A stretch of DNA of 64,000 nucleotides from the NCBI GenBank assembly GCA_947626225.1, contig CANQRH010000007.1:1-64000 (forward strand). Reading direction: 5' to 3'. This document shows, in pieces, positions 1-64,000 of the stretch. The notes below the pieces were generated by a model. That model did no database searches, was not told the DNA's origin, and saw nothing but the letters and a program-made list of their open reading frames with translations. Position 1 is the stretch's first letter; every line of letters begins with the position of its first letter. The translations under genes were made by a program, and so were the position numbers. This stretch comes from Candidatus Gastranaerophilales bacterium. GTDB lineage: Bacteria; Cyanobacteriota; Vampirovibrionia; Gastranaerophilales; Gastranaerophilaceae.

Positions 1-51
1 GCGGATATAATAGGAGGATTACTTTCCGGCGGATTAAAGGAGGAGATATAA
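1..51 (+). CDS. C-terminal tail of an upstream gene (partial)
   Basis: The first 51 bases read open in frame 1 and end in TAA one base before the next ATG, giving the tail ADIIGGLLSGGLKEEI. The end of this gene contains the AAAGGAGGAG ribosome-binding site for the next ORF, the usual arrangement in a tightly packed operon. Too little is left to name a function. Context suggests a surface-polysaccharide biosynthesis operon. Confidence 0.45.
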   Translation, partial: ADIIGGLLSGGLKEEI

Positions 52-52
52 A

Positions 53-157
53 ATGCCTCAAATATCTGTAATAGGTGCGGTATATAATGCGGAAGAATAT
101 TTAGGACAATGTTTGAACAGCCTTATTAATCAAACATATCAAGCTATAGAAAGTTAA
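53..157 (+). pseudogene. Truncated family-2 glycosyltransferase (N-terminal fragment)
   Basis: A 34-residue ORF preceded by a strong AAAGGAGG site. It reads MPQISVIGAVYNAEEYLGQC then LNSLINQTYQ, the first beta strand and helix of a GT-A family-2 glycosyltransferase, which normally runs 250-350 residues. The reading frame stops at TAA where the sequence switches to an RmlD-like reductase in another frame. The catalytic part (the DxD metal site) is absent, so the product cannot be active. It is either a deletion scar or an assembly join inside a glycan locus. Confidence 0.65.
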
Positions 158-758
158 TGCGCTTTTTCCGCATAAATTGGCTGAAGCATGTGAAATTACC
201 GGTACAAAGCTAATCCAAATTGCAACAGATTGTGTTTATGACGGCGTCAGCGGAAATTACACCGAAAACAGCGCTCATAATCCTTTGGATGTTTACGGAA
301 AAACAAAAAGTCTTGGCGAAATTCACTGCGACAATACTCTTAATTTAAGATGTTCCATAATAGGCAGGGAGAAAAAGAATTATTTGTCTTTATTGGAGTG
401 GTTTTTAAATCAGAATAAATCCGCTAAAGTAAACGGTTATAAAAATCATTTTTGGAACGGCGTAACCACGAGGGCATTTGCAAAAATTTGCCTTGGAATT
501 ATTAACAATAATGTTTGGTTCAGCGGATTTCAGCATATAGCCCCTAAAGACACAGTGACAAAAGCACAAATGCTTCACATTTTTAAGAAAGTATTTAACA
601 GGAGTGATATAGAGATAGAAGATATCAATGCCCCTGTTGCAATAAATCGAACTTTAAGCACAGTTCATAAAGATAAAAATGAAATGCTTTGGAAAAATGC
701 CGGATATACAGTTATTCCGACAGTAGAAGAAATGATACAAGAGATAGGAGAAAACTAA
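150..758 (+). pseudogene. dTDP-4-dehydrorhamnose reductase-like protein, N-terminus missing
   Basis: Open reading from about 150 gives KVNALFPHKLAEACEITGTK, then IQIATDCVYDG and the YGKTKSLGE active-site region of the RmlD/extended short-chain dehydrogenase family. The YxxxK pair is present. The N-terminal Rossmann beta-alpha-beta with the NAD(P)-binding GxxGxxG, roughly the first 90-100 residues, is gone, cut at the junction with the glycosyltransferase fragment. The only starts left are a TTG at 177 or internal codons, none with a good ribosome-binding site. Its stop overlaps the ATG of the next gene, so it was once part of the same operon. Probably non-functional. Confidence 0.7.
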
Positions 759-1936
759 TGCCAAAATGGAAAAACAAAGGACATGAATTTGATGAATTAG
801 GAAATTATTTCAAAGAACACAACGAAATTGTGATTTTAGGGCAAGATATAAGTGATTTATCAAGGATAGAGAGGAAATTGGAATTCCTTTCCAAAGAAGG
901 TGTAAAAGTAAGGTGTGAAAGGTTTAATTATTTAACCTATAAACTTTCTCAACTTTTTGGTAAAAGCTTATTTGGCAAGAATATTATTATATTGATTCCT
1001 GAAGAAGATCAAAGAATTATGAGAAGGATGTCTAGAATATCCACTTTTGATACAACTAAAAATCTTTTTAGTGAAAATAGATTTTTTGAAAAAATTCTAC
1101 CGATTTTTGCTGTATATGTTAAAGATCTTGTATACTTTAAAGATAATTCTTTTTTATGTACATCAGTTTGTAATTTAAATTGCGAATTTTGTTTAAATTT
1201 TACTCCATATGACAAAAATAAGAGACACTTTAGCTTAGAAGAATTAAAGAAAAATGTAGATATATTTTTTAATGCTGTTGATATGTGTGGATTGTTCCAT
1301 ATATCAGGAGGTAAACCTTTTTTATATCCCCATTTAAATGAACTTATTAACTATATTTTTGATAATTATAAAAATAAAATTTTTGAAATTGGACTTCCTA
1401 CAAATGGAACAATTATCCCATCTGATGAATTATTAAAAACAATTAAGAGATGTAATGTCAGAATGGAAATTGATGATTATACAAAAGCTATTCCGAAATT
1501 AAAAAATTCTTTTGAAAAATTAAAAGAAAAGTTTAAAGAATTTGACATAACTCCTGTAATTCATGTTACCGATCAATTTATTGAAATGTTCCCTCCGAGA
1601 ACAAAATATGGTGAACTTGGAGAAAATGCATTATGTTGTCATTATTCAGAATGTGGTGCTAGTTTTAGAGAATTAATTAACGGAAAATTGTCTAATTGTA
1701 ATTATTCAAGTTTTGCAACAAGAGCAGGATTAATTGAATATAATAGTGATGATTACTTTGATTTAAATAAATTTAAACCAGAAATGAAGACTGAATTAGT
1801 GGAATTCCGTTTAGGATACTGCGCAAAAGGTTATTCTGAATTTTGCAAATATTGTGAAGGTCTCCCCTCAATAAATAAATATAAAAGTGCAGGTGGTAAA
1901 CAAATTCAAGGTCAACTCGATTTAAAAAAAGATTAA
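758..1936 (+). CDS. Radical SAM protein in glycan locus
   Basis: About 392 residues. I start it at 758, where ATG overlaps the upstream TAA by one base; the ORF track's 689 start lies inside the upstream gene. A 130-residue N-terminal region of unknown fold precedes the radical SAM cluster motif CNLNCEFC (CxxxCxxC) near residue 138, which binds the 4Fe-4S/SAM centre. Cysteines near the C-terminus (CNYSSF, then YCAKGYSEFCKYC) look like an auxiliary-cluster, SPASM-type region. The usual GGEP strand that binds the SAM amino group reads SGGKPFLYP here, replacing the Glu with Lys. Similar enzymes occur in surface-polysaccharide loci; the substrate cannot be told from sequence. Confidence 0.82.
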   Translation: MPKWKNKGHEFDELGNYFKEHNEIVILGQDISDLSRIERKLEFLSKEGVKVRCERFNYLTYKLSQLFGKSLFGKNIIILIPEEDQRIMRRMSRISTFDTTKNLFSENRFFEKILPIFAVYVKDLVYFKDNSFLCTSVCNLNCEFCLNFTPYDKNKRHFSLEELKKNVDIFFNAVDMCGLFHISGGKPFLYPHLNELINYIFDNYKNKIFEIGLPTNGTIIPSDELLKTIKRCNVRMEIDDYTKAIPKLKNSFEKLKEKFKEFDITPVIHVTDQFIEMFPPRTKYGELGENALCCHYSECGASFRELINGKLSNCNYSSFATRAGLIEYNSDDYFDLNKFKPEMKTELVEFRLGYCAKGYSEFCKYCEGLPSINKYKSAGGKQIQGQLDLKKD

Positions 1937-1970
1937 ACTGCACTCTATGTAATAATAAGGAGTATTAGTT

Positions 1971-2943
1971 ATGAAAATATTTACAGAAAAAATTACTGAA
2001 AAATGTACAAAATATTACTTTATGGGAATACAATACAAGGTCAAATATAACCAAAATACTGTACAAGATTTTCCTTCTTCATATCTAAGACTTTTACCTC
2101 AGAACTTTTTAAATCTTGTACTTATTAATATAGTTGAACATTGCAATTTAAATTGTAAAAATTGTTGTCATTTTTCATCGCTTGCTCAAGAAGAATTTTT
2201 AGATATAAATATTTTTGAACAAGATTTAAAAAGACTTTTAGAATTAACAAAAAATAGATCTTATCTTATCAAAAACATTCAACTTTGTGGTGGAGAACCT
2301 CTTTTACATCCGGAACTTATTAAGTTTCTTGAAATATCAAGAAAATATTTTCCAACTTCGGATATAACTATAGTCACAAATGGTATTCTTTTAAATCAAC
2401 AGAGTGAGGAATTCTATAGAAGTTGTAGTAACTATAATATAAAAATTGCTCCGACTGTTTATCCTATTAAAGTAAACTGGGATGCAATTGAAGAAAAAGC
2501 GAAAAAGTATAATTTTTTAATTAATTATGGTTATGTTATAGGTGAAACAAGAGAAACACGTCCGGAAAATATAAAAACTTCTTGGCATTGGCCGATGGAT
2601 TTATTAGGAAATAAAGATCCTCTCATAAGTTTTTCTCATTGTAATGTAGGTAATAATTGTGTAACCCATGCATCATGGTAAAGTATACACATGTTCTTTG
2701 CCTACAGGTATAAAGCATTTTAATAAATACTTTAATAAAAATCTTGAAGTAACTAAAGCTGATTATATAGATATTTATGAAGCTAAAGATTTAAAAGAGA
2801 TACTGGAATTTGTTGCAAAACCCATACCATTTTGCCGATATTGCGATGTATATCACAGAACATATAACCATCCGTTTGCTCTTGCAGGTGAAAAAGATGG
2901 GGGGGGGCTAGAGGAATACAGATATTTCCTTAAAAAATATTGA
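1971..2943 (+). pseudogene. Radical SAM protein broken by a frameshift
   Basis: Two overlapping frames make one protein. The first (1971-2681) has CNLNCKNCC, the GGEPLLHPEL SAM-binding strand and IVTNG, then CNVGNNCVT before running into a stop. The second (from about 2668) continues with HHGKVYTCSLPTGIKHF and a CRYCDVYH cysteine pair, the expected C-terminal auxiliary-cluster part. One extra base (or two missing) near 2662-2670, around the run 'acccatgcatcatgg', separates them. The start at 1971 follows a TAAGGAG site. The second frame carries a run of nine Gs just before its end. It is either a real loss, a sequencing error or, less likely, programmed frameshifting. Confidence 0.8.
2899..2907 (+). 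repeat. G9 homopolymer tract inside a coding frame
   Basis: Nine consecutive Gs lie close to the 3' end of the broken radical SAM gene, encoding a Gly run just before LEEYRYFLKKY. Such tracts are prone to slippage, so they are candidates for phase variation or for base-calling errors. A coding-like stretch continues in the same frame after the TGA. Confidence 0.7.
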
Positions 2944-3299
2944 ATAAAGGATGAATTTAAAAAGTGGAAAACTTCTAGGGATTATTTTGCTTTTCAACAA
3001 TTTGTTAATGAAATAAAAGAAGTTAGCAATATTAATTTTAATAATAATTTATATGATAAATATTTTATTAAATAATATTTTTATATAAATAATTTTTGAT
3101 GAAAATATTATAAATTTACGATAATGATTTTCATGTTTATTATTATAAATACTTTTTATTAACTAGTCATATGTTGGAGTTTTACCACAACAATACAATA
3201 GCTCTTATTTTGTCGGGCAGGAATGTCTTGGAATGCCCCAATCAAAGATTTTAAAATTTTATATGATATATCTTTTTAAATTTTATTGCTTAAAAGTAT
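2944..3299. other. Intergenic remnant: coding-like tail, then AT-rich DNA
   Basis: Directly after the TGA at 2941-2943 the same frame stays open for 43 codons (KDEFKKWKTSRDYF, then NEIKEVSNINF) to a TAA near 3073, as if the radical SAM protein once had a longer C-terminus or a neighbour's tail was joined here. The rest, 3074-3299, is very AT-rich with no ORF, RNA gene or clear terminator that I can support. Confidence 0.35.
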
Positions 3300-3599
3300 C
3301 TATTTTTTTGTTATAAATTCTACAATATTGGCAAAACATTTATTAATTTTTTCTGAATCATTTGAGTTAAATATATGTGACATGGATTGTTGATATTTTT
3401 TCCCGATTTTTTTCAAAACGTTTATTCTTAAATCCTTTTCACCGACTGTTATTTTATACAGATCTCCGGTTTTGGATTTTAAATTATATCTGGCAGCCGG
3501 AATAACAGAATTATTTAAAACAACATGCATTCTGCCGGCATCACTTCTGTCCATTCTTGCAAATCTGCGCATTGACGAATTCAATCTTAAAATCTTCAT
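3300..3599 (-). CDS. Hypothetical 99-residue basic protein
   Basis: Start supported by an AAAGGAG site 9 bases upstream of the ATG on the minus strand. The product begins MKILRLNSSMRRFARMDR and is rich in Lys/Arg, with no signal peptide, membrane segment or motif I recognise. It stands alone between AT-rich stretches, downstream of the glycan locus and in the opposite direction. The good ribosome-binding site and plausible amino-acid composition favour a real gene over a chance ORF; the opposite-strand ORF at 3472-3672 is a shadow. Confidence 0.55.
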   Translation of the reverse strand: MKILRLNSSMRRFARMDRSDAGRMHVVLNNSVIPAARYNLKSKTGDLYKITVGEKDLRINVLKKIGKKYQQSMSHIFNSNDSEKINKCFANIVEFITKK

Positions 3600-4059
3600 G
3601 AATAAAACTCCTTTTTTTTTAGTTACAAAAAACGTGAATATATTTTTTTGTTATTTTTTTTCAAAAAATTAAAAAAACTTAATATCTTTTCATTTAAACT
3701 TTATTTGAAACTCTTATTACTTTATAAGGAATTTTATTTTTTATTAAATATTCTCCTCATTCAACCTGTTCCGGTGTTAAGGTTTCATTTTTGCGTTTGA
3801 CATCAACAAAATTTCTTAATCTCTGACACCATCTTCAATTATGATATCAAAAATTACACAGCAAATACTAAAATTGTAAGTCCAATTAATAAATTAAATC
3901 TTTTTGGGCTTTTTTGTTCATAATTGTCCTTACTTAAATTTTATATATTTTCTCTGAAAAATGTGAGCATAATGTGAGAATAAAGGAAAATCTGCCAAAT
4001 AAAAAAAATAATCCGTTTGCCTAAAAGGCTTACGGATACTGTCTTTTAAATGGCGTGGC
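3600..4059. other. AT-rich intergenic region, no gene found
   Basis: About 460 bases with no convincing gene. On the minus strand a short coding-like stretch (FVDVKRKNETLTPEQVE then stop, about 3765-3830) has no start and may be a relic. A direct repeat 'aatgtgag' occurs near 3960-3980, and an imperfect hairpin 'atccgt...acggat' sits at about 4011-4040. Confidence 0.4.
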
Positions 4060-4220
4060 GGGGGGGGGGCTGTCTTGTATTTGCTCCACGCTCACAGAGT
4101 TTCGTATATGTGGCTTCGCCACAACAAAGCTCAATCTGTTCGCTATCCGGACTCGTTTCACTCTGTCCGTCCGCAAATCCGCCGAACTCAAATAGAGTTC
4201 TCGCCATAGTTCATTCTCAT
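4060..4220. repeat. G10 tract and GC-richer hairpin-rich segment next to tRNA-Asp
   Basis: Ten consecutive Gs (4060-4069) begin a 160-base stretch that is clearly richer in GC than its surroundings and contains small inverted repeats such as tgtggcttcgccaca and gaactc...gagttc. It lies immediately downstream of tRNA-Asp in the direction of tRNA transcription. The 72-codon minus-strand ORF across it has no ribosome-binding site. I read it as a non-coding repeat or structured RNA tail rather than a gene. Confidence 0.4.
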
Positions 4221-4260
4221 AATTAAAAAGCGGTAGGACTAAACCCACCGCTTTTTAATT
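4221..4260 (-). terminator. Terminator after tRNA-Asp
   Basis: Near-perfect inverted repeat AATTAAAAAGCGGT / ACCGCTTTTTAATT with a short loop. It abuts the 3' end of the tRNA and ends in a T run on the minus strand. Confidence 0.75.
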
Positions 4261-4335
4261 CGGGAACGACGAGGCTCGAACTCGCGACCTCATGCGTGAC
4301 AGGCATGCGCTCTAACCAAACTGAGCTACGCTCCC
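4261..4335 (-). tRNA. tRNA-Asp(GTC)
   Basis: On the minus strand the sequence folds as a full cloverleaf. The acceptor is gggagcg / cgttccc, followed by a D arm with agctcagtttggttagagc. The anticodon stem is catgc/gcatg with loop ctGTCac, and the T arm contains gTTCGAgc. The discriminator is G, as expected for tRNA-Asp. CCA is not encoded. A terminator follows directly. Confidence 0.93.
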
Positions 4336-4421
4336 ATATGGCTGTATGTCAATTATATATGCTGAAAAAATTTTTGCAATATATTTTTTATAAATTTTTA
4401 TACCATATAACTAAAAATATT

Positions 4422-4448
4422 AAAAAAGGCTCATTTTGAGCCTTTTTC
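4422..4448 (-). terminator. Rho-independent terminator for the GH57 gene
   Basis: Hairpin AAAAAGGCTCA-tttt-GAGCCTTTTT, symmetric enough to act in both directions. It lies 18 bases past the stop of the GH57 gene. Confidence 0.85.
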
Positions 4449-4466
4449 TTATTTTATAATTTAATC

Positions 4467-6185
4467 TTAATTATACAACGGCGCAAGTTTTGCGGACTGC
4501 TGCGGAATTACACCTTCTTCAATCGTTTGGTATACTCTGTAATCAATTACCGAGAAGCAGTTATCGATGCTTTCTATCTGCTGTAATTCCCAATCATTGA
4601 TGTTTCCGCTTTCAATCATGTCAGCAATTTTTTCAAATCTGTCAACATGCTCTCTGAATCTGTCGGTTGCATAATCCTTTGCCTGCCATGTTGTTATTAA
4701 GAATGGCCAATCAGAACTTTGCAATAACAAATTTTCCCTTGCAAGCTGGTTCAATGCCCTGTGTAAAAGTTTGTCTTCGGGAATTTCAGGGTATTTATCG
4801 GCAATTGCACTCATGCGTTTTTCGCAGGCATGAATAATAGGCCACATCCATTCGGTTAAATGGTTGTTCCAAACCCAAAAATGACCGCCCTGTCCCCAAG
4901 AACTTTCGGGAATTTGTATTGCTTCTTTCGGCGGATATTTGTGAATATATTCACCCGCCGTAAGTCTTTCAACTTCAGGTACATAATTGTTGAATTTTTT
5001 AATAACCTGTTTGATAAATTCAACGCCTTCAAACCACCAGTGACCGTACAATTCCGTATCAAACGAAACCATTACCAATCCTTCTTTTCCGGTTGCTTTT
5101 TTGTAATCGTTTAGCATATGGTAAATTAAAGTTGTGTAGTGATCCGAGTTTTCGTTAACCTTGTTCAGTGCAAGTACCGGATCGTAAAGCATTTTATCGC
5201 CTAAATCGGTTTTTGGTGAAGTTATTCTCCAATAATGCATACCGGATTTCGCATCTTTTCTGTGGAATTCTCTGTAACATCCGTCACCCGGATATCCGTC
5301 AGCAGCAGACCAAACCTGATATCCCGCTCTTTCGTTTCTGCCCATTACGGCTACCTGTGCATCCGGAAGCCAGTATGCCGAATATGTATCGTAACCTGTT
5401 GCGGGACGATCGGGAAGCGGAATGTATTCAATGTTGCCGTAAACGCCGATAACACGTCTGTTTCCTATTGAGTTTCCGCCTTCTATTACGTGAGATTCCG
5501 TAAAGAAGTATTCAATATCGTTGTTTTGTAATGTTACTTCAATAGCCGGACGCCAATGTTTCTGTCCGTCTTTTCCGACGTATTGATAACCCTGTCTGTA
5601 AGCACATTCAGGAAGCCAGCATCCCGAAGCTTTTTTGCCAAACAGTCTTTTTGTAGTATCGGAACCTACCTTAAATTGTGCGTTCAAATTTGCATCAGTG
5701 GCAAGAAGCGGTGAAAATCCGTGCGTAGCACCGGATGTGGTGATTTCAATACATCCCAAATCCTGATATTTCTTGAACTGAGCTATTAAATCGGTTCCGT
5801 ATTTATTTACAAACGAATCTTTTATATGTGTAAACCAGTCATAATAATATTTTGCGAGGTATTTCAGATGCTGAGAATGAGGGACTTTTTCGTCCGGATA
5901 CCTTTCCAAATCCTTTGAAACACTTTCAATTCTTGAATCAAGATATTTTATAAAGCCTTGTTTTAAGTGCTCATCGTTAAGCTGTTCCGCTAATATCGGC
6001 GTAATCCCGACGGTTAACTTAGCTTTAATTCCTTCATCATAAAGCTCGGAAATTGCATTGAGGAGCGGAACGTATGTTTCTGCCATACATTCATAAAGGT
6101 TTTCTTCCCCAAAAGGCCACATACCGGCTTTTCTGTAAAAGGGAAGGTGGCTGTGTAACATAAATACGAATTGTCCTACTGACAT
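4467..6185 (-). CDS. GH57 family 1,4-alpha-glucan branching enzyme
   Basis: 572 residues, the length usual for GH57 branching enzymes of the DUF1957 type. It starts after a strong AGGAGG site. The N-terminus MLHSHLPFYR carries the first conserved GH57 motif. The nucleophile motif CWLPECAY has Glu near residue 193, and the acid motif SFDTELYGHWWFEG has Asp near residue 376. The C-terminal half is helical. It moves alpha-1,4 chains to alpha-1,6 branch points in glycogen, in the cytoplasm, and has no signal peptide. Transcribed alone, with its own terminator. The alternative, a GH57 alpha-amylase, is less likely given the WLPECAY context. Glycogen branching by GH57 rather than GH13 is common in the cyanobacterial/Melainabacterial group. 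Confidence 0.9.
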   Translation of the reverse strand: MSVGQFVFMLHSHLPFYRKAGMWPFGEENLYECMAETYVPLLNAISELYDEGIKAKLTVGITPILAEQLNDEHLKQGFIKYLDSRIESVSKDLERYPDEKVPHSQHLKYLAKYYYDWFTHIKDSFVNKYGTDLIAQFKKYQDLGCIEITTSGATHGFSPLLATDANLNAQFKVGSDTTKRLFGKKASGCWLPECAYRQGYQYVGKDGQKHWRPAIEVTLQNNDIEYFFTESHVIEGGNSIGNRRVIGVYGNIEYIPLPDRPATGYDTYSAYWLPDAQVAVMGRNERAGYQVWSAADGYPGDGCYREFHRKDAKSGMHYWRITSPKTDLGDKMLYDPVLALNKVNENSDHYTTLIYHMLNDYKKATGKEGLVMVSFDTELYGHWWFEGVEFIKQVIKKFNNYVPEVERLTAGEYIHKYPPKEAIQIPESSWGQGGHFWVWNNHLTEWMWPIIHACEKRMSAIADKYPEIPEDKLLHRALNQLARENLLLQSSDWPFLITTWQAKDYATDRFREHVDRFEKIADMIESGNINDWELQQIESIDNCFSVIDYRVYQTIEEGVIPQQSAKLAPLYN

Positions 6186-6272
6186 CTGTGCCTCCTTATT
6201 TTTATCGGAATTATTATATACTATAATTCCTTCTTATATATTATTTATACCACAAAAGGGTAAAAAAAATAA

Positions 6273-6282
6273 TTCTCGAGAA
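6273..6282. promoter_or_regulatory. Palindrome TTCTCGAGAA in the divergent GH57 / 6423 promoter region
   Basis: A perfect 10-base palindrome lies in the 237-base gap between two divergently transcribed genes, followed 12 bases later by TTTTGTATAAT, a plausible extended -10 for the rightward gene. It could be an operator; no regulator is encoded nearby. Confidence 0.35.
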
Positions 6283-6422
6283 CTAATTCTTTTGTATAAT
6301 GTTACAAAAGTTAAAGATTGATTATTTTCGATAAAAAAATAATTGTAACGATTCCTCAATATTTTAGCAAAAAATTATTTTCTTTGTTTTAGAATAAATG
6401 TATAAAATAATTTGGTGAAAAA

Positions 6423-7214
6423 ATGAAAATTAATTCAATACAGCGTGATATTGCTCTAAAACAGGGTGGTTCCGGCTTCCATTCGGGGACGGGAAAGCTC
6501 AAGGAGAAGTATAGCACGAGTGCGGATTATAATAATGCAGGATATTACGGCAGTTTTACGGGAAAGAGTAAAGCTGCCGTTTCTGTTTTAGATAAAATAC
6601 TTTCGAGTTCGTGGTTCGGTACTTTTTCTAAATATGCATACGAACATAATATTTCAACGAGTGCATTAATTGCTCTGGTTCTTGCGGGCATGCTCAGACC
6701 GGCGACAATTATGGCTCTGCCCGGAGATAAAGATAAAGATGACAAAATATATGCGGCAGGGCATGCAATGGCATCGGGTATTATCGGGTTTATCGTTTCA
6801 ACGGCAATTACAAGTCCGTTTGACGAGTCAATCAAAAAAGTATTTGACGGTAAAAAATTTCAGCGCGGTCAATTAAAAGAAATGACTGCCGAAATAGAAA
6901 GACTGGAGAAATTAAAAGCTTCAAAGACTATTACCGATGAAGCCAAAAAGCAGTTGAAAAATTTAACAAGAAAAAGAGATGCTCTTAACACACTTGTAAA
7001 AAACATTCCCGACTGGATAATAGGTGTTCCCAGAGCTATCCTGACAATTGCTTTGATTCCGCCGATACTTAAATACGTTTTCGGCATGGAAAAGAAGAAG
7101 AAAGCATCTGCACAAAAAGTTGAATCTCCTGCTGAAAAAAACTCAGCAGAAACAATAAAAACAGATTTTATTGAAAAAGAAGTTTTCAAAAGTTTTAAAG
7201 GAGGTGTGCAGTAA
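6423..7214 (+). CDS. Lineage-type membrane protein of unknown function
   Basis: 263 residues. The N-terminus is Ser/Gly/Tyr-rich (including GYYGSFTGKSK) with no signal peptide. It is followed by a hydrophobic segment around residues 75-100, a second around 115-130, a charged helix likely to form a coiled coil (residues 145-185), and a third hydrophobic segment around 200-220. The Lys-rich tail resembles a cytoplasmic extension. I recognise the style from Gastranaerophilales genomes but know no function. Its stop overlaps the start of the next gene (TAATG), so the two are translated together and probably form a membrane complex. Confidence 0.75.
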   Translation: MKINSIQRDIALKQGGSGFHSGTGKLKEKYSTSADYNNAGYYGSFTGKSKAAVSVLDKILSSSWFGTFSKYAYEHNISTSALIALVLAGMLRPATIMALPGDKDKDDKIYAAGHAMASGIIGFIVSTAITSPFDESIKKVFDGKKFQRGQLKEMTAEIERLEKLKASKTITDEAKKQLKNLTRKRDALNTLVKNIPDWIIGVPRAILTIALIPPILKYVFGMEKKKKASAQKVESPAEKNSAETIKTDFIEKEVFKSFKGGVQ

Positions 7215-8026
7215 TGTATATAACTCCTTTAAACAATATCAGAAACGGCAGCAATTATCAGTTTGGTTCTAAAATACCGCCCGTTGCCGATGTAAAAATA
7301 ATAAAAGAAAGTGCAAAAAGTTCAACATTCTTTAAACCGTTTACGGATTCTTATAACAAATTTACGGATTTTATTGCGGAAAAATTCACTTCAAGATTTG
7401 TTGAATGGAAACCGTTAAATTATCTTGCGGATAAATTAAAGAACAGTTCAAACTTATTCCAGCACTGTTTGACCGTAGGCTCAGCGGTTACAAGCGGTCT
7501 TTATGTCCAAAGAACTTTGACAAACAAAGAGCTTGATCCGGACAGAAGAAATACCCTTGCGGTAAATCAGGGATTGACTTTTGCAGTATCCACAGCCGGT
7601 GCTTATTTGCTTGATAAATATGTAAAAGGCTGGTGGGATAATGTTACGGCAAGATTTGCCGGGCATTTGCTTAAAGACAACCGGTTTTACGGCAAATATT
7701 TAAAAGATAAAGAAGCTATTATTAAAGAAAATAAAGCTATATTAAAATCCTCTGCCAAAGGCTCAAAACCCGAGTTAAAATCATTGCCTAAGATAAACAA
7801 ATTGGTTGAAAAGCATTCATTCTATAAGGCATTAGATACGGAAGCCAAAAAGGTATTGATGTCTAAAGTTAAAGGTATGAGTCCGTTAAGAACTATGATA
7901 ATCTTCGGATTTGTATATCGTTATTTTGTTCCCGTAGCCGTTACAAAACCTGCAAACAAGCTTTGTGAGCTTTATCTGGAACACAAGAAGGCTAAAATCG
8001 CCCAAAACAATTCTGTTGAAAAATAA
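7214..8026 (+). CDS. Lineage-type membrane protein, partner of the 6423 gene
   Basis: 270 residues; its ATG overlaps the upstream TAA by one base, with an AAGGAGGTG site. The N-terminus has a YQFGSK motif comparable to short FG/FTG motifs in other proteins of this window. Hydrophobic stretches near residues 90-105, 120-140 and 215-235 suggest two or three membrane segments, and a basic C-terminus follows. No known domain. Tight coupling to the preceding gene suggests a two-component membrane complex. Confidence 0.75.
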   Translation: MYITPLNNIRNGSNYQFGSKIPPVADVKIIKESAKSSTFFKPFTDSYNKFTDFIAEKFTSRFVEWKPLNYLADKLKNSSNLFQHCLTVGSAVTSGLYVQRTLTNKELDPDRRNTLAVNQGLTFAVSTAGAYLLDKYVKGWWDNVTARFAGHLLKDNRFYGKYLKDKEAIIKENKAILKSSAKGSKPELKSLPKINKLVEKHSFYKALDTEAKKVLMSKVKGMSPLRTMIIFGFVYRYFVPVAVTKPANKLCELYLEHKKAKIAQNNSVEK

Positions 8027-8042
8027 TACTCTTTATAATACG

Positions 8043-8975
8043 ATGTTACCGTCGATGGATAAGGATTATTTAGATTCTATAGCTAGAGATTGCGGTTTAT
8101 CGGATGATGCTGATGTACCGTCCGTTATAAACAAAATTCAGGCACTGGATGAAAAATTTAAGGCGGATAGTTTAACGGAAATATACAAGTATTTTCTTAC
8201 AATAACCGAAAATACCGATGTCTTGAAATGTATAATCCAATGCAGTGACAGGATTAGAGATAAACGGATTTTGGACGGACTTTTGGATTTATTGCTGAAC
8301 AAAGAAAATAAATCCGATGCTTATATAAATGTCAGAGTTATGTGCGCAAAAGCCATAGCAAACTTGAAAGACACTTCTGCGGTTACTCCGCTTTTGTATT
8401 GCTTGAATAATAAGAGCGAGAATTACAAAATAAGGCTGGCATGTGCCGATGCTTTGGGAAAAATCGGTGATAAATATGCCGTAGCGCCTTTGATTGCGGT
8501 TGTGAAAGATGAAGATGAAAAATCCGTTTATTTAAGGGAATCAGCCGCTTCGGCGCTCGGGATGCTCGGCGATATGAGAGCTGTAGAACCGCTTGTTAAT
8601 ATTTTGGAAAGTCAAAAAGGTATTTGGAGTAAATTCACTTTTTTGAAAGAACGGGTTATTGAAGCATTAGGCAAACTCAGAATTGTCGATGATGAAAGAG
8701 TTTTTAACGCTTTAAAAAATTCTTTGGCTGATGAATCGGCACAGGTCAGGATAAATGCGATAGAAGCCATTATGGAAAGCGAAAATCCAAAAGCCGCAGA
8801 AACAATTAAAACCTGTATGCTTGAAGATGTAGATTGGGAAGTCAGAAAAAATGCACTGATAGCTTTATACAATCTTGAAGGAAGAAAGATACTGGACGAA
8901 GTTGCAAACGGAGTTTATCCGGATGAGTTGAAAATGGAAGCTGTATCTATGATTGAGGAGTACGAAGATGAGTAA
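8043..8975 (+). CDS. HEAT / PBS-lyase-like repeat protein
   Basis: About 310 residues from the ATG at 8043; the ORF-track start at 7965 would overlap the previous gene. From residue 90 onward it shows repeated helix pairs of the type VRVMCAKAIANLKD, RLACADALGKIGD and RESAASALGMLGD, the HEAT/PBS-lyase signature, at roughly 30-residue spacing. Such repeats make an alpha-solenoid scaffold for protein-protein contacts. Its 3' end overlaps queC by eight bases, so the gene belongs to the queC operon. Partner unknown. Confidence 0.85.
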   Translation: MLPSMDKDYLDSIARDCGLSDDADVPSVINKIQALDEKFKADSLTEIYKYFLTITENTDVLKCIIQCSDRIRDKRILDGLLDLLLNKENKSDAYINVRVMCAKAIANLKDTSAVTPLLYCLNNKSENYKIRLACADALGKIGDKYAVAPLIAVVKDEDEKSVYLRESAASALGMLGDMRAVEPLVNILESQKGIWSKFTFLKERVIEALGKLRIVDDERVFNALKNSLADESAQVRINAIEAIMESENPKAAETIKTCMLEDVDWEVRKNALIALYNLEGRKILDEVANGVYPDELKMEAVSMIEEYEDE

Positions 8976-9627
8976 AGGAATAATACTGTTATCAGGCGGG
9001 CTTGATTCGCTTGTAAGTCTGGGCGTCGGAATTGAGGAATATAACATTAAACTTGCCCTTACATTTGATTACGGGCAGAAATCGGCCATGCAGGAGAAGA
9101 ATGCTTCCAAAGCAATATGTGATTATTATAAAATTCAACATAAGGTAATAAAACTTGATTGGCTGAAAGATATTACTCATACCTCTTTGGTAAGTGATGA
9201 TAAATTGCCCGAAGGCTTGAATAATCCTGAAATTTCAGCAAAAAGCGTATGGGTGCCGAACAGAAACGGCCTTTTCTTAAATATTGCAGGCTCTTTTGCC
9301 GACGGTGAAGGATATGATTATATTCTTATCGGCGCAAATAAAGAAGAAGGTATGACCTTTCCCGATAACACGGAAGATTTTATAAAAAGAGTTAATGCTG
9401 AATTTGAGTATTCAACACGTAAAAAGCCCGAAGTTATTGCACCCTTGATAAATTTTGACAAAAATGATATAGTTAAGCAGGCATTGAAATATGCCGTTCC
9501 GCTGGAACTCACAAGGAGCTGCTATGCAGGCGGTGAGAAACATTGCGGAAAGTGTGAATCTTGTTTGAGATTAAAAAACGCACTGTTAAAAAACGGTTGT
9601 GAAAATTATATAGAGGTACTTTTTTGA
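8968..9627 (+). CDS. queC: 7-cyano-7-deazaguanine synthase
   Basis: 219 residues from ATG 8968, with GAGGAG seven bases upstream; the track's 8953 start would add a spurious MRSTK. The N-terminus has the PP-loop ATP pyrophosphatase motif LLSGGLDS. The C-terminus has a zinc-binding set, SCYAGGEKHCGKCESC. QueC makes preQ0 from 7-carboxy-7-deazaguanine and ammonia with ATP, for queuosine tRNA modification. Length and motifs fit the family. queD, queE and folE are not in this window. Confidence 0.95.
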   Translation: MSKGIILLSGGLDSLVSLGVGIEEYNIKLALTFDYGQKSAMQEKNASKAICDYYKIQHKVIKLDWLKDITHTSLVSDDKLPEGLNNPEISAKSVWVPNRNGLFLNIAGSFADGEGYDYILIGANKEEGMTFPDNTEDFIKRVNAEFEYSTRKKPEVIAPLINFDKNDIVKQALKYAVPLELTRSCYAGGEKHCGKCESCLRLKNALLKNGCENYIEVLF

Positions 9628-10178
9628 AGACATATTATGCGGATAAATCAATAAAATATATAGGAAGTCAGCTTTCGCCTCACTGGATTTATAAAAACTT
9701 TCAAATTCAGGGTGATGCTATTGCTGCATTTTGCGGGGAATGTGATGTAAAATTATCCGAAATGGTTGATATAGAAGATGTAATCAACAATGAACCGATT
9801 TACAGCAAATCAATGCTGAGTTTTATATCCGAACAGTTTAATATCGGGCTTGTAGAAGGAGTTCTCAGACAAAGACTTTTGATAACCGTAATAAAAGAAG
9901 TGCTTGAAAGCAGAGGTATTACTGTCGAAAGAAACGGTGATGATTTGCTTTATAACGGTAAAAAATTAAGTGTTTCCATTGCGGCTAAATCAACAAATTC
10001 CGTATTAATTCATACGGGATTGAACATAGAATCCGAAGGTGCGCCGGTTGATGCTTCCGGATTGAAAAGCGAGCTGGGCATTGCGGATATTAAAGAATTT
10101 GCACTTGAAGTTATGAAACGTTATTCTTTTGAAATTCATGATATAATTATGGCAACAACTAAAGTCAGAGGTGTGTAA
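9624..10178 (+). CDS. DUF366 family protein with a TTG start
   Basis: 184 residues. The likely start is TTG at 9624, overlapping the queC stop (TTGA) with an AGAGG site eight bases upstream; no suitable ATG exists nearby. The sequence contains SQLSPHWIYKNF, a signature I associate with DUF366, and no membrane segment. Function is unknown. Four-base overlap with queC suggests translational coupling and a possible link to deazaguanine or tRNA modification, which is inference from position only. Confidence 0.8.
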   Translation: MKTYYADKSIKYIGSQLSPHWIYKNFQIQGDAIAAFCGECDVKLSEMVDIEDVINNEPIYSKSMLSFISEQFNIGLVEGVLRQRLLITVIKEVLESRGITVERNGDDLLYNGKKLSVSIAAKSTNSVLIHTGLNIESEGAPVDASGLKSELGIADIKEFALEVMKRYSFEIHDIIMATTKVRGV

Positions 10179-10816
10179 TGGAAGAAGAATTAAAAAGACC
10201 TTCACATATAAGCTATAAGGAATATCAAAGGAAAATTAACAAAAAACCGAATGAAGGAATAGCGATTTTTGTGTCGGCGTTTTTTATACTTTTACTGCTG
10301 TTTCTCGGCATAGCAAAACAAATTTCACCGGAAATTGACGTGAATATCAGCGATGAAAGTGATTCAACTGAAAAATCATCAATTGATGATCGTCTGAAAC
10401 TTATTCAAATGGAAGATGAAGACAAAATGTTTGCTCCCGAACTTGATGAAAAAGTTGTTATTCCCGAAAATAAAAATGAAACAGTAAATGAAGAAGAAAA
10501 TACCGCAGAGGCGGAAGAACCCGTTAAACCCGCTGTTGAATCCGCTTCACCCAAACCCGAAACCACGGCCTCGCCCGAACCTGTTCAAAAACCCGTTACG
10601 GCAAAAGTTGTTGTCGGATATTATACAACCAAAGATCAGGCTGAAGTCGCAAAAGGGATTATCTCAGAATCGGGTTTAAATATTTCTCCCTTTGTCAGAA
10701 GTATCGGCGGTGCCTATACAATTCAAATAGGCTCGTATTCTTCCAGAGAAAAGGCTCAATCGGTCGCTAATGAGCTTTTGCGCAATAATTATCCCGCAAG
10801 GATAATTATGGAATAG
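10178..10816 (+). CDS. Membrane-anchored SPOR-domain protein
   Basis: 212 residues, with ATG overlapping the upstream TAA. Residues about 28-47 form a single membrane helix (IFVSAFFILLLLFLGIA) behind a positively charged N-terminus, so the rest faces the periplasm. An acidic and Pro-rich linker covers residues 55-140. The C-terminal 70 residues (VVVGYYTTKDQAEVAKG ... IQIGSYSSREKAQSVA) fit a SPOR domain, which binds denuded glycan strands at the division septum. Last gene of the HEAT-queC-DUF366 operon. Confidence 0.88.
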   Translation: MEEELKRPSHISYKEYQRKINKKPNEGIAIFVSAFFILLLLFLGIAKQISPEIDVNISDESDSTEKSSIDDRLKLIQMEDEDKMFAPELDEKVVIPENKNETVNEEENTAEAEEPVKPAVESASPKPETTASPEPVQKPVTAKVVVGYYTTKDQAEVAKGIISESGLNISPFVRSIGGAYTIQIGSYSSREKAQSVANELLRNNYPARIIME

Positions 10817-10823
10817 TACCTTG

Positions 10824-10852
10824 TTGACTGTTTTTATATCTTATGCTATTAT
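10824..10852 (+). promoter_or_regulatory. Sigma-70-type promoter for the 10876 gene
   Basis: TTGACT, a 17-base spacer and TATTAT, ending 23 bases before the ATG at 10876. Near-consensus. Confidence 0.65.
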
Positions 10853-10875
10853 TCAATTGAAATGGAGATACAGTT

Positions 10876-11541
10876 ATGAAAAAGTTATTTGCAATATCCG
10901 CATTAATTATTGGTCTTTTGTCAGGAACAGCATTTGCTAAGACTGTACCTGTTCAGACATTACAGGATTTTTCTTTGGAAAATCCGCCTCAAACTTTGCT
11001 GATTAAAATTCTTTCCAATATTCGTCTGAATAAGGATATTATGCTTCATGAAGGCTTTTATGTCCTCGGACAAATACAGGCTTCTCAGGACAGCGGTTTT
11101 ATCTTTATGCCTGTGAAGTATCAAAACTTCCATAATGAAGTGTTTGAAGTTCAGGGAAATTATCCCGCAAAATTTGTAGAAGTACTTGAAAATTCCGATA
11201 AGAAAGCAAAAGGTCAGGTAAACAAAGATTCAAAAATCCTGTTTGACTTTGTTATTGCCGATGAACAACAAGATGATTCCATCGGAGAAAGATTTAAAGA
11301 TGCCGATGCAACAAGAGGAATTTCGGCAATCGTTAATAAATCCGAAATGGTAATCTATGATGATACCATTCCTGCGACAATGAGAAATTTCCCGGGAATT
11401 AAATTAAATTCATTTGATAACGGAAGTAATTTCAATATTCCCAAAAAATTGATAATTGATTACTCTCCGAAAGAAATCAATATTAACTCTTTGAAAGAAA
11501 CACCGGAAATTCAAGAACCGGCAGAACAACCTGCACAATAA
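10876..11541 (+). CDS. Secreted protein of unknown function
   Basis: 221 residues with a clear Sec signal peptide (MKKLFAISALIIGLLSGTAFA, cleavage after AFA) and a GGAG ribosome-binding site. The mature part is mixed alpha/beta with a Pro/Glu-rich tail and lacks cysteines and recognisable motifs. It has its own promoter and a following terminator, so it is a single-gene unit. Likely periplasmic or surface-associated. No family recognised. Confidence 0.8.
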   Translation: MKKLFAISALIIGLLSGTAFAKTVPVQTLQDFSLENPPQTLLIKILSNIRLNKDIMLHEGFYVLGQIQASQDSGFIFMPVKYQNFHNEVFEVQGNYPAKFVEVLENSDKKAKGQVNKDSKILFDFVIADEQQDDSIGERFKDADATRGISAIVNKSEMVIYDDTIPATMRNFPGIKLNSFDNGSNFNIPKKLIIDYSPKEININSLKETPEIQEPAEQPAQ

Positions 11542-11571
11542 AAAACATCAGCAGAAAAATGATTAATATAT

Positions 11572-11605
11572 AAAAAGCCGTTGTTAAACTTTTACAGCGG
11601 CTTTT
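11572..11605 (+). terminator. Terminator after the 10876 gene
   Basis: AAAAGCCGTTG ... CAGCGGCTTTT with one G-T pair, an 11-base loop and a following T-rich stretch. It overlaps the 3' end of the convergent small gene at 11584-11727. Confidence 0.7.
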
Positions 11606-11727
11606 AATTTGCCGTCACCAGTCAAAATTATTTCGGTATCTTTACCGTTTTCACTTATTACCAGACGTGTTTTTTCGACATTGTCCTCAACAAAACGGGT
11701 GATTTCTTTAATCTTCAAATCGTTCAT
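11584..11727 (-). CDS. Small acidic/basic 47-residue protein (not in ORF track)
   Basis: Reading the minus strand from ATG at 11727 gives a 47-residue protein beginning MNDLKIKEITRFVEDNVEK and ending GDGKLKAAVKV. An AAAGGGA site lies seven to eight bases upstream. The pattern of a short amphipathic helix followed by LVISENGKDTEIIL resembles the first 35 residues of biotin carboxyl carrier proteins, but the biotin domain is absent, so this may be chance. Stands alone between the secreted-protein gene and tsf. Good ribosome-binding site and composition support a real small gene. Confidence 0.6.
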   Translation of the reverse strand: MNDLKIKEITRFVEDNVEKTRLVISENGKDTEIILTGDGKLKAAVKV

Positions 11728-11855
11728 GTAAAAATCCCTTTCGTATTATTATAATAACAGATTTTTGAGGAATTTCAACCCTCTTGAGAATTATAAAACG
11801 TGAACAAAAATTTTTTTGCCATCAATAATATTTATACGGATTATTACAGACAAAT

Positions 11856-11884
11856 AAAAAAGACCGATTTTTATCGGTCTTTTT
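11856..11884 (-). terminator. Terminator of the rpsB-tsf operon
   Basis: Perfect hairpin AAAAAGACCGAT-tttt-ATCGGTCTTTTT, 18 bases beyond the tsf stop. Confidence 0.9.
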
Positions 11885-11901
11885 CTTAATCAGTTTGCTT
11901 A

Positions 11902-12765
11902 TCAGCCTTTAATCTGGCTCATAACTTCATCCGCAAAGTTTTCTTGACGTTTTTCCAAGCCTTCGCCAAGCATATATCTTGTGAAAGCCTTAACTTCAAG
12001 TTTTCCTTCAATCAGTTGTCCGACAGTAATATCGGGATTTTTGATGAACGGTTGTTCAAGAAGAACTTTACCTGCAAGAAGTTTGTTTACTCTGCCTTCA
12101 ACGATTTTTCCTCTGATTTGTTCAGGTTTTTTGAGCAAATCTTCTTTACCCATTTCGATTTCGGTTTCATGGTCGATTACCGATTGGGGAATTTCATCTC
12201 TTTTGATAAATTCGGGTGCGGAAGATGCGATATGAAGGCATATATCATTCATAAGTTCATCATCTTTTTTATCCGTTTGAATAAGAACGCCGATTTTACC
12301 GTTGTGTACGTAAGATGCGGTATTTCCTTCATAACGGACAAATCTTCTGAAAGTAATTTTTTCGCCGATAGAAGCGATTTTTTCTTTAATTACTTCCGAA
12401 ATAACTTTACCGCATTTCGGGCAGTTGTAGTTTAGCAAAGCATCCGTATCAGCGGGGTTTGTTTCGGCAACAACATCCGCAAGGCAGGAAGTCAATTCTT
12501 TAAATTCTTCATTTTTTGCAACGAAGTCTGTTTCACAGTTGACTTCAACTAATGCACCGCAGTTGTCTTTTACGGAAGCTGCAACAAGTCCTTCGGCAGC
12601 GATTCTGCCCATTTTTTTGTCGGCAGAAGCGATACCTTTTTGACGAAGTACGTCCATTGCTTTTTCCATATCACCGTCGGTTTCAACGAGTGCTTTTTTT
12701 GCATCCATCATACCGGCGCCGGTTTTGTCACGGAGTTCTTTTACCATTTGAGCTGTAATATTCAT
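11902..12765 (-). CDS. tsf: Elongation factor Ts
   Basis: 287 residues. The N-terminal UBA-like domain begins MNITAQMVKELRDKTGAGMM with the conserved DAKKAL, and the next signature VEVNCETDFVA is intact. EF-Ts catalyses GDP release from EF-Tu. The middle contains a CPKCGKVI pair with another Cys upstream, an unusual insertion that could bind zinc and is not found in E. coli Tsf. It follows rpsB by 22 bases with a GGAG site and ends at a strong terminator. Confidence 0.97.
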   Translation of the reverse strand: MNITAQMVKELRDKTGAGMMDAKKALVETDGDMEKAMDVLRQKGIASADKKMGRIAAEGLVAASVKDNCGALVEVNCETDFVAKNEEFKELTSCLADVVAETNPADTDALLNYNCPKCGKVISEVIKEKIASIGEKITFRRFVRYEGNTASYVHNGKIGVLIQTDKKDDELMNDICLHIASSAPEFIKRDEIPQSVIDHETEIEMGKEDLLKKPEQIRGKIVEGRVNKLLAGKVLLEQPFIKNPDITVGQLIEGKLEVKAFTRYMLGEGLEKRQENFADEVMSQIKG

Positions 12766-12787
12766 TATAATTTCTCCTTATAAACGT

Positions 12788-13576
12788 CTATTCTTCAGTA
12801 GTTTCTTCTTTAACTTCTTCTTCGGCTTTCACTTCAACGCCTGCATCTTCAGCTTTTACGGCTTCAATTTTTTTAGCGTTGGCATTAGCTTCACGAAGTT
12901 GTTTTCCTTCAAGAACAGCGTCAGCCAATTTTGAAGTAATCAATTTGATAGAACGAATAGCATCATCGTTTCCGGGAATAATATAGTTGATACCGTCAGG
13001 ATCCGCATTTGTATCTGCAAGACAGATTACGGGAATATTTAATTTGTTTGCTTCCTGAATTGCGATATCTTCTTTTTTCTGGTCAACGATGTAGATAAGA
13101 TCGGGCAATCCTCTCATATCTTTGATACCGCCGAGAGTTTTGCTCAATTTAGAGAGTTCTCTGTTCAATTTTGCGATTTCTTTTTTCGGCAGTTTTTCTG
13201 CATGTCCGGAATTGATAAAGTCTTCCAATTCTCTTAATTTGTTAACACGACCTCTGATTGTTTCAAAGTTTGTCAGCATACCGCCGAGCCAGCGTCTGTT
13301 AATGTAATAAGCTCCCGATCTTTGAGCTTCTTCCGCTACAACTTCGGCAGCCTGTTTTTTTGTTCCGACAAAAAGAACATTTTTTCCTCTTGCCGCAAAT
13401 TCTCTTACTACAGCGTAAGCTTCATCGAGTAAATCGGTTGTTTTACGTAAATCCAATACATAAATACCGTTTCTTGCACCGTAAATATACGGTTTCATTT
13501 TGGGGTTCCATCTTTGGGTTTGGTGTCCGAAATGTACACCTGCTTCCAAAAGTTCAATCATAGATGCTGTTGGCAT
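12788..13576 (-). CDS. rpsB: 30S ribosomal protein S2
   Basis: 262 residues. Starts [20 protein letters not shown] with the S2 signature [12 protein letters not shown], then WLGGMLTNF and PDLIYIVD, all as in bacterial S2. The C-terminus has an acidic tail ([11 protein letters not shown]) longer than needed. First gene of rpsB-tsf, the usual order. AAAGGAG precedes the start. Confidence 0.98.
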
Positions 13577-13700
13577 CGGTTTTTCTCCTTTTTTTTACTT
13601 GTTGTACTACGGGCTATACCGTCTCATTCCTAAGAACTAGGGCGAACCTATCAGACCAGTGTAACCGATTTAATAATAATATAAACATGCTCATTTGCAA
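13577..13700 (-). promoter_or_regulatory. rpsB leader and candidate promoter
   Basis: On the minus strand TTGCAA, a 16-base spacer and TATTAT give a plausible sigma-70 promoter (13673-13700). The following ~95-base leader contains GC-richer inverted segments (CCTAGTTCTTAGG; ACGG...GCCCGT). rpsB leaders are often bound by S2 for autoregulation, so this may be such an element. No Rfam model was tested. Confidence 0.35.
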
Positions 13701-13808
13701 ACAAGTATTTAGATTTATTACGCAAAAAAAACGGACATTTCGCAAACGAAAAGTCCGGCATTTCATTTCTGAAACAAAAAGGATTTACATTAAACCTATC
13801 CCAAATCC

Positions 13809-14342
13809 CTAGTACTCTATGCCTTGTCTTGCCATTACACCGATATCAAAGTAGTGTTTAATGGGCTTCATTTCGGTAACGAGATGTGCCATTGCTTTGA
13901 GTTCCGGGTGTGCGTAGCGTCCGGTTAATACGATTTCAAGATTTTCGGGTTTGTGCAGTAGCACATCTTTTACGTCCGAAACTTTAATCATATTCATAGC
14001 AGTACAAATATTAATTTCGTCAAGAATTATCAATTGATATTCTCCCGAATTAATAGCTTTTTTAGCGTATTCCCATCCTCTTTTGGCTTCTTTAAAGTCT
14101 TCCATACACACATTGTGAGAATAGCAGACTCTGTCCATGCCGAACTGAACAACATCCAGATTAGGCAAAAATTTGGACGATGAAACGATTTCGCCGTAGG
14201 AGGTAGCGCTGTCGCCTTTAGTAAATTGGATAATCAAAACTTTCCAGCCATGACCGAGTGCTCTGAGAGCCAATCCTAATGATGCGGTTGTTTTACCCTT
14301 TCCGTCACCTGTATAAATTTGAATATACCCATGTTCTAACAC
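13809..14342 (-). CDS. cobO: Cob(I)yrinic acid a,c-diamide adenosyltransferase
   Basis: 177 residues, full family length. The P-loop GDGKGKTTAS near residue 12 and the LIILDEIN Walker B region mark the CobO/BtuR type. It attaches adenosine to cobalt of corrinoids, used in cobalamin synthesis or salvage. Its start is preceded by GGAGGTAGTGAGTCGTG; it stands alone. No other corrinoid genes are present in the window, so salvage or a dispersed pathway cannot be distinguished here. Confidence 0.93.
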   Translation of the reverse strand: MLEHGYIQIYTGDGKGKTTASLGLALRALGHGWKVLIIQFTKGDSATSYGEIVSSSKFLPNLDVVQFGMDRVCYSHNVCMEDFKEAKRGWEYAKKAINSGEYQLIILDEINICTAMNMIKVSDVKDVLLHKPENLEIVLTGRYAHPELKAMAHLVTEMKPIKHYFDIGVMARQGIEY

Positions 14343-14896
14343 GACTCACTACCTCCAAAACTTTTGTTTGCTCTCTATCCTCATTTTAACGTATTGACTC
14401 AAAAGTTTAATCGTTCCAAGGATGGATAAATTCCTAGGGCAAAAGATGTATCCCCCAAGACGTATTTCCATAATATGACAAAACAAAAAAAAATAAATAA
14501 TTTGATATCGTGCCATGCCAATCTTTTTACAATTAATTTTTATCAAAACCTTAAAATCACTAATTTGATTGAATTTTGACTAAAAAAATTTTTTGAGAAA
14601 AAATTTACTTAATTTTTGTAAAATAAATGTTAAAAACTCTTGCAAAACCCGAAAGTATTCATGCCATGGCTTTTTTGGAATGAAAATGAATTGTAAATGT
14701 TGTTAATAGTTATAGATATTGAAAAACTATAATAGTTTATACCGAAATTTAAAATTAAAATTTTTCCGTGAAAAATACGGAAATTTTTTTTAGCAGCACC
14801 GATGTAAACTTTTGTAACAATATTTGTACATGACTGAAATTTTCGGATTATAAAACCGTTTACATGTTTAAGAGTATAAAAAAGAGAGAGTACTAC
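14343..14896. other. Intergenic region with a terminator-like hairpin
   Basis: About 550 AT-rich bases. The 65-codon minus-strand ORF (14349-14546) lacks a ribosome-binding site and I do not call it. At 14764-14783 the inverted repeat TTTCCGT / ACGGAAA followed by TTTTTTT looks like a rho-independent terminator on the plus strand, although no upstream plus-strand gene exists; it may end a small RNA starting around 14,600. Confidence 0.4.
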
Positions 14897-16555
14897 ATGG
14901 CACCAGGATTAACACAAGTTAAAGTTCCTACAAATAATACCTTCGGTACTGCGGCTCAAAAAATGAGTTCACAGCCCGGAAGGACAACCATGTATTCATC
15001 TTCCAGAGGGAATACTCAAGTCGGTATGCTATTCGGAAGAAATACTACTCAAAGAACTTTCGGACAATCTTTCGGTATAACTGCTCAACGTTCTACTACA
15101 GGTTTTGAAAAAGCTGATTATTCATTTGTCAGAGATTTGAATGCATCTACTCCGCCTTTGTTCAAACAAGACTTATACGGCGGTTTTGATATGGGTATTC
15201 ATAATTGTAATCACGACAACAAAATGAGTACTTTTGAAAAAGTCGCAATGGGTATGGCTTTACTTAACGCAATTTTGCCGACTGTTTCAGATGCCGTCAG
15301 CACAATAAAATCGACAAAAGGTACATCTTCTGCCGAGGATGCGGGATTTAATTTTGATTCGGCTAAGTTTGAAATGACAAAAGAACTTTCTCAAGCAACA
15401 ACATTCGGTAAGATTAATAATGTTGAAGCCAAAGCTAATGAAAAATTGAATAATTTCCAAGAGAATTACTCCAAATCGGGACAAGATACAATCACGGGTA
15501 TAAATGATCTAATCGGTAAAACTCCGGGATTGCAAGATGCAGATGTATCTCTCGATACATCAAAACTGGCTTTAAGCAATTTGAACATAAATCCTGATGA
15601 TTTATCATCACTTGATGAGGCGGCAAAAACTATAAATAAAGATCTTGCTAAAGTTGATGAATTTATTACAAAAGATATTAAAGATGGTATAGATAAATGT
15701 ACAACCAAGAGCGGAGAACTTTCTCAGCAAATCGGTACGTTAGAGTCTCGGAAACAGGCTGCGCAAGCTGCGGAAGCTACTGGCGGAGCCCCATCTCCTT
15801 CTTCTGATGAAATTCAAAAACAAATTAGTGAATTAAAAGAACAAAAAAATAAAATTGACACTGCAAGAAAAGAACTTGAAGGCAATATTACAAAAGCAGC
15901 TAATGATTTAAAAACTGAACTTCAAAAACAACAAACAACACTCGGAGATATTAAAGAGGTTAAATCGGAACTTGCCGATAAAAAATATGAAGTTGCAAAA
16001 GACAATGATAAAGAAATTTCTTCAAACAAAAAGAAAATGGATAAATTAAATGATGAAATTAAACAGCTTCAAACCGAAGCAAAGAATGATCCTAAAAAAG
16101 CAGATAAACTCAAAGGCAAAATGGATGAATTTAACGGATTGGTAAAAGAAATGTCCGCACTGAAAGATTCGTTAAAGGATATGAACGATGTAACGTCATT
16201 TACAAACAGTAAAGGAAAAACGCATACAATGACTAATACCTCCATAGATCCTAAATATTTTGAAGTTAAAACACCATCTGCCGGTTCCGGTAGAGATATT
16301 AAAGCAGGAGGTGCGGCAGATGAGACTGTCGGACAACAAAACTCCAGAGTTATGACCAACCTTAGTGATTGTAAACAAGCAGGTGATACAATTAAAATAG
16401 GTAAGGGTTCGTATGTCTTAAGTGCTGACGGAATGTTTATTTCCGATCACGGAGATAAATTTTCAAGAGATGAACTGCAGAGAATAGCATATAATGATAC
16501 TTCCAATCCTAATCAGCCAATACACGGATTTAACAACTTCGGATTGAATGCTTAA
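14897..16555 (+). CDS. Large coiled-coil protein, lineage-type, unknown function
   Basis: 552 residues from the ATG at 14897 (MAPGLTQVKVP), which has AAGAGAGAG upstream; the in-frame ATG at 14864 has no ribosome-binding site. Residues 1-85 are Ser/Thr/Gln-rich with repeated FG motifs (NTFGTA, LFGRNT, RTFGQSFG). A hydrophobic segment lies near residues 115-130. Residues 250-430 are heptad-rich Lys/Glu/Gln coiled coil with a low-complexity spacer (AAEATGGAPSPSS). The C-terminus is Gly/Asn-rich. No signal peptide, no known domain. It has its own terminator and may be a structural or exported protein. Confidence 0.75.
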   Translation: MAPGLTQVKVPTNNTFGTAAQKMSSQPGRTTMYSSSRGNTQVGMLFGRNTTQRTFGQSFGITAQRSTTGFEKADYSFVRDLNASTPPLFKQDLYGGFDMGIHNCNHDNKMSTFEKVAMGMALLNAILPTVSDAVSTIKSTKGTSSAEDAGFNFDSAKFEMTKELSQATTFGKINNVEAKANEKLNNFQENYSKSGQDTITGINDLIGKTPGLQDADVSLDTSKLALSNLNINPDDLSSLDEAAKTINKDLAKVDEFITKDIKDGIDKCTTKSGELSQQIGTLESRKQAAQAAEATGGAPSPSSDEIQKQISELKEQKNKIDTARKELEGNITKAANDLKTELQKQQTTLGDIKEVKSELADKKYEVAKDNDKEISSNKKKMDKLNDEIKQLQTEAKNDPKKADKLKGKMDEFNGLVKEMSALKDSLKDMNDVTSFTNSKGKTHTMTNTSIDPKYFEVKTPSAGSGRDIKAGGAADETVGQQNSRVMTNLSDCKQAGDTIKIGKGSYVLSADGMFISDHGDKFSRDELQRIAYNDTSNPNQPIHGFNNFGLNA

Positions 16556-16624
16556 AATATTTTTACATTAACTTTACTTTTTGTATTATTTAGTTTAGAA
16601 TTAATAAGCAGACAGTATTGTCGT

Positions 16625-16655
16625 AAAAAAGAACGGGACTCCTCGTTCTTTTTTT
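16625..16655 (+). terminator. Terminator after the coiled-coil gene
   Basis: AAAAAAGAACG-ggactcct-CGTTCTTTTTTT, 70 bases after the stop and just before rimP. Confidence 0.85.
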
Positions 16656-16675
16656 AATTAATACGAAAGGATAAG

Positions 16676-17158
16676 ATGAAACAGGATATCAACAGGCATG
16701 AAGTGCTCGAGAAAATTACGCCGATTATTGAGAATACGGCTATGAGATTCGGCTATATACCTATTGAAATTGAGTTTATCAAAGAAAATCACAGATGGTT
16801 TTTGAGAATTTATCTTTATTCAAAAGAAAAAGATGTTACGCTTGATGATTGTGAAAACGTAACACGAAGCTTGTCTGATTTTCTTGATGAACTTATTCCC
16901 GTTAAATATTATCTTGAAGTTTCATCACCCGGTTTGGAAAGGAAATTCAAATCCGAAAAAGAATTTGTTATCTTCAACGGAAGAAGAATCAGCTTAAAGT
17001 TGAAAAATCCGCTTGAAGGAGAAACAGAAAAAATCTTTAAAGGCGAGATTTTGGATTTTGATGAAAAAGAAGGGTTGAAGTTTTTCCGCTTCGATGACGG
17101 ACAAGAACTTTTAATTCCGCGTGACAATATTCAGTCAGCAAAATTGTACATTGATTAA
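16676..17158 (+). CDS. rimP: Ribosome maturation factor RimP
   Basis: 160 residues. The N-terminal domain contains IEIEFIKENHRWFLRIYLY and the conserved YYLEVSSPGLERKF motif; the C-terminal SH3-like domain follows. RimP helps assemble the 30S head. AAAGGA precedes the start. It is normally followed immediately by nusA; here the pair is separated by 884 bases containing a repeat-flanked insert. Confidence 0.96.
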   Translation: MKQDINRHEVLEKITPIIENTAMRFGYIPIEIEFIKENHRWFLRIYLYSKEKDVTLDDCENVTRSLSDFLDELIPVKYYLEVSSPGLERKFKSEKEFVIFNGRRISLKLKNPLEGETEKIFKGEILDFDEKEGLKFFRFDDGQELLIPRDNIQSAKLYID

Positions 17159-17370
17159 GTAAGTTATTAAGTTATTAAGTTACTAGGTTATTAAGTTCTT
17201 TACGGTGCTTCGCACGGAAAATAGAAGTTAATAAGAGTTATTAGGTTACTAAGTTACTAGGTTATTAAGTTCTTTACGGTGCTTCGCACGGAAAATAGAA
17301 GTTAATAAGAGTTATTGGGTTACTAAGTTACTAAGTTACTAGGTTATTAAGTTCGTTTCGGTGCTTGTAA
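17159..17370 (+). repeat. Left array, ~74-bp repeats
   Basis: Nearly three units starting at about 17162, 17236 and 17310. Each is a run of GTTATTAAGTTACTAGG-like 8-mers followed by TTCTTTACGGTGCTTCGCAC and GAAAATAGAAGTTAATAAG. Units 1 and 2 are almost identical; the third diverges after GTTCG. Confidence 0.9.
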
Positions 17371-17404
17371 GTTTACTTGAGTGATATAAAAGAAAGGTAA
17401 TAAA

Positions 17405-17758
17405 ATGCAGTACAAAGATATGGAAGTTTGGAAGCAGTCAATGGAGCTTTGTTTTAAAATTTATAGTATGACTGATAATTTTCCTAAAAATGAAATATTT
17501 GGATTAACATCACAGATGCGTCGTTGTGCTATTTCAATACCTTCAAATATTGCGGAAGGAAGTAACAGATATTCCGATAAAGAAACTTTAAGGTTTATTT
17601 ATATTGCACAAGGTTCTCTTGCGGAACTGGAAACTCAGATTTTAATATCGCAACGTCTGGGGTATATAAATGATTTAAATGAAATAAATGAACAAGTTAG
17701 TAAAATCAGTGCATTATTAACAGGTTTAAGAAAATATTTTGAAAAAAAGGATATTTAA
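17405..17758 (+). CDS. Four-helix-bundle (23S rRNA IVP / Avd-like) protein
   Basis: 117 residues, AAAGG upstream of ATG. The sequence MQYKDMEVWKQSMELCFKIY, then FGLTSQMRRCAISIPSNIAE and GSLAELETQ, is the classic signature of the S23/four-helix-bundle family. Members form pentameric bundles with a basic face and bind nucleic acid. They are encoded in 23S rRNA intervening sequences, in standalone repeat-flanked loci like this one, and as Avd accessory proteins of diversity-generating retroelements. No reverse transcriptase is present here. Molecular role in the standalone form is unknown. Confidence 0.92.
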   Translation: MQYKDMEVWKQSMELCFKIYSMTDNFPKNEIFGLTSQMRRCAISIPSNIAEGSNRYSDKETLRFIYIAQGSLAELETQILISQRLGYINDLNEINEQVSKISALLTGLRKYFEKKDI

Positions 17759-17783
17759 TGTGATATAAATAGATTTAATAAAA

Positions 17784-18010
17784 CTAACAAAAAAAAATAT
17801 CGTTTGCGAAGCAAAACCTAAACGAACTTAATAACTTAGTAACTTAATAACCTAATAACTAACAAAAAAAATATCGTTTGCGAAGCGAAACCTAAACGAA
17901 CTTAATAACTCAGTAACTTAATAACTTAGTAACTAACTAAAAAAAATATCGTTTGCGAAGCAAACCAAAACGAACTTAATAACTTAATAACTTAGTAACC
18001 TAATAACTTA
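17784..18010 (-). repeat. Right array, ~74-bp repeats in inverted orientation
   Basis: Three units with the hairpin core beginning at 17801, 17875 and 17950, spacing 74 and 75. Each is AAAAATATCGTTTGCGAAGC followed by AAACCTAAACGAACTTAATA and runs of ACTTAGTAACTTAATAACC, the reverse complement of the 8-mer runs in the left array. Confidence 0.9.
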
Positions 18011-18042
18011 TAAATATTACAAAAAAATGAAAGGATAAAAAA

Positions 18043-19272
18043 ATGATTAAAATCGGAACAGCACTTTTTGAAGCTTGCGAAGAACTGGAAAGAGAAAGAG
18101 GTATCTCTAAAGAAGTTCTTATCGCCTCACTTTGTGATGCAATGGTTGCCGCATACAAAAGACATATGAGAATTAAAGAAGCTACCAATATTGAAGCTAT
18201 ATTGGATGAACAATCCGGTGAAATCGGTGTTTTCAGAACAAAACTCGTTGTTGACAATGTTGAAGATGAGGATACTCAAATTACCCTCAAAGATGCTCAG
18301 GAAATCGTCGAAGATGTTGAAACGGGCGACGAAATTAAAATTGAAGTTACTCCCGAGCAGTTCGGACGTATTGCTGCGCAATCAGCCAAACAAGTTATAA
18401 CTCAGCGTATCAGAGAAGCTGAAAGAAATCTTGTTCTTAACGAATTTTTAGACAAAAAAGGCACTCTTACTACAGGTATTATCCAACGTGTTGAAAATCG
18501 CAACGTAATTGTTAATATCGGAAAAACAGATGCGATAATGCCTCAGAAAGAACAAATTCCCGGAGAATATTACAAACCCGGAAACAGAATCAGAGTCTTT
18601 GTTCTTAACGTAAAAGAAACAAACAGATTGCCTCAGGTTATAGTTTCTCATGCTCACGCGGAAATCGTCCGGGAACTTTTTGAACTTGAAGTTCCGGAAA
18701 TTGAAGACGGTATCGTTGAAATAAAATCTATTTCAAGAGAAGCCGGCTACAGAACAAAAATTGCCGTATGGTCTAACGATCCGGAAGTTGATTCCGTAGG
18801 TGCATGTATAGGCCCGCGCGGAAGCAGAATTCAAACAATAGTTTCCGAATTGAAAAACGAGAAAATTGATATTGTAAGATATTCCGAAGATCCCGTTGAA
18901 TATATCGTAAATGCTCTTTCTCCGGCAAGAGTTGTGTCAGTTGATATTCTCGCAAACGATGATTATGCTCAGGAAGCAATGGTTGTCGTTCCCGATGATC
19001 AGTTGAGCCTTGCAATCGGCAGAGAAGGTCAAAATGTCAGACTCGCTCATAAACTTACCGGATGGAAGATAGATATAAAGAGTGTTTCACAGATGGAAAA
19101 AGCCGAAAGCGAAAATATGGTTTCTTATGAGAATAATGAAGAAGATTATTCCGACGAAGAGGAAGTCGATGAACTTCAACAGGAAATCGAAGAAGAAATG
19201 AATCAACAAGTCGTTGATGAAGAAGATTTTCAACAGGAAGAAGAAACCGTTGAAGAAACGGAAGAAGAATAA
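18043..19272 (+). CDS. nusA: Transcription termination/antitermination factor NusA
   Basis: 409 residues. The N-terminal RNA-polymerase-binding domain (residues 1-120) starts MIKIGTALFEACEELERERG. An S1 domain follows (TTGIIQRVENRNVIVNIG), then KH1 with GACIGPRGSRIQTI and KH2 with LAIGREGQNVRLA. The C-terminus is a very acidic tail of about 55 residues in place of the acidic repeats of E. coli. AAAGGA lies ahead of the ATG. infB, the usual next gene, is absent; zupT follows. Confidence 0.97.
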   Translation: MIKIGTALFEACEELERERGISKEVLIASLCDAMVAAYKRHMRIKEATNIEAILDEQSGEIGVFRTKLVVDNVEDEDTQITLKDAQEIVEDVETGDEIKIEVTPEQFGRIAAQSAKQVITQRIREAERNLVLNEFLDKKGTLTTGIIQRVENRNVIVNIGKTDAIMPQKEQIPGEYYKPGNRIRVFVLNVKETNRLPQVIVSHAHAEIVRELFELEVPEIEDGIVEIKSISREAGYRTKIAVWSNDPEVDSVGACIGPRGSRIQTIVSELKNEKIDIVRYSEDPVEYIVNALSPARVVSVDILANDDYAQEAMVVVPDDQLSLAIGREGQNVRLAHKLTGWKIDIKSVSQMEKAESENMVSYENNEEDYSDEEEVDELQQEIEEEMNQQVVDEEDFQQEEETVEETEEE

Positions 19273-19274
19273 AA

Positions 19275-19300
19275 AGGGGAGAATTTCTCCCCCTTTATGA
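19275..19300 (+). terminator. Weak terminator-like hairpin after nusA
   Basis: GGGGAGAATTTCTCCCC followed by CTTTA. Stem is strong but the T run is short, so read-through into zupT is possible. Confidence 0.45.
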
Positions 19301-19309
19301 GGACCATAA

Positions 19310-20110
19310 ATGAATTTACCGCAAAATTTTTTACCCGCAATGTTAATTACCCTTTTTGCCGGTCTTGCGACCGCAATCGGAGGAGGAATTGCTTTTGTTG
19401 TTAAAAGAAACAGCCTGAAAGCACTTTCCGTCGGATTGGGATTTTCGGCAGGAGTGATGATTTTCCTTTCATTCACCGATATGCTTCCCGAAGCGGATAA
19501 ACTTTTGTCGGTAAATTTCCCCTACAGTCATAACTGGATTACATATGCGGGATTTGTTATCGGACTGGTTATAGCTATTTTGATAGACTATTTTCTTCCC
19601 GATCATATTAATGAAGATGATGTGCTTCATCCCGATGAGCATGTTCATACCAATTACAAAATAAAACGTGCGGGATTGTTTACTGCAATTGCAATTTGCG
19701 TTCATAACTTTCCCGAAGGTATGGCAACATTTTTCACAACGACTCAAAATATAACCCTCGGGCTTTCCGTCGGACTGGCAATTGCTATACATAATATTCC
19801 TGAAGGCATTGCTGTCGCTCTGCCGATTTACCATGTTACGGGTAAAAAACGCTATGCAATGCTTTATGCGGCGCTTTCCGGAATATCGGAACCTATCGGA
19901 GCACTTGTCGGAATGTTTGTTTTCGGTTTATTTCTTCCTCAAATTCTTGTCGGCGCACTGATGAGTGCTGTTGCGGGAATTATGATTTACATATCTTTTG
20001 ATACTTTGCTTCCGCTGGCAAAAGAATACGGTGATTGGCACCAGTCGCTTATCGGAATTTTATCCGGTATACTTGTTTTGTGGTTTAGTTTAATTATTCT
20101 GGGTGCTTAA
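19310..20110 (+). CDS. zupT: ZIP-family zinc transporter
   Basis: 266 residues with about eight hydrophobic segments. Conserved ZIP features are visible: the HNFPEGMATF helix with the metal-binding HNxPEG motif, the second copy HNIPEGIAVALP, and a His/Asp-rich loop (HPDEHVH) between helices III and IV. It imports zinc and perhaps other divalent metals across the inner membrane. AGGA precedes the ATG; a terminator follows. Confidence 0.94.
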   Translation: MNLPQNFLPAMLITLFAGLATAIGGGIAFVVKRNSLKALSVGLGFSAGVMIFLSFTDMLPEADKLLSVNFPYSHNWITYAGFVIGLVIAILIDYFLPDHINEDDVLHPDEHVHTNYKIKRAGLFTAIAICVHNFPEGMATFFTTTQNITLGLSVGLAIAIHNIPEGIAVALPIYHVTGKKRYAMLYAALSGISEPIGALVGMFVFGLFLPQILVGALMSAVAGIMIYISFDTLLPLAKEYGDWHQSLIGILSGILVLWFSLIILGA

Positions 20111-20136
20111 TCCATGTTTTCATGGATATATTTTTA
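20111..20136 (+). terminator. Terminator after zupT
   Basis: ATCCATG-tttt-CATGGAT followed by ATATTTTTAT. Marks the left edge of the phage-like block. Confidence 0.7.
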
Positions 20137-20244
20137 TGTGTATTTTTTTGGGGACTTTTCAAAATATTTAAACACGTTATACTGAAAATGTGGTTAAGGT
20201 TCACGCCCTTTAGACGGCAAAATTGTTTACCACGGGAGAAGTGT

Positions 20245-20607
20245 ATGGGATATATTCACTGCTGCGGCGCTCTGCACAAGACCAGAACGTTTTGTCTTGC
20301 TCCGCAGGATAAATTTTTGCTGTGCGAAGTTGACTATCTCGTCAGATGTCCAATCTGCGGTCATACAGTTGTTCAGCTTACCAGAATTGATGAAGCGGAT
20401 AATATTTCCGTTATACGAAAAATTAATAAGAAGGCTAAAGATTTTTTTTACAAACTAAAATCACATATTCTCTATGAAATAAAACCGATTAAATATAACA
20501 AAATAAATACGGGAAAATTTTACTTAAATTATAACGAATTTGGAGTTAAAAAAAGATGCTATTCAAATCTTAGTTCCCTGAAAATCGGGATAGCCGAAAA
20601 TAAATAA
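20245..20607 (+). CDS. Small zinc-ribbon-like phage protein
   Basis: 120 residues from ATG 20245, preceded by CGGGAGAAG; the track's 20122 start lies in non-coding DNA. The N-terminal half has Cys/His residues (GYIHCCGALHKT, TFCLA, RCPICGHT) that can form a zinc ribbon; the C-terminal half is basic. Function unknown; possibly nucleic-acid binding. First gene of the phage-like block. Confidence 0.65.
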   Translation: MGYIHCCGALHKTRTFCLAPQDKFLLCEVDYLVRCPICGHTVVQLTRIDEADNISVIRKINKKAKDFFYKLKSHILYEIKPIKYNKINTGKFYLNYNEFGVKKRCYSNLSSLKIGIAENK

Positions 20608-20632
20608 TATCTAATCCTTAAATTATCTTACT

Positions 20633-20663
20633 CCGGGCGGATTACCCGCCCTTTATTTTTTTT
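20633..20663 (+). terminator. Terminator after the zinc-ribbon gene
   Basis: GGGCGG-attac-CCGCCC followed by TTTATTTTTTTT. Confidence 0.8.
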
Positions 20664-20733
20664 GGAAATATTATGAATTATTCGGAAAAATTTTTTAGTA
20701 TGCTTTTTATGAATCAAGAAGGAATTAAGAAAA

Positions 20734-21021
20734 ATGGCACTATCTCCGAAGGAATTTCAAGTATTGACTTTGGCTGCATTGGGCTTTTCGGACAAAGAAA
20801 TCGGAAATTTATTAAAAATAGCTTACGGTACTGTCAGAAATCATATAGACAGAACCGTCCTTAAATTAAATGCCCGAAATAAAACCCATGCAGTAATGAT
20901 ATACAAAATGCAAAATAAAAACTGGCTGGAGGATTTCTATGAAACGCATAATTCTACATTGGACTGCAGGTTCTTATTATCCGACGGATTACGAAAAAGA
21001 ACATTACCATTTTTTAGTTGA
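20734..21021 (+). CDS. LuxR/GerE-type helix-turn-helix protein
   Basis: 95 residues, AAGGAA upstream. Residues 1-60 match the GerE HTH: LSPKEFQVLTLAALGFSDKE, then GNLLKIAYGTVRNHIDRTVL. There is no receiver or sensor domain, so it is a standalone DNA-binding module, possibly controlling the phage-like operon. Its last 28 codons overlap the start of the amidase gene in another frame (83 bases), more than usual; the tail has little homology and may reflect a lost stop. Confidence 0.8.
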   Translation: MALSPKEFQVLTLAALGFSDKEIGNLLKIAYGTVRNHIDRTVLKLNARNKTHAVMIYKMQNKNWLEDFYETHNSTLDCRFLLSDGLRKRTLPFFS

Positions 21022-21430
21022 TAAAGACGGCATTGTTCACAACGGAAAGTTTAAACCGGAAGATAATGAATGCTGCAGAATAGGAAAATATGCCGCACAT
21101 ACAGGCGGCGGAAATACCGGAAGTATAGGTGTTGCAATATGTGCTATGGCCGGTTACAAAAGTAAAAATAATACGGGAAATTATCCTATCTTAAAGAAGC
21201 AATTTGAAAGAACAATGGAACTTTGTGCGGAATTGGCAGTGAAATACAAAATTGATATTACCGCACAAACTGTTTTAACTCACTATGAATTCGGAATAAG
21301 AAATCCTAAAACAACGAGTGCGGGAAAAATTGATATTACGTATCTGCCTCCTTATCCTTGGGTGGAAAAAGATGAGGCGGGCAGTTTTATACGCTCAAAA
21401 ATAAAATGGTACAAATTAAAAGGAGTTTAA
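20939..21430 (+). CDS. N-acetylmuramoyl-L-alanine amidase (phage endolysin)
   Basis: 163 residues, GGAGG upstream. The Amidase_2/PGRP fold is shown by the zinc-site segments IILHWTAG and YAAHTGGGNTGSIGV, with later LTHYEFG and TTSAGKIDI. It cleaves the amide bond between MurNAc and the stem peptide. Without a signal peptide it needs a holin or similar route. The minus-strand gene at 51158 in prophage 2 is a clear relative, showing the common origin of the two blocks. Confidence 0.93.
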   Translation: MKRIILHWTAGSYYPTDYEKEHYHFLVDKDGIVHNGKFKPEDNECCRIGKYAAHTGGGNTGSIGVAICAMAGYKSKNNTGNYPILKKQFERTMELCAELAVKYKIDITAQTVLTHYEFGIRNPKTTSAGKIDITYLPPYPWVEKDEAGSFIRSKIKWYKLKGV

Positions 21431-21431
21431 G

Positions 21432-22934
21432 ATGGAAACGGCATATTACAATCTTTCAGGCGGTATTAATCAAGCTTTAACCAAAACAGAGCTGGGTATT
21501 GATACCAAAAAAATATACTGGACGGATTCAGAGAATATTGAAATTTTTGAAAACCGCGGGATTTGTAAACAAAACGGTAATACTTTAAAATTAGAAATCG
21601 GAGAAGAAATTACCGGAATATCGGAACTTTCCGCATACGATGAAACCAAACTCGTTATAACTTCAATATCAGGTAAAATTTATATTTATGACGGTATAAG
21701 TACGGTACTTGTTGACAAAACTCTGGAAGGAGTTGAGCCGGTATTTCAATCTTTTCTGAACGGTATACTTGTTATGACGGAAAAGGACGGCCTTTTCTAT
21801 ATCAAAAATAATTCAACATATGACGTTGTCGAATGCGAATTGAATGACCTTGAGAAAAACAAACTTAAAGGTGCTGTTATAACGGTTTACAAAGGACGGG
21901 TATGGGCAGCTAAAGATGCAACGATATATTATTCGGCACTCGGAAGTTACAGCGATTTTACAACGGAGAATGATGCCGGATACATAAATGAATTTCATAC
22001 CGATACGGGTTCAATTACGGCTTTAAAACCTTATAAAGATTATCTTGCAATATACAAAAATAACAGTGTTTATCTCTTAACCGGAACAAGTAAAGACGAT
22101 TTTGCCATAATGCCCTTTGCAAATAAAGGTGCGGTATCGCAAAACGCTATCGTAAATGTTGAAAATAAACAATATTTTTTGAGCAACGGGATATTTGCGC
22201 TTGAACAGGTCGGAGAACTTAACCAAATTCAGCTCGGAAGTGAAATATCTTTAAAAATTAAGCCGGAATTTTCATATTTTATAAATTTAGATAAAACAAT
22301 ATGCCTGCATTATGAAAACAGAAATCAGATATGGTATTTCTTCCCTTATTCCGGAGAAAAATATTTTCATACGGTTTGGATAAATGATTATGTCAATAAA
22401 GCTTGGTATAAGCGTGTAATTCCGCAGGATATCACAACTGCTTGTGTATACGGAGGAAAAATCCATACCGCCGATAAAGACGGAAATATATATATAGAAG
22501 ATTACGGAACGACATTTAACGGGACGCCCGTAAAGTTTATGTGGAAATCTCCGTTTTTGGCGATAACAACCCCGCATCACAGAAAAATAATTGATGAATT
22601 TTATTTTCTTCTGGACACGGAATATGATAATAATTTTAACTTCTCGGTTTATAAAGATTATGACAGCGAGTTTTCCGATGATGCGGAGACAATATATTCC
22701 GTGCATCAGGATCATTTAATCTGGGCTGATGAAAATACATCGGATTCTTTGCCCTGTCATTGGACGCCGGATGATTCTATAGTCCCTGTATGGTCAATAA
22801 ATAAAGATACGCTGGAGAAAGCCGAAATATCGGAATCAAATTATTCCGTACAGTTGTGCGTTCAGGGAGATGACTATATTCATTCCTGTGCGATTATCGG
22901 TCTTCAATTCAGAGAAGTTTATAACGATGATTAA
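21432..22934 (+). CDS. Phage tail/stabilisation-type protein (P22 gp10-like role)
   Basis: 500 residues starting one base after the amidase stop with AGGAG. The sequence is beta-rich with repeated short strands of the propeller type (GKIYIYDG, GILVMTEKDG, DGNIYIEDYG). It begins METAYYNLSGGINQALTKTE, an N-terminus typical of phage stabilisation proteins. The 516-residue gene at 59138 in prophage 2 is similar in length, layout and features. In P22 this class plugs the portal and adaptor after DNA packaging. Confidence 0.7.
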   Translation: METAYYNLSGGINQALTKTELGIDTKKIYWTDSENIEIFENRGICKQNGNTLKLEIGEEITGISELSAYDETKLVITSISGKIYIYDGISTVLVDKTLEGVEPVFQSFLNGILVMTEKDGLFYIKNNSTYDVVECELNDLEKNKLKGAVITVYKGRVWAAKDATIYYSALGSYSDFTTENDAGYINEFHTDTGSITALKPYKDYLAIYKNNSVYLLTGTSKDDFAIMPFANKGAVSQNAIVNVENKQYFLSNGIFALEQVGELNQIQLGSEISLKIKPEFSYFINLDKTICLHYENRNQIWYFFPYSGEKYFHTVWINDYVNKAWYKRVIPQDITTACVYGGKIHTADKDGNIYIEDYGTTFNGTPVKFMWKSPFLAITTPHHRKIIDEFYFLLDTEYDNNFNFSVYKDYDSEFSDDAETIYSVHQDHLIWADENTSDSLPCHWTPDDSIVPVWSINKDTLEKAEISESNYSVQLCVQGDDYIHSCAIIGLQFREVYNDD

Positions 22935-22983
22935 CACCACTCATACAAGTTAGTAGAAAGCAAAACAGAAAGGAAACAGAAAA

Positions 22984-23838
22984 ATGACAGGAAATTCTTA
23001 CTCGGCATTTATTCCCGAAATCTGGAGCCAGAAGCTTAACAACATGCTTGAAAAAGAATGTGTAATGCTTCAATGTGTAAACAGAAATTGGGAAGGTGAA
23101 ATTAAAAATCAGGGTGATAAGGTAAAAATTATTACTCCTGCTGCCGTTACCGTTTCAACGCTCGGAACTTCCAATATCTCTTACAGCGAGCTTGAACCGA
23201 CATCTGCTGAACTGGTAATTGATCAGAAAAAATTCTTTGCATTCAAAATTAATGATGTGGCATCAGTTCAGGCTAATACCGATATTATGGAAGCACATCT
23301 TAAAAATGCAAGAAAAGCCATTGAAGAAGTTCAGGATGCTTATTTGTTATCACAGCATGCAAACGTTGATTCAAATAACGTTGTAGGCTCTGATGAGGCT
23401 CCGGTTGCACTTGACAAGACCACCATTTACTCTCAATTTGTAAAACTCGCATTATGTCTGAAAAATTCTGATGCCGTAACGGCAGGCACCCGTCCATGGG
23501 TTGTAATTAACCCGACAATCGAATCTTATCTGCTTCAAAGTTCCGAATTTATCGGAGCTCACAATGTAGCTGATGAAACATTAAGGGAAGGTGCTATCGG
23601 AAGGATTGCAGGCATGGATGTTCTCGTAAGCACAAATTTAACTGAAGTAAGCGAAAAATATTATGTGCTTGCGGGAACAAATGAAGCAATTACATTTGCA
23701 TCACAGCTTGCCAAAATTGAAAGCCTGAGAGATAAAGACAGTTTCTCCGATTTGGTCAGAGGTCTTTATTTGTACGGTGCAAAAACGGTACAGCCGAAAG
23801 CACTCGCTAAAATGGTTGTATCAGTTCCGAAAGCATAG
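22984..23838 (+). CDS. Major capsid protein (P22 coat-like)
   Basis: 284 residues. The region NRNWEGEIKNQGDKVKI, followed by VIDQKKFFAFKINDVASVQA, and the C-terminal LYLYGAKTVQPKALA are shared almost word for word with the 57221 gene in prophage 2. This is the P22-type coat protein signature. AAAGGAAACAG precedes the ATG. It forms the icosahedral shell together with the scaffold encoded just downstream. Confidence 0.9.
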   Translation: MTGNSYSAFIPEIWSQKLNNMLEKECVMLQCVNRNWEGEIKNQGDKVKIITPAAVTVSTLGTSNISYSELEPTSAELVIDQKKFFAFKINDVASVQANTDIMEAHLKNARKAIEEVQDAYLLSQHANVDSNNVVGSDEAPVALDKTTIYSQFVKLALCLKNSDAVTAGTRPWVVINPTIESYLLQSSEFIGAHNVADETLREGAIGRIAGMDVLVSTNLTEVSEKYYVLAGTNEAITFASQLAKIESLRDKDSFSDLVRGLYLYGAKTVQPKALAKMVVSVPKA

Positions 23839-23847
23839 GTGAGAATT

Positions 23848-24087
23848 ATGTTTAAAAACTTGAAAACAGTAATTAAAGAGCTGGCTAAAACTGCCGTCAT
23901 AAAAGCCGAAGAAGCACTCGGAAGCTCTGAAGGACGACAGAAAAAGGAAATGGCAGTTAAATATATTATTAACGATATTCCTGTGCCGGCTGTGTTAAAA
24001 CCGTTCGTAAGGATTTTGCTGTCTTCTTTTATAGATGATGCAATTGAATTTGCGAATATATGGAGGTGCTATGAACAACATGAATAA
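23848..24087 (+). CDS. Small holin-like / LLH-type phage protein
   Basis: 79 residues from ATG 23848 with AGGTGAG upstream (the GTG at 23839 is too close to the previous stop). AVIKAEEALGSSEGRQKKEM resembles the region found in LLH-type holins and holin-associated proteins of Gram-positive phages. The C-terminus is amphipathic rather than a clear membrane helix. It may assist lysis together with the amidase; role inferred. Confidence 0.5.
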   Translation: MFKNLKTVIKELAKTAVIKAEEALGSSEGRQKKEMAVKYIINDIPVPAVLKPFVRILLSSFIDDAIEFANIWRCYEQHE

Positions 24088-24658
24088 TATTCCGTCCGAA
24101 GCCGTAAGTCAAAATACGACAGGAGAACAGACGCTTGACAGTATTAAACAAACAGCGGTTCAAAACGTCAAATCAATCGAAAATCTTGTTAATTCCGGAG
24201 CTTTGACACAAGAACAAGGACAAAATTTAATGAATTATGTTACACAAAAGGCGTTTGAAATGTACACATCAGCTCAAAATCCGGAACCCGTCGGAAATGT
24301 TTTGGCTAATATGCCCGAATTTTTCAATAAAGACGGCAGAACAGATGTTTTTGATTATTTGAAAAACTCTAATGTCGATTTTGATGAGGACGAAATCTCG
24401 AAAATATCATCGCTTGTGGAAAAGTTGGAAAATTCCGCAGTGGAAAGATATTTACGGGAACTTGAACACGAAAAAACATTAAACAGCGAAAATGAAACCG
24501 CTAAGCAAAAACTTCGTGCAAATGCACAGAATGCGTTTGCTAACGGTGCGGAAAATCTGGTTTTCACTCGTGAACAAATCGGCAAAATGAGTGGTGCGGA
24601 ATTTGCTAAGCACGAACGTGCTATTATGGATCAACTAAGAAAAGGTCTTATAAAATAG
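24071..24658 (+). CDS. Phage scaffolding protein
   Basis: 195 residues from ATG 24071, with GGAGGTG upstream and a 17-base overlap with the previous gene; the track's 24035 start adds a non-homologous tail. Highly charged and helical, Gln/Asn-rich at the N-terminus, with coiled coil about residues 110-160. The end FTREQIGKMSGAEFAKHERA is the typical coat-binding tail and matches in type PSPEQLAKMSAQDYNKAVQK in the prophage 2 scaffold (56261). Confidence 0.8.
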   Translation: MNNMNNIPSEAVSQNTTGEQTLDSIKQTAVQNVKSIENLVNSGALTQEQGQNLMNYVTQKAFEMYTSAQNPEPVGNVLANMPEFFNKDGRTDVFDYLKNSNVDFDEDEISKISSLVEKLENSAVERYLRELEHEKTLNSENETAKQKLRANAQNAFANGAENLVFTREQIGKMSGAEFAKHERAIMDQLRKGLIK

Positions 24659-24680
24659 CAATATTCAAAATCTTTAACGG

Positions 24681-24710
24681 AAAAACAGTCTTTTTTTAAG
24701 ACTGTTTTTC
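24681..24710 (+). terminator. Terminator after the scaffold gene
   Basis: AAAAACAGTCTT-ttttt-AAGACTGTTTTT. Splits the structural block into at least two transcription units. Confidence 0.85.
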
Positions 24711-24732
24711 TTTAAAGACGGAAAGGAAAATT

Positions 24733-25371
24733 ATGAAATATTTAGAACTGATAAATAAATGTTTAGTTGAGCTGAACTATAAAAAAGTCGGAAGTTTCAG
24801 CGAACTTATAAAAAATGAGCATAAAAAACTTCAAAATATATTGAATGTAATTAACTCTGAAGTTTGTACATCAGCCCGCTGGGATTTCCTTTTAAGAAAA
24901 AAGGAAATGACAATACCCGCAAATACTCCGGAGATAGAAAATAATATTGAAGGAAGAATTGAAACGGTAATTATTGACGGTGTGGTATACTGTTATTGTG
25001 CCGATTTTGAGCAATTTTTAACAAATTCACAGCCGGAGGGCACATACGGTTTGTTCAATGATAAAATTCTTTTACCGATGTTTCCAAAGGAGAAAAAAGT
25101 ACAAATCGTTTACTATACAAAAAATTGTGCAAAAAATTCTCAGGGAGAAGAAAAATTATTGCTTGAAAATGCCGATGATGAATCTTTAATTCCGGAGCCT
25201 TTTGTTGAACCTCTTTTGGTATACGGTTCGTGTATGCGGCTGAAGGGAAATCCGCAAAGCATACATTTTAACTATTGGCTGAGTATGTATAAAGATGCTC
25301 TTGCAAATCTTCATTCAAGAGTTTCGGCAGTTGTTGATAATGCTCCGACCGTAAAAATGTTTAGAAAATAG
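24733..25371 (+). CDS. Phage head-tail adaptor (P22 gp4-like)
   Basis: 212 residues. The N-terminal pattern of short helices followed by SARWDFLLRKKEMTIPANTP and later VQIVYYTKN fits the P22 gp4/head-completion type, which opens with a helical segment before the first strand. The 58449 gene in prophage 2 is its counterpart (RYIINLEDFPFRSKEQNLST; LAIVYNQFKPV). AAAGGAAA precedes the ATG. Confidence 0.7.
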   Translation: MKYLELINKCLVELNYKKVGSFSELIKNEHKKLQNILNVINSEVCTSARWDFLLRKKEMTIPANTPEIENNIEGRIETVIIDGVVYCYCADFEQFLTNSQPEGTYGLFNDKILLPMFPKEKKVQIVYYTKNCAKNSQGEEKLLLENADDESLIPEPFVEPLLVYGSCMRLKGNPQSIHFNYWLSMYKDALANLHSRVSAVVDNAPTVKMFRK

Positions 25372-25585
25372 CCGGTTATGCACTAAACATTTTCGTTATT
25401 TCTTTCGTTATATTTGCACGTAATATAACAAAATACTGTATCCGCAAAAAAAACAGGAAGTTTAAAAATTCATTTTCCCCTCCTGTTAAGATTTACACTA
25501 GCCGAAATATAAATAGCATGCCTATTATATAATTTTTTCTTCAAAAACACAAATTATATAAAAATTTGTAACGAAAATACATATT

Positions 25586-26017
25586 ATGAAACAAATAACA
25601 CAACAGCAAAAAAACTTTGTAACCGAATATATAAAGACATTGGACGGGGAGCTTTCCGCTCAAAAAGCGGGTTACAAATCCAAAAATCTTAAAGAAACGG
25701 CTTCCCGTTTGTTGACTGAAGATTTAATAATCAAGGAAATAAAACGTCAATTAAAAGCCCAGATATCTTCTTTGAGGGTGAACAAGGGTTATGTAATACA
25801 AAAACTGTTACAGATATCGGAATTTTCTCTTGAAGAAGAAGATATATTGGACAAAGAAGGAAATTATACCGGCAAGAAGAAGCTTCGGGATACTTCTGCC
25901 GGATTAAAGGCGTTGGAAAGTCTTTGCAAATATTTGGGCTTTATGTCCGAAGAACAGGAAGAATACAAGCAGGCAAAGATTATAACCATTTCCAACTTGG
26001 ATGATAAAAAGATTTAA
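25586..26017 (+). CDS. Phage terminase small subunit
   Basis: 143 residues. The N-terminus QQQKNFVTEYIKTLDGELSA then QKAGYKSKNLKETASRLLTE is the helix-turn-helix of the Terminase_2/XtmA family. It recognises pac or cos DNA and loads the large subunit. It is separated from TerL (31281) by five kilobases, an unusual distance. No strong ribosome-binding site precedes the ATG, which lies after a 214-base gap. Confidence 0.82.
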   Translation: MKQITQQQKNFVTEYIKTLDGELSAQKAGYKSKNLKETASRLLTEDLIIKEIKRQLKAQISSLRVNKGYVIQKLLQISEFSLEEEDILDKEGNYTGKKKLRDTSAGLKALESLCKYLGFMSEEQEEYKQAKIITISNLDDKKI

Positions 26018-26031
26018 AGAAGGAGAATAAT

Positions 26032-26382
26032 ATGAAAAATACTGATGCAGAGCAGATGTTATTGAACAATGCATCTCTTGATGAGCTTATTAAAATGAGA
26101 ATTGAAAAAGAATTTTTGAACGACATGAAAAAATCGAAAGAAAATCCGCCAAAGAAAGTTTACACTGAAATAAAGACATTACCTAAGGACAAAATATTTT
26201 CAAAACATTCCGTTTACAAGTACTATAACAGAGATACCGGTTGTGAGACTTTTATCAATGGTGTTCAGGCGGAAGCTCTTATAGGCATTCAAGAGCAAGT
26301 AAGAGAAAAAATGCTTAAGGGTGATTTGAGTGCTTTTACAACCGATAATGCTTATATAAAATTTGAAAAAGCGGAATTTTAG
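26032..26382 (+). CDS. Small phage protein, paralogue of the 58135 gene
   Basis: 116 residues, AAGGAG upstream. The C-terminal half (FINGVQAEALIGIQEQVREK) lines up with FVSGKFIETFIGINQNAREA of the 58135 product, which sits next to the adaptor gene in prophage 2. The N-terminal half is Lys-rich. Function unknown. The shared position near structural genes suggests a minor head or tail component. Confidence 0.65.
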   Translation: MKNTDAEQMLLNNASLDELIKMRIEKEFLNDMKKSKENPPKKVYTEIKTLPKDKIFSKHSVYKYYNRDTGCETFINGVQAEALIGIQEQVREKMLKGDLSAFTTDNAYIKFEKAEF

Positions 26383-26383
26383 T

Positions 26384-26878
26384 ATGCCAAGATTTGTATC
26401 CCCGTTTGAAAATCCTGCTTATTTGGAGCAGGTCATATTTTTGTATCTTAAATACTCTGCTTTTCTTGATGATGATTATGCACTTAACGGGCAGAAGTTT
26501 TTGGATTATTTTTTCAATCTTCTTCACAGAACCGCTTTTTATGTAATAGTTGAACATGGCATTGTGAGCGGTTTTGTTTATTTGGACAATTTTATAGGAG
26601 ATGCAAACAGGTTTCACAGTGCGGAATTAACAACCTGTTTTGATAAACGGTTTTGGGGAGATTACACCAAAAACTGTGCCCGTCTTTTTCTTGATTTTTG
26701 TTATGAGAAATTTGGATTTAAAAAAATAAAGGCGCTTGTTTATCCGGAAAATGTCAGGGTAAAAACACTTTTAAAATCTGCGGGTTTTGAAAAAGAAGCT
26801 CTTTTAAAATGTGAAACCATGCGAAATAACAGATTACAGGATGTCGAGGTATATTCAAAGTTATACGAAAAATATTGA
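26384..26878 (+). CDS. GNAT-family acetyltransferase-like phage protein
   Basis: 164 residues from ATG 26384, directly after the previous stop; the track's 26363 start overlaps that gene. It shows the GNAT layout with the acetyl-CoA-binding arch toward the C-terminus (KIKALVYPENVRVKTLLKSA then GFEKEALLK, the classic N-x-x-x-x-x-L/xxxGF pattern). Phages of this type carry a GNAT gene next to the structural genes; the 60688 gene is a shorter relative in prophage 2. Substrate unknown. Confidence 0.8.
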   Translation: MPRFVSPFENPAYLEQVIFLYLKYSAFLDDDYALNGQKFLDYFFNLLHRTAFYVIVEHGIVSGFVYLDNFIGDANRFHSAELTTCFDKRFWGDYTKNCARLFLDFCYEKFGFKKIKALVYPENVRVKTLLKSAGFEKEALLKCETMRNNRLQDVEVYSKLYEKY

Positions 26879-26903
26879 CATAAAATTAAAAATTGAATAT
26901 AAT
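26875..26903 (+). promoter_or_regulatory. Consensus sigma-70 promoter, cargo gene copy 1
   Basis: Perfect TTGACA, 17-base spacer, perfect TATAAT. The -10 ends seven bases before ATG 26911, so transcription should start at or within a base or two of the ATG and give a leaderless mRNA. No ribosome-binding site is visible. Confidence 0.85.
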
Positions 26904-26910
26904 GCACATT

Positions 26911-27372
26911 ATGAAAAAATGGTTTATTTTGCTGCTTACGTTAATAGTCATACAAATATCCGCTTCAGCGGAAGTAATACCTCCCCGCGGAAGTATAATG
27001 ACTAAAGAAACTCATCCGGTATTTTGGAGTTATCTGGAGAATTACTCAAACTCATTGAAAAAGGCATTTGAAGCAAGTCATATGTTCAGATTGCGCGGTT
27101 TTGGTGCAAGTTATTATTTTATCATCACCCCTGACGGCGAAATAAAAGATATGCGTAATAAAATCTATCAGAATAAGTATTTCAATGAGAAAGTAAAAGA
27201 AATAATATTGTCTGTAAAGCCTGAGCCTTTCTACAAAGATATGGAAGCTGATGATTTATTCGTGAGTGTATTCCTCGGTTATGCAAAATATGATGATTTA
27301 AGTATAAACCTTGGCTGGCATCCAAAATATGAACGGGAAATTTTTAATATTACCATAATATTAAATAAATAA
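26911..27372 (+). CDS. Secreted TonB-C-like protein, tandem paralogue 1
   Basis: 153 residues from ATG 26911 (MKKWFILLLT); the ORF-track start at 26893 would lie upstream of the predicted transcript start. A Sec signal peptide ends at ISASA before EVIPPRG. The mature part (FWSYLENYSNSLKKAF; FIITPDGEIKDMRN; VKEIILSVKPEPF) follows the helix-strand-helix-strand pattern of TonB C-terminal domains but has no membrane anchor or Pro-rich linker. Three copies occur around a lipase gene. Likely periplasmic. Function unknown; immunity-type role is a hypothesis. Confidence 0.82.
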   Translation: MKKWFILLLTLIVIQISASAEVIPPRGSIMTKETHPVFWSYLENYSNSLKKAFEASHMFRLRGFGASYYFIITPDGEIKDMRNKIYQNKYFNEKVKEIILSVKPEPFYKDMEADDLFVSVFLGYAKYDDLSINLGWHPKYEREIFNITIILNK

Positions 27373-27448
27373 TAAATTTAAATTGAATAAAATGTAATGA
27401 TTGCTATACTCATGCTGATGATACAAAAGTCAGGTGGTGGCGGGGCGA

Positions 27449-27478
27449 TTGATAATAAAATAAAAACATAAGTATAAT
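27449..27478 (+). promoter_or_regulatory. Sigma-70 promoter, cargo gene copy 2
   Basis: TTGATA, 18-base spacer, TATAAT, with the -10 again seven bases before the ATG (27486). The stretch TATAATATCTGATATG is identical at copy 3. Confidence 0.8.
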
Positions 27479-27485
27479 ATCTGAT

Positions 27486-27947
27486 ATGAAAAAACTAATT
27501 CTTATTATAATAACTCTAATATTTATGCAAATTGCCGTATCGGCGGAAGTAATACCTCCCCGCGGAGGTATAATGACCAAAGAAACTCATCCGGTATTTT
27601 GGAGTTATCTGGAAAATTACTCAAACTCATTGAAAAAGGCATTTGAAGCAAGTCATATGCTCAGATTGCGCGGTTTTGGTGCGAATTATGAATATATTAT
27701 TACTCGTGACGGCGAAATAAAAGATATGCGCAATACAATCTATCAGAATGAGTATTTCAATGAGAAAGTAAAAGAAATAATATTGTCTGTAAAGCCTGAA
27801 CCTTTCTACAAAGATATGGAAGCTGATGATTTATTCGTGAGTGTATTCCTCGGTTATGCAAAATATGATGATTTAAGTATAAACCTTGGCTGGCATCTAA
27901 GATATGATCGGGAAATTTTTAGCATTACCATAATATTAAATAAATAA
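27486..27947 (+). CDS. Secreted TonB-C-like protein, tandem paralogue 2
   Basis: 153 residues. Signal peptide MKKLILIIITLIFMQIAVSA, then EVIPPRGGIMTKETHPVFWS. Apart from the signal region and scattered substitutions it is nearly identical to copies 1 and 3, including at the DNA level, which indicates recent duplication. It has its own promoter and a hairpin terminator 28 bases downstream, so the gene is an independent transcription unit (a 'moron'). Confidence 0.85.
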   Translation: MKKLILIIITLIFMQIAVSAEVIPPRGGIMTKETHPVFWSYLENYSNSLKKAFEASHMLRLRGFGANYEYIITRDGEIKDMRNTIYQNEYFNEKVKEIILSVKPEPFYKDMEADDLFVSVFLGYAKYDDLSINLGWHLRYDREIFSITIILNK

Positions 27948-27975
27948 TAAATTAAAAAAATTTATAAATCTTTTG

Positions 27976-28001
27976 AACCTCCGATTTGGAGGTTTAGTTT
28001 T
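27976..28001 (+). terminator. Terminator between paralogue 2 and the lipase gene
   Basis: AACCTCC-gattt-GGAGGTT followed by TAGTTTTG. The same hairpin and flanks recur at 29481 after paralogue 3. Confidence 0.8.
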
Positions 28002-28029
28002 GTTACAAAAAACGAAAGGAGAAACAATA

Positions 28030-28953
28030 ATGGAACAACATTCAGGTAAAAATTTTAACGGTTTTCTTTCCTCTTCGGAAGAAAAACATAAGAACGGAAA
28101 TATATACAAGGAGCTTTGTCAGGTATCAAATGAAATGTCAAAGGCGAAAAACAAAGGCAAGCAGCTGAAAAACGGCTGGACAGTCATAGACAACTATCGG
28201 GATAAAAAATCAAATTTTAAAGGTGTGCTGTACGGAAAAGACGGTCAGTATGCCATAACTTTTGTCGGCACCGATCCAAAGAGTATAAAAGATCATGCTG
28301 CTAATTTGAAAATGGTGGTTACCGGAGACAGCCCTCAGATAAAACAAGCAGAAAATTTTGCAAAAGACATGTTTTATCGTTATCCTGAAATAAATAAAGA
28401 TAACACCGTATCCTTGGGACATTCCGAAGGCGGAACGGAAGCTACCACAGTAGGTTTAGGCCATGGGTTGAAAACATATACATTCAATCCTTACGGAGTG
28501 TGGAAAAGTAAACTGCCTGAAGATGCCGATTACAGTTTAATTACCAATTATCGTGATGCTCATGATCCGGTATCAAAAACACATGCAAATATAGGTAATA
28601 CATACATTGTTCCAAGCACCCAAAACAAGTTTAAAGAAATAACACCTTTTGGCTGGTTTGGTTCTCATCGTCTTCAAAATATGGGTGATATAACAAAGTC
28701 AATTGAGTTGGAAGATTATAAAAAGAATAATAAATTATTTATTGACCATATTACGGATGCTGAGATTACACGCGAAGATATTGCATCAATGTCCCCTGAT
28801 TTGTTCGGCATTTATGAGTCGGAGATAGATGAAAGATTACGAAACAACCAAATATATTCTGAAAATCAATTGAGAGGACGTGCACGTTATATTGAAGGCT
28901 ATACTCGTGCTGACGGTACAAAAGTCAGGGGGTATTACAGAAGATTAAACTGA
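28030..28953 (+). CDS. Lipase-like alpha/beta hydrolase (Lipase_3/DUF2974 type)
   Basis: 307 residues from ATG 28030, with AAAGGAG upstream. A catalytic triad can be read: nucleophile Ser132 in SLGHSEGGTEA, Asp179 in DAHDPVSK, and His213 in FGSHRLQNM. The preceding strand has AITFVGTD, comparable to the AFRGT oxyanion region of class 3 lipases. No signal peptide and no lid motif recognised. The last 80 residues are charged and helical. It could hydrolyse phospholipid or acyl esters. It lies between two near-identical secreted protein genes, an arrangement reminiscent of lipase effectors with duplicated periplasmic immunity proteins. It may equally be a lysis or host-range factor. Confidence 0.8.
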   Translation: MEQHSGKNFNGFLSSSEEKHKNGNIYKELCQVSNEMSKAKNKGKQLKNGWTVIDNYRDKKSNFKGVLYGKDGQYAITFVGTDPKSIKDHAANLKMVVTGDSPQIKQAENFAKDMFYRYPEINKDNTVSLGHSEGGTEATTVGLGHGLKTYTFNPYGVWKSKLPEDADYSLITNYRDAHDPVSKTHANIGNTYIVPSTQNKFKEITPFGWFGSHRLQNMGDITKSIELEDYKKNNKLFIDHITDAEITREDIASMSPDLFGIYESEIDERLRNNQIYSENQLRGRARYIEGYTRADGTKVRGYYRRLN

Positions 28954-28983
28954 TTGACAGTAAAACAAAAATCCACGTATAAT
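28954..28983 (+). promoter_or_regulatory. Sigma-70 promoter, cargo gene copy 3
   Basis: TTGACA, 18-base spacer, TATAAT; -10 ends seven bases before ATG 28991. The -35 starts two bases after the lipase stop codon. Confidence 0.85.
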
Positions 28984-28990
28984 ATCTGAT

Positions 28991-29452
28991 ATGAAAAAAC
29001 TAATTCTTATTATATTAACTCTAGTATTTATGCAAACTGTCGTATCGGCGGAAGTAATACCTCCCCGCGGAGTTAAACCGACAAAGGAGACCAATCCGGT
29101 ATTTTGGAGTTATCTGGAGAATTATTCAAACTCATTGAAACAAGCATTTGAAGCAAGTCATATGTTCAGATTGCGCGGTTTTGGTGCGAATTATGAATAT
29201 ATTATTACTCGTGACGGCGAAATAAAAGATATGCGCAATACAATCTATCAGAATGAGTATTTTAATGAGAAAGTAAAAGAAATAATATTGTCTGTAAAGC
29301 CTGAACCTTTCTACAAAGATATGGAAACTAATGAGATGTACATGAGTGTATTCCTCGGTTATGCAAAATATGATGATCAACGTATAAGTGTTGGTTGGCA
29401 TCTAAGATATGAACGGGACATTTTTAGCATTACCATAATATTAAATAAATGA
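28991..29452 (+). CDS. Secreted TonB-C-like protein, tandem paralogue 3
   Basis: 153 residues. Signal peptide MKKLILIILTLVFMQTVVSA, then EVIPPRGVKPTKETN. It differs from copy 2 mainly in the segments after the signal peptide and around YKDMETNEMYMSV. Promoter, gene and terminator are copied together with copy 2, so the lipase gene sits between two long direct repeats and could be lost by recombination. Confidence 0.85.
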   Translation: MKKLILIILTLVFMQTVVSAEVIPPRGVKPTKETNPVFWSYLENYSNSLKQAFEASHMFRLRGFGANYEYIITRDGEIKDMRNTIYQNEYFNEKVKEIILSVKPEPFYKDMETNEMYMSVFLGYAKYDDQRISVGWHLRYERDIFSITIILNK

Positions 29453-29480
29453 TAAATTAAAAAAAATTATAAATCTTTTG

Positions 29481-29506
29481 AACCTCCGATTTGGAGGTTT
29501 AGTTTT
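29481..29506 (+). terminator. Terminator after paralogue 3
   Basis: Same hairpin as at 27976 (AACCTCC-gattt-GGAGGTT plus T run), with flanks nearly identical over about 70 bases. Confidence 0.8.
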
Positions 29507-29532
29507 GTTACAAAAAATGAAAGGAAATTGTT

Positions 29533-31221
29533 ATGAAAATTGAAACGGAAGATTTAACTCAAAAGTTGCAAAAGATTGATGAACATTATTTAATCGGTGC
29601 AATATCCGATAAATATGACAAATTTAACGAAATGAGAAGCAGTCAGTTGTCAGACATAAAGCTTGTTCGTGATTCAATTTACAATTCGGCTGTTCCGAAA
29701 GTCAACGGCTGGGACAGCAAAATTGAATTACCCGATATTTATGAGCTGGCACAAACATTAAAATCGCATATTAGCGGGAATTTGTATTCTCATCCCGATG
29801 CGATGTTTGACGTATCAGGTACAACTCCGAAGACTCAAAGCTTTGCAAATAAACAGAAAGCAATGCTTGTCGATACTTTTGAAAAAATGAAAATAGAAGA
29901 TGAAATTGAAAAAGTTATTGACGGCATAGTCGAAACCGGTGAAGCAACATTATTTGTAGGATGGGAAACAAAAGTAAAATCAATAAGACGTATAAAAACC
30001 GCACAAGAAAGACTTGAAATTCAAGACAACAAAAATTTTGTACTCGATGAAAAAATAATTTACGACAATGCAAAAGTTAAACATATAAAATCGGAGGACT
30101 TTGTATTTGACCGTTATAACATTGACAATTGGGATAATTGCGCGAAAATTTACAGAACTTTTTCATCGGTTGACGAACTGTTCTCCGATAAATCCAACAA
30201 TATGCTTGATGAGCAGAAACTGGAAGTTTTGAAAGGAGTGGTGGCCGGCAGAAAGAACAGAAATAATGAAGCCGTGGACGGTAATAAAGTTGAAATACTG
30301 GAGTTTTGGGGTGATATAGAACTTGCTGACGGTTCATTGTTAAAAAATTGGTTGATAGTAGTTGCGGCAAGACGTGAAATTATTCGCTTTGAGAGCAATC
30401 CGTTTGTAATTAACCCCTTCATTCATGCAAATATTATTGAATCTCCTCATACAGGCAGAGGTATTTCTCCTTTGCGTGTCGCTCTCATATTGAACAGTCT
30501 TGCCTCTACTATTTTAAATAAACAGATAGATGCACTTGCATTAATGATGAATCCGCCATATCTTGCACCTAAAGGCTGTTTTAAAGGACAGCAGGATGTA
30601 AGACCGGGGAAAATTATTGAATACGATTCCGCATTAATGACTTCAACCCCTACTCCTTTAGCTTTTGACAAAGCTATGGTCGGCTGGGACTTTTTGAATT
30701 ATTTCAAATCCACAATTGAAAGTGCAACCGGAATTTTCAACAATATGGCGGGAAATCTTCAATCCGCAGACAGAACCGCAACAGAATTGAATTATTCCGT
30801 AAGCGGACAGGAAGCAAGATTAAATATGATTCTGGATTCCGTAAACAGAAAAATTATTGTTCCCATGGTGGAAAAGACCGCGGAAATCATTTCATACTTT
30901 AAACTCGGAAAAGAACTTATCGGTGTTAACGACCGCGGAAAAACAAAATTTCTTGAGATTGATGATGAAGTCAGAAATGCAAATTATATTTACCGTTACG
31001 GCGACAGAAAAGCTACATTTGAAAGAAAAGCAAAACTCAGAGAACTGTTTGAGGTAATCAAATCGTTTGCACAGGTTCCGGACGTTGAAAAACGCATTGA
31101 CTGGCTTGAATGTTTTAAATTTGCACTCGAACAGTACGGAATTGAGAATGCCAACAATTTTTTGAATGATGAAACAGATTCCGCCCAAAACGATACCGAA
31201 CAAAATCTGACTTTACGGTAA
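29533..31221 (+). CDS. Phage portal protein (P22 gp1-like)
   Basis: 562 residues, AAAGGAAAT upstream. Overall length and the sequence of motifs (KAMLVDTFEKMKIEDEIEKV; VETGEATLFVGWE; FVINPFIHANIIESPHTGRG; AGNLQSADRTATELNYSVSG) match the portal of prophage 2 (53826), whose equivalents read NKMRIEKQYDIVADDLFDIG, NPFIFCTIETDPLTKRGISP and TNTKRSATELSLID. The portal forms the dodecameric DNA channel. The prophage 2 version has an extra Gln-rich C-terminus. Confidence 0.85.
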   Translation: MKIETEDLTQKLQKIDEHYLIGAISDKYDKFNEMRSSQLSDIKLVRDSIYNSAVPKVNGWDSKIELPDIYELAQTLKSHISGNLYSHPDAMFDVSGTTPKTQSFANKQKAMLVDTFEKMKIEDEIEKVIDGIVETGEATLFVGWETKVKSIRRIKTAQERLEIQDNKNFVLDEKIIYDNAKVKHIKSEDFVFDRYNIDNWDNCAKIYRTFSSVDELFSDKSNNMLDEQKLEVLKGVVAGRKNRNNEAVDGNKVEILEFWGDIELADGSLLKNWLIVVAARREIIRFESNPFVINPFIHANIIESPHTGRGISPLRVALILNSLASTILNKQIDALALMMNPPYLAPKGCFKGQQDVRPGKIIEYDSALMTSTPTPLAFDKAMVGWDFLNYFKSTIESATGIFNNMAGNLQSADRTATELNYSVSGQEARLNMILDSVNRKIIVPMVEKTAEIISYFKLGKELIGVNDRGKTKFLEIDDEVRNANYIYRYGDRKATFERKAKLRELFEVIKSFAQVPDVEKRIDWLECFKFALEQYGIENANNFLNDETDSAQNDTEQNLTLR

Positions 31222-31280
31222 ATTAACCGATAACCTTTGTAAGACTCAGTTCTTATATTTATATAATAAAAGAGATTAAC

Positions 31281-32570
31281 ATGTTGTATAAATTATTAAA
31301 GGCACAGCGGGAGTTTTTGGAAATTCCGCATGATTACAGCTTAGACATTGCGGTTTATCAGGGCGGGTACGGCTCGGGTAAAACTTTTGCCGGCTCGCTT
31401 CTGGGTATTTTGCTCGCAATGAAATACCCCGGCATAAGAGGACTTGTCGGCGCGCAAACTTATACTCTTGTCAGAGATACTACGCTGCAAACATATTTTG
31501 AACATCTTGAAAATTTTCACTTCACGGAAAATATTGATTATAATTGGTCTGGCTCTCTTCAAAAACTGACATTCCGAAACGGTTCGGAAATTCTTTTCAG
31601 ACATTTTGACGAACCGAATAAGCTGAAGTCATTAAATCTGGGATTTGTTGAAATAGAAGAAATGTCCGATATTCCCTATGAAACATTCAAAATGCTGTTA
31701 AGCCGTATGCGTCAAAGGGTAAAGAAGAACTGGAAGGGTTTCAGACACAGAATATTCGGACATACAAATCCTGAAATTCATAGGGGTTGGGTTTACAAAA
31801 CTTTTGCGGAAAATCCCGCACCGAATTACAGGCTTATATCCGCACCGACTACTCAAAATATTTATCTTCCCGCAGGGTTTTGCGATGAACTTAAAAAACT
31901 TTATGACGAGCAATATTATAATATTTTTGTTCTTGCCCAAAACGGCGAATATAACAACGGACTTGTAGTCAAAGACTTTACTGACGAAAATATAAAGGAT
32001 ATTTCTTATCAGCCCGAAATGGATTTGCATGTATCATGCGATTTTAACGTTGATCCCATGTGCTGGGTTCTCGCTCATAAAACCGATGATAAGGTTTTTT
32101 ATTTTGATGAGATAGCAATGGAAAATACGACTACGGCAAAGGCCTGCGAAGAAGTTTGCAGGCGTTACCCCGAACATAAAGGCAGAATAATCATAAACGG
32201 TGATGCATCAGGCGACAACAGAAGCTGTACAAGCGAATATACAAATTATGTAATAATAAAGAAAAAATTTTTGCAATACGGATATGATGCGGAAATTCGT
32301 ATAAAAGCTTTTAATCCGCCCATAAAAAACAGGATTATGGCATTTAATGCAAAAATTCGCTCTGCAGACGGAGAGATTTGTCTGTATGTTGATAAAAAAT
32401 GCGAAAAACTTTTGTATAATATTTACAATCTTAAATACAAAGAAGGCTCATCAAAAATCGATATACCTACTTATCAGCAGATAAAACAGTCAAAAGAATT
32501 GAAATTTCTGTCCCATCCTTTTGATGCTGCATCTTATCTTGTTGATTTTTATTGGCCGATAACTTTATAA
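31281..32570 (+). CDS. Phage terminase large subunit
   Basis: 429 residues. Walker A GGYGSGKT near residue 30, Walker B-like region GFVEIEEMSD near residue 118, and the C-terminal nuclease with SCDFNVDPM and NGDASGDNR aspartates. ATP-driven packaging motor and headful nuclease. The 52491 gene in prophage 2 is strongly similar across the whole length. Only TerL, not TerS, follows the portal, the reverse of the order there. Confidence 0.95.
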   Translation: MLYKLLKAQREFLEIPHDYSLDIAVYQGGYGSGKTFAGSLLGILLAMKYPGIRGLVGAQTYTLVRDTTLQTYFEHLENFHFTENIDYNWSGSLQKLTFRNGSEILFRHFDEPNKLKSLNLGFVEIEEMSDIPYETFKMLLSRMRQRVKKNWKGFRHRIFGHTNPEIHRGWVYKTFAENPAPNYRLISAPTTQNIYLPAGFCDELKKLYDEQYYNIFVLAQNGEYNNGLVVKDFTDENIKDISYQPEMDLHVSCDFNVDPMCWVLAHKTDDKVFYFDEIAMENTTTAKACEEVCRRYPEHKGRIIINGDASGDNRSCTSEYTNYVIIKKKFLQYGYDAEIRIKAFNPPIKNRIMAFNAKIRSADGEICLYVDKKCEKLLYNIYNLKYKEGSSKIDIPTYQQIKQSKELKFLSHPFDAASYLVDFYWPITL

Positions 32571-32579
32571 GGAAAAATT

Positions 32580-32810
32580 ATGGATAAATTTGCCGAGCAT
32601 TCCGCGGTAATAATTATAATTCTTATATTTCTTATACAGCAAAGAATTTTTATTACCCCCGAACAACTTGAAAAAAAACACAGAGAAATTATGGAAGATA
32701 TTGAAGAAAAATTCGTATCAATTGACAGTTTCAGAGATTTAAAAGCTCAATTTTCCGAGGTTAAAGAAAAAATTGACAAAATGTACGACCTTTTAATTGA
32801 TTTAAGATAA
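32580..32810 (+). CDS. Small membrane-anchored coiled-coil protein
   Basis: 76 residues, AAGGAAA upstream, nine bases after TerL. One hydrophobic segment at residues 9-24 (AVIIIILIFLIQQRIF) followed by a charged heptad helix to the end. This layout fits a pinholin/spanin-type lysis helper or a small phage membrane protein. Last gene of the phage-like block. Confidence 0.6.
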   Translation: MDKFAEHSAVIIIILIFLIQQRIFITPEQLEKKHREIMEDIEEKFVSIDSFRDLKAQFSEVKEKIDKMYDLLIDLR

Positions 32811-32844
32811 TGTAAATTTTTGTTACGGAAATTTGTAATTTTAT

Positions 32845-32872
32845 TAAAGTTTCATGGAAAAAGAGCCGTCAA
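32845..32872 (+). promoter_or_regulatory. Sigma-28 (FliA/SigD)-like promoter
   Basis: TAAAGTTT, 12 bases, GCCGTCAA, 40 bases upstream of ATG 32912. Compare TAAAGTTT-N11-GCCGATAA for E. coli sigma-28. Two other units in this window share the pattern (34783, 43627). Confidence 0.5.
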
Positions 32873-32911
32873 TACGAATACAGTTACTAAGATGAAAGGA
32901 TTTTCCGAAAA

Positions 32912-34558
32912 ATGGGATTGGCGGCTTCACAAGCTAGATTTTTAGCCATAACGGCACGAAAAATGAATTGCGAATTTCAATCCATGCAGATTGCACAGGA
33001 AAAACTTTCTGTTACACGTGATATGGAGCAAGCATCTCAAGAGTATCAGGATGCTTTGAATACATCTAAACTTGTTTGGGAAACTCCTGACGGTGAAGTT
33101 TATGATTTAACTTATGCAATGATGATGACTCCGTCTAATTTTAATGACTATAACGCATATCTTGTTACGGATACTCAAGGCAGAGTTGTACTGTCACCGG
33201 CAATGTTTGCTGCTGCCGTGGCTGCAGGTACAATTGATGAAAAAGGTAATCCGTTAGGTGATTTCAACATCAGCGGACGTAACGCATTCCTTGAAGCATT
33301 AGCACAAAAAGGACAGGTTTCAAAAACTATCGTTGAAGAAATTGAAAAATTGGGCAAAAACGGTTATTCAAGATCCGGTGTCGGCGGTGAAATCTTAGAT
33401 AAGACAGCTGCAAATGTTATGCAGACTAATAACTTTATAGATTATTTAAGAAAAGCAACCAAAATAGATGAAAATGGTAAAGAAGTACCTGCATTTACAG
33501 TATTTTCCGACGGTGATAAAAATATGCTTTCGGATTTTCTTGGTGAAGGCAGCACATATCAAACCAAACCGCCAAGCAATCTCGGTAAAAATGAATATAC
33601 GGTAAGTGCAAAAACCAATGCATTGAATAATTCTACTCTCAAAGAACTTACTATGGGTGATATTTTAAGTGGTGATTATGTATACACTTACAATTTCGGC
33701 GGACAAGACGGTATCGGCGGAGATAAAAATTATAATTTTGAATGGATGATTCGCGGATTGACAAATATGTTTGCTGAAGTATTGGGATACCAAGGTTCTT
33801 CGGCTTTATTCGGTAAAGGTATATGTTTAGATAAACAGTCAGCCGAAGCTATGGATACGGCAATATATTTGACGGTACAGCAGTTTGCTTCGAATTACAA
33901 TAATGTTAAGAATTCGGCTGATAAGTCCGGAGATTATAATACCGGCGTAACTTCCGGCAAACAAAATACTAACTTTTCCGTTAACCTTACAAACCTTGCA
34001 AATACACTTTTGACTTACTATGCAATGTTACTTGACGGTTTTGAAGACCAATCATATTCAATCAAAGATGAAAAGAAACAAAGTATTTATGTTACGGATA
34101 ATTTAACTTATTACTTTAATGTTGAAAATACCAGCGGTGTTTCTGAAACTGATATGTTAAACGCTGATTTTTATAACCAGATGTATAACGTTATCTGTAT
34201 GTATGGTGCCTGCACCGATACAATGAAACAGGAAATGGTTACGGATAAAGCATATCTTAATAATGCTTTGAAAAACGGTCAATTGTTTATTTCTTCACTA
34301 AATACCGACGGTTACTTCTATCCGGGACATTATACCCTAAACGGTCATGTCGGCGAAATTCCCGATGAAGATGCTATTGCCCGTGCGGAACTTGAATATG
34401 AAATTACGAAAAGTAAATTGAATACCAAAGAAGAATCACTTGAATTGAAAATGAAAAATCTTGATATGGAAATATCATCACTTACTACCGAATATGACAC
34501 AGTCAAAAATATGATAAGCAAAGGCGTTGAAAAAGTGTTTACAATGTTCAGTTCATAA
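32912..34558 (+). CDS. Lineage-type 548-residue protein (MGLAASQ family)
   Basis: No signal peptide. The N-terminus MGLAASQARFLAITARKMNC and the following heptad region (QIAQEKLSVTRDMEQASQEY) form a helical arm. A Gly/Asn-rich middle follows, and residues 495-540 form a second coiled coil. I recall proteins with this start repeatedly from Gastranaerophilales and relatives, without function. Helical ends around a beta-rich core resemble flagellar rod/hook-type or other secreted filament proteins, in keeping with the sigma-28-like promoter; this is inference. Ends at a terminator. Confidence 0.75.
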   Translation: MGLAASQARFLAITARKMNCEFQSMQIAQEKLSVTRDMEQASQEYQDALNTSKLVWETPDGEVYDLTYAMMMTPSNFNDYNAYLVTDTQGRVVLSPAMFAAAVAAGTIDEKGNPLGDFNISGRNAFLEALAQKGQVSKTIVEEIEKLGKNGYSRSGVGGEILDKTAANVMQTNNFIDYLRKATKIDENGKEVPAFTVFSDGDKNMLSDFLGEGSTYQTKPPSNLGKNEYTVSAKTNALNNSTLKELTMGDILSGDYVYTYNFGGQDGIGGDKNYNFEWMIRGLTNMFAEVLGYQGSSALFGKGICLDKQSAEAMDTAIYLTVQQFASNYNNVKNSADKSGDYNTGVTSGKQNTNFSVNLTNLANTLLTYYAMLLDGFEDQSYSIKDEKKQSIYVTDNLTYYFNVENTSGVSETDMLNADFYNQMYNVICMYGACTDTMKQEMVTDKAYLNNALKNGQLFISSLNTDGYFYPGHYTLNGHVGEIPDEDAIARAELEYEITKSKLNTKEESLELKMKNLDMEISSLTTEYDTVKNMISKGVEKVFTMFSS

Positions 34559-34562
34559 CAAA

Positions 34563-34588
34563 AAAAGAGTCCTTCGGGACTTTTTTTA
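34563..34588 (+). terminator. Terminator after the MGLAASQ gene
   Basis: AAAGAGTCC-ttcg-GGACTTTTTTT. A second hairpin AGGAGCC-ttt-GGCTCCT follows at 34600-34616 without a T run. Confidence 0.85.
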
Positions 34589-34730
34589 TGCAAAAAAAAA
34601 GGAGCCTTTGGCTCCTGTTGGAATTAAGAATAGCTGGAAGTATGAAAAAGATTTAATGATTATATTTAACCTTGTATATACCTCTTATACAATTAGACAA
34701 ATGGATAATTTTAATTCCTGAAAATATTTA

Positions 34731-34770
34731 TACTAAAGTATGAAGTTTCCCCTACTAAAGTATGAAGTTT
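34731..34770 (+). promoter_or_regulatory. Two 18-bp direct repeats upstream of a sigma-28-like promoter
   Basis: TACTAAAGTATGAAGTTT occurs twice, starts 22 bases apart (two helical turns). Each half contains the near-palindrome TACTAAAGTA. They end 12 bases before the -35 of the promoter at 34783, the position of an activator site. Confidence 0.65.
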
Positions 34771-34782
34771 TGTAAAATTTAT

Positions 34783-34809
34783 TAAAGTTTTTCTGATTTG
34801 TGCCGTTAT
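34783..34809 (+). promoter_or_regulatory. Sigma-28 (FliA/SigD)-like promoter
   Basis: TAAAGTTT, exactly 11 bases, GCCGTTAT, the best match of the three in the window. ATG 34841 lies 31 bases further. Confidence 0.6.
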
Positions 34810-34840
34810 ATACCATGGTAGGCATGTAAGGAAAATTTTT

Positions 34841-36085
34841 ATGAAAAAAGAAGAGAAGAACGGAGTTTCACTGTTTTCACAATCTGATTATTTAATAAAT
34901 CAAGACCCCATTGAAGAAATATTTGCCCTAAACTTAGGCGATTTTATAACCGAAAATCTTATTTCACATGATCTGGCACAAAAAATTGCCGATAATGTTA
35001 AGGATAAAAAAGCGGGATTGGTAAACCAGTTAAAAGAACTTATTTCAATATATTCACTGAAAAATACGCTTTGCGTTATGAGTTTTGACTCTAATGCCGA
35101 ACATGCTATTTATACATCAATTGCTCTTTCACTGAAGCAGATGGTTGATGCTTTGCAGTGTCATATTTATATTGAAAAAGATAATACGCTTGAGCTTGCG
35201 GGTTCTACTTCTTCGTTTAATCAAAATTTTCCGATTGATATGATTACTCCTGCGGGAAAAGCTTATTTAAACAGAGAGACCGTTTTTGAAGATGTAATTG
35301 CAATACCTATGCACTCAAATATTAAATCAAACGGTGTTATTGTAATTGAATACGGGTCGGAAATTAACGAAAAATATATTGAGCTTGCCGAAAGTATCGG
35401 AGTTTTGTTTGCAACTTCCATGGATTTACAACAAACCATTGATGAAGCAAACAGAATAATAGAAAATGCTTCGGTATCCGAATTGCAAAATATGAGAGCG
35501 GAATTAACCGCATTAATAGGTGATTTGTGTGATTATCAGCAGGATTTTGTGGAAAATCTGGCAAATGCGGTAGACAAAAAAGGCGGTTACAAGGTTTCGC
35601 ATTCCAAAAATACCGCAAAACTTGCAAGGCAGATTTGCAGACAGTTAGGATTAAATGAAAAAACTACGGATTTAATTTACTATGCGGGATTGCTTCAAAA
35701 TATCGGCAAAATCGCACTTCCCGAAGAAATTTTTGCTCAAAACGGCAAACTTTCACCCGAAAATTTACAAAGAATTCAGGAACATTCAAACGTAGGCGTA
35801 CATCTTTTAATGAATATAAACTTTTTATCCGAAGTTGTACCGTATATAACTTATCAAAAAGAACGATATGACGGCTCGGGAACACCCGAAGGTTTGAAAG
35901 GTCAATCCATTCCGTTCGGTTCAAGAATTATTGCGGTGGCCGATGCTTATTCTGCCATGACATCGGACAGACCTTACAGAAAAGCAATGGAAGCTCAGAA
36001 AGCACTCGAAATTATGGGTGCTGAAGCCGGTACAAAATGGGATCCCGTTGTTATAAACGCACTTGAGCAGGTTTTAAAATCATAA
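34841..36085 (+). CDS. GAF-like plus degenerate HD-GYP domain protein
   Basis: 414 residues. Residues about 70-200 look like a GAF-type sensor; a helix links to an HD-GYP fold from about 235. Family landmarks are present (LLQNIGKIALPEEI; RIQEHSNVGVHLL; ERYDGSGTPEGLKGQ; RIIAVADAYSAMTSDRPYRK). However, the metal-binding HD reads QN, HHE reads QKE and GYP reads GTP. These changes should abolish c-di-GMP phosphodiesterase activity, so it may be a c-di-GMP sensor or a scaffolding protein. Driven by a sigma-28-like promoter with upstream direct repeats. Confidence 0.88.
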   Translation: MKKEEKNGVSLFSQSDYLINQDPIEEIFALNLGDFITENLISHDLAQKIADNVKDKKAGLVNQLKELISIYSLKNTLCVMSFDSNAEHAIYTSIALSLKQMVDALQCHIYIEKDNTLELAGSTSSFNQNFPIDMITPAGKAYLNRETVFEDVIAIPMHSNIKSNGVIVIEYGSEINEKYIELAESIGVLFATSMDLQQTIDEANRIIENASVSELQNMRAELTALIGDLCDYQQDFVENLANAVDKKGGYKVSHSKNTAKLARQICRQLGLNEKTTDLIYYAGLLQNIGKIALPEEIFAQNGKLSPENLQRIQEHSNVGVHLLMNINFLSEVVPYITYQKERYDGSGTPEGLKGQSIPFGSRIIAVADAYSAMTSDRPYRKAMEAQKALEIMGAEAGTKWDPVVINALEQVLKS

Positions 36086-36766
36086 ATCTTCAAATCCCGG
36101 AGAAGTTGAAGGCAGATTTTTGTATCCTTCATTGGACATTACTGTCTTTTTAATATATTTGCTTGAGTAATCACCGCGTTCAAAGAGTTTTTTAAGCATA
36201 TTTTCCCTGACGACAAGCGGATGAAGCTCATCGTTGCTTTCGGGATAAAGCTTTACAATCTCATACCAGACGGCAGCTTCCATAGTCCAGGCATAAGTTT
36301 CTTCCGCAAGAGAATTGTATTCATCCTGATGAAGCGCTTCGTGAGATAATAGTGCGGCAATAGCTCCCGGAGGGGCATCTTTGTGCCGCGGATTTATAAA
36401 TATAAAAAGCTGCTTGTTCTTTTTCCATCCCAGAGCGTCAAACTGTGCATAGTCAGGGTTAATTGTTGCCAAATCCCTGAATTCTATTTTGACGGGTCTG
36501 CCTGAGAGATTATTTCCGAGTATTGCATTTCTTGAAAACTCTCCGTTTGTTCCTTTGAGCATGTCAAGAGCAACGTATAAAATTTCATCTTTACCGACCG
36601 GTTTATATAACGGAGTGATTTGTTTTATATATTGTGCGGTATATTTTGCGGGATAAGTTTTAGGTAATTCAATCAGTTCTTCTTCCCGTTTTGCATTCGC
36701 ACTAAGCTGTATCGCAAAAATTAAACCCGTTATGCAGATTATTTTTCTTATTTTTTTTCCGTCCAC
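36080..36766 (-). CDS. Secreted HExxH (zincin-like) protein
   Basis: 228 residues. A signal peptide (IICITGLIFAIQLSANA) follows MDGKKIRK. The motif LLSHEALHQDEYNSLAEETY has HExxH plus a Glu 10-12 residues later, consistent with a zinc metallopeptidase of gluzincin type. No other peptidase family marks were recognised. It converges on the HD-GYP gene with a six-base overlap of coding ends. Likely periplasmic. Confidence 0.72.
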   Translation of the reverse strand: MDGKKIRKIICITGLIFAIQLSANAKREEELIELPKTYPAKYTAQYIKQITPLYKPVGKDEILYVALDMLKGTNGEFSRNAILGNNLSGRPVKIEFRDLATINPDYAQFDALGWKKNKQLFIFINPRHKDAPPGAIAALLSHEALHQDEYNSLAEETYAWTMEAAVWYEIVKLYPESNDELHPLVVRENMLKKLFERGDYSSKYIKKTVMSNEGYKNLPSTSPGFEDL

Positions 36767-36832
36767 TATTCTCTCTCCTCAAAAACTACGTTCGTAGCAG
36801 ATACTAATATTATAATTATTGTAATTTATTCG

Positions 36833-38395
36833 TCAAATTTTTTTTCTGCTTAATGATGCCAATTCTTTATACATTATCCTATATTCCGTAGTTTCGGTAA
36901 TACTTTCGGCTTCTTTTATGTATTCAAGTGCCGTTTTGTAATCTTCTTTTGCTTTGTAAATTCTGCTCATAAATGCGTAATATTCGGCATTATCCGGACT
37001 GTATAAAAGTGCTCTGGTCATACATTCAAGAGCTTCATCATAATCATTTTCTTCAAATCTTACAAGTGCAAGCCTGTAATATCCGTCTGAAAAATTCATA
37101 TCCAATGAAATTGCATATTGTGCATATTCTTTAGCTGTCTGCAAATCCCGGTTTTCAAAAGCAGCCTGTGATGCGATAATGTAGGCGGATATGTAATTTT
37201 CGTTTGTATTAATAACATCTTGTGCGATTTTCAAAGCTTCATCATATTGCTTTTCCGCTATATAAATCTGTGCCAGAGAACATTTATAATTAAGACTTTC
37301 GGGATTTTTTAAAACTGCCTTGTTCATCAATTCACGAGCTTTATCGTACAAAGCCAGTTCATAATATACTTTTGAAAGAGAAACGATTGTAAAATTGTCA
37401 TCTTCTTTCATATTTTGTTCAAGTTCTTCTTTTGCCCCGAGATAATCTTTATTTTCAAGTTTCAAAAGTGCATTAAGTACGTGTGCGGGCTGATAATCGG
37501 GTTTGTTTTTCAAAATGATATCAATTTCGGTTTGTGCTTTTTCAAAACTTTTCCGCTCGTAATAAAGATAAGCCAAAGAATACCTGTAACCGTAATTGTC
37601 AGGAGCTTCACAAATTGCTGTTTTGTATGCCTGAACGGCTTCGGGTATCCATCCGTTGAAAAAATATGCACTTGCAAGGTTGTAAAAGTATTTAGGATTT
37701 TTCTTGTCGATATTTGAAGCTTTGGAAAAATATTTTACCGCATCGACAAATTTCATTTCTTCAAGTGCAAAAAGTCCGAGGTAATTCAAAACTTCAGGAT
37801 TTTCCGTAGTTTTTGGGAATTTATCGAAAATTTCTTTTGATTTTTCAAATTCGTTTTGTTCAAAATATATTTTGCCTAAAAGCACAAGAGCATCTTCATA
37901 TTCGGGATTTTTTTTCAATATTTTTTCAAGCAGAGGTTTTACATCTTCACTGTTTTCATAAAGAGCCTTTGAAATTGCAAAAAGGACTTTTTCATCGGCA
38001 ATATCCGAATTTTCATACTCTTTTATTTTATTTAAATCACCTTTTTTTGTGTAAATATTAATCAGATCAACAAGATTGCCGGATGTTTTTTGTATTTCAA
38101 AAACCTTTTGAGCGGTTTGGAGTGCTTTTTCTGGCTCATTAGTATTTATGTATATATTTTCCAAAATTTTAAGAGCTTCAATATGCGAATTGTCTTTTGT
38201 TATAACTTTTTCAAGATAATGAACGGCGCGGGAATAGTTTTTCAGCAGGTAATAAAGTTCTCCGAGCTGATATAAGATTTCGGCATTATCGCTTTCAATT
38301 TCAAGTGCTTTGTAAAGCATTTCTATTGCCTGCTTGTAGCATTGCTGGGATTTTAACTCAAATGCTTGTTTTATATAATCAAGAATTTCCTGCAT
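36833..38395 (-). CDS. TPR-repeat protein
   Basis: 520 residues, almost entirely tetratricopeptide repeats of about 34 residues (for example QCYKQAIEMLYKALEIESDN, YSRAVHYLEKVITKDNSHIE, YDEALECMTRALLYSPDNAE). No signal peptide or catalytic domain. It acts as a protein-binding scaffold. Its start lies inside the 3' end of the FtsB-like gene (17-base overlap), so the two are translationally coupled and may work together in cell division or envelope assembly. Confidence 0.92.
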   Translation of the reverse strand: MQEILDYIKQAFELKSQQCYKQAIEMLYKALEIESDNAEILYQLGELYYLLKNYSRAVHYLEKVITKDNSHIEALKILENIYINTNEPEKALQTAQKVFEIQKTSGNLVDLINIYTKKGDLNKIKEYENSDIADEKVLFAISKALYENSEDVKPLLEKILKKNPEYEDALVLLGKIYFEQNEFEKSKEIFDKFPKTTENPEVLNYLGLFALEEMKFVDAVKYFSKASNIDKKNPKYFYNLASAYFFNGWIPEAVQAYKTAICEAPDNYGYRYSLAYLYYERKSFEKAQTEIDIILKNKPDYQPAHVLNALLKLENKDYLGAKEELEQNMKEDDNFTIVSLSKVYYELALYDKARELMNKAVLKNPESLNYKCSLAQIYIAEKQYDEALKIAQDVINTNENYISAYIIASQAAFENRDLQTAKEYAQYAISLDMNFSDGYYRLALVRFEENDYDEALECMTRALLYSPDNAEYYAFMSRIYKAKEDYKTALEYIKEAESITETTEYRIMYKELASLSRKKI

Positions 38396-38771
38396 TATGA
38401 CTCCGCTTTTTCTTTTTATGCCCTTTTTTTGTTTTGCCGGACGGTTGAGGCTGGTTAATTATAATAAGCACTTCATCTTCGCCTGCCATTTTAAGATTGT
38501 TTCTTGCGATGCCTTCAAGGCTGGACATTGATGAAAACTGTTTTATATCTTTTTTTAGAATTTGGTTATTTGTTTCCGCCGTATCGCGTATTCTGGTTAA
38601 AGTCAGAATTTTAGCGCGGTAAGCTATGGTTTTTGAAATATTAAGAATTGCTCCGAAACCTATTTGTAATAGGCAGAAAAGCAATACAAGAGTCAGAAAT
38701 GAATAATAAAATCCCGTTTTGCTTACGGATTTTTTTGTTGTTTCATTCAAATTTTCTTCACTTTCAGCCAT
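38379..38771 (-). CDS. FtsB/DivIC-like septum protein
   Basis: 130 residues from ATG 38771 (MAESEENLNETTKK), AGAGG upstream; the track's 38804 start adds MILSIILIRGF without a ribosome-binding site. One membrane helix at residues 22-45 (FYYSFLTLVLLFCLLQIGFG) is followed by a short coiled coil and LEGIARNNLKMAGEDEVLII, the typical ending of the FtsB/DivIC family. The tail is very Lys-rich. It would act in the divisome with FtsL and FtsQ. Confidence 0.82.
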   Translation of the reverse strand: MAESEENLNETTKKSVSKTGFYYSFLTLVLLFCLLQIGFGAILNISKTIAYRAKILTLTRIRDTAETNNQILKKDIKQFSSMSSLEGIARNNLKMAGEDEVLIIINQPQPSGKTKKGHKKKKRSHNAGNS

Positions 38772-38832
38772 AAAACCTCTTATCAAAATTATAGACAAAA
38801 TCACGAATTAAAACAAATATATTAGTATAAGT

Positions 38833-39669
38833 TTACAATTTAAAAATGGTAGAAAAGCTGAACTCTGTTTTATTAGTATTGCTGTCGGCATAATATGTTT
38901 GTTTTGCGCCGACTTCCAGATGCATTCTGTCCAAATCTTTTTTAGCAAAAGGATTAAGAGAAAATATGAGAGCGGAAGACCTTCTGTTCCGTGTTACATC
39001 GGCACTGAGAACGTTTTTAATCGACATATAGCGGTTAAGTTTAAGTTCAGGTGCTATTGTGAATGTATTATAATCCTGTGCGTAAGTTGTATTCAACGAT
39101 TTTTTTACACTGGAATTTAGTGCAAATCGTTCTTTTTCATATTTTGTAAACAGTCCGGTTTCGGTTTCAAGCATTGCAATATTATCAATTTCGTTGCTGT
39201 ACATTGCACCAAACGTAAAGTCTCCGACATTGCCGACTGATTTTATTGATGAAGGTGCTATGGCATACTCCGGATTTGTATATTGCAGAATTCTTTTCGT
39301 CTCCTGAGATTCAATATTCAGATTTTTAGAACCCGAAATTTTTTGAGGCTGTTTTATATTCAGTACAAAGTTATTGCTGTCATCTTTTAAATAAATTGTG
39401 TTTGAATCCTCAACAAATCTCGTATAACCTTTAAGTGTTGATGCATATACATTGTTATCTTCAGGTTCTTTTTCGGAACCGCTGATTTTTTCGTTTATGT
39501 ATTCATATTCATCATCAGGCTCAGCGGATTGCTCTATATCATCGGGCAGAGTGTATATAAAAATATTCGGCACAAAGTTATCGCTTTCGGCAGGTATCAT
39601 TTTTTTCGGAGCCGAGAAAGCCGGGGTATTAATCATTAAGAGTAAAAGAAATATTAAAACTTTCTTCAT
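38833..39669 (-). CDS. Secreted, probable outer-membrane-type protein
   Basis: 278 residues with signal peptide KVLIFLLLLMINTPAFSA. An acidic linker covers residues 35-75. The C-terminal half has alternating short strands (FTIAPELKLNRYMSIKNVLS; RMHLEVGAKQTYYADSNTNK) and ends in FSFSTIFKL, like the last strand of a small beta-barrel. Transcribed upstream of the ftsB-like and TPR genes on the same strand. Function unknown. Confidence 0.65.
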   Translation of the reverse strand: MKKVLIFLLLLMINTPAFSAPKKMIPAESDNFVPNIFIYTLPDDIEQSAEPDDEYEYINEKISGSEKEPEDNNVYASTLKGYTRFVEDSNTIYLKDDSNNFVLNIKQPQKISGSKNLNIESQETKRILQYTNPEYAIAPSSIKSVGNVGDFTFGAMYSNEIDNIAMLETETGLFTKYEKERFALNSSVKKSLNTTYAQDYNTFTIAPELKLNRYMSIKNVLSADVTRNRRSSALIFSLNPFAKKDLDRMHLEVGAKQTYYADSNTNKTEFSFSTIFKL

Positions 39670-39717
39670 AACTATATTTTAAAACATTAACCGTTGCGGT
39701 CAAATCGTTTAAATAAC

Positions 39718-39861
39718 TTATTTCTTGTCGTCTTCAAGATTTTTTAGCGCATATTCACAGCATTGTCTTACAAGGCTGTTAAGTGAAACACCTTTGTTTT
39801 GTGCAACGGTATATAGCTTTTCAACCAATTCAAGAGGAAGCCTGAAAGTTTTATTAGTCAT
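39718..39861 (-). CDS. Ribbon-helix-helix regulator
   Basis: 47 residues from MTNKTFRLPLELVEKLYTVA (ATG 39861, with GGAAAAAGAAG upstream); longer in-frame starts at 39882 and 39927 lack good sites. The sequence KTFRLPLELVEKLYTVAQNK then SLNSLVRQCCEYAL is the Arc/MetJ-type RHH fold, a dimer that binds DNA with its N-terminal strand. It is divergent from the pilin-like gene, with a palindromic operator between them, so it probably represses one or both. Confidence 0.82.
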   Translation of the reverse strand: MTNKTFRLPLELVEKLYTVAQNKGVSLNSLVRQCCEYALKNLEDDKK

Positions 39862-39947
39862 TTCTTCTTTTTCCACTCTGAACATAACAATAATATACAA
39901 TATTTTGCACTTGTTTTTATACATCATAATTTTAGACCTAAATACCG

Positions 39948-39977
39948 GTGTAAATTACACTTGAAATACAAGTGTAA
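39948..39977. promoter_or_regulatory. Palindromic operator between RHH and pilin-like genes
   Basis: GTGTAA-a-TTACAC followed by ACACTTG-aaata-CAAGTGT, so three GTGTAA half-sites (two forward, one shared inverted) within 30 bases, as RHH operators often show. A plausible -10 (TATTCT) follows immediately, which would be blocked by bound repressor. A further CAAGTG half-site lies at 39908-39913. Confidence 0.7.
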
Positions 39978-40012
39978 ATATGCTATTCTTTATTAAGAAA
40001 AGGAAGGAAAAT

Positions 40013-40723
40013 ATGAAAAAGCAGAAAATTTGTACGGAATTTTTCTCTTACCATTTGCTGAAGCGAGAGAGTTGTAATTTCGGTTATCAAGCCAAAAAAT
40101 TCGGTTTTACTTTGGCAGAGGTTCTAATCACTATCGGTATAATCGGAGTTGTTGCCTCTTTGACTATTCCGCCTTTAGTTCAAAATCATAAAAAACAAAT
40201 TACGGAAACAAGGCTTGCTAAGTTTTATTCAACTATTAATCAGGCGATAGAATTAGCAGAAATTCAATATGGTCAAAAGGAAGACTGGGCATGGAATGGT
40301 TCTGCTGATTTCTGGGAAAAATATCTGAAACCTAACATGAAATATTTAAAAACTGAAGATAATTCATCAGGTTTCGTTGTTTATTTGGCTGACGGAAGCC
40401 TGTTTATTATAAAATATAGTGAATATACATTCTATCCAGAAGCTAAAAATTATAGAGAATCTGACTCTGATAATACGCTCGGTTCAAAGTCATTTCGTTT
40501 CGCATTTTATCCGAACAATAAAGTTACCGCTTGCTTATATCATCGAAATAAAGGAGTTGAACCGTATATGTGTAATTGGAACGGTAATAAAAATGAATTA
40601 TATACAAACGCGGATTTTGGCTGTTCAATAATTAATAACAGAGTCGGCGGGTCATATTGTGCTGCGGTTATTCAGCGCAACGGCTGGAAAATACCAAAGG
40701 ATTATCCGCAAAAAATAAGATAA
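40013..40723 (+). CDS. Type IV pilin-like (prepilin) protein
   Basis: 236 residues from ATG 40013, AAGGAAGG upstream. After a 37-residue leader, longer than usual, comes KKFGFTLAEVLITIGIIGVV, the class III prepilin motif with G|F cleavage and E5, and the hydrophobic helix. The rest has the cysteine pairs expected of pseudopilins (TACLYHRNKGVEPYMC; FGCSIINNRVGGSYC). Substrate of a PilD-type peptidase, assembled by a type IV pilus or type II-like machine not present here. Proteins of this style are abundant in Gastranaerophilales. Regulated, by position, by the neighbouring RHH protein. Confidence 0.88.
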   Translation: MKKQKICTEFFSYHLLKRESCNFGYQAKKFGFTLAEVLITIGIIGVVASLTIPPLVQNHKKQITETRLAKFYSTINQAIELAEIQYGQKEDWAWNGSADFWEKYLKPNMKYLKTEDNSSGFVVYLADGSLFIIKYSEYTFYPEAKNYRESDSDNTLGSKSFRFAFYPNNKVTACLYHRNKGVEPYMCNWNGNKNELYTNADFGCSIINNRVGGSYCAAVIQRNGWKIPKDYPQKIR

Positions 40724-40840
40724 TTATCAAACCGTAAACATATAATTTATACGCTGTAATTCAGTAATGCCGTACTTGAAATTATATTTTGTGCGTGCTA
40801 TTTTGATTTTGCAGAAATATAAGTAGAATCGAGGGAAAAT

Positions 40841-42310
40841 ATGGCAGAAGTCAGAGTCAGAATAGCACCGTCACCAAGCGGAAATTTACATGTAGGTACA
40901 GCCAGAACGGCATTATTTAACTATCTTTTCGCAAAAAAGAATAACGGAAAGTTTGTTTTAAGAATTGAAGATACCGATGCTGACAGAACAAGTCAGGAAT
41001 ACATCGACAATATATTTGACAGTTTAAAAGCTTTGGGACTTAACTGGGATGAAGGCCCTGATGTAGGCGGACCTTACGGACCTTATACTCAATCTCAAAG
41101 ATTTGATATTTATCCGAAATATGTTCAGGAACTGTTGGACAAAGGTTTTGCTTATGAATGCTTCTGTACTCCGGAAGAACTTGAAGCTGAAAAACAGCTT
41201 GCATCAGAGAATAAAAAGCCCTACGTTTATTCAAGAAAATGTGAAAACTTAACCGAAGAAGAAAAGGCAAAACTCAGAGCGGAAGGCAGAAAACCCGCAA
41301 TAAGATTTAATATTGCAAAAGCTCAAAGAGCGTTTCACAAAACTTCCATGCTTACGTTTGATGATTTGGTAAAAGGAGAACTTCATGTTGATACGGACCT
41401 TTTGGGTGATTTTGTAATAATGAAATCAAACGGAGCGCCCACTTACAATTTTGCCGTTGTAATTGATGATATGCTTATGAAAATTTCTCACGTTATCAGA
41501 GGGGAAGATCATATATCAAATACTTTTAAACAAATATTGATTTTTGAAGCTTTAGGTGCGGAAGTGCCGAAATTCGGACATTTGGGTATGATTCTTGCAC
41601 CGGACAGAAGCAAATTGTCAAAACGCCACGGTGCTACGGCAGTTTCCGAGTTTGTGGAAAAAGGTTATTTAACCGATGCTTTGATTAACTTTGTTGCACT
41701 TCTCGGCTGGTCGCCTTCTGACGGACAGGAAATCAAAACGGTTGATGAAATTGCAAAAGATTTCAGAATAAATGAAATATCCTCATCAAACTCAATTTTT
41801 GAATATGACAAACTCAACTGGATGAACAGCCATTATATAAAAATGCTTTCGATTGATGAGTTAAAAGAAAGATTGAAACCGTATCTTACAAAATACGATT
41901 TGACCGAGCTTTCGGTTGCTCAATATACAAGAATGGTTGAAGTGACTTATGAACCTTTGACGCTGCTTTCTGATATAACCGATGCAGTTGCATATTTCTT
42001 CGGCGAAGATGTTGAAATCGATGAAAAAGCAAAAGAAACGCTTGAAACCGAAACTTCACAGGATGTATTGAAAACTTTTACAGAGCAGTCCGCAAATTGG
42101 GAATGGACGGAAGAAGCGCTTCATGAAAAACTCGAAGCTTTCAGAGGTTATTACAAAGAAAAAGGTATAAAACCGAAAGTTACCATGTGGGCTATCAGAG
42201 CTGCCGTAACGGGCAGACTTTGCGGAGCCGATATGACTGCAATACTTGCAATTCTCGGCAAGGAAAAATCTCTTAAACGTATTAAATCAGCAATGAAACA
42301 AACGGTATAA
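40841..42310 (+). CDS. gltX: Glutamyl-tRNA synthetase
   Basis: 489 residues. Class I motifs are intact: APSPSGNLHVGTARTALFNY (HIGH variant HVGT) and KLSKRHG near residue 258. The length is normal. It charges tRNA-Glu, and tRNA-Gln if the amidotransferase route is used, which cannot be told here. RBS GAGGGAAAAT. Confidence 0.98.
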   Translation: MAEVRVRIAPSPSGNLHVGTARTALFNYLFAKKNNGKFVLRIEDTDADRTSQEYIDNIFDSLKALGLNWDEGPDVGGPYGPYTQSQRFDIYPKYVQELLDKGFAYECFCTPEELEAEKQLASENKKPYVYSRKCENLTEEEKAKLRAEGRKPAIRFNIAKAQRAFHKTSMLTFDDLVKGELHVDTDLLGDFVIMKSNGAPTYNFAVVIDDMLMKISHVIRGEDHISNTFKQILIFEALGAEVPKFGHLGMILAPDRSKLSKRHGATAVSEFVEKGYLTDALINFVALLGWSPSDGQEIKTVDEIAKDFRINEISSSNSIFEYDKLNWMNSHYIKMLSIDELKERLKPYLTKYDLTELSVAQYTRMVEVTYEPLTLLSDITDAVAYFFGEDVEIDEKAKETLETETSQDVLKTFTEQSANWEWTEEALHEKLEAFRGYYKEKGIKPKVTMWAIRAAVTGRLCGADMTAILAILGKEKSLKRIKSAMKQTV

Positions 42311-42312
42311 TT

Positions 42313-43290
42313 ATGTCAATTTTAGTATTAGGCGGAGCAGGTTATATAGGCTCTCATACGGTTTATGAACTTATCGACAGCGGCGAAGATGTTGTTGTGG
42401 CAGATAATTTGCAGACAGGACATTTAAAAGCCGTGCATCCGAGTGCTAAGTTTTATAAAGGTGATATCAGGGACAGAGAATTTTTAGACGGTATTTTCAA
42501 AAACGAAAATATAGATGCGGTAATTCATTTTGCCGCAAATTCTCTTGTGGGCGAGAGTATGACAAACCCGCTCAAATATTATGACAACAATCTTTGCGGG
42601 ACAAAAGTTCTTTTAGAAAGTATGACTGCCAACGGTATAGATAAGATTGTATTTTCATCAACCGCAGCGGTATACGGAGAGCCTGAAAATATTCCGATTT
42701 TGGAAAACGACAGAACCGAACCGACTAATACATACGGCGAAACCAAGCTTGCAATGGAAAAAATGTTTAAGTGGACGGCGCTTGCACATAATTTGAGGTA
42801 TGTTTCACTCAGGTATTTCAATGCCTGCGGAGCTCATAAATCAGGAAAAATAGGAGAGGAGCATAATCCCGAAACCCACTTAATACCTTTAATTCTTCAG
42901 GTTCCGGAAGGTAAAAGGGAATATATCTCAATTTTTGGTGATGATTATAATACGCCCGACGGTACTTGTATCAGAGATTATATTCATGTCACTGATTTGG
43001 CTCAGGCACATATTCTTGCGGTTAAATATCTCAGAAACGGCGGTGAAAGCAATATATTTAATTTAGGCAGCGGAAACGGATATTCCGTAAAAGAAGTTGT
43101 TGAAAGTGCTAGAAAAGTGACTTCCCATCCTATTCCGGCAAAAATCGAAAAGCGCCGGGCGGGAGATCCTGCACGATTGGTTGCATCCTCAGATAAAGCA
43201 TCAAAAATTCTCGGATGGAAGCCTGAAATTACTGATATGGAGCAGATTATATCTTCCGTATGGAATTACAAAATCCGAAGCGGTTCTTAA
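42313..43290 (+). CDS. galE: UDP-glucose 4-epimerase
   Basis: 325 residues, two bases after gltX. NAD-binding GGAGYIGSHT at the start, SSTAAVYGEP and the YGETKLAMEK active-site YxxxK, plus NPETHLIPLILQ. Interconverts UDP-glucose and UDP-galactose for surface glycans. Full length. Confidence 0.95.
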   Translation: MSILVLGGAGYIGSHTVYELIDSGEDVVVADNLQTGHLKAVHPSAKFYKGDIRDREFLDGIFKNENIDAVIHFAANSLVGESMTNPLKYYDNNLCGTKVLLESMTANGIDKIVFSSTAAVYGEPENIPILENDRTEPTNTYGETKLAMEKMFKWTALAHNLRYVSLRYFNACGAHKSGKIGEEHNPETHLIPLILQVPEGKREYISIFGDDYNTPDGTCIRDYIHVTDLAQAHILAVKYLRNGGESNIFNLGSGNGYSVKEVVESARKVTSHPIPAKIEKRRAGDPARLVASSDKASKILGWKPEITDMEQIISSVWNYKIRSGS

Positions 43291-43300
43291 ATAAAAAAAC

Positions 43301-43373
<73 letters not shown>

Positions 43374-43447
43374 ATAATTCTATTGTAAAAACAATAGCGT
43401 TAAAAGTCAATCTTATTTAATGTTTTTTGTATTGTAAAGATTATTAT
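43374..43447. other. AT-rich spacer upstream of tRNA-Thr
   Basis: Contains a short inverted repeat TATTGT...ACAATA at the tRNA edge; no gene found. Confidence 0.3.
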
Positions 43448-43567
43448 AGGTCGATTTTACCAAACCGACAATATCAAAATATAACTAAATCGTTTTTTAA
43501 CTTGTCGGATTAGTAAATCCCGACCTACCTGCTTGACTTGTCGGATTAATAAATCTGACCTATCTGC
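43448..43567. repeat. REP-like repeat cluster
   Basis: ACTTGTCGGATTAGTAAATC with following CCGACCTACC occurs at 43500-43535 and again, slightly changed, at 43536-43567. An inverted relative, TAGGTCGATTTTACCAAACC then GACAA, lies at 43448-43472. Each unit is itself an imperfect hairpin (TTGTCGG/CCGACC ends). Non-coding; probably a dispersed family. Confidence 0.7.
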
Positions 43568-43626
43568 TATTTACACTTTACATTTTTATTTTTTGTAAAT
43601 ATTTTTTAATAAAAATATTTTTTTAT

Positions 43627-43654
43627 TAAAGTTTTTTATAATTAGTGCCGTTAT
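43627..43654 (+). promoter_or_regulatory. Sigma-28 (FliA/SigD)-like promoter
   Basis: TAAAGTTT, 12 bases, GCCGTTAT, 33 bases before ATG 43688. Same -35 and -10 words as at 34783, with the spacer one base longer. Confidence 0.55.
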
Positions 43655-43687
43655 ATTATCTTGTAGAAGATAAATAAAGGAATAATT

Positions 43688-45592
43688 ATGACAGTATCAG
43701 GAATCAGTGCGGTAGGAAAAGGAGCTTCATCATCCGTAAAGACCGATGAAAACCAATTATTTGCGGGAGCACGTAAAAAAGGCTCCTATTATGTCAAATC
43801 AGGTACGACTTTATATTCGTTATCAAAGTATTTTGGTATGAAAGCAGATGATTTTAAAGAAAAGTATAAAATAACGGACTTGAAAGCGGGAGCACAAATA
43901 TCAAATCTTCCGACCGTTCAATATAAGTCGGGCAAATTAAGAACCTTCGTTGAAAATGAACTGGGCATGGATTTTAAAGCGTTTTGCGCATTAAATAATA
44001 TTCCCGAAAATTATCAGCCCGTGAAAGGTGAAAAGTTTTTCGGCATCGTTACGAAAAAAGAAACCACTCAAAAACCGCAGCATCAAGATGCCGGCAAGGA
44101 AAATACAAAAGCCGATGCAAAACCGAAAACTGAAATTAAACAAGAGACAGAAGTAAAATCTGAACCGAAAGCGGATAAGAAACCTAAAGAAGAAACCGTT
44201 AAGCCGGATTCTCCGGAAGGTATTGCTCAGGCACTGAAAAAATCGGCAAATAAATGGGGTGCCGTCGGCAAGGAAGCGTTTAATGTGCCTTTCAGCCAAA
44301 TTAACAAAGATAATGTTATTGAAGTTATAAAAAGTTACGACAGCATTTCACCGCATGAAAGCCTTATAGAAATGATTGTTGATGAAGTTACAAGTAAAAC
44401 GGAAGATAAAAAAGATGCAGTAATCAAACTTTATGACACTCTTGCGGAACGTGTCGGCAAAAATATTGCAACTCCGGAAAGACGTGAAGAATTTATTACT
44501 GAACTCGAAAACCAATATAAAGGTATCGGTTTTGTATCCACGGATAAGCTGGATAAAATTATCAATTCTATGGCAGGTCTGGGTATAGCCGAAGAAAACG
44601 ATGACAGTTACGAAGTTATAACGGGCGAATATACCCCGCTTGATGATGAAAACGGAAGTAAAAAAATATATATTCAAAACATTAAAGAGATGAAAACCCT
44701 TGAATCATTAAGGAAAGATTCTGTAAATTCCGGCAAAAAAGAGATTATAAAGGCTTTTGATACATTCTGCTATATTCAGTCCATATTAAAATACTGTGAA
44801 AATAATAATATAACCTATAATGATTTAAAACTTGATTTTAATAATCCGGCTAAGATTGAAGAATTTTGTAAACAACACGGTCTGTCGAAAACAAGCGCAA
44901 AACTTGATTTAAGTGACCTGGACAGACCGCTCCCCAATCTTGATGCATCCGGTACAAAAATAACAACCTATGTATCCGAACCTTTAAAAGCTACAGGAAA
45001 GGGAGCTCTGAACGGAAAAACCATTATCGTAAACCCCGGACATGGCGGATATGATAATAAAAACGGTTTTTTTGATCCGGGAGCTTTCTCATTTGTCAAA
45101 ACGGGTAAACATAAATACAAACCTATTCAGGAATTTGAAGTTCTTGACAATTATACGAAAGATTTAATCGGAGAGCTTAGGGATGAAGGTGCTGATGTGG
45201 TTATTATGCGCGGGCATATTAATACATTTTTCCGTGAAGAAACCGCCGGAAAATTGGCACAAAAATATTCGCCTGATGCCATGTTCATATCTCTGCACTG
45301 TGATAAGGAGATGAAAAAAGGTTCCGGCGTGCTTTATCATCCGGCAGATAAAAAAGATGTTTCACTTGAAAAATCTCTTATGCAAGCATTAGGTGAAAAA
45401 TTTGAAAATGTTCAGGAATTCCCGCGAGATAAATTGAATGTATTAAAAACTACCCGAAGTATACCTTCCGTTCTTCTCGAAGTCGAATACCTTAACGGTC
45501 TGGAAGACAGCAGAATATTAGATGAAGATTATCGTGAAGATTACATTTCGGCTGTTATGGAAGGTATAAAACAGTATTATAAGGAAGATTAG
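43688..45592 (+). CDS. LysM plus N-acetylmuramoyl-L-alanine amidase (Amidase_3)
   Basis: 634 residues, AAAGGAA upstream. No signal peptide; the N-terminus includes NQLFAGARK. A LysM-like domain covers about residues 35-80 (SYYVKSGTTLYSLSKYFGMK). A Lys/Glu/Pro-rich linker follows (about 125-180), then a helical region, and the amidase domain from about 440: NPGHGGYDN, IQEFEVLDN, FISLHCDKEM and VLLEVEYLN supply the zinc ligands and the catalytic Glu. It cleaves peptidoglycan stems. Lack of a Sec signal in a wall hydrolase implies another export route. First gene of a two-hydrolase unit. Confidence 0.92.
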   Translation: MTVSGISAVGKGASSSVKTDENQLFAGARKKGSYYVKSGTTLYSLSKYFGMKADDFKEKYKITDLKAGAQISNLPTVQYKSGKLRTFVENELGMDFKAFCALNNIPENYQPVKGEKFFGIVTKKETTQKPQHQDAGKENTKADAKPKTEIKQETEVKSEPKADKKPKEETVKPDSPEGIAQALKKSANKWGAVGKEAFNVPFSQINKDNVIEVIKSYDSISPHESLIEMIVDEVTSKTEDKKDAVIKLYDTLAERVGKNIATPERREEFITELENQYKGIGFVSTDKLDKIINSMAGLGIAEENDDSYEVITGEYTPLDDENGSKKIYIQNIKEMKTLESLRKDSVNSGKKEIIKAFDTFCYIQSILKYCENNNITYNDLKLDFNNPAKIEEFCKQHGLSKTSAKLDLSDLDRPLPNLDASGTKITTYVSEPLKATGKGALNGKTIIVNPGHGGYDNKNGFFDPGAFSFVKTGKHKYKPIQEFEVLDNYTKDLIGELRDEGADVVIMRGHINTFFREETAGKLAQKYSPDAMFISLHCDKEMKKGSGVLYHPADKKDVSLEKSLMQALGEKFENVQEFPRDKLNVLKTTRSIPSVLLEVEYLNGLEDSRILDEDYREDYISAVMEGIKQYYKED

Positions 45593-45596
45593 GATT

Positions 45597-46709
45597 ATGG
45601 TTTCAATATCGTTTTTTGATAATAAAAATACATATACCGTAAAAGAAGGCGATACGATATATTCAATCGCAAGGGCTAACGGGGTTTCGCCCAAAGCTCT
45701 TATGGCGGCAAATGATATAAAGGATGGAGATATTCTGTCCATAGGACGTTTGCTTACCATCCCTTCGAGTGATAAAACATCGGATAACGATATTAAAATG
45801 ATGCCGGATATTCCTAAAGTTCAGCTTGAAAGACTGGAGTATCTCAATATTAAAGAAAACGGAAACTATAAAGTAAAACCGGGTGACAATATATATGCAA
45901 TTGCAAAAAAGTATAAAGTAGAACCTGTTGTTATAATGAATTTAAACAGTCTTGATGAAAATTCGGTTTTGAATGTGGGACGTGTACTTAAAATCCCGCC
46001 TACAAGAACTCCGAAAAATATAAACAATCTTAAAAGTGTATCTGTAGCTATGGGGGTAAGCTATGATTTCATTTTAAAAATGAAGCGGCTTGAAGACGGC
46101 CCTGATAAAAAAGATAATGAATTTCATAATGATTATTATTATGACGGTTCCGGCAATAAAACGGTGAAAAAAGGTAATAAGACAATCGGTATCGGTCATT
46201 TATGGAAAAAAGGCGAGCCTGAATATCTTTCCAATGCTCAGGTTTTAAATCTTTATGTTAAGGATTTGCTGAAAGCGGAAGATCATCTCAGAGTCCTGTT
46301 CGGTGAAAAGAAATTTGATAATATGCCCGTACATATTAAAGAAGCTTTAATTGATATTGTTTTCAATAAAGGTACGGATATTATCAAAAACAGCAACGGG
46401 CTTATGGAAGATTTGAAAAACGGCAGATATGATGATGCTATTTGCAAAATGACTAATAACAGGGATAAAGGCGGGAACGGAAAAGAGCTTAGCGGATTGA
46501 GCAAACGCCGTCTTTTTGATATGGCTGCTGCATCGAAGTATAAAAAAACTGTTTCACCGCAAGTAACGGCTAAAGCACAGGAAGTATACAATAACGGTAT
46601 AAAATTACTGAAAAAAGAATACGAAAGTGAATACAAGAATATACTTGTCGGATATAATGAAGATGTCCGAAGATTCTGGGGTGATAAAATTAAGTTGATT
46701 GAGGACTAA
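45597..46709 (+). CDS. Double LysM plus GH24-type muramidase
   Basis: 370 residues, starting four bases after the amidase stop. Two LysM domains (NTYTVKEGDTIYSIARANGV; NYKVKPGDNIYAIAKKYKVE) occupy about residues 10-55 and 88-135. A phage-lysozyme-like domain follows, with the catalytic Glu probably in KMKRLEDGP and the family signature KTIGIGHLW. It cuts the glycan strand. No signal peptide, as for its partner. The two enzymes together dismantle both strand types of peptidoglycan. Confidence 0.88.
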   Translation: MVSISFFDNKNTYTVKEGDTIYSIARANGVSPKALMAANDIKDGDILSIGRLLTIPSSDKTSDNDIKMMPDIPKVQLERLEYLNIKENGNYKVKPGDNIYAIAKKYKVEPVVIMNLNSLDENSVLNVGRVLKIPPTRTPKNINNLKSVSVAMGVSYDFILKMKRLEDGPDKKDNEFHNDYYYDGSGNKTVKKGNKTIGIGHLWKKGEPEYLSNAQVLNLYVKDLLKAEDHLRVLFGEKKFDNMPVHIKEALIDIVFNKGTDIIKNSNGLMEDLKNGRYDDAICKMTNNRDKGGNGKELSGLSKRRLFDMAAASKYKKTVSPQVTAKAQEVYNNGIKLLKKEYESEYKNILVGYNEDVRRFWGDKIKLIED

Positions 46710-46817
46710 CTTAATGTTTGTAATAAAAATTTAATGTTGTCAGGGAAAAAATATTTACAAATTTTAAAAGATAGATTTTTTCAACTTTTTATTTTATTAT
46801 TATCCGTACAAAGAGCT

Positions 46818-47834
46818 ATGAAAAAATTTTTAATTTTATTAATCGGAATAATTTTATTAGGTTTTTATACGGGAGCAGATGCTATGGAAAATTTAAATGA
46901 CAGACAGCGCGATATTGTATTCATTTCGGCGTACACTGCAGTCGGAAATACGGAAAAACTCAAAAATGCACTTGAAAAAGCACTTGATGACGGATTAAGC
47001 GTAAACGAGATTAAAGAAATTCTTGTACAATTGTATGCATATTGCGGTTTTCCCAGAAGTCTTAATGCAATAAATACATTTATGCAAACAGTTGATGAGC
47101 GAAAAGTATCATCTGTGGGGAATGAACCTGAATCACTCCCGCATGGAACAGATAAAAAGGAATACGGAAATGAAGTTCAGATTAAACTGACCGGAGCGGA
47201 AGTTAAAGGTGCAATGTTTGATTTTGCGCCTGCAATTGATACCTTTTTGAAGGAGCATTTGTTTGCTGACATTTTCTCGAGAGGTGTTCTGACTTATCAG
47301 GAGAGAGAAATCGCAACAATAGCAGCTCTTTCATCAATTAAAGGTGTTGAACCGCAATTGAATGCTCATATTCAAATCGGAAAAAATACCGGGTTAAAAG
47401 ATGAACAAACCGAAGAAATTTTGAAACTTACAAGCTCCGTTAACAAAGGCGGAGAGTTTGGATTGGGCGAAGAAAATACGGCATATTCAAAGTATTTTAT
47501 CGGAAACAGTTATTTAAACCCGCTTACACAAGACGGGGTTTCAATTGCCAATGTAACCTTTGAACCGGGATGCCGTAATAACTGGCATATTCATCATAAA
47601 GGCGGTCAGATACTTCTCGTAACGGAAGGCAGAGGATATTATCAGGAATGGGGCAAACCGGCTCAAGAACTTAAAGCGGGTGATGTAGTCAATATCCCGC
47701 CTGAAGTAAAACACTGGCATGGCGCGGCAAAAGACAGCTGGTTTTCTCATATAGCTATTGCCGTTCCCGCAGAAAATGCATCAAACGAATGGCTTGAAGA
47801 AGTTAGTGATGAAGAATACAATAAACTGAAATAA
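46818..47834 (+). CDS. Exported carboxymuconolactone decarboxylase-cupin fusion
   Basis: 338 residues from ATG 46818; the track's earlier start lies before the signal peptide ([19 protein letters not shown]). Two CMD-like helical domains follow (residues 30-90 and 120-210; the first has [14 protein letters not shown]). The C-terminal cupin has [20 protein letters not shown] and VKHWHGA, with the metal-binding histidines. Such fusions resemble putative oxidoreductase/quinol-type proteins found with peroxide defence. The CMD domains lack the usual CxxC. Followed 14 bases later by rubrerythrin. Confidence 0.85.
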
Positions 47835-47848
47835 GGAAAGGAGAGAAT

Positions 47849-48388
47849 ATGGAATTGAAAGGAAGTAAAACGGAAAAGAATTTAGCGGAAGCTTTTGCAG
47901 GTGAATCTCAGGCAAGAAACAAATACACCTATTATGCTTCACAGGCAAAGAAAGACGGTTACGTTCAAATAAGCAGAATTTTTGAAGAAACCGCAAATAA
48001 CGAAAAGGAACATGCCAAAATATGGTTCAAGCTTCTTCATGGCGGCAAATTACCTTCGACTTTGGAAAACCTTCAAGATGCCGCAAGCGGTGAAAATTAT
48101 GAATGGACACAAATGTATGCTCAATTTGCAAAAGAAGCAAGAGAAGAAGGTTTTGACAACATTGCATTCCTTTTTGAAAATGTTGCAAAAATTGAAAAAG
48201 ACCATGAAGAAAGATACAAAAAACTTCTTGAAAATGTTCAAAAAGAAATTGTTTTTAAGAAAGAAAATGAAGTTGTTTGGGAATGCGGAAACTGCGGATT
48301 TTCATACAGAGGCTCTCAGGCTGTGGAAACTTGTCCTGTTTGTGCACATCCCAAAAGCTATTTCTTTGAAAAAGCTCAAAATTATTAA
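47849..48388 (+). CDS. rbr: Rubrerythrin
   Basis: 179 residues, GGAAAGGAGAG upstream. Ferritin-like four-helix domain with diiron ligands ([20 protein letters not shown]; EIxxx pattern in [15 protein letters not shown]), then a rubredoxin domain with CGNCG and CPVCAHP. Reduces hydrogen peroxide to water in anaerobes. Strict-anaerobe lifestyle is consistent with the gut assignment. Confidence 0.97.
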
Positions 48389-48390
48389 TA

Positions 48391-48420
48391 AAAAAAACTC
48401 ATCTTTCGATGAGTTTTTTT
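48391..48420 (+). terminator. Terminator after rubrerythrin
   Basis: AAAAAAACTCATC-tttc-GATGAGTTTTTTT. Confidence 0.9.
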
Positions 48421-48432
48421 TATGTTACTTTT

Positions 48433-49455
48433 TTATGATTTACCGCCGAACAGCCATCCTAAGACAATTCCCGCACCGGCTGCTATTGCACCGTATTTAC
48501 CGGCTTTTTTCCATTTGAAGTTTTTCAATGCTTTAGTTAAATTTTCGGGTGCTCCCGATTTAACGGTTTTGGTTGCCGCATCATAATAGGTGCTGACTTT
48601 TCCGTTTAAAGTTTCTCTGAGAGTTTTGATTGAATTTTGTCTTTTTTCAATCATAGTCTTGTATGCATCAATTGCTTTTTTCTTAGTTGAGTATTTAGCC
48701 GCAAGATTTTTTGCACCCTTTTCAATTTCTTCAGCATTACCTTCAAGTCCGAATTCTTTTGCGTTATTTTTGAAAAATTCAACCATATCTTTTTTAGTTG
48801 CTTTATCTGCGATTCCTAAAAGTTTTGATTGTGCCGATTGAAGATTTTTCAAATCATCCAGCTGACCGCCCAATGTTGTCAGATTAGCTTCGTGTATTGC
48901 CTGTTTTGCTATTTTTTCCGCATCAATTTTGCTTACTTCTTTGATAAAAGCTTTTCCTTTCGATATATCGGTTATTATTTCTGAAGGAACTTTTGCTTTT
49001 AATTTCGCCGGAATTTTTTCACCGTTTTCAACAAGTTTAACGTATTTTACGATTGCTTTAAATTCTTTTGTAGTAACTTTTTTACCGCCGAATTTATGTT
49101 TTGCAAAAACTTTATCATAAGCTTCAGCTACAGCTTTTTTTGCATTTGCTTCTCCGAGTTTTTTGGTATCTTGTTCTACCGATTTTAAAATCTCGTCAGC
49201 AAATCTTCCTTCCGAACTGACAGGCCCGTTGCCGAAGAAATAATAACCGGCACCCGTTCCTATACCTGCCGCAGCACCGAGTTTCAGTGCCGGATTTGTA
49301 CCTCTCTTTTCAAAAGTATCAGTTTGAGGTTGTTGAGCCCCTTGAATTAAAGCTTGTTGTAAAGCCATTTGTTGAGGATTTGTTCCGAACGTCATTTGTG
49401 ACATAAAATCGTTTCCGTAAATACTCGGATACCCGTAAATGCTGTTTGCTACCAT
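48433..49455 (-). CDS. Lineage-type helical protein with C-terminal membrane segment
   Basis: 340 residues. The N-terminus (MVANSIYGYPSIYGNDFMSQ) is Tyr/Ser/Gln-rich with MTFGTN, then two hydrophobic stretches at residues 55-75 (Gly-rich) and 315-335. The middle is Lys/Ala/Glu-rich and helical, without signal peptide. AAAGGTTAGG lies upstream. No known domain. Comparable in build to the 6423, 7214 and 14897 products. Confidence 0.72.
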   Translation of the reverse strand: MVANSIYGYPSIYGNDFMSQMTFGTNPQQMALQQALIQGAQQPQTDTFEKRGTNPALKLGAAAGIGTGAGYYFFGNGPVSSEGRFADEILKSVEQDTKKLGEANAKKAVAEAYDKVFAKHKFGGKKVTTKEFKAIVKYVKLVENGEKIPAKLKAKVPSEIITDISKGKAFIKEVSKIDAEKIAKQAIHEANLTTLGGQLDDLKNLQSAQSKLLGIADKATKKDMVEFFKNNAKEFGLEGNAEEIEKGAKNLAAKYSTKKKAIDAYKTMIEKRQNSIKTLRETLNGKVSTYYDAATKTVKSGAPENLTKALKNFKWKKAGKYGAIAAGAGIVLGWLFGGKS

Positions 49456-49512
49456 AATAACCTAACCTTTCTAAAATTTTTAAACTAACCTGTGTCTATA
49501 TAAAAAATTTTT

Positions 49513-49533
49513 AAAAGGAAAAATTGCCTTTTT
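49513..49533 (-). terminator. Probable terminator after aroA
   Basis: AAAAGG-aaaaattg-CCTTTT with T/A runs on both sides; short stem. Confidence 0.5.
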
Positions 49534-49545
49534 TAAAAAATTCCC

Positions 49546-50820
49546 TTAATATTTCGTAACATTTGTAAAAAGTTTTTCAAATTCGGGAAAAGAAATGCTT
49601 ACCCATTCAAAGCCGTTTATTGTAATCGGATTATCACAAATCAAACCCGTAACAAACAAACTCATGGCAAGTCTGTGATCGTGAAAACTTTCAACTTCGC
49701 ATCCGCCGTTTAATTTTGTTTTACCTTGTATTATAAAGCCGTCAGGGGTTTCCTGAATGTCGGCACCGAGTTTTTTCAATTCGCTTACAATGCAGGAAAT
49801 ACGGTCTGATTCCTTATTTCTTAAATCCTCGGCATCTTTTATTACGGTTGTACCGTCCGCTTGAGTTGCTAAAACCGCCAGAACGGGCAATTCATCAATA
49901 AGTTTCGGAATAATTTCACCTTTCACCGTGAAACCCTTTAATTGGGAATATTTTACTCTTATATCGCCGACCGGTTCGTTGCATACTTCGTGTTTGTCTA
50001 AAATTTCGATATCAGCCCCGGCTTTTTTTGCTATTTCTATAATCCCTGTCCGCGCGGGATTTAAGCCGATATTTTTTAAAATAATATTTGAATTCGGAAC
50101 AATAAGTGCTGATACTATGAAAAAAGCTGCCGATGATATATCTCCGCAGATTTCAATATCACACGGTTTCAACTCGGATTTTTCAATGGTAACGCTGTTT
50201 CCCTCAACAGAAATATTTGCTCCCATATATTTAAGAAGTCTTTCGCTGTGGTCACGCGACAATGACGGTTCGGTGTAAACTGTTCTTCCCGAAGCGTTCA
50301 GTCCGGCTAGAAGAACGGCTGATTTGACCTGCGCTGATGAAATATGAGAAGTGTAATTTATCCCGTAAAGATTTCGGCCCGAAATCTTTATTGGAGCATG
50401 GTTGTTATCTGAAATTATATCAGCTCCCATAAGTGTAAGAGGCTGAATAATACGTTTCATAGGCCGCTTTGAAAGACTCTCATCGCCGATAAGCACGGAA
50501 TTGAAATTTCGGCTTGCAAGCACTCCCGCCATAAGACGCATTGTTGTACCGGAATTTTGGCAGTTAAGGACTTCTTTCGGACTGCGAAGCCTGCCATCAG
50601 AAATTATCGTCAAATCATCGTTATACTCAGCCTTTACTCCTAAAGCACGGCAGATGTTCAGTGAAGCCAGCGGATCCTTGCCTTTCGAAAAATTCTTTAT
50701 AACAGATTTTCCGTTTGCTAAAGAGGCAAATATAACTGCTCTGTGAGAAACGGATTTATCTGCGGGAACGGTAATTTCACCCTTTAAAGGCCTGTTGATT
50801 TTTGAAATATTCTTTTTCAT
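49546..50820 (-). CDS. aroA: 3-phosphoshikimate 1-carboxyvinyltransferase (EPSP synthase)
   Basis: 424 residues. Substrate-binding VPADKSVSHRAVIFA, LNCQNSGTTMRLMAGVL, and DHSERLLKYMG, with later ELPVLAVLA and DHRLAMS. All AroA landmarks are present. Makes EPSP from shikimate-3-phosphate and PEP in the aromatic pathway. Single gene on the minus strand. The next sequence rightward is a broken tRNA and the second prophage. Confidence 0.97.
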   Translation of the reverse strand: MKKNISKINRPLKGEITVPADKSVSHRAVIFASLANGKSVIKNFSKGKDPLASLNICRALGVKAEYNDDLTIISDGRLRSPKEVLNCQNSGTTMRLMAGVLASRNFNSVLIGDESLSKRPMKRIIQPLTLMGADIISDNNHAPIKISGRNLYGINYTSHISSAQVKSAVLLAGLNASGRTVYTEPSLSRDHSERLLKYMGANISVEGNSVTIEKSELKPCDIEICGDISSAAFFIVSALIVPNSNIILKNIGLNPARTGIIEIAKKAGADIEILDKHEVCNEPVGDIRVKYSQLKGFTVKGEIIPKLIDELPVLAVLATQADGTTVIKDAEDLRNKESDRISCIVSELKKLGADIQETPDGFIIQGKTKLNGGCEVESFHDHRLAMSLFVTGLICDNPITINGFEWVSISFPEFEKLFTNVTKY

Positions 50821-50877
50821 TTAAAAAAATTTTAGCACAAAACGGATGTTTGTGATAATATAAAATTAATAAACCAA

Positions 50878-50915
50878 AGAGGGGTGTCCGAGCGGTTTAA
50901 GGTGCAATCTTGATT
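50878..50915 (+). pseudogene. 5' fragment of a tRNA-Ser-like gene, putative attachment junction
   Basis: AGAGGGG then TGTCCGAGCGGTTTAAGG matches the start, D arm and connector of bacterial tRNA-Ser, and GCAATCTTGA reaches into the anticodon loop (anticodon would be TGA). After that the sequence leaves tRNA: no pairing anticodon stem, no variable arm, no TTCGAAT T arm in the next 250 bases. Prophages commonly cross over in tRNA anticodon or T loops, so this is likely an att junction, although prophages more often leave a 3' rather than a 5' fragment. Confidence 0.6.
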
Positions 50916-50917
50916 TT

Positions 50918-51019
50918 AAGATTTTACAAGTTTTACAACTTTTACTGAATTTCCCTTATTAATAGCATTTTATAAAGTTTTTTATATTCTTTTTTTTACA
51001 AGATTTTACAAGTTTTACA
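50918..51019 (+). repeat. 20-bp direct repeats near the prophage end
   Basis: AAGATTTTACAAGTTTTACA occurs at 50918-50937 and 51000-51019. TTTTACAAG and TTTTACA words recur between and around them. They resemble integrase arm-binding sites. Another doublet, AATCGCAGAAA, follows at about 51027-51047. Confidence 0.75.
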
Positions 51020-51100
51020 TATAATTAATCGCAGAAATAATCGCAGAAAATTTTATTAAATGCTATAAATATTTTTTTTCAACAATTACCAATTTGCCAA

Positions 51101-51126
51101 TAAAAACCCCTGCTTAAAACAGGGTT
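51101..51126 (-). terminator. Terminator after the prophage amidase
   Basis: On the minus strand AACCCTG-ttttaag-CAGGGGTTTTTATT, just beyond the amidase stop. Confidence 0.75.
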
Positions 51127-51157
51127 AATAAAGAAAGGTTCATATTATGAAAAAGGA

Positions 51158-51643
51158 TTAGTGGGTTAAATACCATCTGGCTTTATTTCGGATAAAATTC
51201 CCGACTTCAAAACTTGAAACTACATATGGCGGGAGCCAATTAATATCAATTTTCCCCGCACTTGATGTTCTCGGGTTCTTTAATCCGAACTCGTAATGCG
51301 TCATCACCGTCTGCACTGTGATTGGAATATTATATTTCCCCGACAATTCCGCAATTAGTTTAAAACATCTTTCACATTGAACTTTTGTAAGCGGATATTT
51401 TGTCTTTTCAACAGAAGTTTTATTCGGCACATACATCCCGCACATTGCAACCCCGATTGAACCTGTATTTCCCCCGCCAGTATGCGCTGCATATTTGCCG
51501 TCAGTACAGTTTAAATTATCCTCCGGGGTATATTTGCCCTCGACAACTACTCCGTCACCGTTAATAAGGTAATGGTAACATTCCCACTCGTGTGTGTTGG
51601 GCTGGTATGTTCCCCCTGTCCAATGTATTATGATTCGCTTCAT
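51158..51643 (-). CDS. N-acetylmuramoyl-L-alanine amidase (endolysin)
   Basis: 161 residues. Amidase_2 fold with IIIHWTGGTYQP, KYAAHTGGGNTGSIGVAMCG, TVMTHYEFGLKNPRTSSAGK. It aligns through most of its length with the 20939 product. No signal peptide. It is the only minus-strand gene of this prophage, placed at the very left end and divergent from the packaging genes. Confidence 0.93.
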   Translation of the reverse strand: MKRIIIHWTGGTYQPNTHEWECYHYLINGDGVVVEGKYTPEDNLNCTDGKYAAHTGGGNTGSIGVAMCGMYVPNKTSVEKTKYPLTKVQCERCFKLIAELSGKYNIPITVQTVMTHYEFGLKNPRTSSAGKIDINWLPPYVVSSFEVGNFIRNKARWYLTH

Positions 51644-51759
51644 TTATTTATTATACCAAAACTCAATCGGGGAAAGTTTTGCCCGATTTTAAAAAAGTTA
51701 TTATCTAAGTAAGCAAACAGATTTGCTGACTTTTTGCTGAATAAAATACGGGGTTAAAT

Positions 51760-52182
51760 ATGGCTCAAAATACTTTATTTAATATGCTTGAATATTGCGA
51801 AAAAGGACAAAAAATACGAAAAAAACGTATTAGATACAAAATACCGACTTATATTAAAAGCTATCAGTTCAGAGTTTATAACGAAGAAACAAAACAATTT
51901 CAATACTACGGTGATGAAAAACATATTTTAAGAATTAAAACACTCCATAACTTATATTCTTTGATTTACGGATATTGTAATGTCCCGCTGTTTGAAAACT
52001 TTGAGAAAAAAGAACTTTACGGCCTTATCGTTTGGGGTGAAGATAAACAGGCTGAAATCGCAAATACTTGGGATTTACCGCTTAAAGAAAGAGTTTTACT
52101 GCATCTTAAACTTCTAAGGCTGTTAAGACTTAATAAATACTCTGTTACACAATGTTTGGAAAGGATTAATAATTATGACTAA
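51760..52182 (+). CDS. Unknown phage protein before the terminase genes
   Basis: 140 residues, basic N-terminal half (KIRKKRIRYKIP) with YQFRVYNEETKQFQYYGDEK, then a Leu-rich helix at the end (LLHLKLLRLLRLNKYSV). The position before TerS fits a packaging-associated or DNA-binding protein. Not recognised. The stop overlaps the next start by eight bases. Confidence 0.65.
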   Translation: MAQNTLFNMLEYCEKGQKIRKKRIRYKIPTYIKSYQFRVYNEETKQFQYYGDEKHILRIKTLHNLYSLIYGYCNVPLFENFEKKELYGLIVWGEDKQAEIANTWDLPLKERVLLHLKLLRLLRLNKYSVTQCLERINNYD

Positions 52183-52501
52183 ACGCAAGATGTCTGAAAA
52201 TAGCTTGAAAAACCTTGAAAAAGGTAAACCTTTTACTTGCGAGGAAATTGCGAGGAAAGCTCAAAAGAAAGCAGTTGAAGTCCGAAATGGTAAAAAACAA
52301 CTTAAAGAGGAACTTATACTTTTACTGCAAGCCGAAGATAATCAGAAAAAAATTAGTGTCGCTCTTATTAAGCAGGCGCTTAACGGTAATGTTAAAGCTT
52401 TTGAAGTAATCAGAGATACTATCGGCGAAAAACCCAAAGACGTTGTAGAAAATATTACTCCGCCGATTATTGAAATCAGAGGTATTTCCGATGATTTATA
52501 A
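52175..52501 (+). CDS. Probable terminase small subunit
   Basis: 108 residues. An N-terminal Asn/Lys-rich region, then a helical domain with KKISVALIKQALNGNVKAFE and IRDTIGEKPKDVVE, a pattern seen in small phage proteins placed immediately before TerL. It is unlike the XtmA-type TerS of the other block, so the two phages use different DNA recognition modules in front of similar TerL. Overlaps TerL by 11 bases. Confidence 0.65.
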   Translation: MTKRKMSENSLKNLEKGKPFTCEEIARKAQKKAVEVRNGKKQLKEELILLLQAEDNQKKISVALIKQALNGNVKAFEVIRDTIGEKPKDVVENITPPIIEIRGISDDL

Positions 52502-53780
52502 TCTGTTACCGGCTCAAATTGAGTTCTTAAAAATCCCGCATAAATATTCTCTTGATGTTGCCGTATATCAAGGCGGTTACGGTTCGGGTAAAACCTTTTC
52601 AGGCTCTTTAATCGGAATACTGCTTGCTATGAAATATCCCGGTATAAGAGGACTTGTCGGTGCCGAAACTTATCCCCTTGTCCGTGATACTACTTTGGTT
52701 CAATATTTGGAACATTTAGACAACATGGGATTTTTACCCGGATATCATTACACATTCAAAACCGGTGAAGGTAAAATGAAATTCTACAACGGTTCTGAAA
52801 TACTATTCAGGCATCTCAAAGAACCCGAAAAATTGAAATCATTAAACCTTGGGTTTGTTGAATTGGAAGAAATGTCGCAAGTACCCGAAAGTACCTTTAA
52901 AATGCTTCTTTCCCGTCTAAGACAAAAAAACATTTGGGGCAAAAAGTTTCAATATCGTCTGTTCGGACATACTAACCCCGAAAGCTCCAAAGGCTGGATG
53001 TACAAGTATTTTGTTGAAAAAAAATTAAAGAATTACCGCTTAATTCTCGCTCCGACTACTCAAAATATATTTCTTTCCACAGATTACGTTGAAAATATGA
53101 AAAATCTCTATGATGAAGAATATTACAGAATTAATGTACTCGGAGAATTCGGCGACTATTCTTCGGGACTTGTCGTTAAAAACTTTAATGATAAAAATAT
53201 TGCTAATCTCCATTACCAACCCGATTTGACTTTACATCTTACTTGGGATTTTAACGTTGACCCGATAAGCTGTATTCTTGCTCATATTACGGATAATAAA
53301 ATATTCTATTTCGATGAATTTATACTCGAAAATTCAAGCACTCAAGCCGCAATCGAAACTATTCTGCATAAATATCCTGCGCATAAAGGTAACATAATTG
53401 TTAACGGCGATGCCTCCGGTGATAACCGAAGCACTCAATCAGAGGTCAGTAATTATATAATAATCCGTAATGCCTTAAAACAACATTATCCCAATAATAA
53501 AATAAAGTTCGACCTTCGCCCGTTTAATCCGCCAATCAAAAACCGAATTGCCGCTTTTAATTCGATGATTTGTAATCACAACAAAGAACGCAGAATTCTC
53601 ATTGATCCGAAATGTGAAAAACTCTTGTTTAACATTTATAACCTTAAATACAAAGAAGGTTCGGATATCGTTGATGTTCCGTCTTATTCACAGATTAAAA
53701 CCGATAAAAACTTAAAATTCCTTGAACATCCCTTCGATGCCGCAAGCTATCTCGCAGAATTTTATTTTCCGATTAAATAA
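52491..53780 (+). CDS. Phage terminase large subunit
   Basis: 429 residues from ATG 52491 (MIYNLLPAQIEFLKIPHKYS), AGAGG upstream; the 52470 start is less likely. Walker A GGYGSGKT, the Glu-rich Walker B region GFVELEEMSQV, nuclease aspartates in LTWDFNVDPI and NGDASGDNRST. Close relative of 31281 along the whole sequence. Confidence 0.95.
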   Translation: MIYNLLPAQIEFLKIPHKYSLDVAVYQGGYGSGKTFSGSLIGILLAMKYPGIRGLVGAETYPLVRDTTLVQYLEHLDNMGFLPGYHYTFKTGEGKMKFYNGSEILFRHLKEPEKLKSLNLGFVELEEMSQVPESTFKMLLSRLRQKNIWGKKFQYRLFGHTNPESSKGWMYKYFVEKKLKNYRLILAPTTQNIFLSTDYVENMKNLYDEEYYRINVLGEFGDYSSGLVVKNFNDKNIANLHYQPDLTLHLTWDFNVDPISCILAHITDNKIFYFDEFILENSSTQAAIETILHKYPAHKGNIIVNGDASGDNRSTQSEVSNYIIIRNALKQHYPNNKIKFDLRPFNPPIKNRIAAFNSMICNHNKERRILIDPKCEKLLFNIYNLKYKEGSDIVDVPSYSQIKTDKNLKFLEHPFDAASYLAEFYFPIK

Positions 53781-53825
53781 TGTCCGTTTTATCCGTATTT
53801 ATAATAATTTTTAGGAGACTGTTTT

Positions 53826-55781
53826 ATGAAAATTATTGATGAAGTTATAGAAACATTAAATGATTTATCCGATGAGCAAAAGAATAAGCTTGCATCTGAT
53901 ATTCAAGCTAAATTTATTAAATGGAATGATGACAGAGCCTCCCAAATCGACACCGCTCGTAAAATTATGCGGGAAGTATATCTGCATCAGCCGTCTAAAA
54001 AATTTAAAGATGAACTCGCTTGGAAATCAGATGTTAAGCTTAATACACTCTATAATATCAAGCGTACCCGAAAATCTCAGCTTTGGGCTCAAATGTGGTC
54101 TAATGCGGAACAGATGTTTGATGTCAAAGGCACTGACGAACAAACCGAAAATCAAGCCAGACAACAAAAAGCCGCTATAGTTGACAGCCTTAATAAAATG
54201 AGAATCGAAAAACAGTATGATATAGTGGCAGACGATTTATTTGATATCGGGGAAATGATTTTTAAAACCGATTGGGAACAGCGAAAAAAAATAGTTAAAA
54301 GACAAAAAAAAGATACCGGCTGGATTTTTCAAAACGTTTCCGGAAAACTTAACGGCGCAGGATATCAAACAGGTGTATCGGAAGAAATCCCATATTACGA
54401 AAACGCCAGAGTTGAAGCAGTTTCCCCGTTTATGTTCGTATTTGACCATTCTAAATTTAAAGCTAATGATAAAGAGACTTGGGATAGTTTATGGAAAATA
54501 TATAAGCGGTTTGATACATTTGAAAATATTAAAGCTAACAAGATTTATTCACTCTCACAGGATATAATTACCAAATTTGAAACCGAAGCAAGCAGCTCTG
54601 AAGATAATACCGAGCTTGTTGATTTAAGGGATAAAGATGAATACAACGGACAGCTGTCCGTGCTTTATTGCCACGGAGATTTTAAAATCGGCGGTAAAAT
54701 TTATAAAAACTATATAGCCGAAGTACTGGCTGGCCAATATTTGATAAGGTTTGAACAAAATCCGCTGTTTATTAATCCTTTTATATTTTGTACCATTGAA
54801 ACCGATCCGTTAACAAAAAGAGGAATATCACCGCTTAAATGCGCGCTATCCTTAGCAAAAGAAGAAGAAAACCTTACCAATAATGCTATGGACGTTCAAA
54901 AGCTCAAAGCTAATCCCCCAAGCTGGGCCCATGAAGATTTGTTCGATGAGGATAATACCAATAAAGACGGCACAGTACCGCTTGCGCCCGGGAAAATCCT
55001 TAAATATAAAAGTAATTTTACGGGAAATCTTCCCACCAGAGTTGATGTATCAGGGGAAGGTATAAGCGATTTATTGAATATGTCTGACCGCAAGATTAGC
55101 GATTTGACTTCCGTATCCAATTTTATGTACGGTAACGTCACAAATACAAAACGTTCCGCTACCGAATTGTCACTCATTGATAAAGGTTCTTCAGCTCAAA
55201 CTTCTAAAGAACTTGATATTATTAATCAGGATTTGACTATCCCTATGATAGAAAATGTTGCCGAACTGCTTGCTATGTTTAAAGACGGTGTGGATTACAT
55301 TTACACAAAAGAACAGGGCAAAAATGTCGAGTATCAAATAACTAATGCTATAAGACAGGCTCAATACAGGTACGTTTATGAGGACAGAAACGCAATCGAA
55401 AACCGTAAACAAAAGTTTGACCAAGTATTTAATATGATGAATGCCGCAGGTCAAAACCCTGAATTGTTCAAAATGTTTAACTGGAAAGAAACCTTTACAA
55501 CAGCTTTTGAAATGCTCGGATTTGATAACCCCGATAAATTCTTTGCCGATGAAACCCCTGCAGAGCAATTTGCACAACAATTAAAACAGATACCGCCTGA
55601 ACTCCAACAGCAGGCAGTCGAAATGCTACAACAGTATTTGGCGCAAATGACACAACAATATCAACAGCAACAACAGCAACAGGATATGCAGCAACAGGCA
55701 CAAAATCAAGTACAAATGCAAATGTACAGAAATCAGGCAAGACAACAAACTGATATGGCACAGGAGGAAGTAAATGGATAA
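53826..55781 (+). CDS. Phage portal protein (P22 gp1-like)
   Basis: 651 residues, GGAGAC upstream. Central motifs parallel to the 29533 portal (EEIPYYENARVEAVSPFMFV; NPFIFCTIETDPLTKRGISP; LSDMTSVS-like region with NVTNTKRSATEL). The last 60 residues are Gln-rich (QQYQQQQQQQDMQQQAQNQV), an extension absent from the other portal, resembling the barrel/tail region of P22 portals in position. Confidence 0.88.
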   Translation: MKIIDEVIETLNDLSDEQKNKLASDIQAKFIKWNDDRASQIDTARKIMREVYLHQPSKKFKDELAWKSDVKLNTLYNIKRTRKSQLWAQMWSNAEQMFDVKGTDEQTENQARQQKAAIVDSLNKMRIEKQYDIVADDLFDIGEMIFKTDWEQRKKIVKRQKKDTGWIFQNVSGKLNGAGYQTGVSEEIPYYENARVEAVSPFMFVFDHSKFKANDKETWDSLWKIYKRFDTFENIKANKIYSLSQDIITKFETEASSSEDNTELVDLRDKDEYNGQLSVLYCHGDFKIGGKIYKNYIAEVLAGQYLIRFEQNPLFINPFIFCTIETDPLTKRGISPLKCALSLAKEEENLTNNAMDVQKLKANPPSWAHEDLFDEDNTNKDGTVPLAPGKILKYKSNFTGNLPTRVDVSGEGISDLLNMSDRKISDLTSVSNFMYGNVTNTKRSATELSLIDKGSSAQTSKELDIINQDLTIPMIENVAELLAMFKDGVDYIYTKEQGKNVEYQITNAIRQAQYRYVYEDRNAIENRKQKFDQVFNMMNAAGQNPELFKMFNWKETFTTAFEMLGFDNPDKFFADETPAEQFAQQLKQIPPELQQQAVEMLQQYLAQMTQQYQQQQQQQDMQQQAQNQVQMQMYRNQARQQTDMAQEEVNG

Positions 55782-55932
55782 AAATCTTAAAAAATATGTT
55801 GATGATTTCTTTAATTCTATTCCAAGAGTAGAAATGAGCGAGATAGAGCGAAAAGAATTTCAAAAACGAAATCTTAAAGAAGATATAGAATATTATCGCA
55901 ATAGAGATGAAAAAGGATACTCAATCTGGTAA
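55774..55932 (+). CDS. 52-residue phage protein (not in ORF track)
   Basis: Starts at ATG 55774 inside the end of the portal gene (eight-base overlap), with CAGGAGGAAG directly upstream, a strong site. The product MDKNLKKYVDDFFNSIPRVE ... YYRNRDEKGYSIW is charged and helical. Small genes at this position are common in this kind of phage. Function unknown. Confidence 0.7.
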   Translation: MDKNLKKYVDDFFNSIPRVEMSEIERKEFQKRNLKEDIEYYRNRDEKGYSIW

Positions 55933-56064
55933 GTTAATCACCTATTATAACTGGTCTATTTATAAATTTCAACCCTTATGAACCATTTTGCTAAGGACAT
56001 AAATGTCCCTCGCAACAATGTTTATAATTTTTTGCCCGATTTTCAATATGTCATAATCGTTTTT

Positions 56065-56250
56065 ATGGCAGATAGAGAAATGTTACTCGCATTAAGAAAC
56101 GAAATTATTAACCAACAAATCGGAAAAGATTTGTTTTCGTTCCTGCACGACAAAGTTACGCAGTATGCGGTAAAAAATCTTGATGCCGTAGAAATCAGGG
56201 GAATGTGCAGAATTATCCAAGATTTGAAAGACATCCCCGAGAAAGTATAA
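56065..56250 (+). CDS. 61-residue phage protein
   Basis: Called from the ATG at 56065 (MADREMLLALRNEIINQQIG); the longer track ORF begins in an AT-rich, non-coding-looking stretch. Helical and acidic/basic, ends in IIQDLKDIPEKV. No strong ribosome-binding site. Located ten bases before the scaffold gene. Unknown function. Confidence 0.55.
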   Translation: MADREMLLALRNEIINQQIGKDLFSFLHDKVTQYAVKNLDAVEIRGMCRIIQDLKDIPEKV

Positions 56251-56260
56251 GGAGATTTTA

Positions 56261-57217
56261 ATGGAAACAACAGAAATTTCAACACCCGAAAACACTGACA
56301 TTGAAACCACATCTTCCGAAGAACCGGCACAAGCCGATACTTCATCGGAGGAAGTTGAAAGCAGTGAACCTTCGGCTGAAAAACCTGAAGAACACCTTTT
56401 TGCAGGCAAGTACAAAAGCGTGGAAGAACTTGAAAAAGGCTATGCCGAAGCTCAAAAAACGCTCACTCAAAACCTGCAAATCAAAGCTAAGTATGATGAG
56501 CTTGTACAAAAACAACAGCAGCAGGAAGCTAAACTCTTACAGCAAGCAAGAGAACAAGGCTACAATACCGCTGATGAACAGCAAATCGCTCAGCAAGTGG
56601 CTTTGGCTGAACTTAATGAATTTATCAACGGATTAAATTATTATGTCGAGCCTGAAAGTCAAATTACCGTTCAGCAATACCTGAATGCTTACCGCCAAAC
56701 CGGTGATGTGAGATATCTTAATGAAGCTAAACGATATTTTCCGAGTGATTTTCTCGAAAACACCGCTGTAGCCAAGCTTAATTTGCAAAATCAACTCAAA
56801 AATAACTTTGAGCAAGAAAGCAGAAAAAAAGCTCAAAAAGCCGATGAAGAACTCGCTCTGTCACTTAAAAATGATTATGCCGAGTTTATCGAAACAGTTA
56901 AAGCCGATAAAGGTGCAAGTAAAGCTTTGGAACTTTTCTGCAACGCAGGGTTTATTCAATCCAAAGATGATATGGAAGCCTTTAAGTCCATATATGAGGA
57001 TATTGTATCTTTTGCAAAACAGCAGGCTGTTAAAGAATACGAAGCTCAAAAAACCATTGAAAAAACCAAGCAAGCCGCTAAAATCGAAACAGGCGCTAAT
57101 ACCGATACCAACCTTGAAACTAAACCTTCACCGGAACAATTGGCAAAAATGTCTGCTCAAGATTATAACAAAGCGGTTCAAAAGTACGGACTGGAAAATT
57201 TATTTAAAGGAGATTAA
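56261..57217 (+). CDS. Phage scaffolding protein
   Basis: 318 residues, AAGGAGA upstream. Acidic Thr/Ser/Glu-rich N-terminus (about 50 residues), then FAGKYKSVEELEKGYAEAQK, a signature of phage scaffold/head proteins, followed by long Gln-rich helices. The C-terminus PSPEQLAKMSAQDYNKAVQK is the coat-binding tail. Larger than the 195-residue scaffold of the other block. Confidence 0.85.
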   Translation: METTEISTPENTDIETTSSEEPAQADTSSEEVESSEPSAEKPEEHLFAGKYKSVEELEKGYAEAQKTLTQNLQIKAKYDELVQKQQQQEAKLLQQAREQGYNTADEQQIAQQVALAELNEFINGLNYYVEPESQITVQQYLNAYRQTGDVRYLNEAKRYFPSDFLENTAVAKLNLQNQLKNNFEQESRKKAQKADEELALSLKNDYAEFIETVKADKGASKALELFCNAGFIQSKDDMEAFKSIYEDIVSFAKQQAVKEYEAQKTIEKTKQAAKIETGANTDTNLETKPSPEQLAKMSAQDYNKAVQKYGLENLFKGD

Positions 57218-57220
57218 AAA

Positions 57221-58102
57221 ATGGCAGAAATTGAAGTAAAAAACGGTTTATTTAAACCCGAGATTATGTCAAAAGAACTTTTGAGAAATCTCGATGCAAA
57301 CAGTGTATGGCTTGATTGCGTTAACCGTAATTGGGAAGGCGAAATCAAAAACCAAGGCGATACCGTAAAAATTAATCAACCCGGTGATGTCACCGTCAAA
57401 ACTTATGTTAAAGGGACTCCGATTGAGTATGAAGATCCTAAAGGTAATCAGGTTCAACTTGTTATTGACCAAATGAAATACTTTGCTTTTAATATCGAAG
57501 ATATTGATGCTGTTCAGGCAAATATTGAACTTGTTTCCGAATACTTTAAACGAGCTCGTTCGGGCATATCACTTGCTAAAGACAGTTACATTGCTACCAA
57601 AGGTTGGTCTGAAATAGATGCGGGTAATGTGCTCACCTTAGAAGGTAACTTGACTAAGGAAAACGCTTACGGCACATTTGTAAAATTGAGAACCGCTTTG
57701 CGCTGGGCTAATGCTTTACAAAATAACGGCAGAGGCTTTGACGGTAAACAGCCTTACGCAATTGTTGACCCTTCTGTTTACGGTGTATTGCTCGAAACCG
57801 AACAGGCTATTCACGCAACCACAGCCGGTGATGAAACAATCAGACGAGGTACTATGCTCCGTTTTGCCGGATTTGATATCAAAGAAAGCACAAACACGGA
57901 ACAAAAACCCGAAAAACATAAAATCATTGTTGGTACAACCGAAGCGGTAACATTTGCAGACCAAATTACCAAAACAAGAACATTGCAGGATAAAGACGAC
58001 TTCGTTGCTCACTGTTCAGGACTTTATCTGTTCGGTGCTAAAACCGTTCAACCTAAAGCTTTGGCAGGAGTTGAGGTTCAGTTGGAAGGTGAGGGGGAAT
58101 AA
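57221..58102 (+). CDS. Major capsid protein (P22 coat-like)
   Basis: 293 residues, AAAGGAGA upstream, three bases after the scaffold stop. Shares NRNWEGEIKNQGDTVKI, VIDQMKYFAFNIEDIDAVQA and LYLFGAKTVQPKALAGV with the 22984 coat. Forms the shell. A terminator-like hairpin overlaps its end. Confidence 0.93.
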   Translation: MAEIEVKNGLFKPEIMSKELLRNLDANSVWLDCVNRNWEGEIKNQGDTVKINQPGDVTVKTYVKGTPIEYEDPKGNQVQLVIDQMKYFAFNIEDIDAVQANIELVSEYFKRARSGISLAKDSYIATKGWSEIDAGNVLTLEGNLTKENAYGTFVKLRTALRWANALQNNGRGFDGKQPYAIVDPSVYGVLLETEQAIHATTAGDETIRRGTMLRFAGFDIKESTNTEQKPEKHKIIVGTTEAVTFADQITKTRTLQDKDDFVAHCSGLYLFGAKTVQPKALAGVEVQLEGEGE

Positions 58103-58118
58103 TCCCCCTGCCTTTTTT
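58092..58118 (+). terminator. Hairpin with T run at the coat-gene end
   Basis: AGGGGG-aataat-CCCCCT followed by GCCTTTTTT, with the coat stop codon in the loop. A partial terminator here would lower expression of minor genes relative to coat. Confidence 0.7.
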
Positions 58119-58134
58119 GAAAGGAGATAATCTT

Positions 58135-58449
58135 ATGGTTAAGAAAAATACTATGGTTAAAAAAATTAAAAATGTTTCTGATGAAGAAAAAATCCTCGGT
58201 GAAACAGCCGAATTTAGAACAGTTGAAATCTTTGATTATGAAAGCCCCGATATAACGTACAAAATTACTAATTACCAAAACAACAAAAGAGTCATTTTTG
58301 TGTCGGGAAAATTCATTGAAACATTTATCGGAATTAATCAAAACGCAAGAGAAGCACTCAAAACGGGAGAAAAGAAAGTTAAGATTTACGATAATTACTC
58401 CCCGGATGATGAAAAACCGCTTCTTTATCTTATCGAGGTAGCGGAATAA
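58135..58449 (+). CDS. Minor phage protein, relative of the 26032 gene
   Basis: 104 residues from ATG 58135, with AAAGGAGA eight bases upstream; the 58117 TTG of the track is inside the hairpin tail. Lys-rich N-terminus. The segment FVSGKFIETFIGINQNAREA parallels the 26032 product. Unknown minor structural role; stop overlaps next start. Confidence 0.65.
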   Translation: MVKKNTMVKKIKNVSDEEKILGETAEFRTVEIFDYESPDITYKITNYQNNKRVIFVSGKFIETFIGINQNAREALKTGEKKVKIYDNYSPDDEKPLLYLIEVAE

Positions 58450-59105
58450 TGACAATTACGGCTCAAAGAATATTAACAGAATTAGGTAATAAAGCTTGGA
58501 GCGGTTTTAATGCCGATGATATGGTATTTGAAAGTGAGGACTCTCAACAGGCGAAAGCAGAAGTAAATTCTGCTTTACGCTATATCATAAATTTGGAAGA
58601 TTTCCCGTTCCGGAGTAAAGAACAAAATTTATCAACTATTACGGGTATTAACGAATATAATTCACCAATAGGACAGATTACAAGTATTTATAACAAAGAT
58701 AATATGAATACTCTTATCTTTGCCGATAAAAAATCTGAACCCGAAAAAAGCGGGGAACCGATTTATTATTGGGCTGACTACAATAACCCGAAACAAAAGT
58801 TGAAATTATATCCTACTCCCGATAATAATTATAATCTCGCAATCGTTTACAACCAATTTAAGCCCGTTAAGGACATTAAAGGTAATACAAAATTTGAGTT
58901 TGAAAACGCTGAAGATTTTATTAATCTGCCCGATAATTTGGCTGACTTTTTTATGGATTGTCTTGTACTGAAAACTATGGAGCAAAATAATAAAGATGAT
59001 CAGGATGAAAATTATCAGCCTATTATTAAAGAATTCAACGAACGGTGGAATCTGTTCAAAAAAATGGCTAAACCTGTTAAAATCCAACCTCGAATTGTAT
59101 TCTGA
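58449..59105 (+). CDS. Phage head-tail adaptor (P22 gp4-like)
   Basis: 218 residues, ATG overlapping the upstream TAA (TAATG). Helical N-terminus (TITAQRILTELGNKAWSGFN), then NSALRYIINLEDFPFRSKEQ and a C-terminal segment with conserved PDNLADFFMDCLVLKTMEQN. Counterpart of 24733. Confidence 0.75.
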   Translation: MTITAQRILTELGNKAWSGFNADDMVFESEDSQQAKAEVNSALRYIINLEDFPFRSKEQNLSTITGINEYNSPIGQITSIYNKDNMNTLIFADKKSEPEKSGEPIYYWADYNNPKQKLKLYPTPDNNYNLAIVYNQFKPVKDIKGNTKFEFENAEDFINLPDNLADFFMDCLVLKTMEQNNKDDQDENYQPIIKEFNERWNLFKKMAKPVKIQPRIVF

Positions 59106-59137
59106 TTCACCATTTCTAAATAGGGTATCATATAAAT

Positions 59138-60688
59138 ATGGCTATTGTAATTGAACCGCAAATATTTCAGCGCTTTAGAGGCATAAGAGAACTTAACGGG
59201 ATTAATTCCGGCGGAGAAATTTCCGCTATTCAATGCCAAAATGTTGAAATAATTCAGACTGAAGTCGGCTCGGCTTCAGGTATTAAAACTATGGACGGTA
59301 ACGCTGTTTTATATGAACTTCCTGCAGATTACAACGTTATCGGGATATTTAAGTCCGTTCAAGAAGGTACCGTATATAGATTTATTTACGCTGAAAATGA
59401 TGTTGAAGGGGTTCTGTTTTATATTGATATAACCCGAAAACCGGTTAAATTAATTGAAGGGCTATCAGTTACCGGGGAGTGTAACGGGATTACTTTAAAC
59501 TCCTCAGCTTATGATATTTTTGTGTTTACTAACGGTGAAGAAGTTAAAACCGTTTGTTTTACCGCTGATTTGGAATACGGAGAACAGATTCGCTCAATTA
59601 ATCCTGTTGATTATCTCGGCAGAAATCTTAAATTTTTGTCAATGGCCGAATGGAATGGGTTTCTGGTTGTAGCAAGCCAATACGGCGTGCACGCTTCTCA
59701 TCAAAATGATATCTACACTTGGAATGACGACCCGCAAGATGTCGCTGACAGTTTCTATATCGATTTTTCTAAAAAAGTTACAGCCGTTTTTGCATACACC
59801 GGAGGATTATATATTTTTACTGCCGATGATGTAAGCCTGTTAAATGTTACACCAAATGACACCGGTTCTACGCTTCAAACTATGGCGGGTGTGGGATGTT
59901 TTAGTTATACGTCAATTGTAAAACACGATACTTATTTATTCTTTTATGATAACAACCAGAAGAATATCTATTTTATTCAGAATATAGATTCGGGACAGCT
60001 CAGACCTGACGGCCCCGTGGCAAGAGAAATTCAAAGCAGATTTAATAACGTTAAAAAATGCAAGCTGGCCAGCTGTATTTATGATAATCGAAATGAAATA
60101 TGGATGTTAATTAATGATGAAATCTATATTTATAACTACTTTCTGAAAGAGTTTGTTCAACGTAAAGAGCAAGATATTAATACTGTATGTCTTATAGATA
60201 ATCTTGTTTTGAGCGGAGCTGATAAAGGCAGAATATTTATAGAAAATATAAATATAGATTTTTCCGGGGAATTTTATCCCGCTGTTTATCAGTCTACTTT
60301 TATCAATCTCGGCTCAAATTCTAATCTGAAAAAACAAAAAACCCCGCTTTTAATAGTGTTAAACGATAATTACAGAAACGATTTCTGGGTTGAATTAACC
60401 GTTAACAATAAGACTAAAAATCCTAAAAAGGTCAAAATTAAAGGCTCCGGCGGCGGTGTCTACGGTTCTAAAGACGATAATGAAATAATTCCTGATAACC
60501 AAAAATTCGGAACTGCGGTTTATGCGGCTAATAATCCCTACGCCAAAAAAGTTGTTGAAATCTCAACTCCTCAAACTTGGTACACTCTGGGTGTAAAAAT
60601 TTATACAAATGAAATAGGTCAAGGGTTTTATATATATTCGGTTGAACTAAAAAATATAAAAGCAAAACTTAAAACAAGAGGCCGTTAA
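59138..60688 (+). CDS. Phage stabilisation-type protein (P22 gp10-like role)
   Basis: 516 residues. Beta-rich, propeller-like short strands, counterpart of 21432 in size, order and features (YLGRNLKFLSMAEWNGFLVV; FYIDFSKKVTAVFAYTGGLY; NDEIYIYNYFLKEFV). AGGGTATC lies upstream, weak. It plugs the portal/adaptor channel by analogy. Confidence 0.7.
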   Translation: MAIVIEPQIFQRFRGIRELNGINSGGEISAIQCQNVEIIQTEVGSASGIKTMDGNAVLYELPADYNVIGIFKSVQEGTVYRFIYAENDVEGVLFYIDITRKPVKLIEGLSVTGECNGITLNSSAYDIFVFTNGEEVKTVCFTADLEYGEQIRSINPVDYLGRNLKFLSMAEWNGFLVVASQYGVHASHQNDIYTWNDDPQDVADSFYIDFSKKVTAVFAYTGGLYIFTADDVSLLNVTPNDTGSTLQTMAGVGCFSYTSIVKHDTYLFFYDNNQKNIYFIQNIDSGQLRPDGPVAREIQSRFNNVKKCKLASCIYDNRNEIWMLINDEIYIYNYFLKEFVQRKEQDINTVCLIDNLVLSGADKGRIFIENINIDFSGEFYPAVYQSTFINLGSNSNLKKQKTPLLIVLNDNYRNDFWVELTVNNKTKNPKKVKIKGSGGGVYGSKDDNEIIPDNQKFGTAVYAANNPYAKKVVEISTPQTWYTLGVKIYTNEIGQGFYIYSVELKNIKAKLKTRGR

Positions 60689-61053
60689 TGATAATTGACC
60701 GCTGCAGAAATAAAAAAGAATTGCTGAATTTATACAAATCAAGACCGATGCCCAATCAATATGATTTTGACTGGCTTATTAATAACCCGAATTTGTTTTG
60801 CTTTTATCACGAACAGGAAGGTTATCTCCAAGGATTTATTACCGTCCAAAGAGAAAACGGATTATTAACTTTATCCGGCACCGCTGTCAGAAGGATTATG
60901 CCGGATGCAATAAACGCTATAATCAAGGTATGTAATGCGTTTGATGAAGATATGTACGCATTTACACCACTGAGACACGCGGCATTATTATTAAAAAAAG
61001 CGGGGTTTAAACATATCAAAAACGATAAGTATATGAGGTTAAAAAATGGGTAA
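60688..61053 (+). CDS. GNAT-like phage protein
   Basis: 121 residues, ATG overlapping the upstream TAA. C-terminal FTPLRHAALLLKKAGFKHIK is the acetyl-CoA-binding end of GNAT proteins; the N-terminal strand set is short. It occupies the same kind of position as 26384. It may be a minor virion protein or modify a virion protein. Confidence 0.65.
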   Translation: MIIDRCRNKKELLNLYKSRPMPNQYDFDWLINNPNLFCFYHEQEGYLQGFITVQRENGLLTLSGTAVRRIMPDAINAIIKVCNAFDEDMYAFTPLRHAALLLKKAGFKHIKNDKYMRLKNG

Positions 61054-61876
61054 AAAAAGTAAAGCACCAAGTTATCAAGCGGCAAGCTTTGACACGGGCG
61101 GATTATTCGGAAGCTCGACTACCGATAAAAACGGAACTACTTTCAGACCTGTAGGCTGGCAGTCTGAAACTATGACAACCGTTGGAAATTCTATCCCTAC
61201 GACATTTAACAATATGCTCTCGGGTGATTTTTCAAACGATGCCAATTATCAAGCTTACAGAAACAATCTTAACAGACAATTAAGCCAATCATTTGATGCA
61301 AATGTTTTGGGACAGCTTGCTAACAGAGGGCTGATGAGGTCAAGCGGGTTACAAAGTGCAACAAACAGTTTTGCCGACACACTCGCCAATAACGAAATGA
61401 ACCTTTATAATAATTATTATGACAGGCAGAAGAATAATTTAAGTGCCTTAATGGATTTGTCAAATAATATTTATAACCAAATTATGGGCGTTAATCAAGG
61501 TTCACAGTCGCAAGCCAATGCTTTGAATGGTTATAATTTGAATAAATATAAGCTTGACCAAGCAAACAATAATAATTCCTTATGGGGTTCTTTGGCTAAC
61601 ACTGCAGGAAATGCTGCGGGAAATATTGCGAGTTCGGCAATGTTGGCGTCGACTCTTGCTGCTTCTGATATTAACGTTAAAAAGAATATTAAGAAAATTG
61701 GCAAGAAAAACGGTTATAACTGGTATGAATTTGAGTATAAAGACGGGTTAGGACTTCCGAAAGGAAAGCAAGAGGGAGTTATCGCACAAGAAGTCGAAAA
61801 GGTTAATCCCGATGCCGTTGTGGTTATAAATGGTATTAAACACGTTGATTATAACAAACTGGGGGTGGTTAAATGA
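61046..61876 (+). CDS. Phage ejection-type protein with S74-like C-terminal domain
   Basis: 276 residues, eight-base overlap with the previous gene. Gly/Asn/Ser-rich helical body with LANRGLMRSSGLQSATNSFA, typical of P22 gp7-like ejection proteins. The C-terminal 70 residues (SDINVKKNIKKIGKKNGYNW; GVIAQEVEKVNPDAV; VDYNKLG) match the intramolecular chaperone/peptidase S74 type known from tail spikes and fibres. Probably self-processed during assembly. Confidence 0.75.
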   Translation: MGKKSKAPSYQAASFDTGGLFGSSTTDKNGTTFRPVGWQSETMTTVGNSIPTTFNNMLSGDFSNDANYQAYRNNLNRQLSQSFDANVLGQLANRGLMRSSGLQSATNSFADTLANNEMNLYNNYYDRQKNNLSALMDLSNNIYNQIMGVNQGSQSQANALNGYNLNKYKLDQANNNNSLWGSLANTAGNAAGNIASSAMLASTLAASDINVKKNIKKIGKKNGYNWYEFEYKDGLGLPKGKQEGVIAQEVEKVNPDAVVVINGIKHVDYNKLGVVK

Positions 61877-63501
61877 AATTCTGGGATGTGTTGACAGGTA
61901 AAAATAATACGACAGATTATACAAAAAATATGCCGCCATTGGCTCCGCAGTTAGATAATATCAGGATAAATGATGACGGGACTGCAACCAATGTTCCGAC
62001 AGCTGACGAAAAAGCTCTTACTGCTTTTGATAAGCTCTCTAATCGAACAAAAAAGATAGGCAATAACCTTTTTAACAATTTATTCGGAAATCAAGCGCAA
62101 CCTACCGATTTTGTAAATACAAATACTATGAGTGCGGGAATTTCAAGCAGCCCGCGTGTCGGCGGATTATTTAATGATATTGCAAGCGGCGCAAGAGAAA
62201 ACTTTGTTACAGGATTTGCCGCTCCTAATCTTTACTCAAAGCAAACACCGGACGGAAGAAATAAAGGCTTTGCTTACCGTTTGGGTGAAGGGTTAGGCAC
62301 TATCGGAAGATTTGCCGAAAGTCCTTTGGGTAGAAGTTTAATTACAGCCGGACTCGTGGGCGCTACAGGCGGTGACAGCTTAGATGCTTTAGCTTATGGC
62401 GGTCAAGCCGGTGCGTTGAACCAAAGATTAAGAAATCAAGACAGAATATACAGAAACTCAATGATTGAAAATGCACAGAGCTCATTGAGAAATAATCCCG
62501 AGTTTAATAAGTTATCTGCCGGTGAGCAAAATGCAATATATAATCAGCTATTAACAAATTCAGACGGTACAATGAAAAATTATGATACGATGAACGATAA
62601 GGAAAAAGCAGAGTTTAATGTTGCGTTAAATAAAGCATACGCTGACAAATTATATCAAAATCAGCAAGAACAATTAAACAATGCAGCTAATCAAATAAAT
62701 TCTATGCGAGGCTATATTACTCCCGATGTTTACGGTAATATGCTTCATTCACAACAGCTGCAAGATAATGCCGCTTACAGAAAAATGTATTATGATAATC
62801 AGCTTCAAAATCAGAAGGAAATGCAACAGTTGAGAAAAGACCAACTCGCTATGCAAAAACAACAAAATGCTATTGATAATTATTACAGAGGTCAAAGTAA
62901 TGCGTTGGACTGGGCGAAATTAGCTGCTGATCGAAATAAACCTAATGTTAATTTCAATGGTATAACGAGTTTAAGAAAAGAATTTACAAGTTTACCACCT
63001 GTTAAAAATTCTACTGAAATCACGAGACAATATAATAATGTATATAGCTTATATAATCAGTATAAATCAGGGAAAATTGGTAAAAACGCTTTTGACCAAG
63101 CGTTAATTACAACACTAAACAAAGTTTTAGATCCGACTTCTGTTGTTAGAGAAAGTGAATTTGATAGAACAGCAGCAGGTCAAGCTGTTTGGGATAAATT
63201 AAACGGTTATCAACAAAAGCTTACTCGTGGTGGCTCAGGTTTAACTGACGCTAATAGAGATGATTTAGTGAATGCTTTAACAATTATGAAACAAGCAAAC
63301 GATAATGAAGTAAAAGAAATTGTAAATGATTACGCAGATTTAGCACAGAGATATGGCATAAACCCTGCTGATATAATGCCAAGACATTATAAAAATGGCT
63401 CTGCAAAACAAGCAGGAAGTTTTAAAGAGGGGCAAACCGCCGTAAATAAAAAGACAGGTGAACGTATTATATGGAGGAACGGGAAATGGGAACCGCTGTA
63501 A
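61873..63501 (+). CDS. Probable DNA-ejection protein
   Basis: 542 residues, start ATGA overlapping the upstream stop. Gln/Asn-rich helices in the middle (residues 265-345), a Gly/Ala hydrophobic stretch near residues 150-180 (RSLITAGLVGATGGDSLDAL) that could insert in membrane, and KKTGERIIWRNGKWEPL at the end. Position and composition fit P22 gp20/gp16-type internal proteins; no direct motif. Confidence 0.65.
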   Translation: MKFWDVLTGKNNTTDYTKNMPPLAPQLDNIRINDDGTATNVPTADEKALTAFDKLSNRTKKIGNNLFNNLFGNQAQPTDFVNTNTMSAGISSSPRVGGLFNDIASGARENFVTGFAAPNLYSKQTPDGRNKGFAYRLGEGLGTIGRFAESPLGRSLITAGLVGATGGDSLDALAYGGQAGALNQRLRNQDRIYRNSMIENAQSSLRNNPEFNKLSAGEQNAIYNQLLTNSDGTMKNYDTMNDKEKAEFNVALNKAYADKLYQNQQEQLNNAANQINSMRGYITPDVYGNMLHSQQLQDNAAYRKMYYDNQLQNQKEMQQLRKDQLAMQKQQNAIDNYYRGQSNALDWAKLAADRNKPNVNFNGITSLRKEFTSLPPVKNSTEITRQYNNVYSLYNQYKSGKIGKNAFDQALITTLNKVLDPTSVVRESEFDRTAAGQAVWDKLNGYQQKLTRGGSGLTDANRDDLVNALTIMKQANDNEVKEIVNDYADLAQRYGINPADIMPRHYKNGSAKQAGSFKEGQTAVNKKTGERIIWRNGKWEPL

Positions 63502-64000
63502 ATCTACCGTCAGGGTTTGAACTTGAAGAAAATGGGCAGGCTAATACATCTGCATTAAAAGGCAAATCAAATTTTTTGAAAGATTTTGGCAAAGGATTTG
63601 CTCAAGGTGTTTCTTCGCTTGGGGTAGGATTAGGCAAAAATATTGTAAATCCATACATCCGTCCTCTGTTAGGTAAAAAACCGTTAAGTGACGCAGAACT
63701 TGATAAACGTTATGGCCTTTTGGATGATAAGCCCCAAAGCACTTCACAAAAAGTCGGAAGGTTTGTTGGCGAAACAGCACCATATTTATTATTGCCACAG
63801 GCAAAAGTCGTACAAGGAACAGGAACCGCAGCAAAGCTCGGTAATGCTGCAGTTACGGGAGCTTATCAAGGTGCCACAGTTGGTGGAACGGAAAGTATAA
63901 AAAATAAGGGCATTACTAAGGATATCGGCAAAGATGTATTAACAGGCGCTGTAGTCGGCGGAGCCATTTCTCCTGCCGTAATGGCAGCACCTATGGTTAC
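63486..64000 (+). CDS. Ejection/internal virion protein (partial, runs off the window)
   Basis: Starts at ATG 63486 inside the end of the previous gene with GGAGG upstream. The 171 visible codons read MGTAVNLPSGFELEENGQAN ... GKGFAQGVSSLGVGLGKN ... VGRFVGETAPYLLLPQ. The region rich in Gly/Ala/Val is typical of large phage internal proteins (gp16-like). It is not in the ORF track because no stop is reached. Confidence 0.7.
   Translation, partial: MGTAVNLPSGFELEENGQANTSALKGKSNFLKDFGKGFAQGVSSLGVGLGKNIVNPYIRPLLGKKPLSDAELDKRYGLLDDKPQSTSQKVGRFVGETAPYLLLPQAKVVQGTGTAAKLGNAAVTGAYQGATVGGTESIKNKGITKDIGKDVLTGAVVGGAISPAVMAAPMV

Follow-up and report, generated by a model that had tools for sequence, protein, structure and literature searches.

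The spacer between rimP and nusA in a Candidatus Gastranaerophilales genome (G000) holds a small gene framed by inverted repeat arrays, which raises the question of what kind of element this is and how such elements come to lie inside protein operons. The locus lies in a 64,000-nt stretch of contig CANQRH010000007.1, which we refer to as the window. An earlier note on this DNA had proposed an IVS-like element of a mobile family that spreads outside rRNA. The elements described here resemble the 23S rRNA IVS of Coxiella and Leptospira in having an open reading frame (ORF) of the S23p/IVP family, stem-forming inverted repeats around the gene, and a suspected selfish nature; how the 23S rRNA IVS move is a matter of hypotheses (PMC4990558).

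Layout of the element between rimP and nusA

The element starts 0 to 1 nt past the rimP stop codon and ends 32 nt ahead of the nusA start (Table 1); the description of an IVS-like element with a four-helix-bundle gene that separates rimP from nusA was accurate. TRF reported a 74-nt period in both the left and the right array (scores of 326 and 380, respectively), and the arms are inverted relative to each other, with 82 to 89% complementarity over stretches of 44 to 57 nt, in line with the same period and opposite orientation that had been noted. The first two units of the left arm are 97% identical, and the third, broken unit reaches approximately position 17362. Each unit comprises four to five 8-nt words (RGTTANTA), followed by a GTTC.TTWCGG motif and the small hairpin that had been pointed out, GTGCTTCGCAC in the left arm and TTTGCGAAGCAAA in the right arm. 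The claimed symmetry holds in part: the gene does lie between inverted arrays, but the left array has only about 2.5 regular units and the element sits nearer rimP than nusA.

Table 1. Features of the rimP-nusA region, in window coordinates
Feature	Position	Strand	Details
rimP, upstream host gene	16676..17158	+	PF02576 and PF17384
Left arm, array of 74-nt units	17159..17362	+	Units at 17162 and 17236; broken third unit from 17310
Shine-Dalgarno-like AGAAAGG of the IVP gene	17391-17397	+	
IVP gene, 117 aa, four-helix bundle	17405..17758	+	PF05635 (E 4e-38); TIGR02436 (3e-37)
Right arm, three inverted 74-nt units	17782..18010	-	Units at 17790, 17864, and 17938
nusA Shine-Dalgarno-like GAAAGGA	18029-18035	+	Outside the right arm
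nusA, downstream host gene	18043..19272	+	TIGR01953 (3e-126)

The earlier note had called for a genome-wide search for the repeat unit, and this search found the 74-nt unit, without the IVP gene, at about 14 further places; the IVP gene itself is present in a single copy in the 1.59-Mb genome. Some array copies in G000 lie at contig ends (C4:68-225, C5:136-479, and C2:298644-298818), so the arrays probably break the assembly and are more numerous than counted. Five gene-less arrays (L003, L004, L007, L008, and L088) immediately follow genes whose last domain is Peptidase_S74 (endosialidase chaperone), and the arrays of this genome may have spread together with that gene family.

Farther out in the window, a 563-aa, mostly coiled-coil protein with no Pfam family above cut-off is encoded upstream of rimP (14864-16555). 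Just downstream of the nusA region (20939-24087) are phage-like endolysin/amidase, virion structural protein, major head protein, and holin-like genes, which represent a prophage or a remnant of one.

The IVP protein

The structure of the IVP protein was modeled with confidence as a four-helix bundle (pLDDT 96). Its best match in the PDB was 2gsc, the pentameric Xcc0516 (TM 0.92), followed by the S23-family structure 2rld and then, weakly, by Avd. A match to PF22296 (E 1e-6) fell below the family cut-off, and the Avd equivalog score was 23 against a cut-off of 80. Avd of diversity-generating retroelements (4dwl and 8ub7) is a fold relative of IVP; unlike Avd, IVP appears to lack a reverse transcriptase partner, as no PF00078 match was found in G000, beside the IVP gene or elsewhere, nor in the other five occupied genomes searched (G019, G022, G023, G007, and G024).

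The dN/dS of the IVP family is 0.02 to 0.14, placing the protein under strong purifying selection, and the polar residues E30, Q37, N48, E51, R55, S71, E74, and Q78 are invariant across phyla; the IVP protein therefore does something. It contains no known catalytic motif, and the gene-bearing element contains no known transposase domain, only PF05635 and the PF22296 match below cut-off. Carriage by phages was considered and rejected, as no IVP match was found among 50,697 phage records. Relatives of the protein are encoded at the Candidatus Gastranaerophilales loci L090, L102, and L114.

Empty and filled rimP-nusA spacers in the genus

If the element is mobile, as the earlier note argued, some relatives should lack it, and 17 of the 23 genomes of the genus have an empty rimP-nusA spacer of 14 to 34 bp that holds little besides the nusA ribosome-binding site, with the same GAAAGGA retained. 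In five genomes, an IVP gene framed by inverted arms occupies the spacer, and in G017 the arms are present but the gene is missing; searches with IVP added two more filled sites, G024 and the MAG locus L102, and the rimP and nusA neighbors of both were read. With the repeat unit found elsewhere and empty sites found in relatives, neither half of the refutation set out in the earlier note came true. On a rimP+nusA tree, the occupied sites required 7 changes, compared with a shuffled mean of 6.2, and thus do not cluster; occupied genomes group with empty ones (for example, G000 with G002, and G007 with G020).

Silent sites date some of these insertions relative to their hosts. Between G019 and G022, the dS of IVP is 0.35, versus approximately 1.0 for the flanking genes (Fisher p 5e-5), and between G007 and G024 it is 0.34, versus 0.78 to 3.1 (Fisher p 8e-6). 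By this measure, the host genes of both pairs are clearly older than the element. The seven rimP-nusA IVPs form one clade (support 84/75) in a tree of this short protein, for which clade support is moderate and in which row L032, whose locus also holds the L018 gene, was mislabeled and is not used. The copy in G000 is different in that its silent sites have diverged as much as those of the host genes, and this insertion may therefore be old, with many losses. Low protein identity had hinted at an independent insertion of this copy, which the host-like divergence does not bear out. No close empty/filled pair resolved the junction for a target site duplication.

Full, deleted, and gene-less elements in two further operon spacers

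The groES-groEL spacer is empty (11 to 23 bp) in 13 genomes, carries a full element in L090, and holds gene-less palindromes in ten genomes. These palindromes are written in about six word dialects, most of which match IVP elements elsewhere in the genus: GTGAAGC is also the word of the tyrS-site IVP, while AGATGCAT and AGAAGGCA are found at rfb-site IVPs. A different palindrome, GTCATCCTGAATTTATTTCAGGAT...ATGCTGAAACAAGTTCAGCATGAC, occupies this spacer in G003, G014, G015, and G017 and looks like another repeat family on the same landing site.

At the tyrS-cysE spacer, whose genes we named by eye from sequence, full elements are present in G003, G013, and G019, and a 175-bp internally deleted copy in G014 retains the 5' end of the IVP gene. 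Four genomes hold gene-less elements of two other dialects, four have 27- to 28-bp remnants, and six have gaps of 1 to 3 bp. Collectively, these sequences show that different elements, in several dialects and in full, internally deleted, or gene-less form, reached both spacers independently and that gene-less forms arise through internal deletion.

The architecture across phyla

Clear inverted arms flank 62% of 79 IVP genes from other genomes but only 2.5% of 203 control genes at the same loci (p 4e-28), an enrichment of about 25-fold; the IVP genes span Bacteroidota, Pseudomonadota, Cloacimonadota, Desulfobacterota, CPR, Clostridia, and other groups. The 80 outside loci were chosen by closeness in sequence and are not all independent of one another. 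The period of the arms is 7 or 8, with the left and right arms agreeing in 27 of 31 cases, and the G-rich strand points toward the gene in approximately 90%. The words themselves are degenerate and vary widely between elements (GTGAATA, GGGACAA, GAGTTGAC, TCAGGGG, and GGCGATAA) but agree within one element.

The elements of this family are approximately 0.45 to 0.5 kb in size (median, 468 bp), compared with 428 to 444 nt for the 23S rRNA IVS, and occupy spacers of conserved operons. These include sdhA-sdhB, the metH halves, O-antigen ABC transporter pairs, guaB-guaA, accB-accC, pdhB-pdhC, dxr-rseP, and groES-groEL, with gene names read by eye from neighbor sequences. The left arm starts at a median of -1 nt relative to the upstream stop codon, and about 9 nt separate the end of the right arm from the next start. 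Left arms contain stops in all three frames in 55% of cases (18% when shuffled), and many right arms are open. This stop pattern follows from a period that is not a multiple of three, which may be why 7 and 8 dominate.

At least 84 of 99 IVP loci are co-directional with both neighbors, compared with 66% of the genes of the window; this is a lower bound for the sample, since the three loci scored "- -" by the crude ORF method used for neighbors include miscalls (L123 and L139). This marked sense bias could reflect an RNA step or, equally, selection for the gene to be expressed from the host operon. At least two copies, on Nostoc and Calothrix plasmids, are antisense to the operon. A near-identical pair of Calothrix plasmid copies (L233 and L234) that we considered as recent jumps shares a 3.6-kb block at 97.5% and so shows nothing in this regard.

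A solo arm was seen in another setting: in G007, G016, and G022, about 15 type IV prepilin-like genes (L067, L070, L072, L073, L076-L084, L086, and L087) are preceded by the same arm, which forms one open frame (...PKRTYSPIHLFTYSP..) directly before KKxAFTLAEVLITLGIIGVVAA. It seems that the arm became, or landed in, the prepilin leader.

Three operon spacers each vary among empty, filled, and derivative states, the derivatives being gene-less or internally deleted, and the architecture recurs in many phyla; the idea of a mobile family outside rRNA has thus held up. Mobility is well supported by these sequence comparisons, on the basis of repeated independent occupation of spacers, deletion derivatives, transfer younger than host divergence, and an architecture that crosses phyla.

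Word arrays, dialects, and heptamer repeats

Dispersed arrays match the dialect of the resident IVP element in G000 (RGTTANTA), and GTGAARM arrays peak in two of the three genomes that carry the corresponding IVP. Many gene-less arrays also occur in G014, G016, G020, and G032, in which no IVP gene was detected among MAG assemblies that are possibly incomplete. Below 50% identity, arm dialect tracks protein similarity only weakly (rho 0.07, 34/500 permutations).

The arms match heptamer repeats described in Xanthomonas, in which each genome has 70 to 75 convergent pairs of GGGAATC, located some 28 nt behind ORFs and generally not associated with mobile elements; similar repeats occur in Nostoc (PMC4692102). 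The Luteimonas locus L152 has an IVP gene in accB-accC between GGGAATC arms, and cyanobacterial plasmids carry IVP genes with GGGAGTA or GGGTGTA arms. A 2018 survey ranked heptamers first in abundance among tandem repeats in the intergenic DNA of prokaryotes and gave no clear clue to what they do (PMC6344855). Both the arms and these heptamers are short, G-rich tandem words, often arranged as convergent inverted pairs just behind an ORF. Unlike the arms studied here, however, the repeats of Xanthomonas, Nostoc, and prokaryotes at large were described as simple repeats with no known role (PMC4692102 and PMC6344855), and we found no connection between IVP genes and heptamer arrays in these papers or in the rest of the open-access literature searched.

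How the elements may move

REP/RAYT systems and MITEs consist of one gene flanked by inverted repeats together with many gene-less copies. The elements described here likewise combine a gene, inverted repeats, and gene-less copies, and, as in MITE pairs, orthologous sites are empty or filled and gene-less derivatives keep the same ends (the G014 deletion and the groES-groEL palindromes). Unlike those systems, they have no HUH or DDE transposase, and only period, polarity, and symmetry are conserved between arms. As in an IVS, the terminal inverted repeats are predicted to pair into a stem whose loop contains the ORF. Unlike the IVS, the elements sit in protein-operon spacers such as rimP-nusA and not in a 23S rRNA helix, their arms are arrays of 7- to 8-nt words in element-specific dialects, and gene-less derivatives occur.

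We propose that these are members of a mobile family with inverted word-array ends and an IVP gene, and that IVP probably moves the arms as DNA. The IVP protein would recognize the arms and promote their movement as DNA, leaving the strand chemistry to host enzymes. Copies would lodge in the short gap that separates the stop codon of an operon gene from the next ribosome-binding site. The probable reason is that such places tolerate insertions, as left arms usually carry stops in several frames and right arms are usually open. Internal deletion or partial copying would account for the gene-less palindromes and the solo arrays, and in G000 the arms would have been further amplified to 74-bp tandem units and scattered. 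Acting on DNA is the economical reading of the same-dialect dispersed arrays, the antisense plasmid copies, the missing PF00078 matches, and the arm mismatches described below. The compared loci showed neither transposition in progress nor an excised form nor a target duplication, and because G014, G016, G020, and G032 hold arrays with no detected IVP gene, mobilization in trans by a resident IVP is limited to inference.

Alternatively, the elements could move as RNA: the transcript folds, the IVP mRNA is cut out by RNase III, and it returns by reverse transcription or RNA-templated repair, with IVP serving as an Avd-like RNA chaperone. The long RNA arm foreseen in the earlier note is indeed predicted, as the region from 17150 to 18042 folds at -242.5 kcal/mol, compared with -155.7 kcal/mol when shuffled (z -12.5), with three units pairing with three. 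However, mismatches between arms show no G-U preference (85 keep a wobble and 95 break it), so this test gave no sign that selection keeps the arms paired as RNA. RNase III excises the Coxiella IVS (PMC4990558), and the IVP fold resembles Avd and the reverse transcriptase complex of diversity-generating retroelements, but the six occupied genomes searched gave no PF00078 match and the antisense plasmid copies do not fit. Movement through RNA is therefore unlikely in our view, but it is a live rival because the sense bias (84 of 99 loci) fits an RNA step as well as it fits selection on expression.

It is somewhat less likely still that the word arrays spread or expand alone, by slippage, template switching, or another enzyme, with the IVP gene as a passenger or array cleaner. 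Several genomes do have arrays without a detected IVP gene, the arms of G000 have been amplified as tandem 74-nt units, and, to our knowledge, four-helix bundles are not known as enzymes; against this, IVP genes are flanked by arms, in the form of matched inverted pairs, about 25 times more often than control genes are, and purifying selection acts on the protein. A vertically inherited module useful to the host, such as an mRNA processing site, that was lost many times is very improbable: it would fit the monophyly of the rimP-nusA IVPs, the core-operon location, and the purifying selection, but not the unrelated dialects in the same spacers, the decay of gene-less copies, the element dS below that of the flanks, or the scatter of occupied sites over the host tree.

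Implications

Beyond DNA-level movement itself, we tentatively suggest, as a possibility that falls somewhat short of an even chance, that IVP/S23 proteins are the trans-acting factor of an undescribed class of bacterial mobile DNA that reads the period and polarity of degenerate words and not a fixed end sequence, that its gene-less relics are a main source of the 7- to 8-nt intergenic repeats found throughout prokaryotes, and that the 23S rRNA IVS are a special case in which the insertion is in an rRNA operon. Two open problems, the heptamer repeats (PMC6344855) and the movement of 23S rRNA IVS (PMC4990558), would then become one, and if IVP proteins move word arrays, they would be the agent for both. 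The proposal would also account for IVP genes inside cas operons, which have been noted, for example, between cmr3 and cmr2 (PMC3936711). If it is true, small insertions into core operons, which do little apparent damage, would broadly shape how operon genes are spaced, where genes end, and how transcripts are processed.
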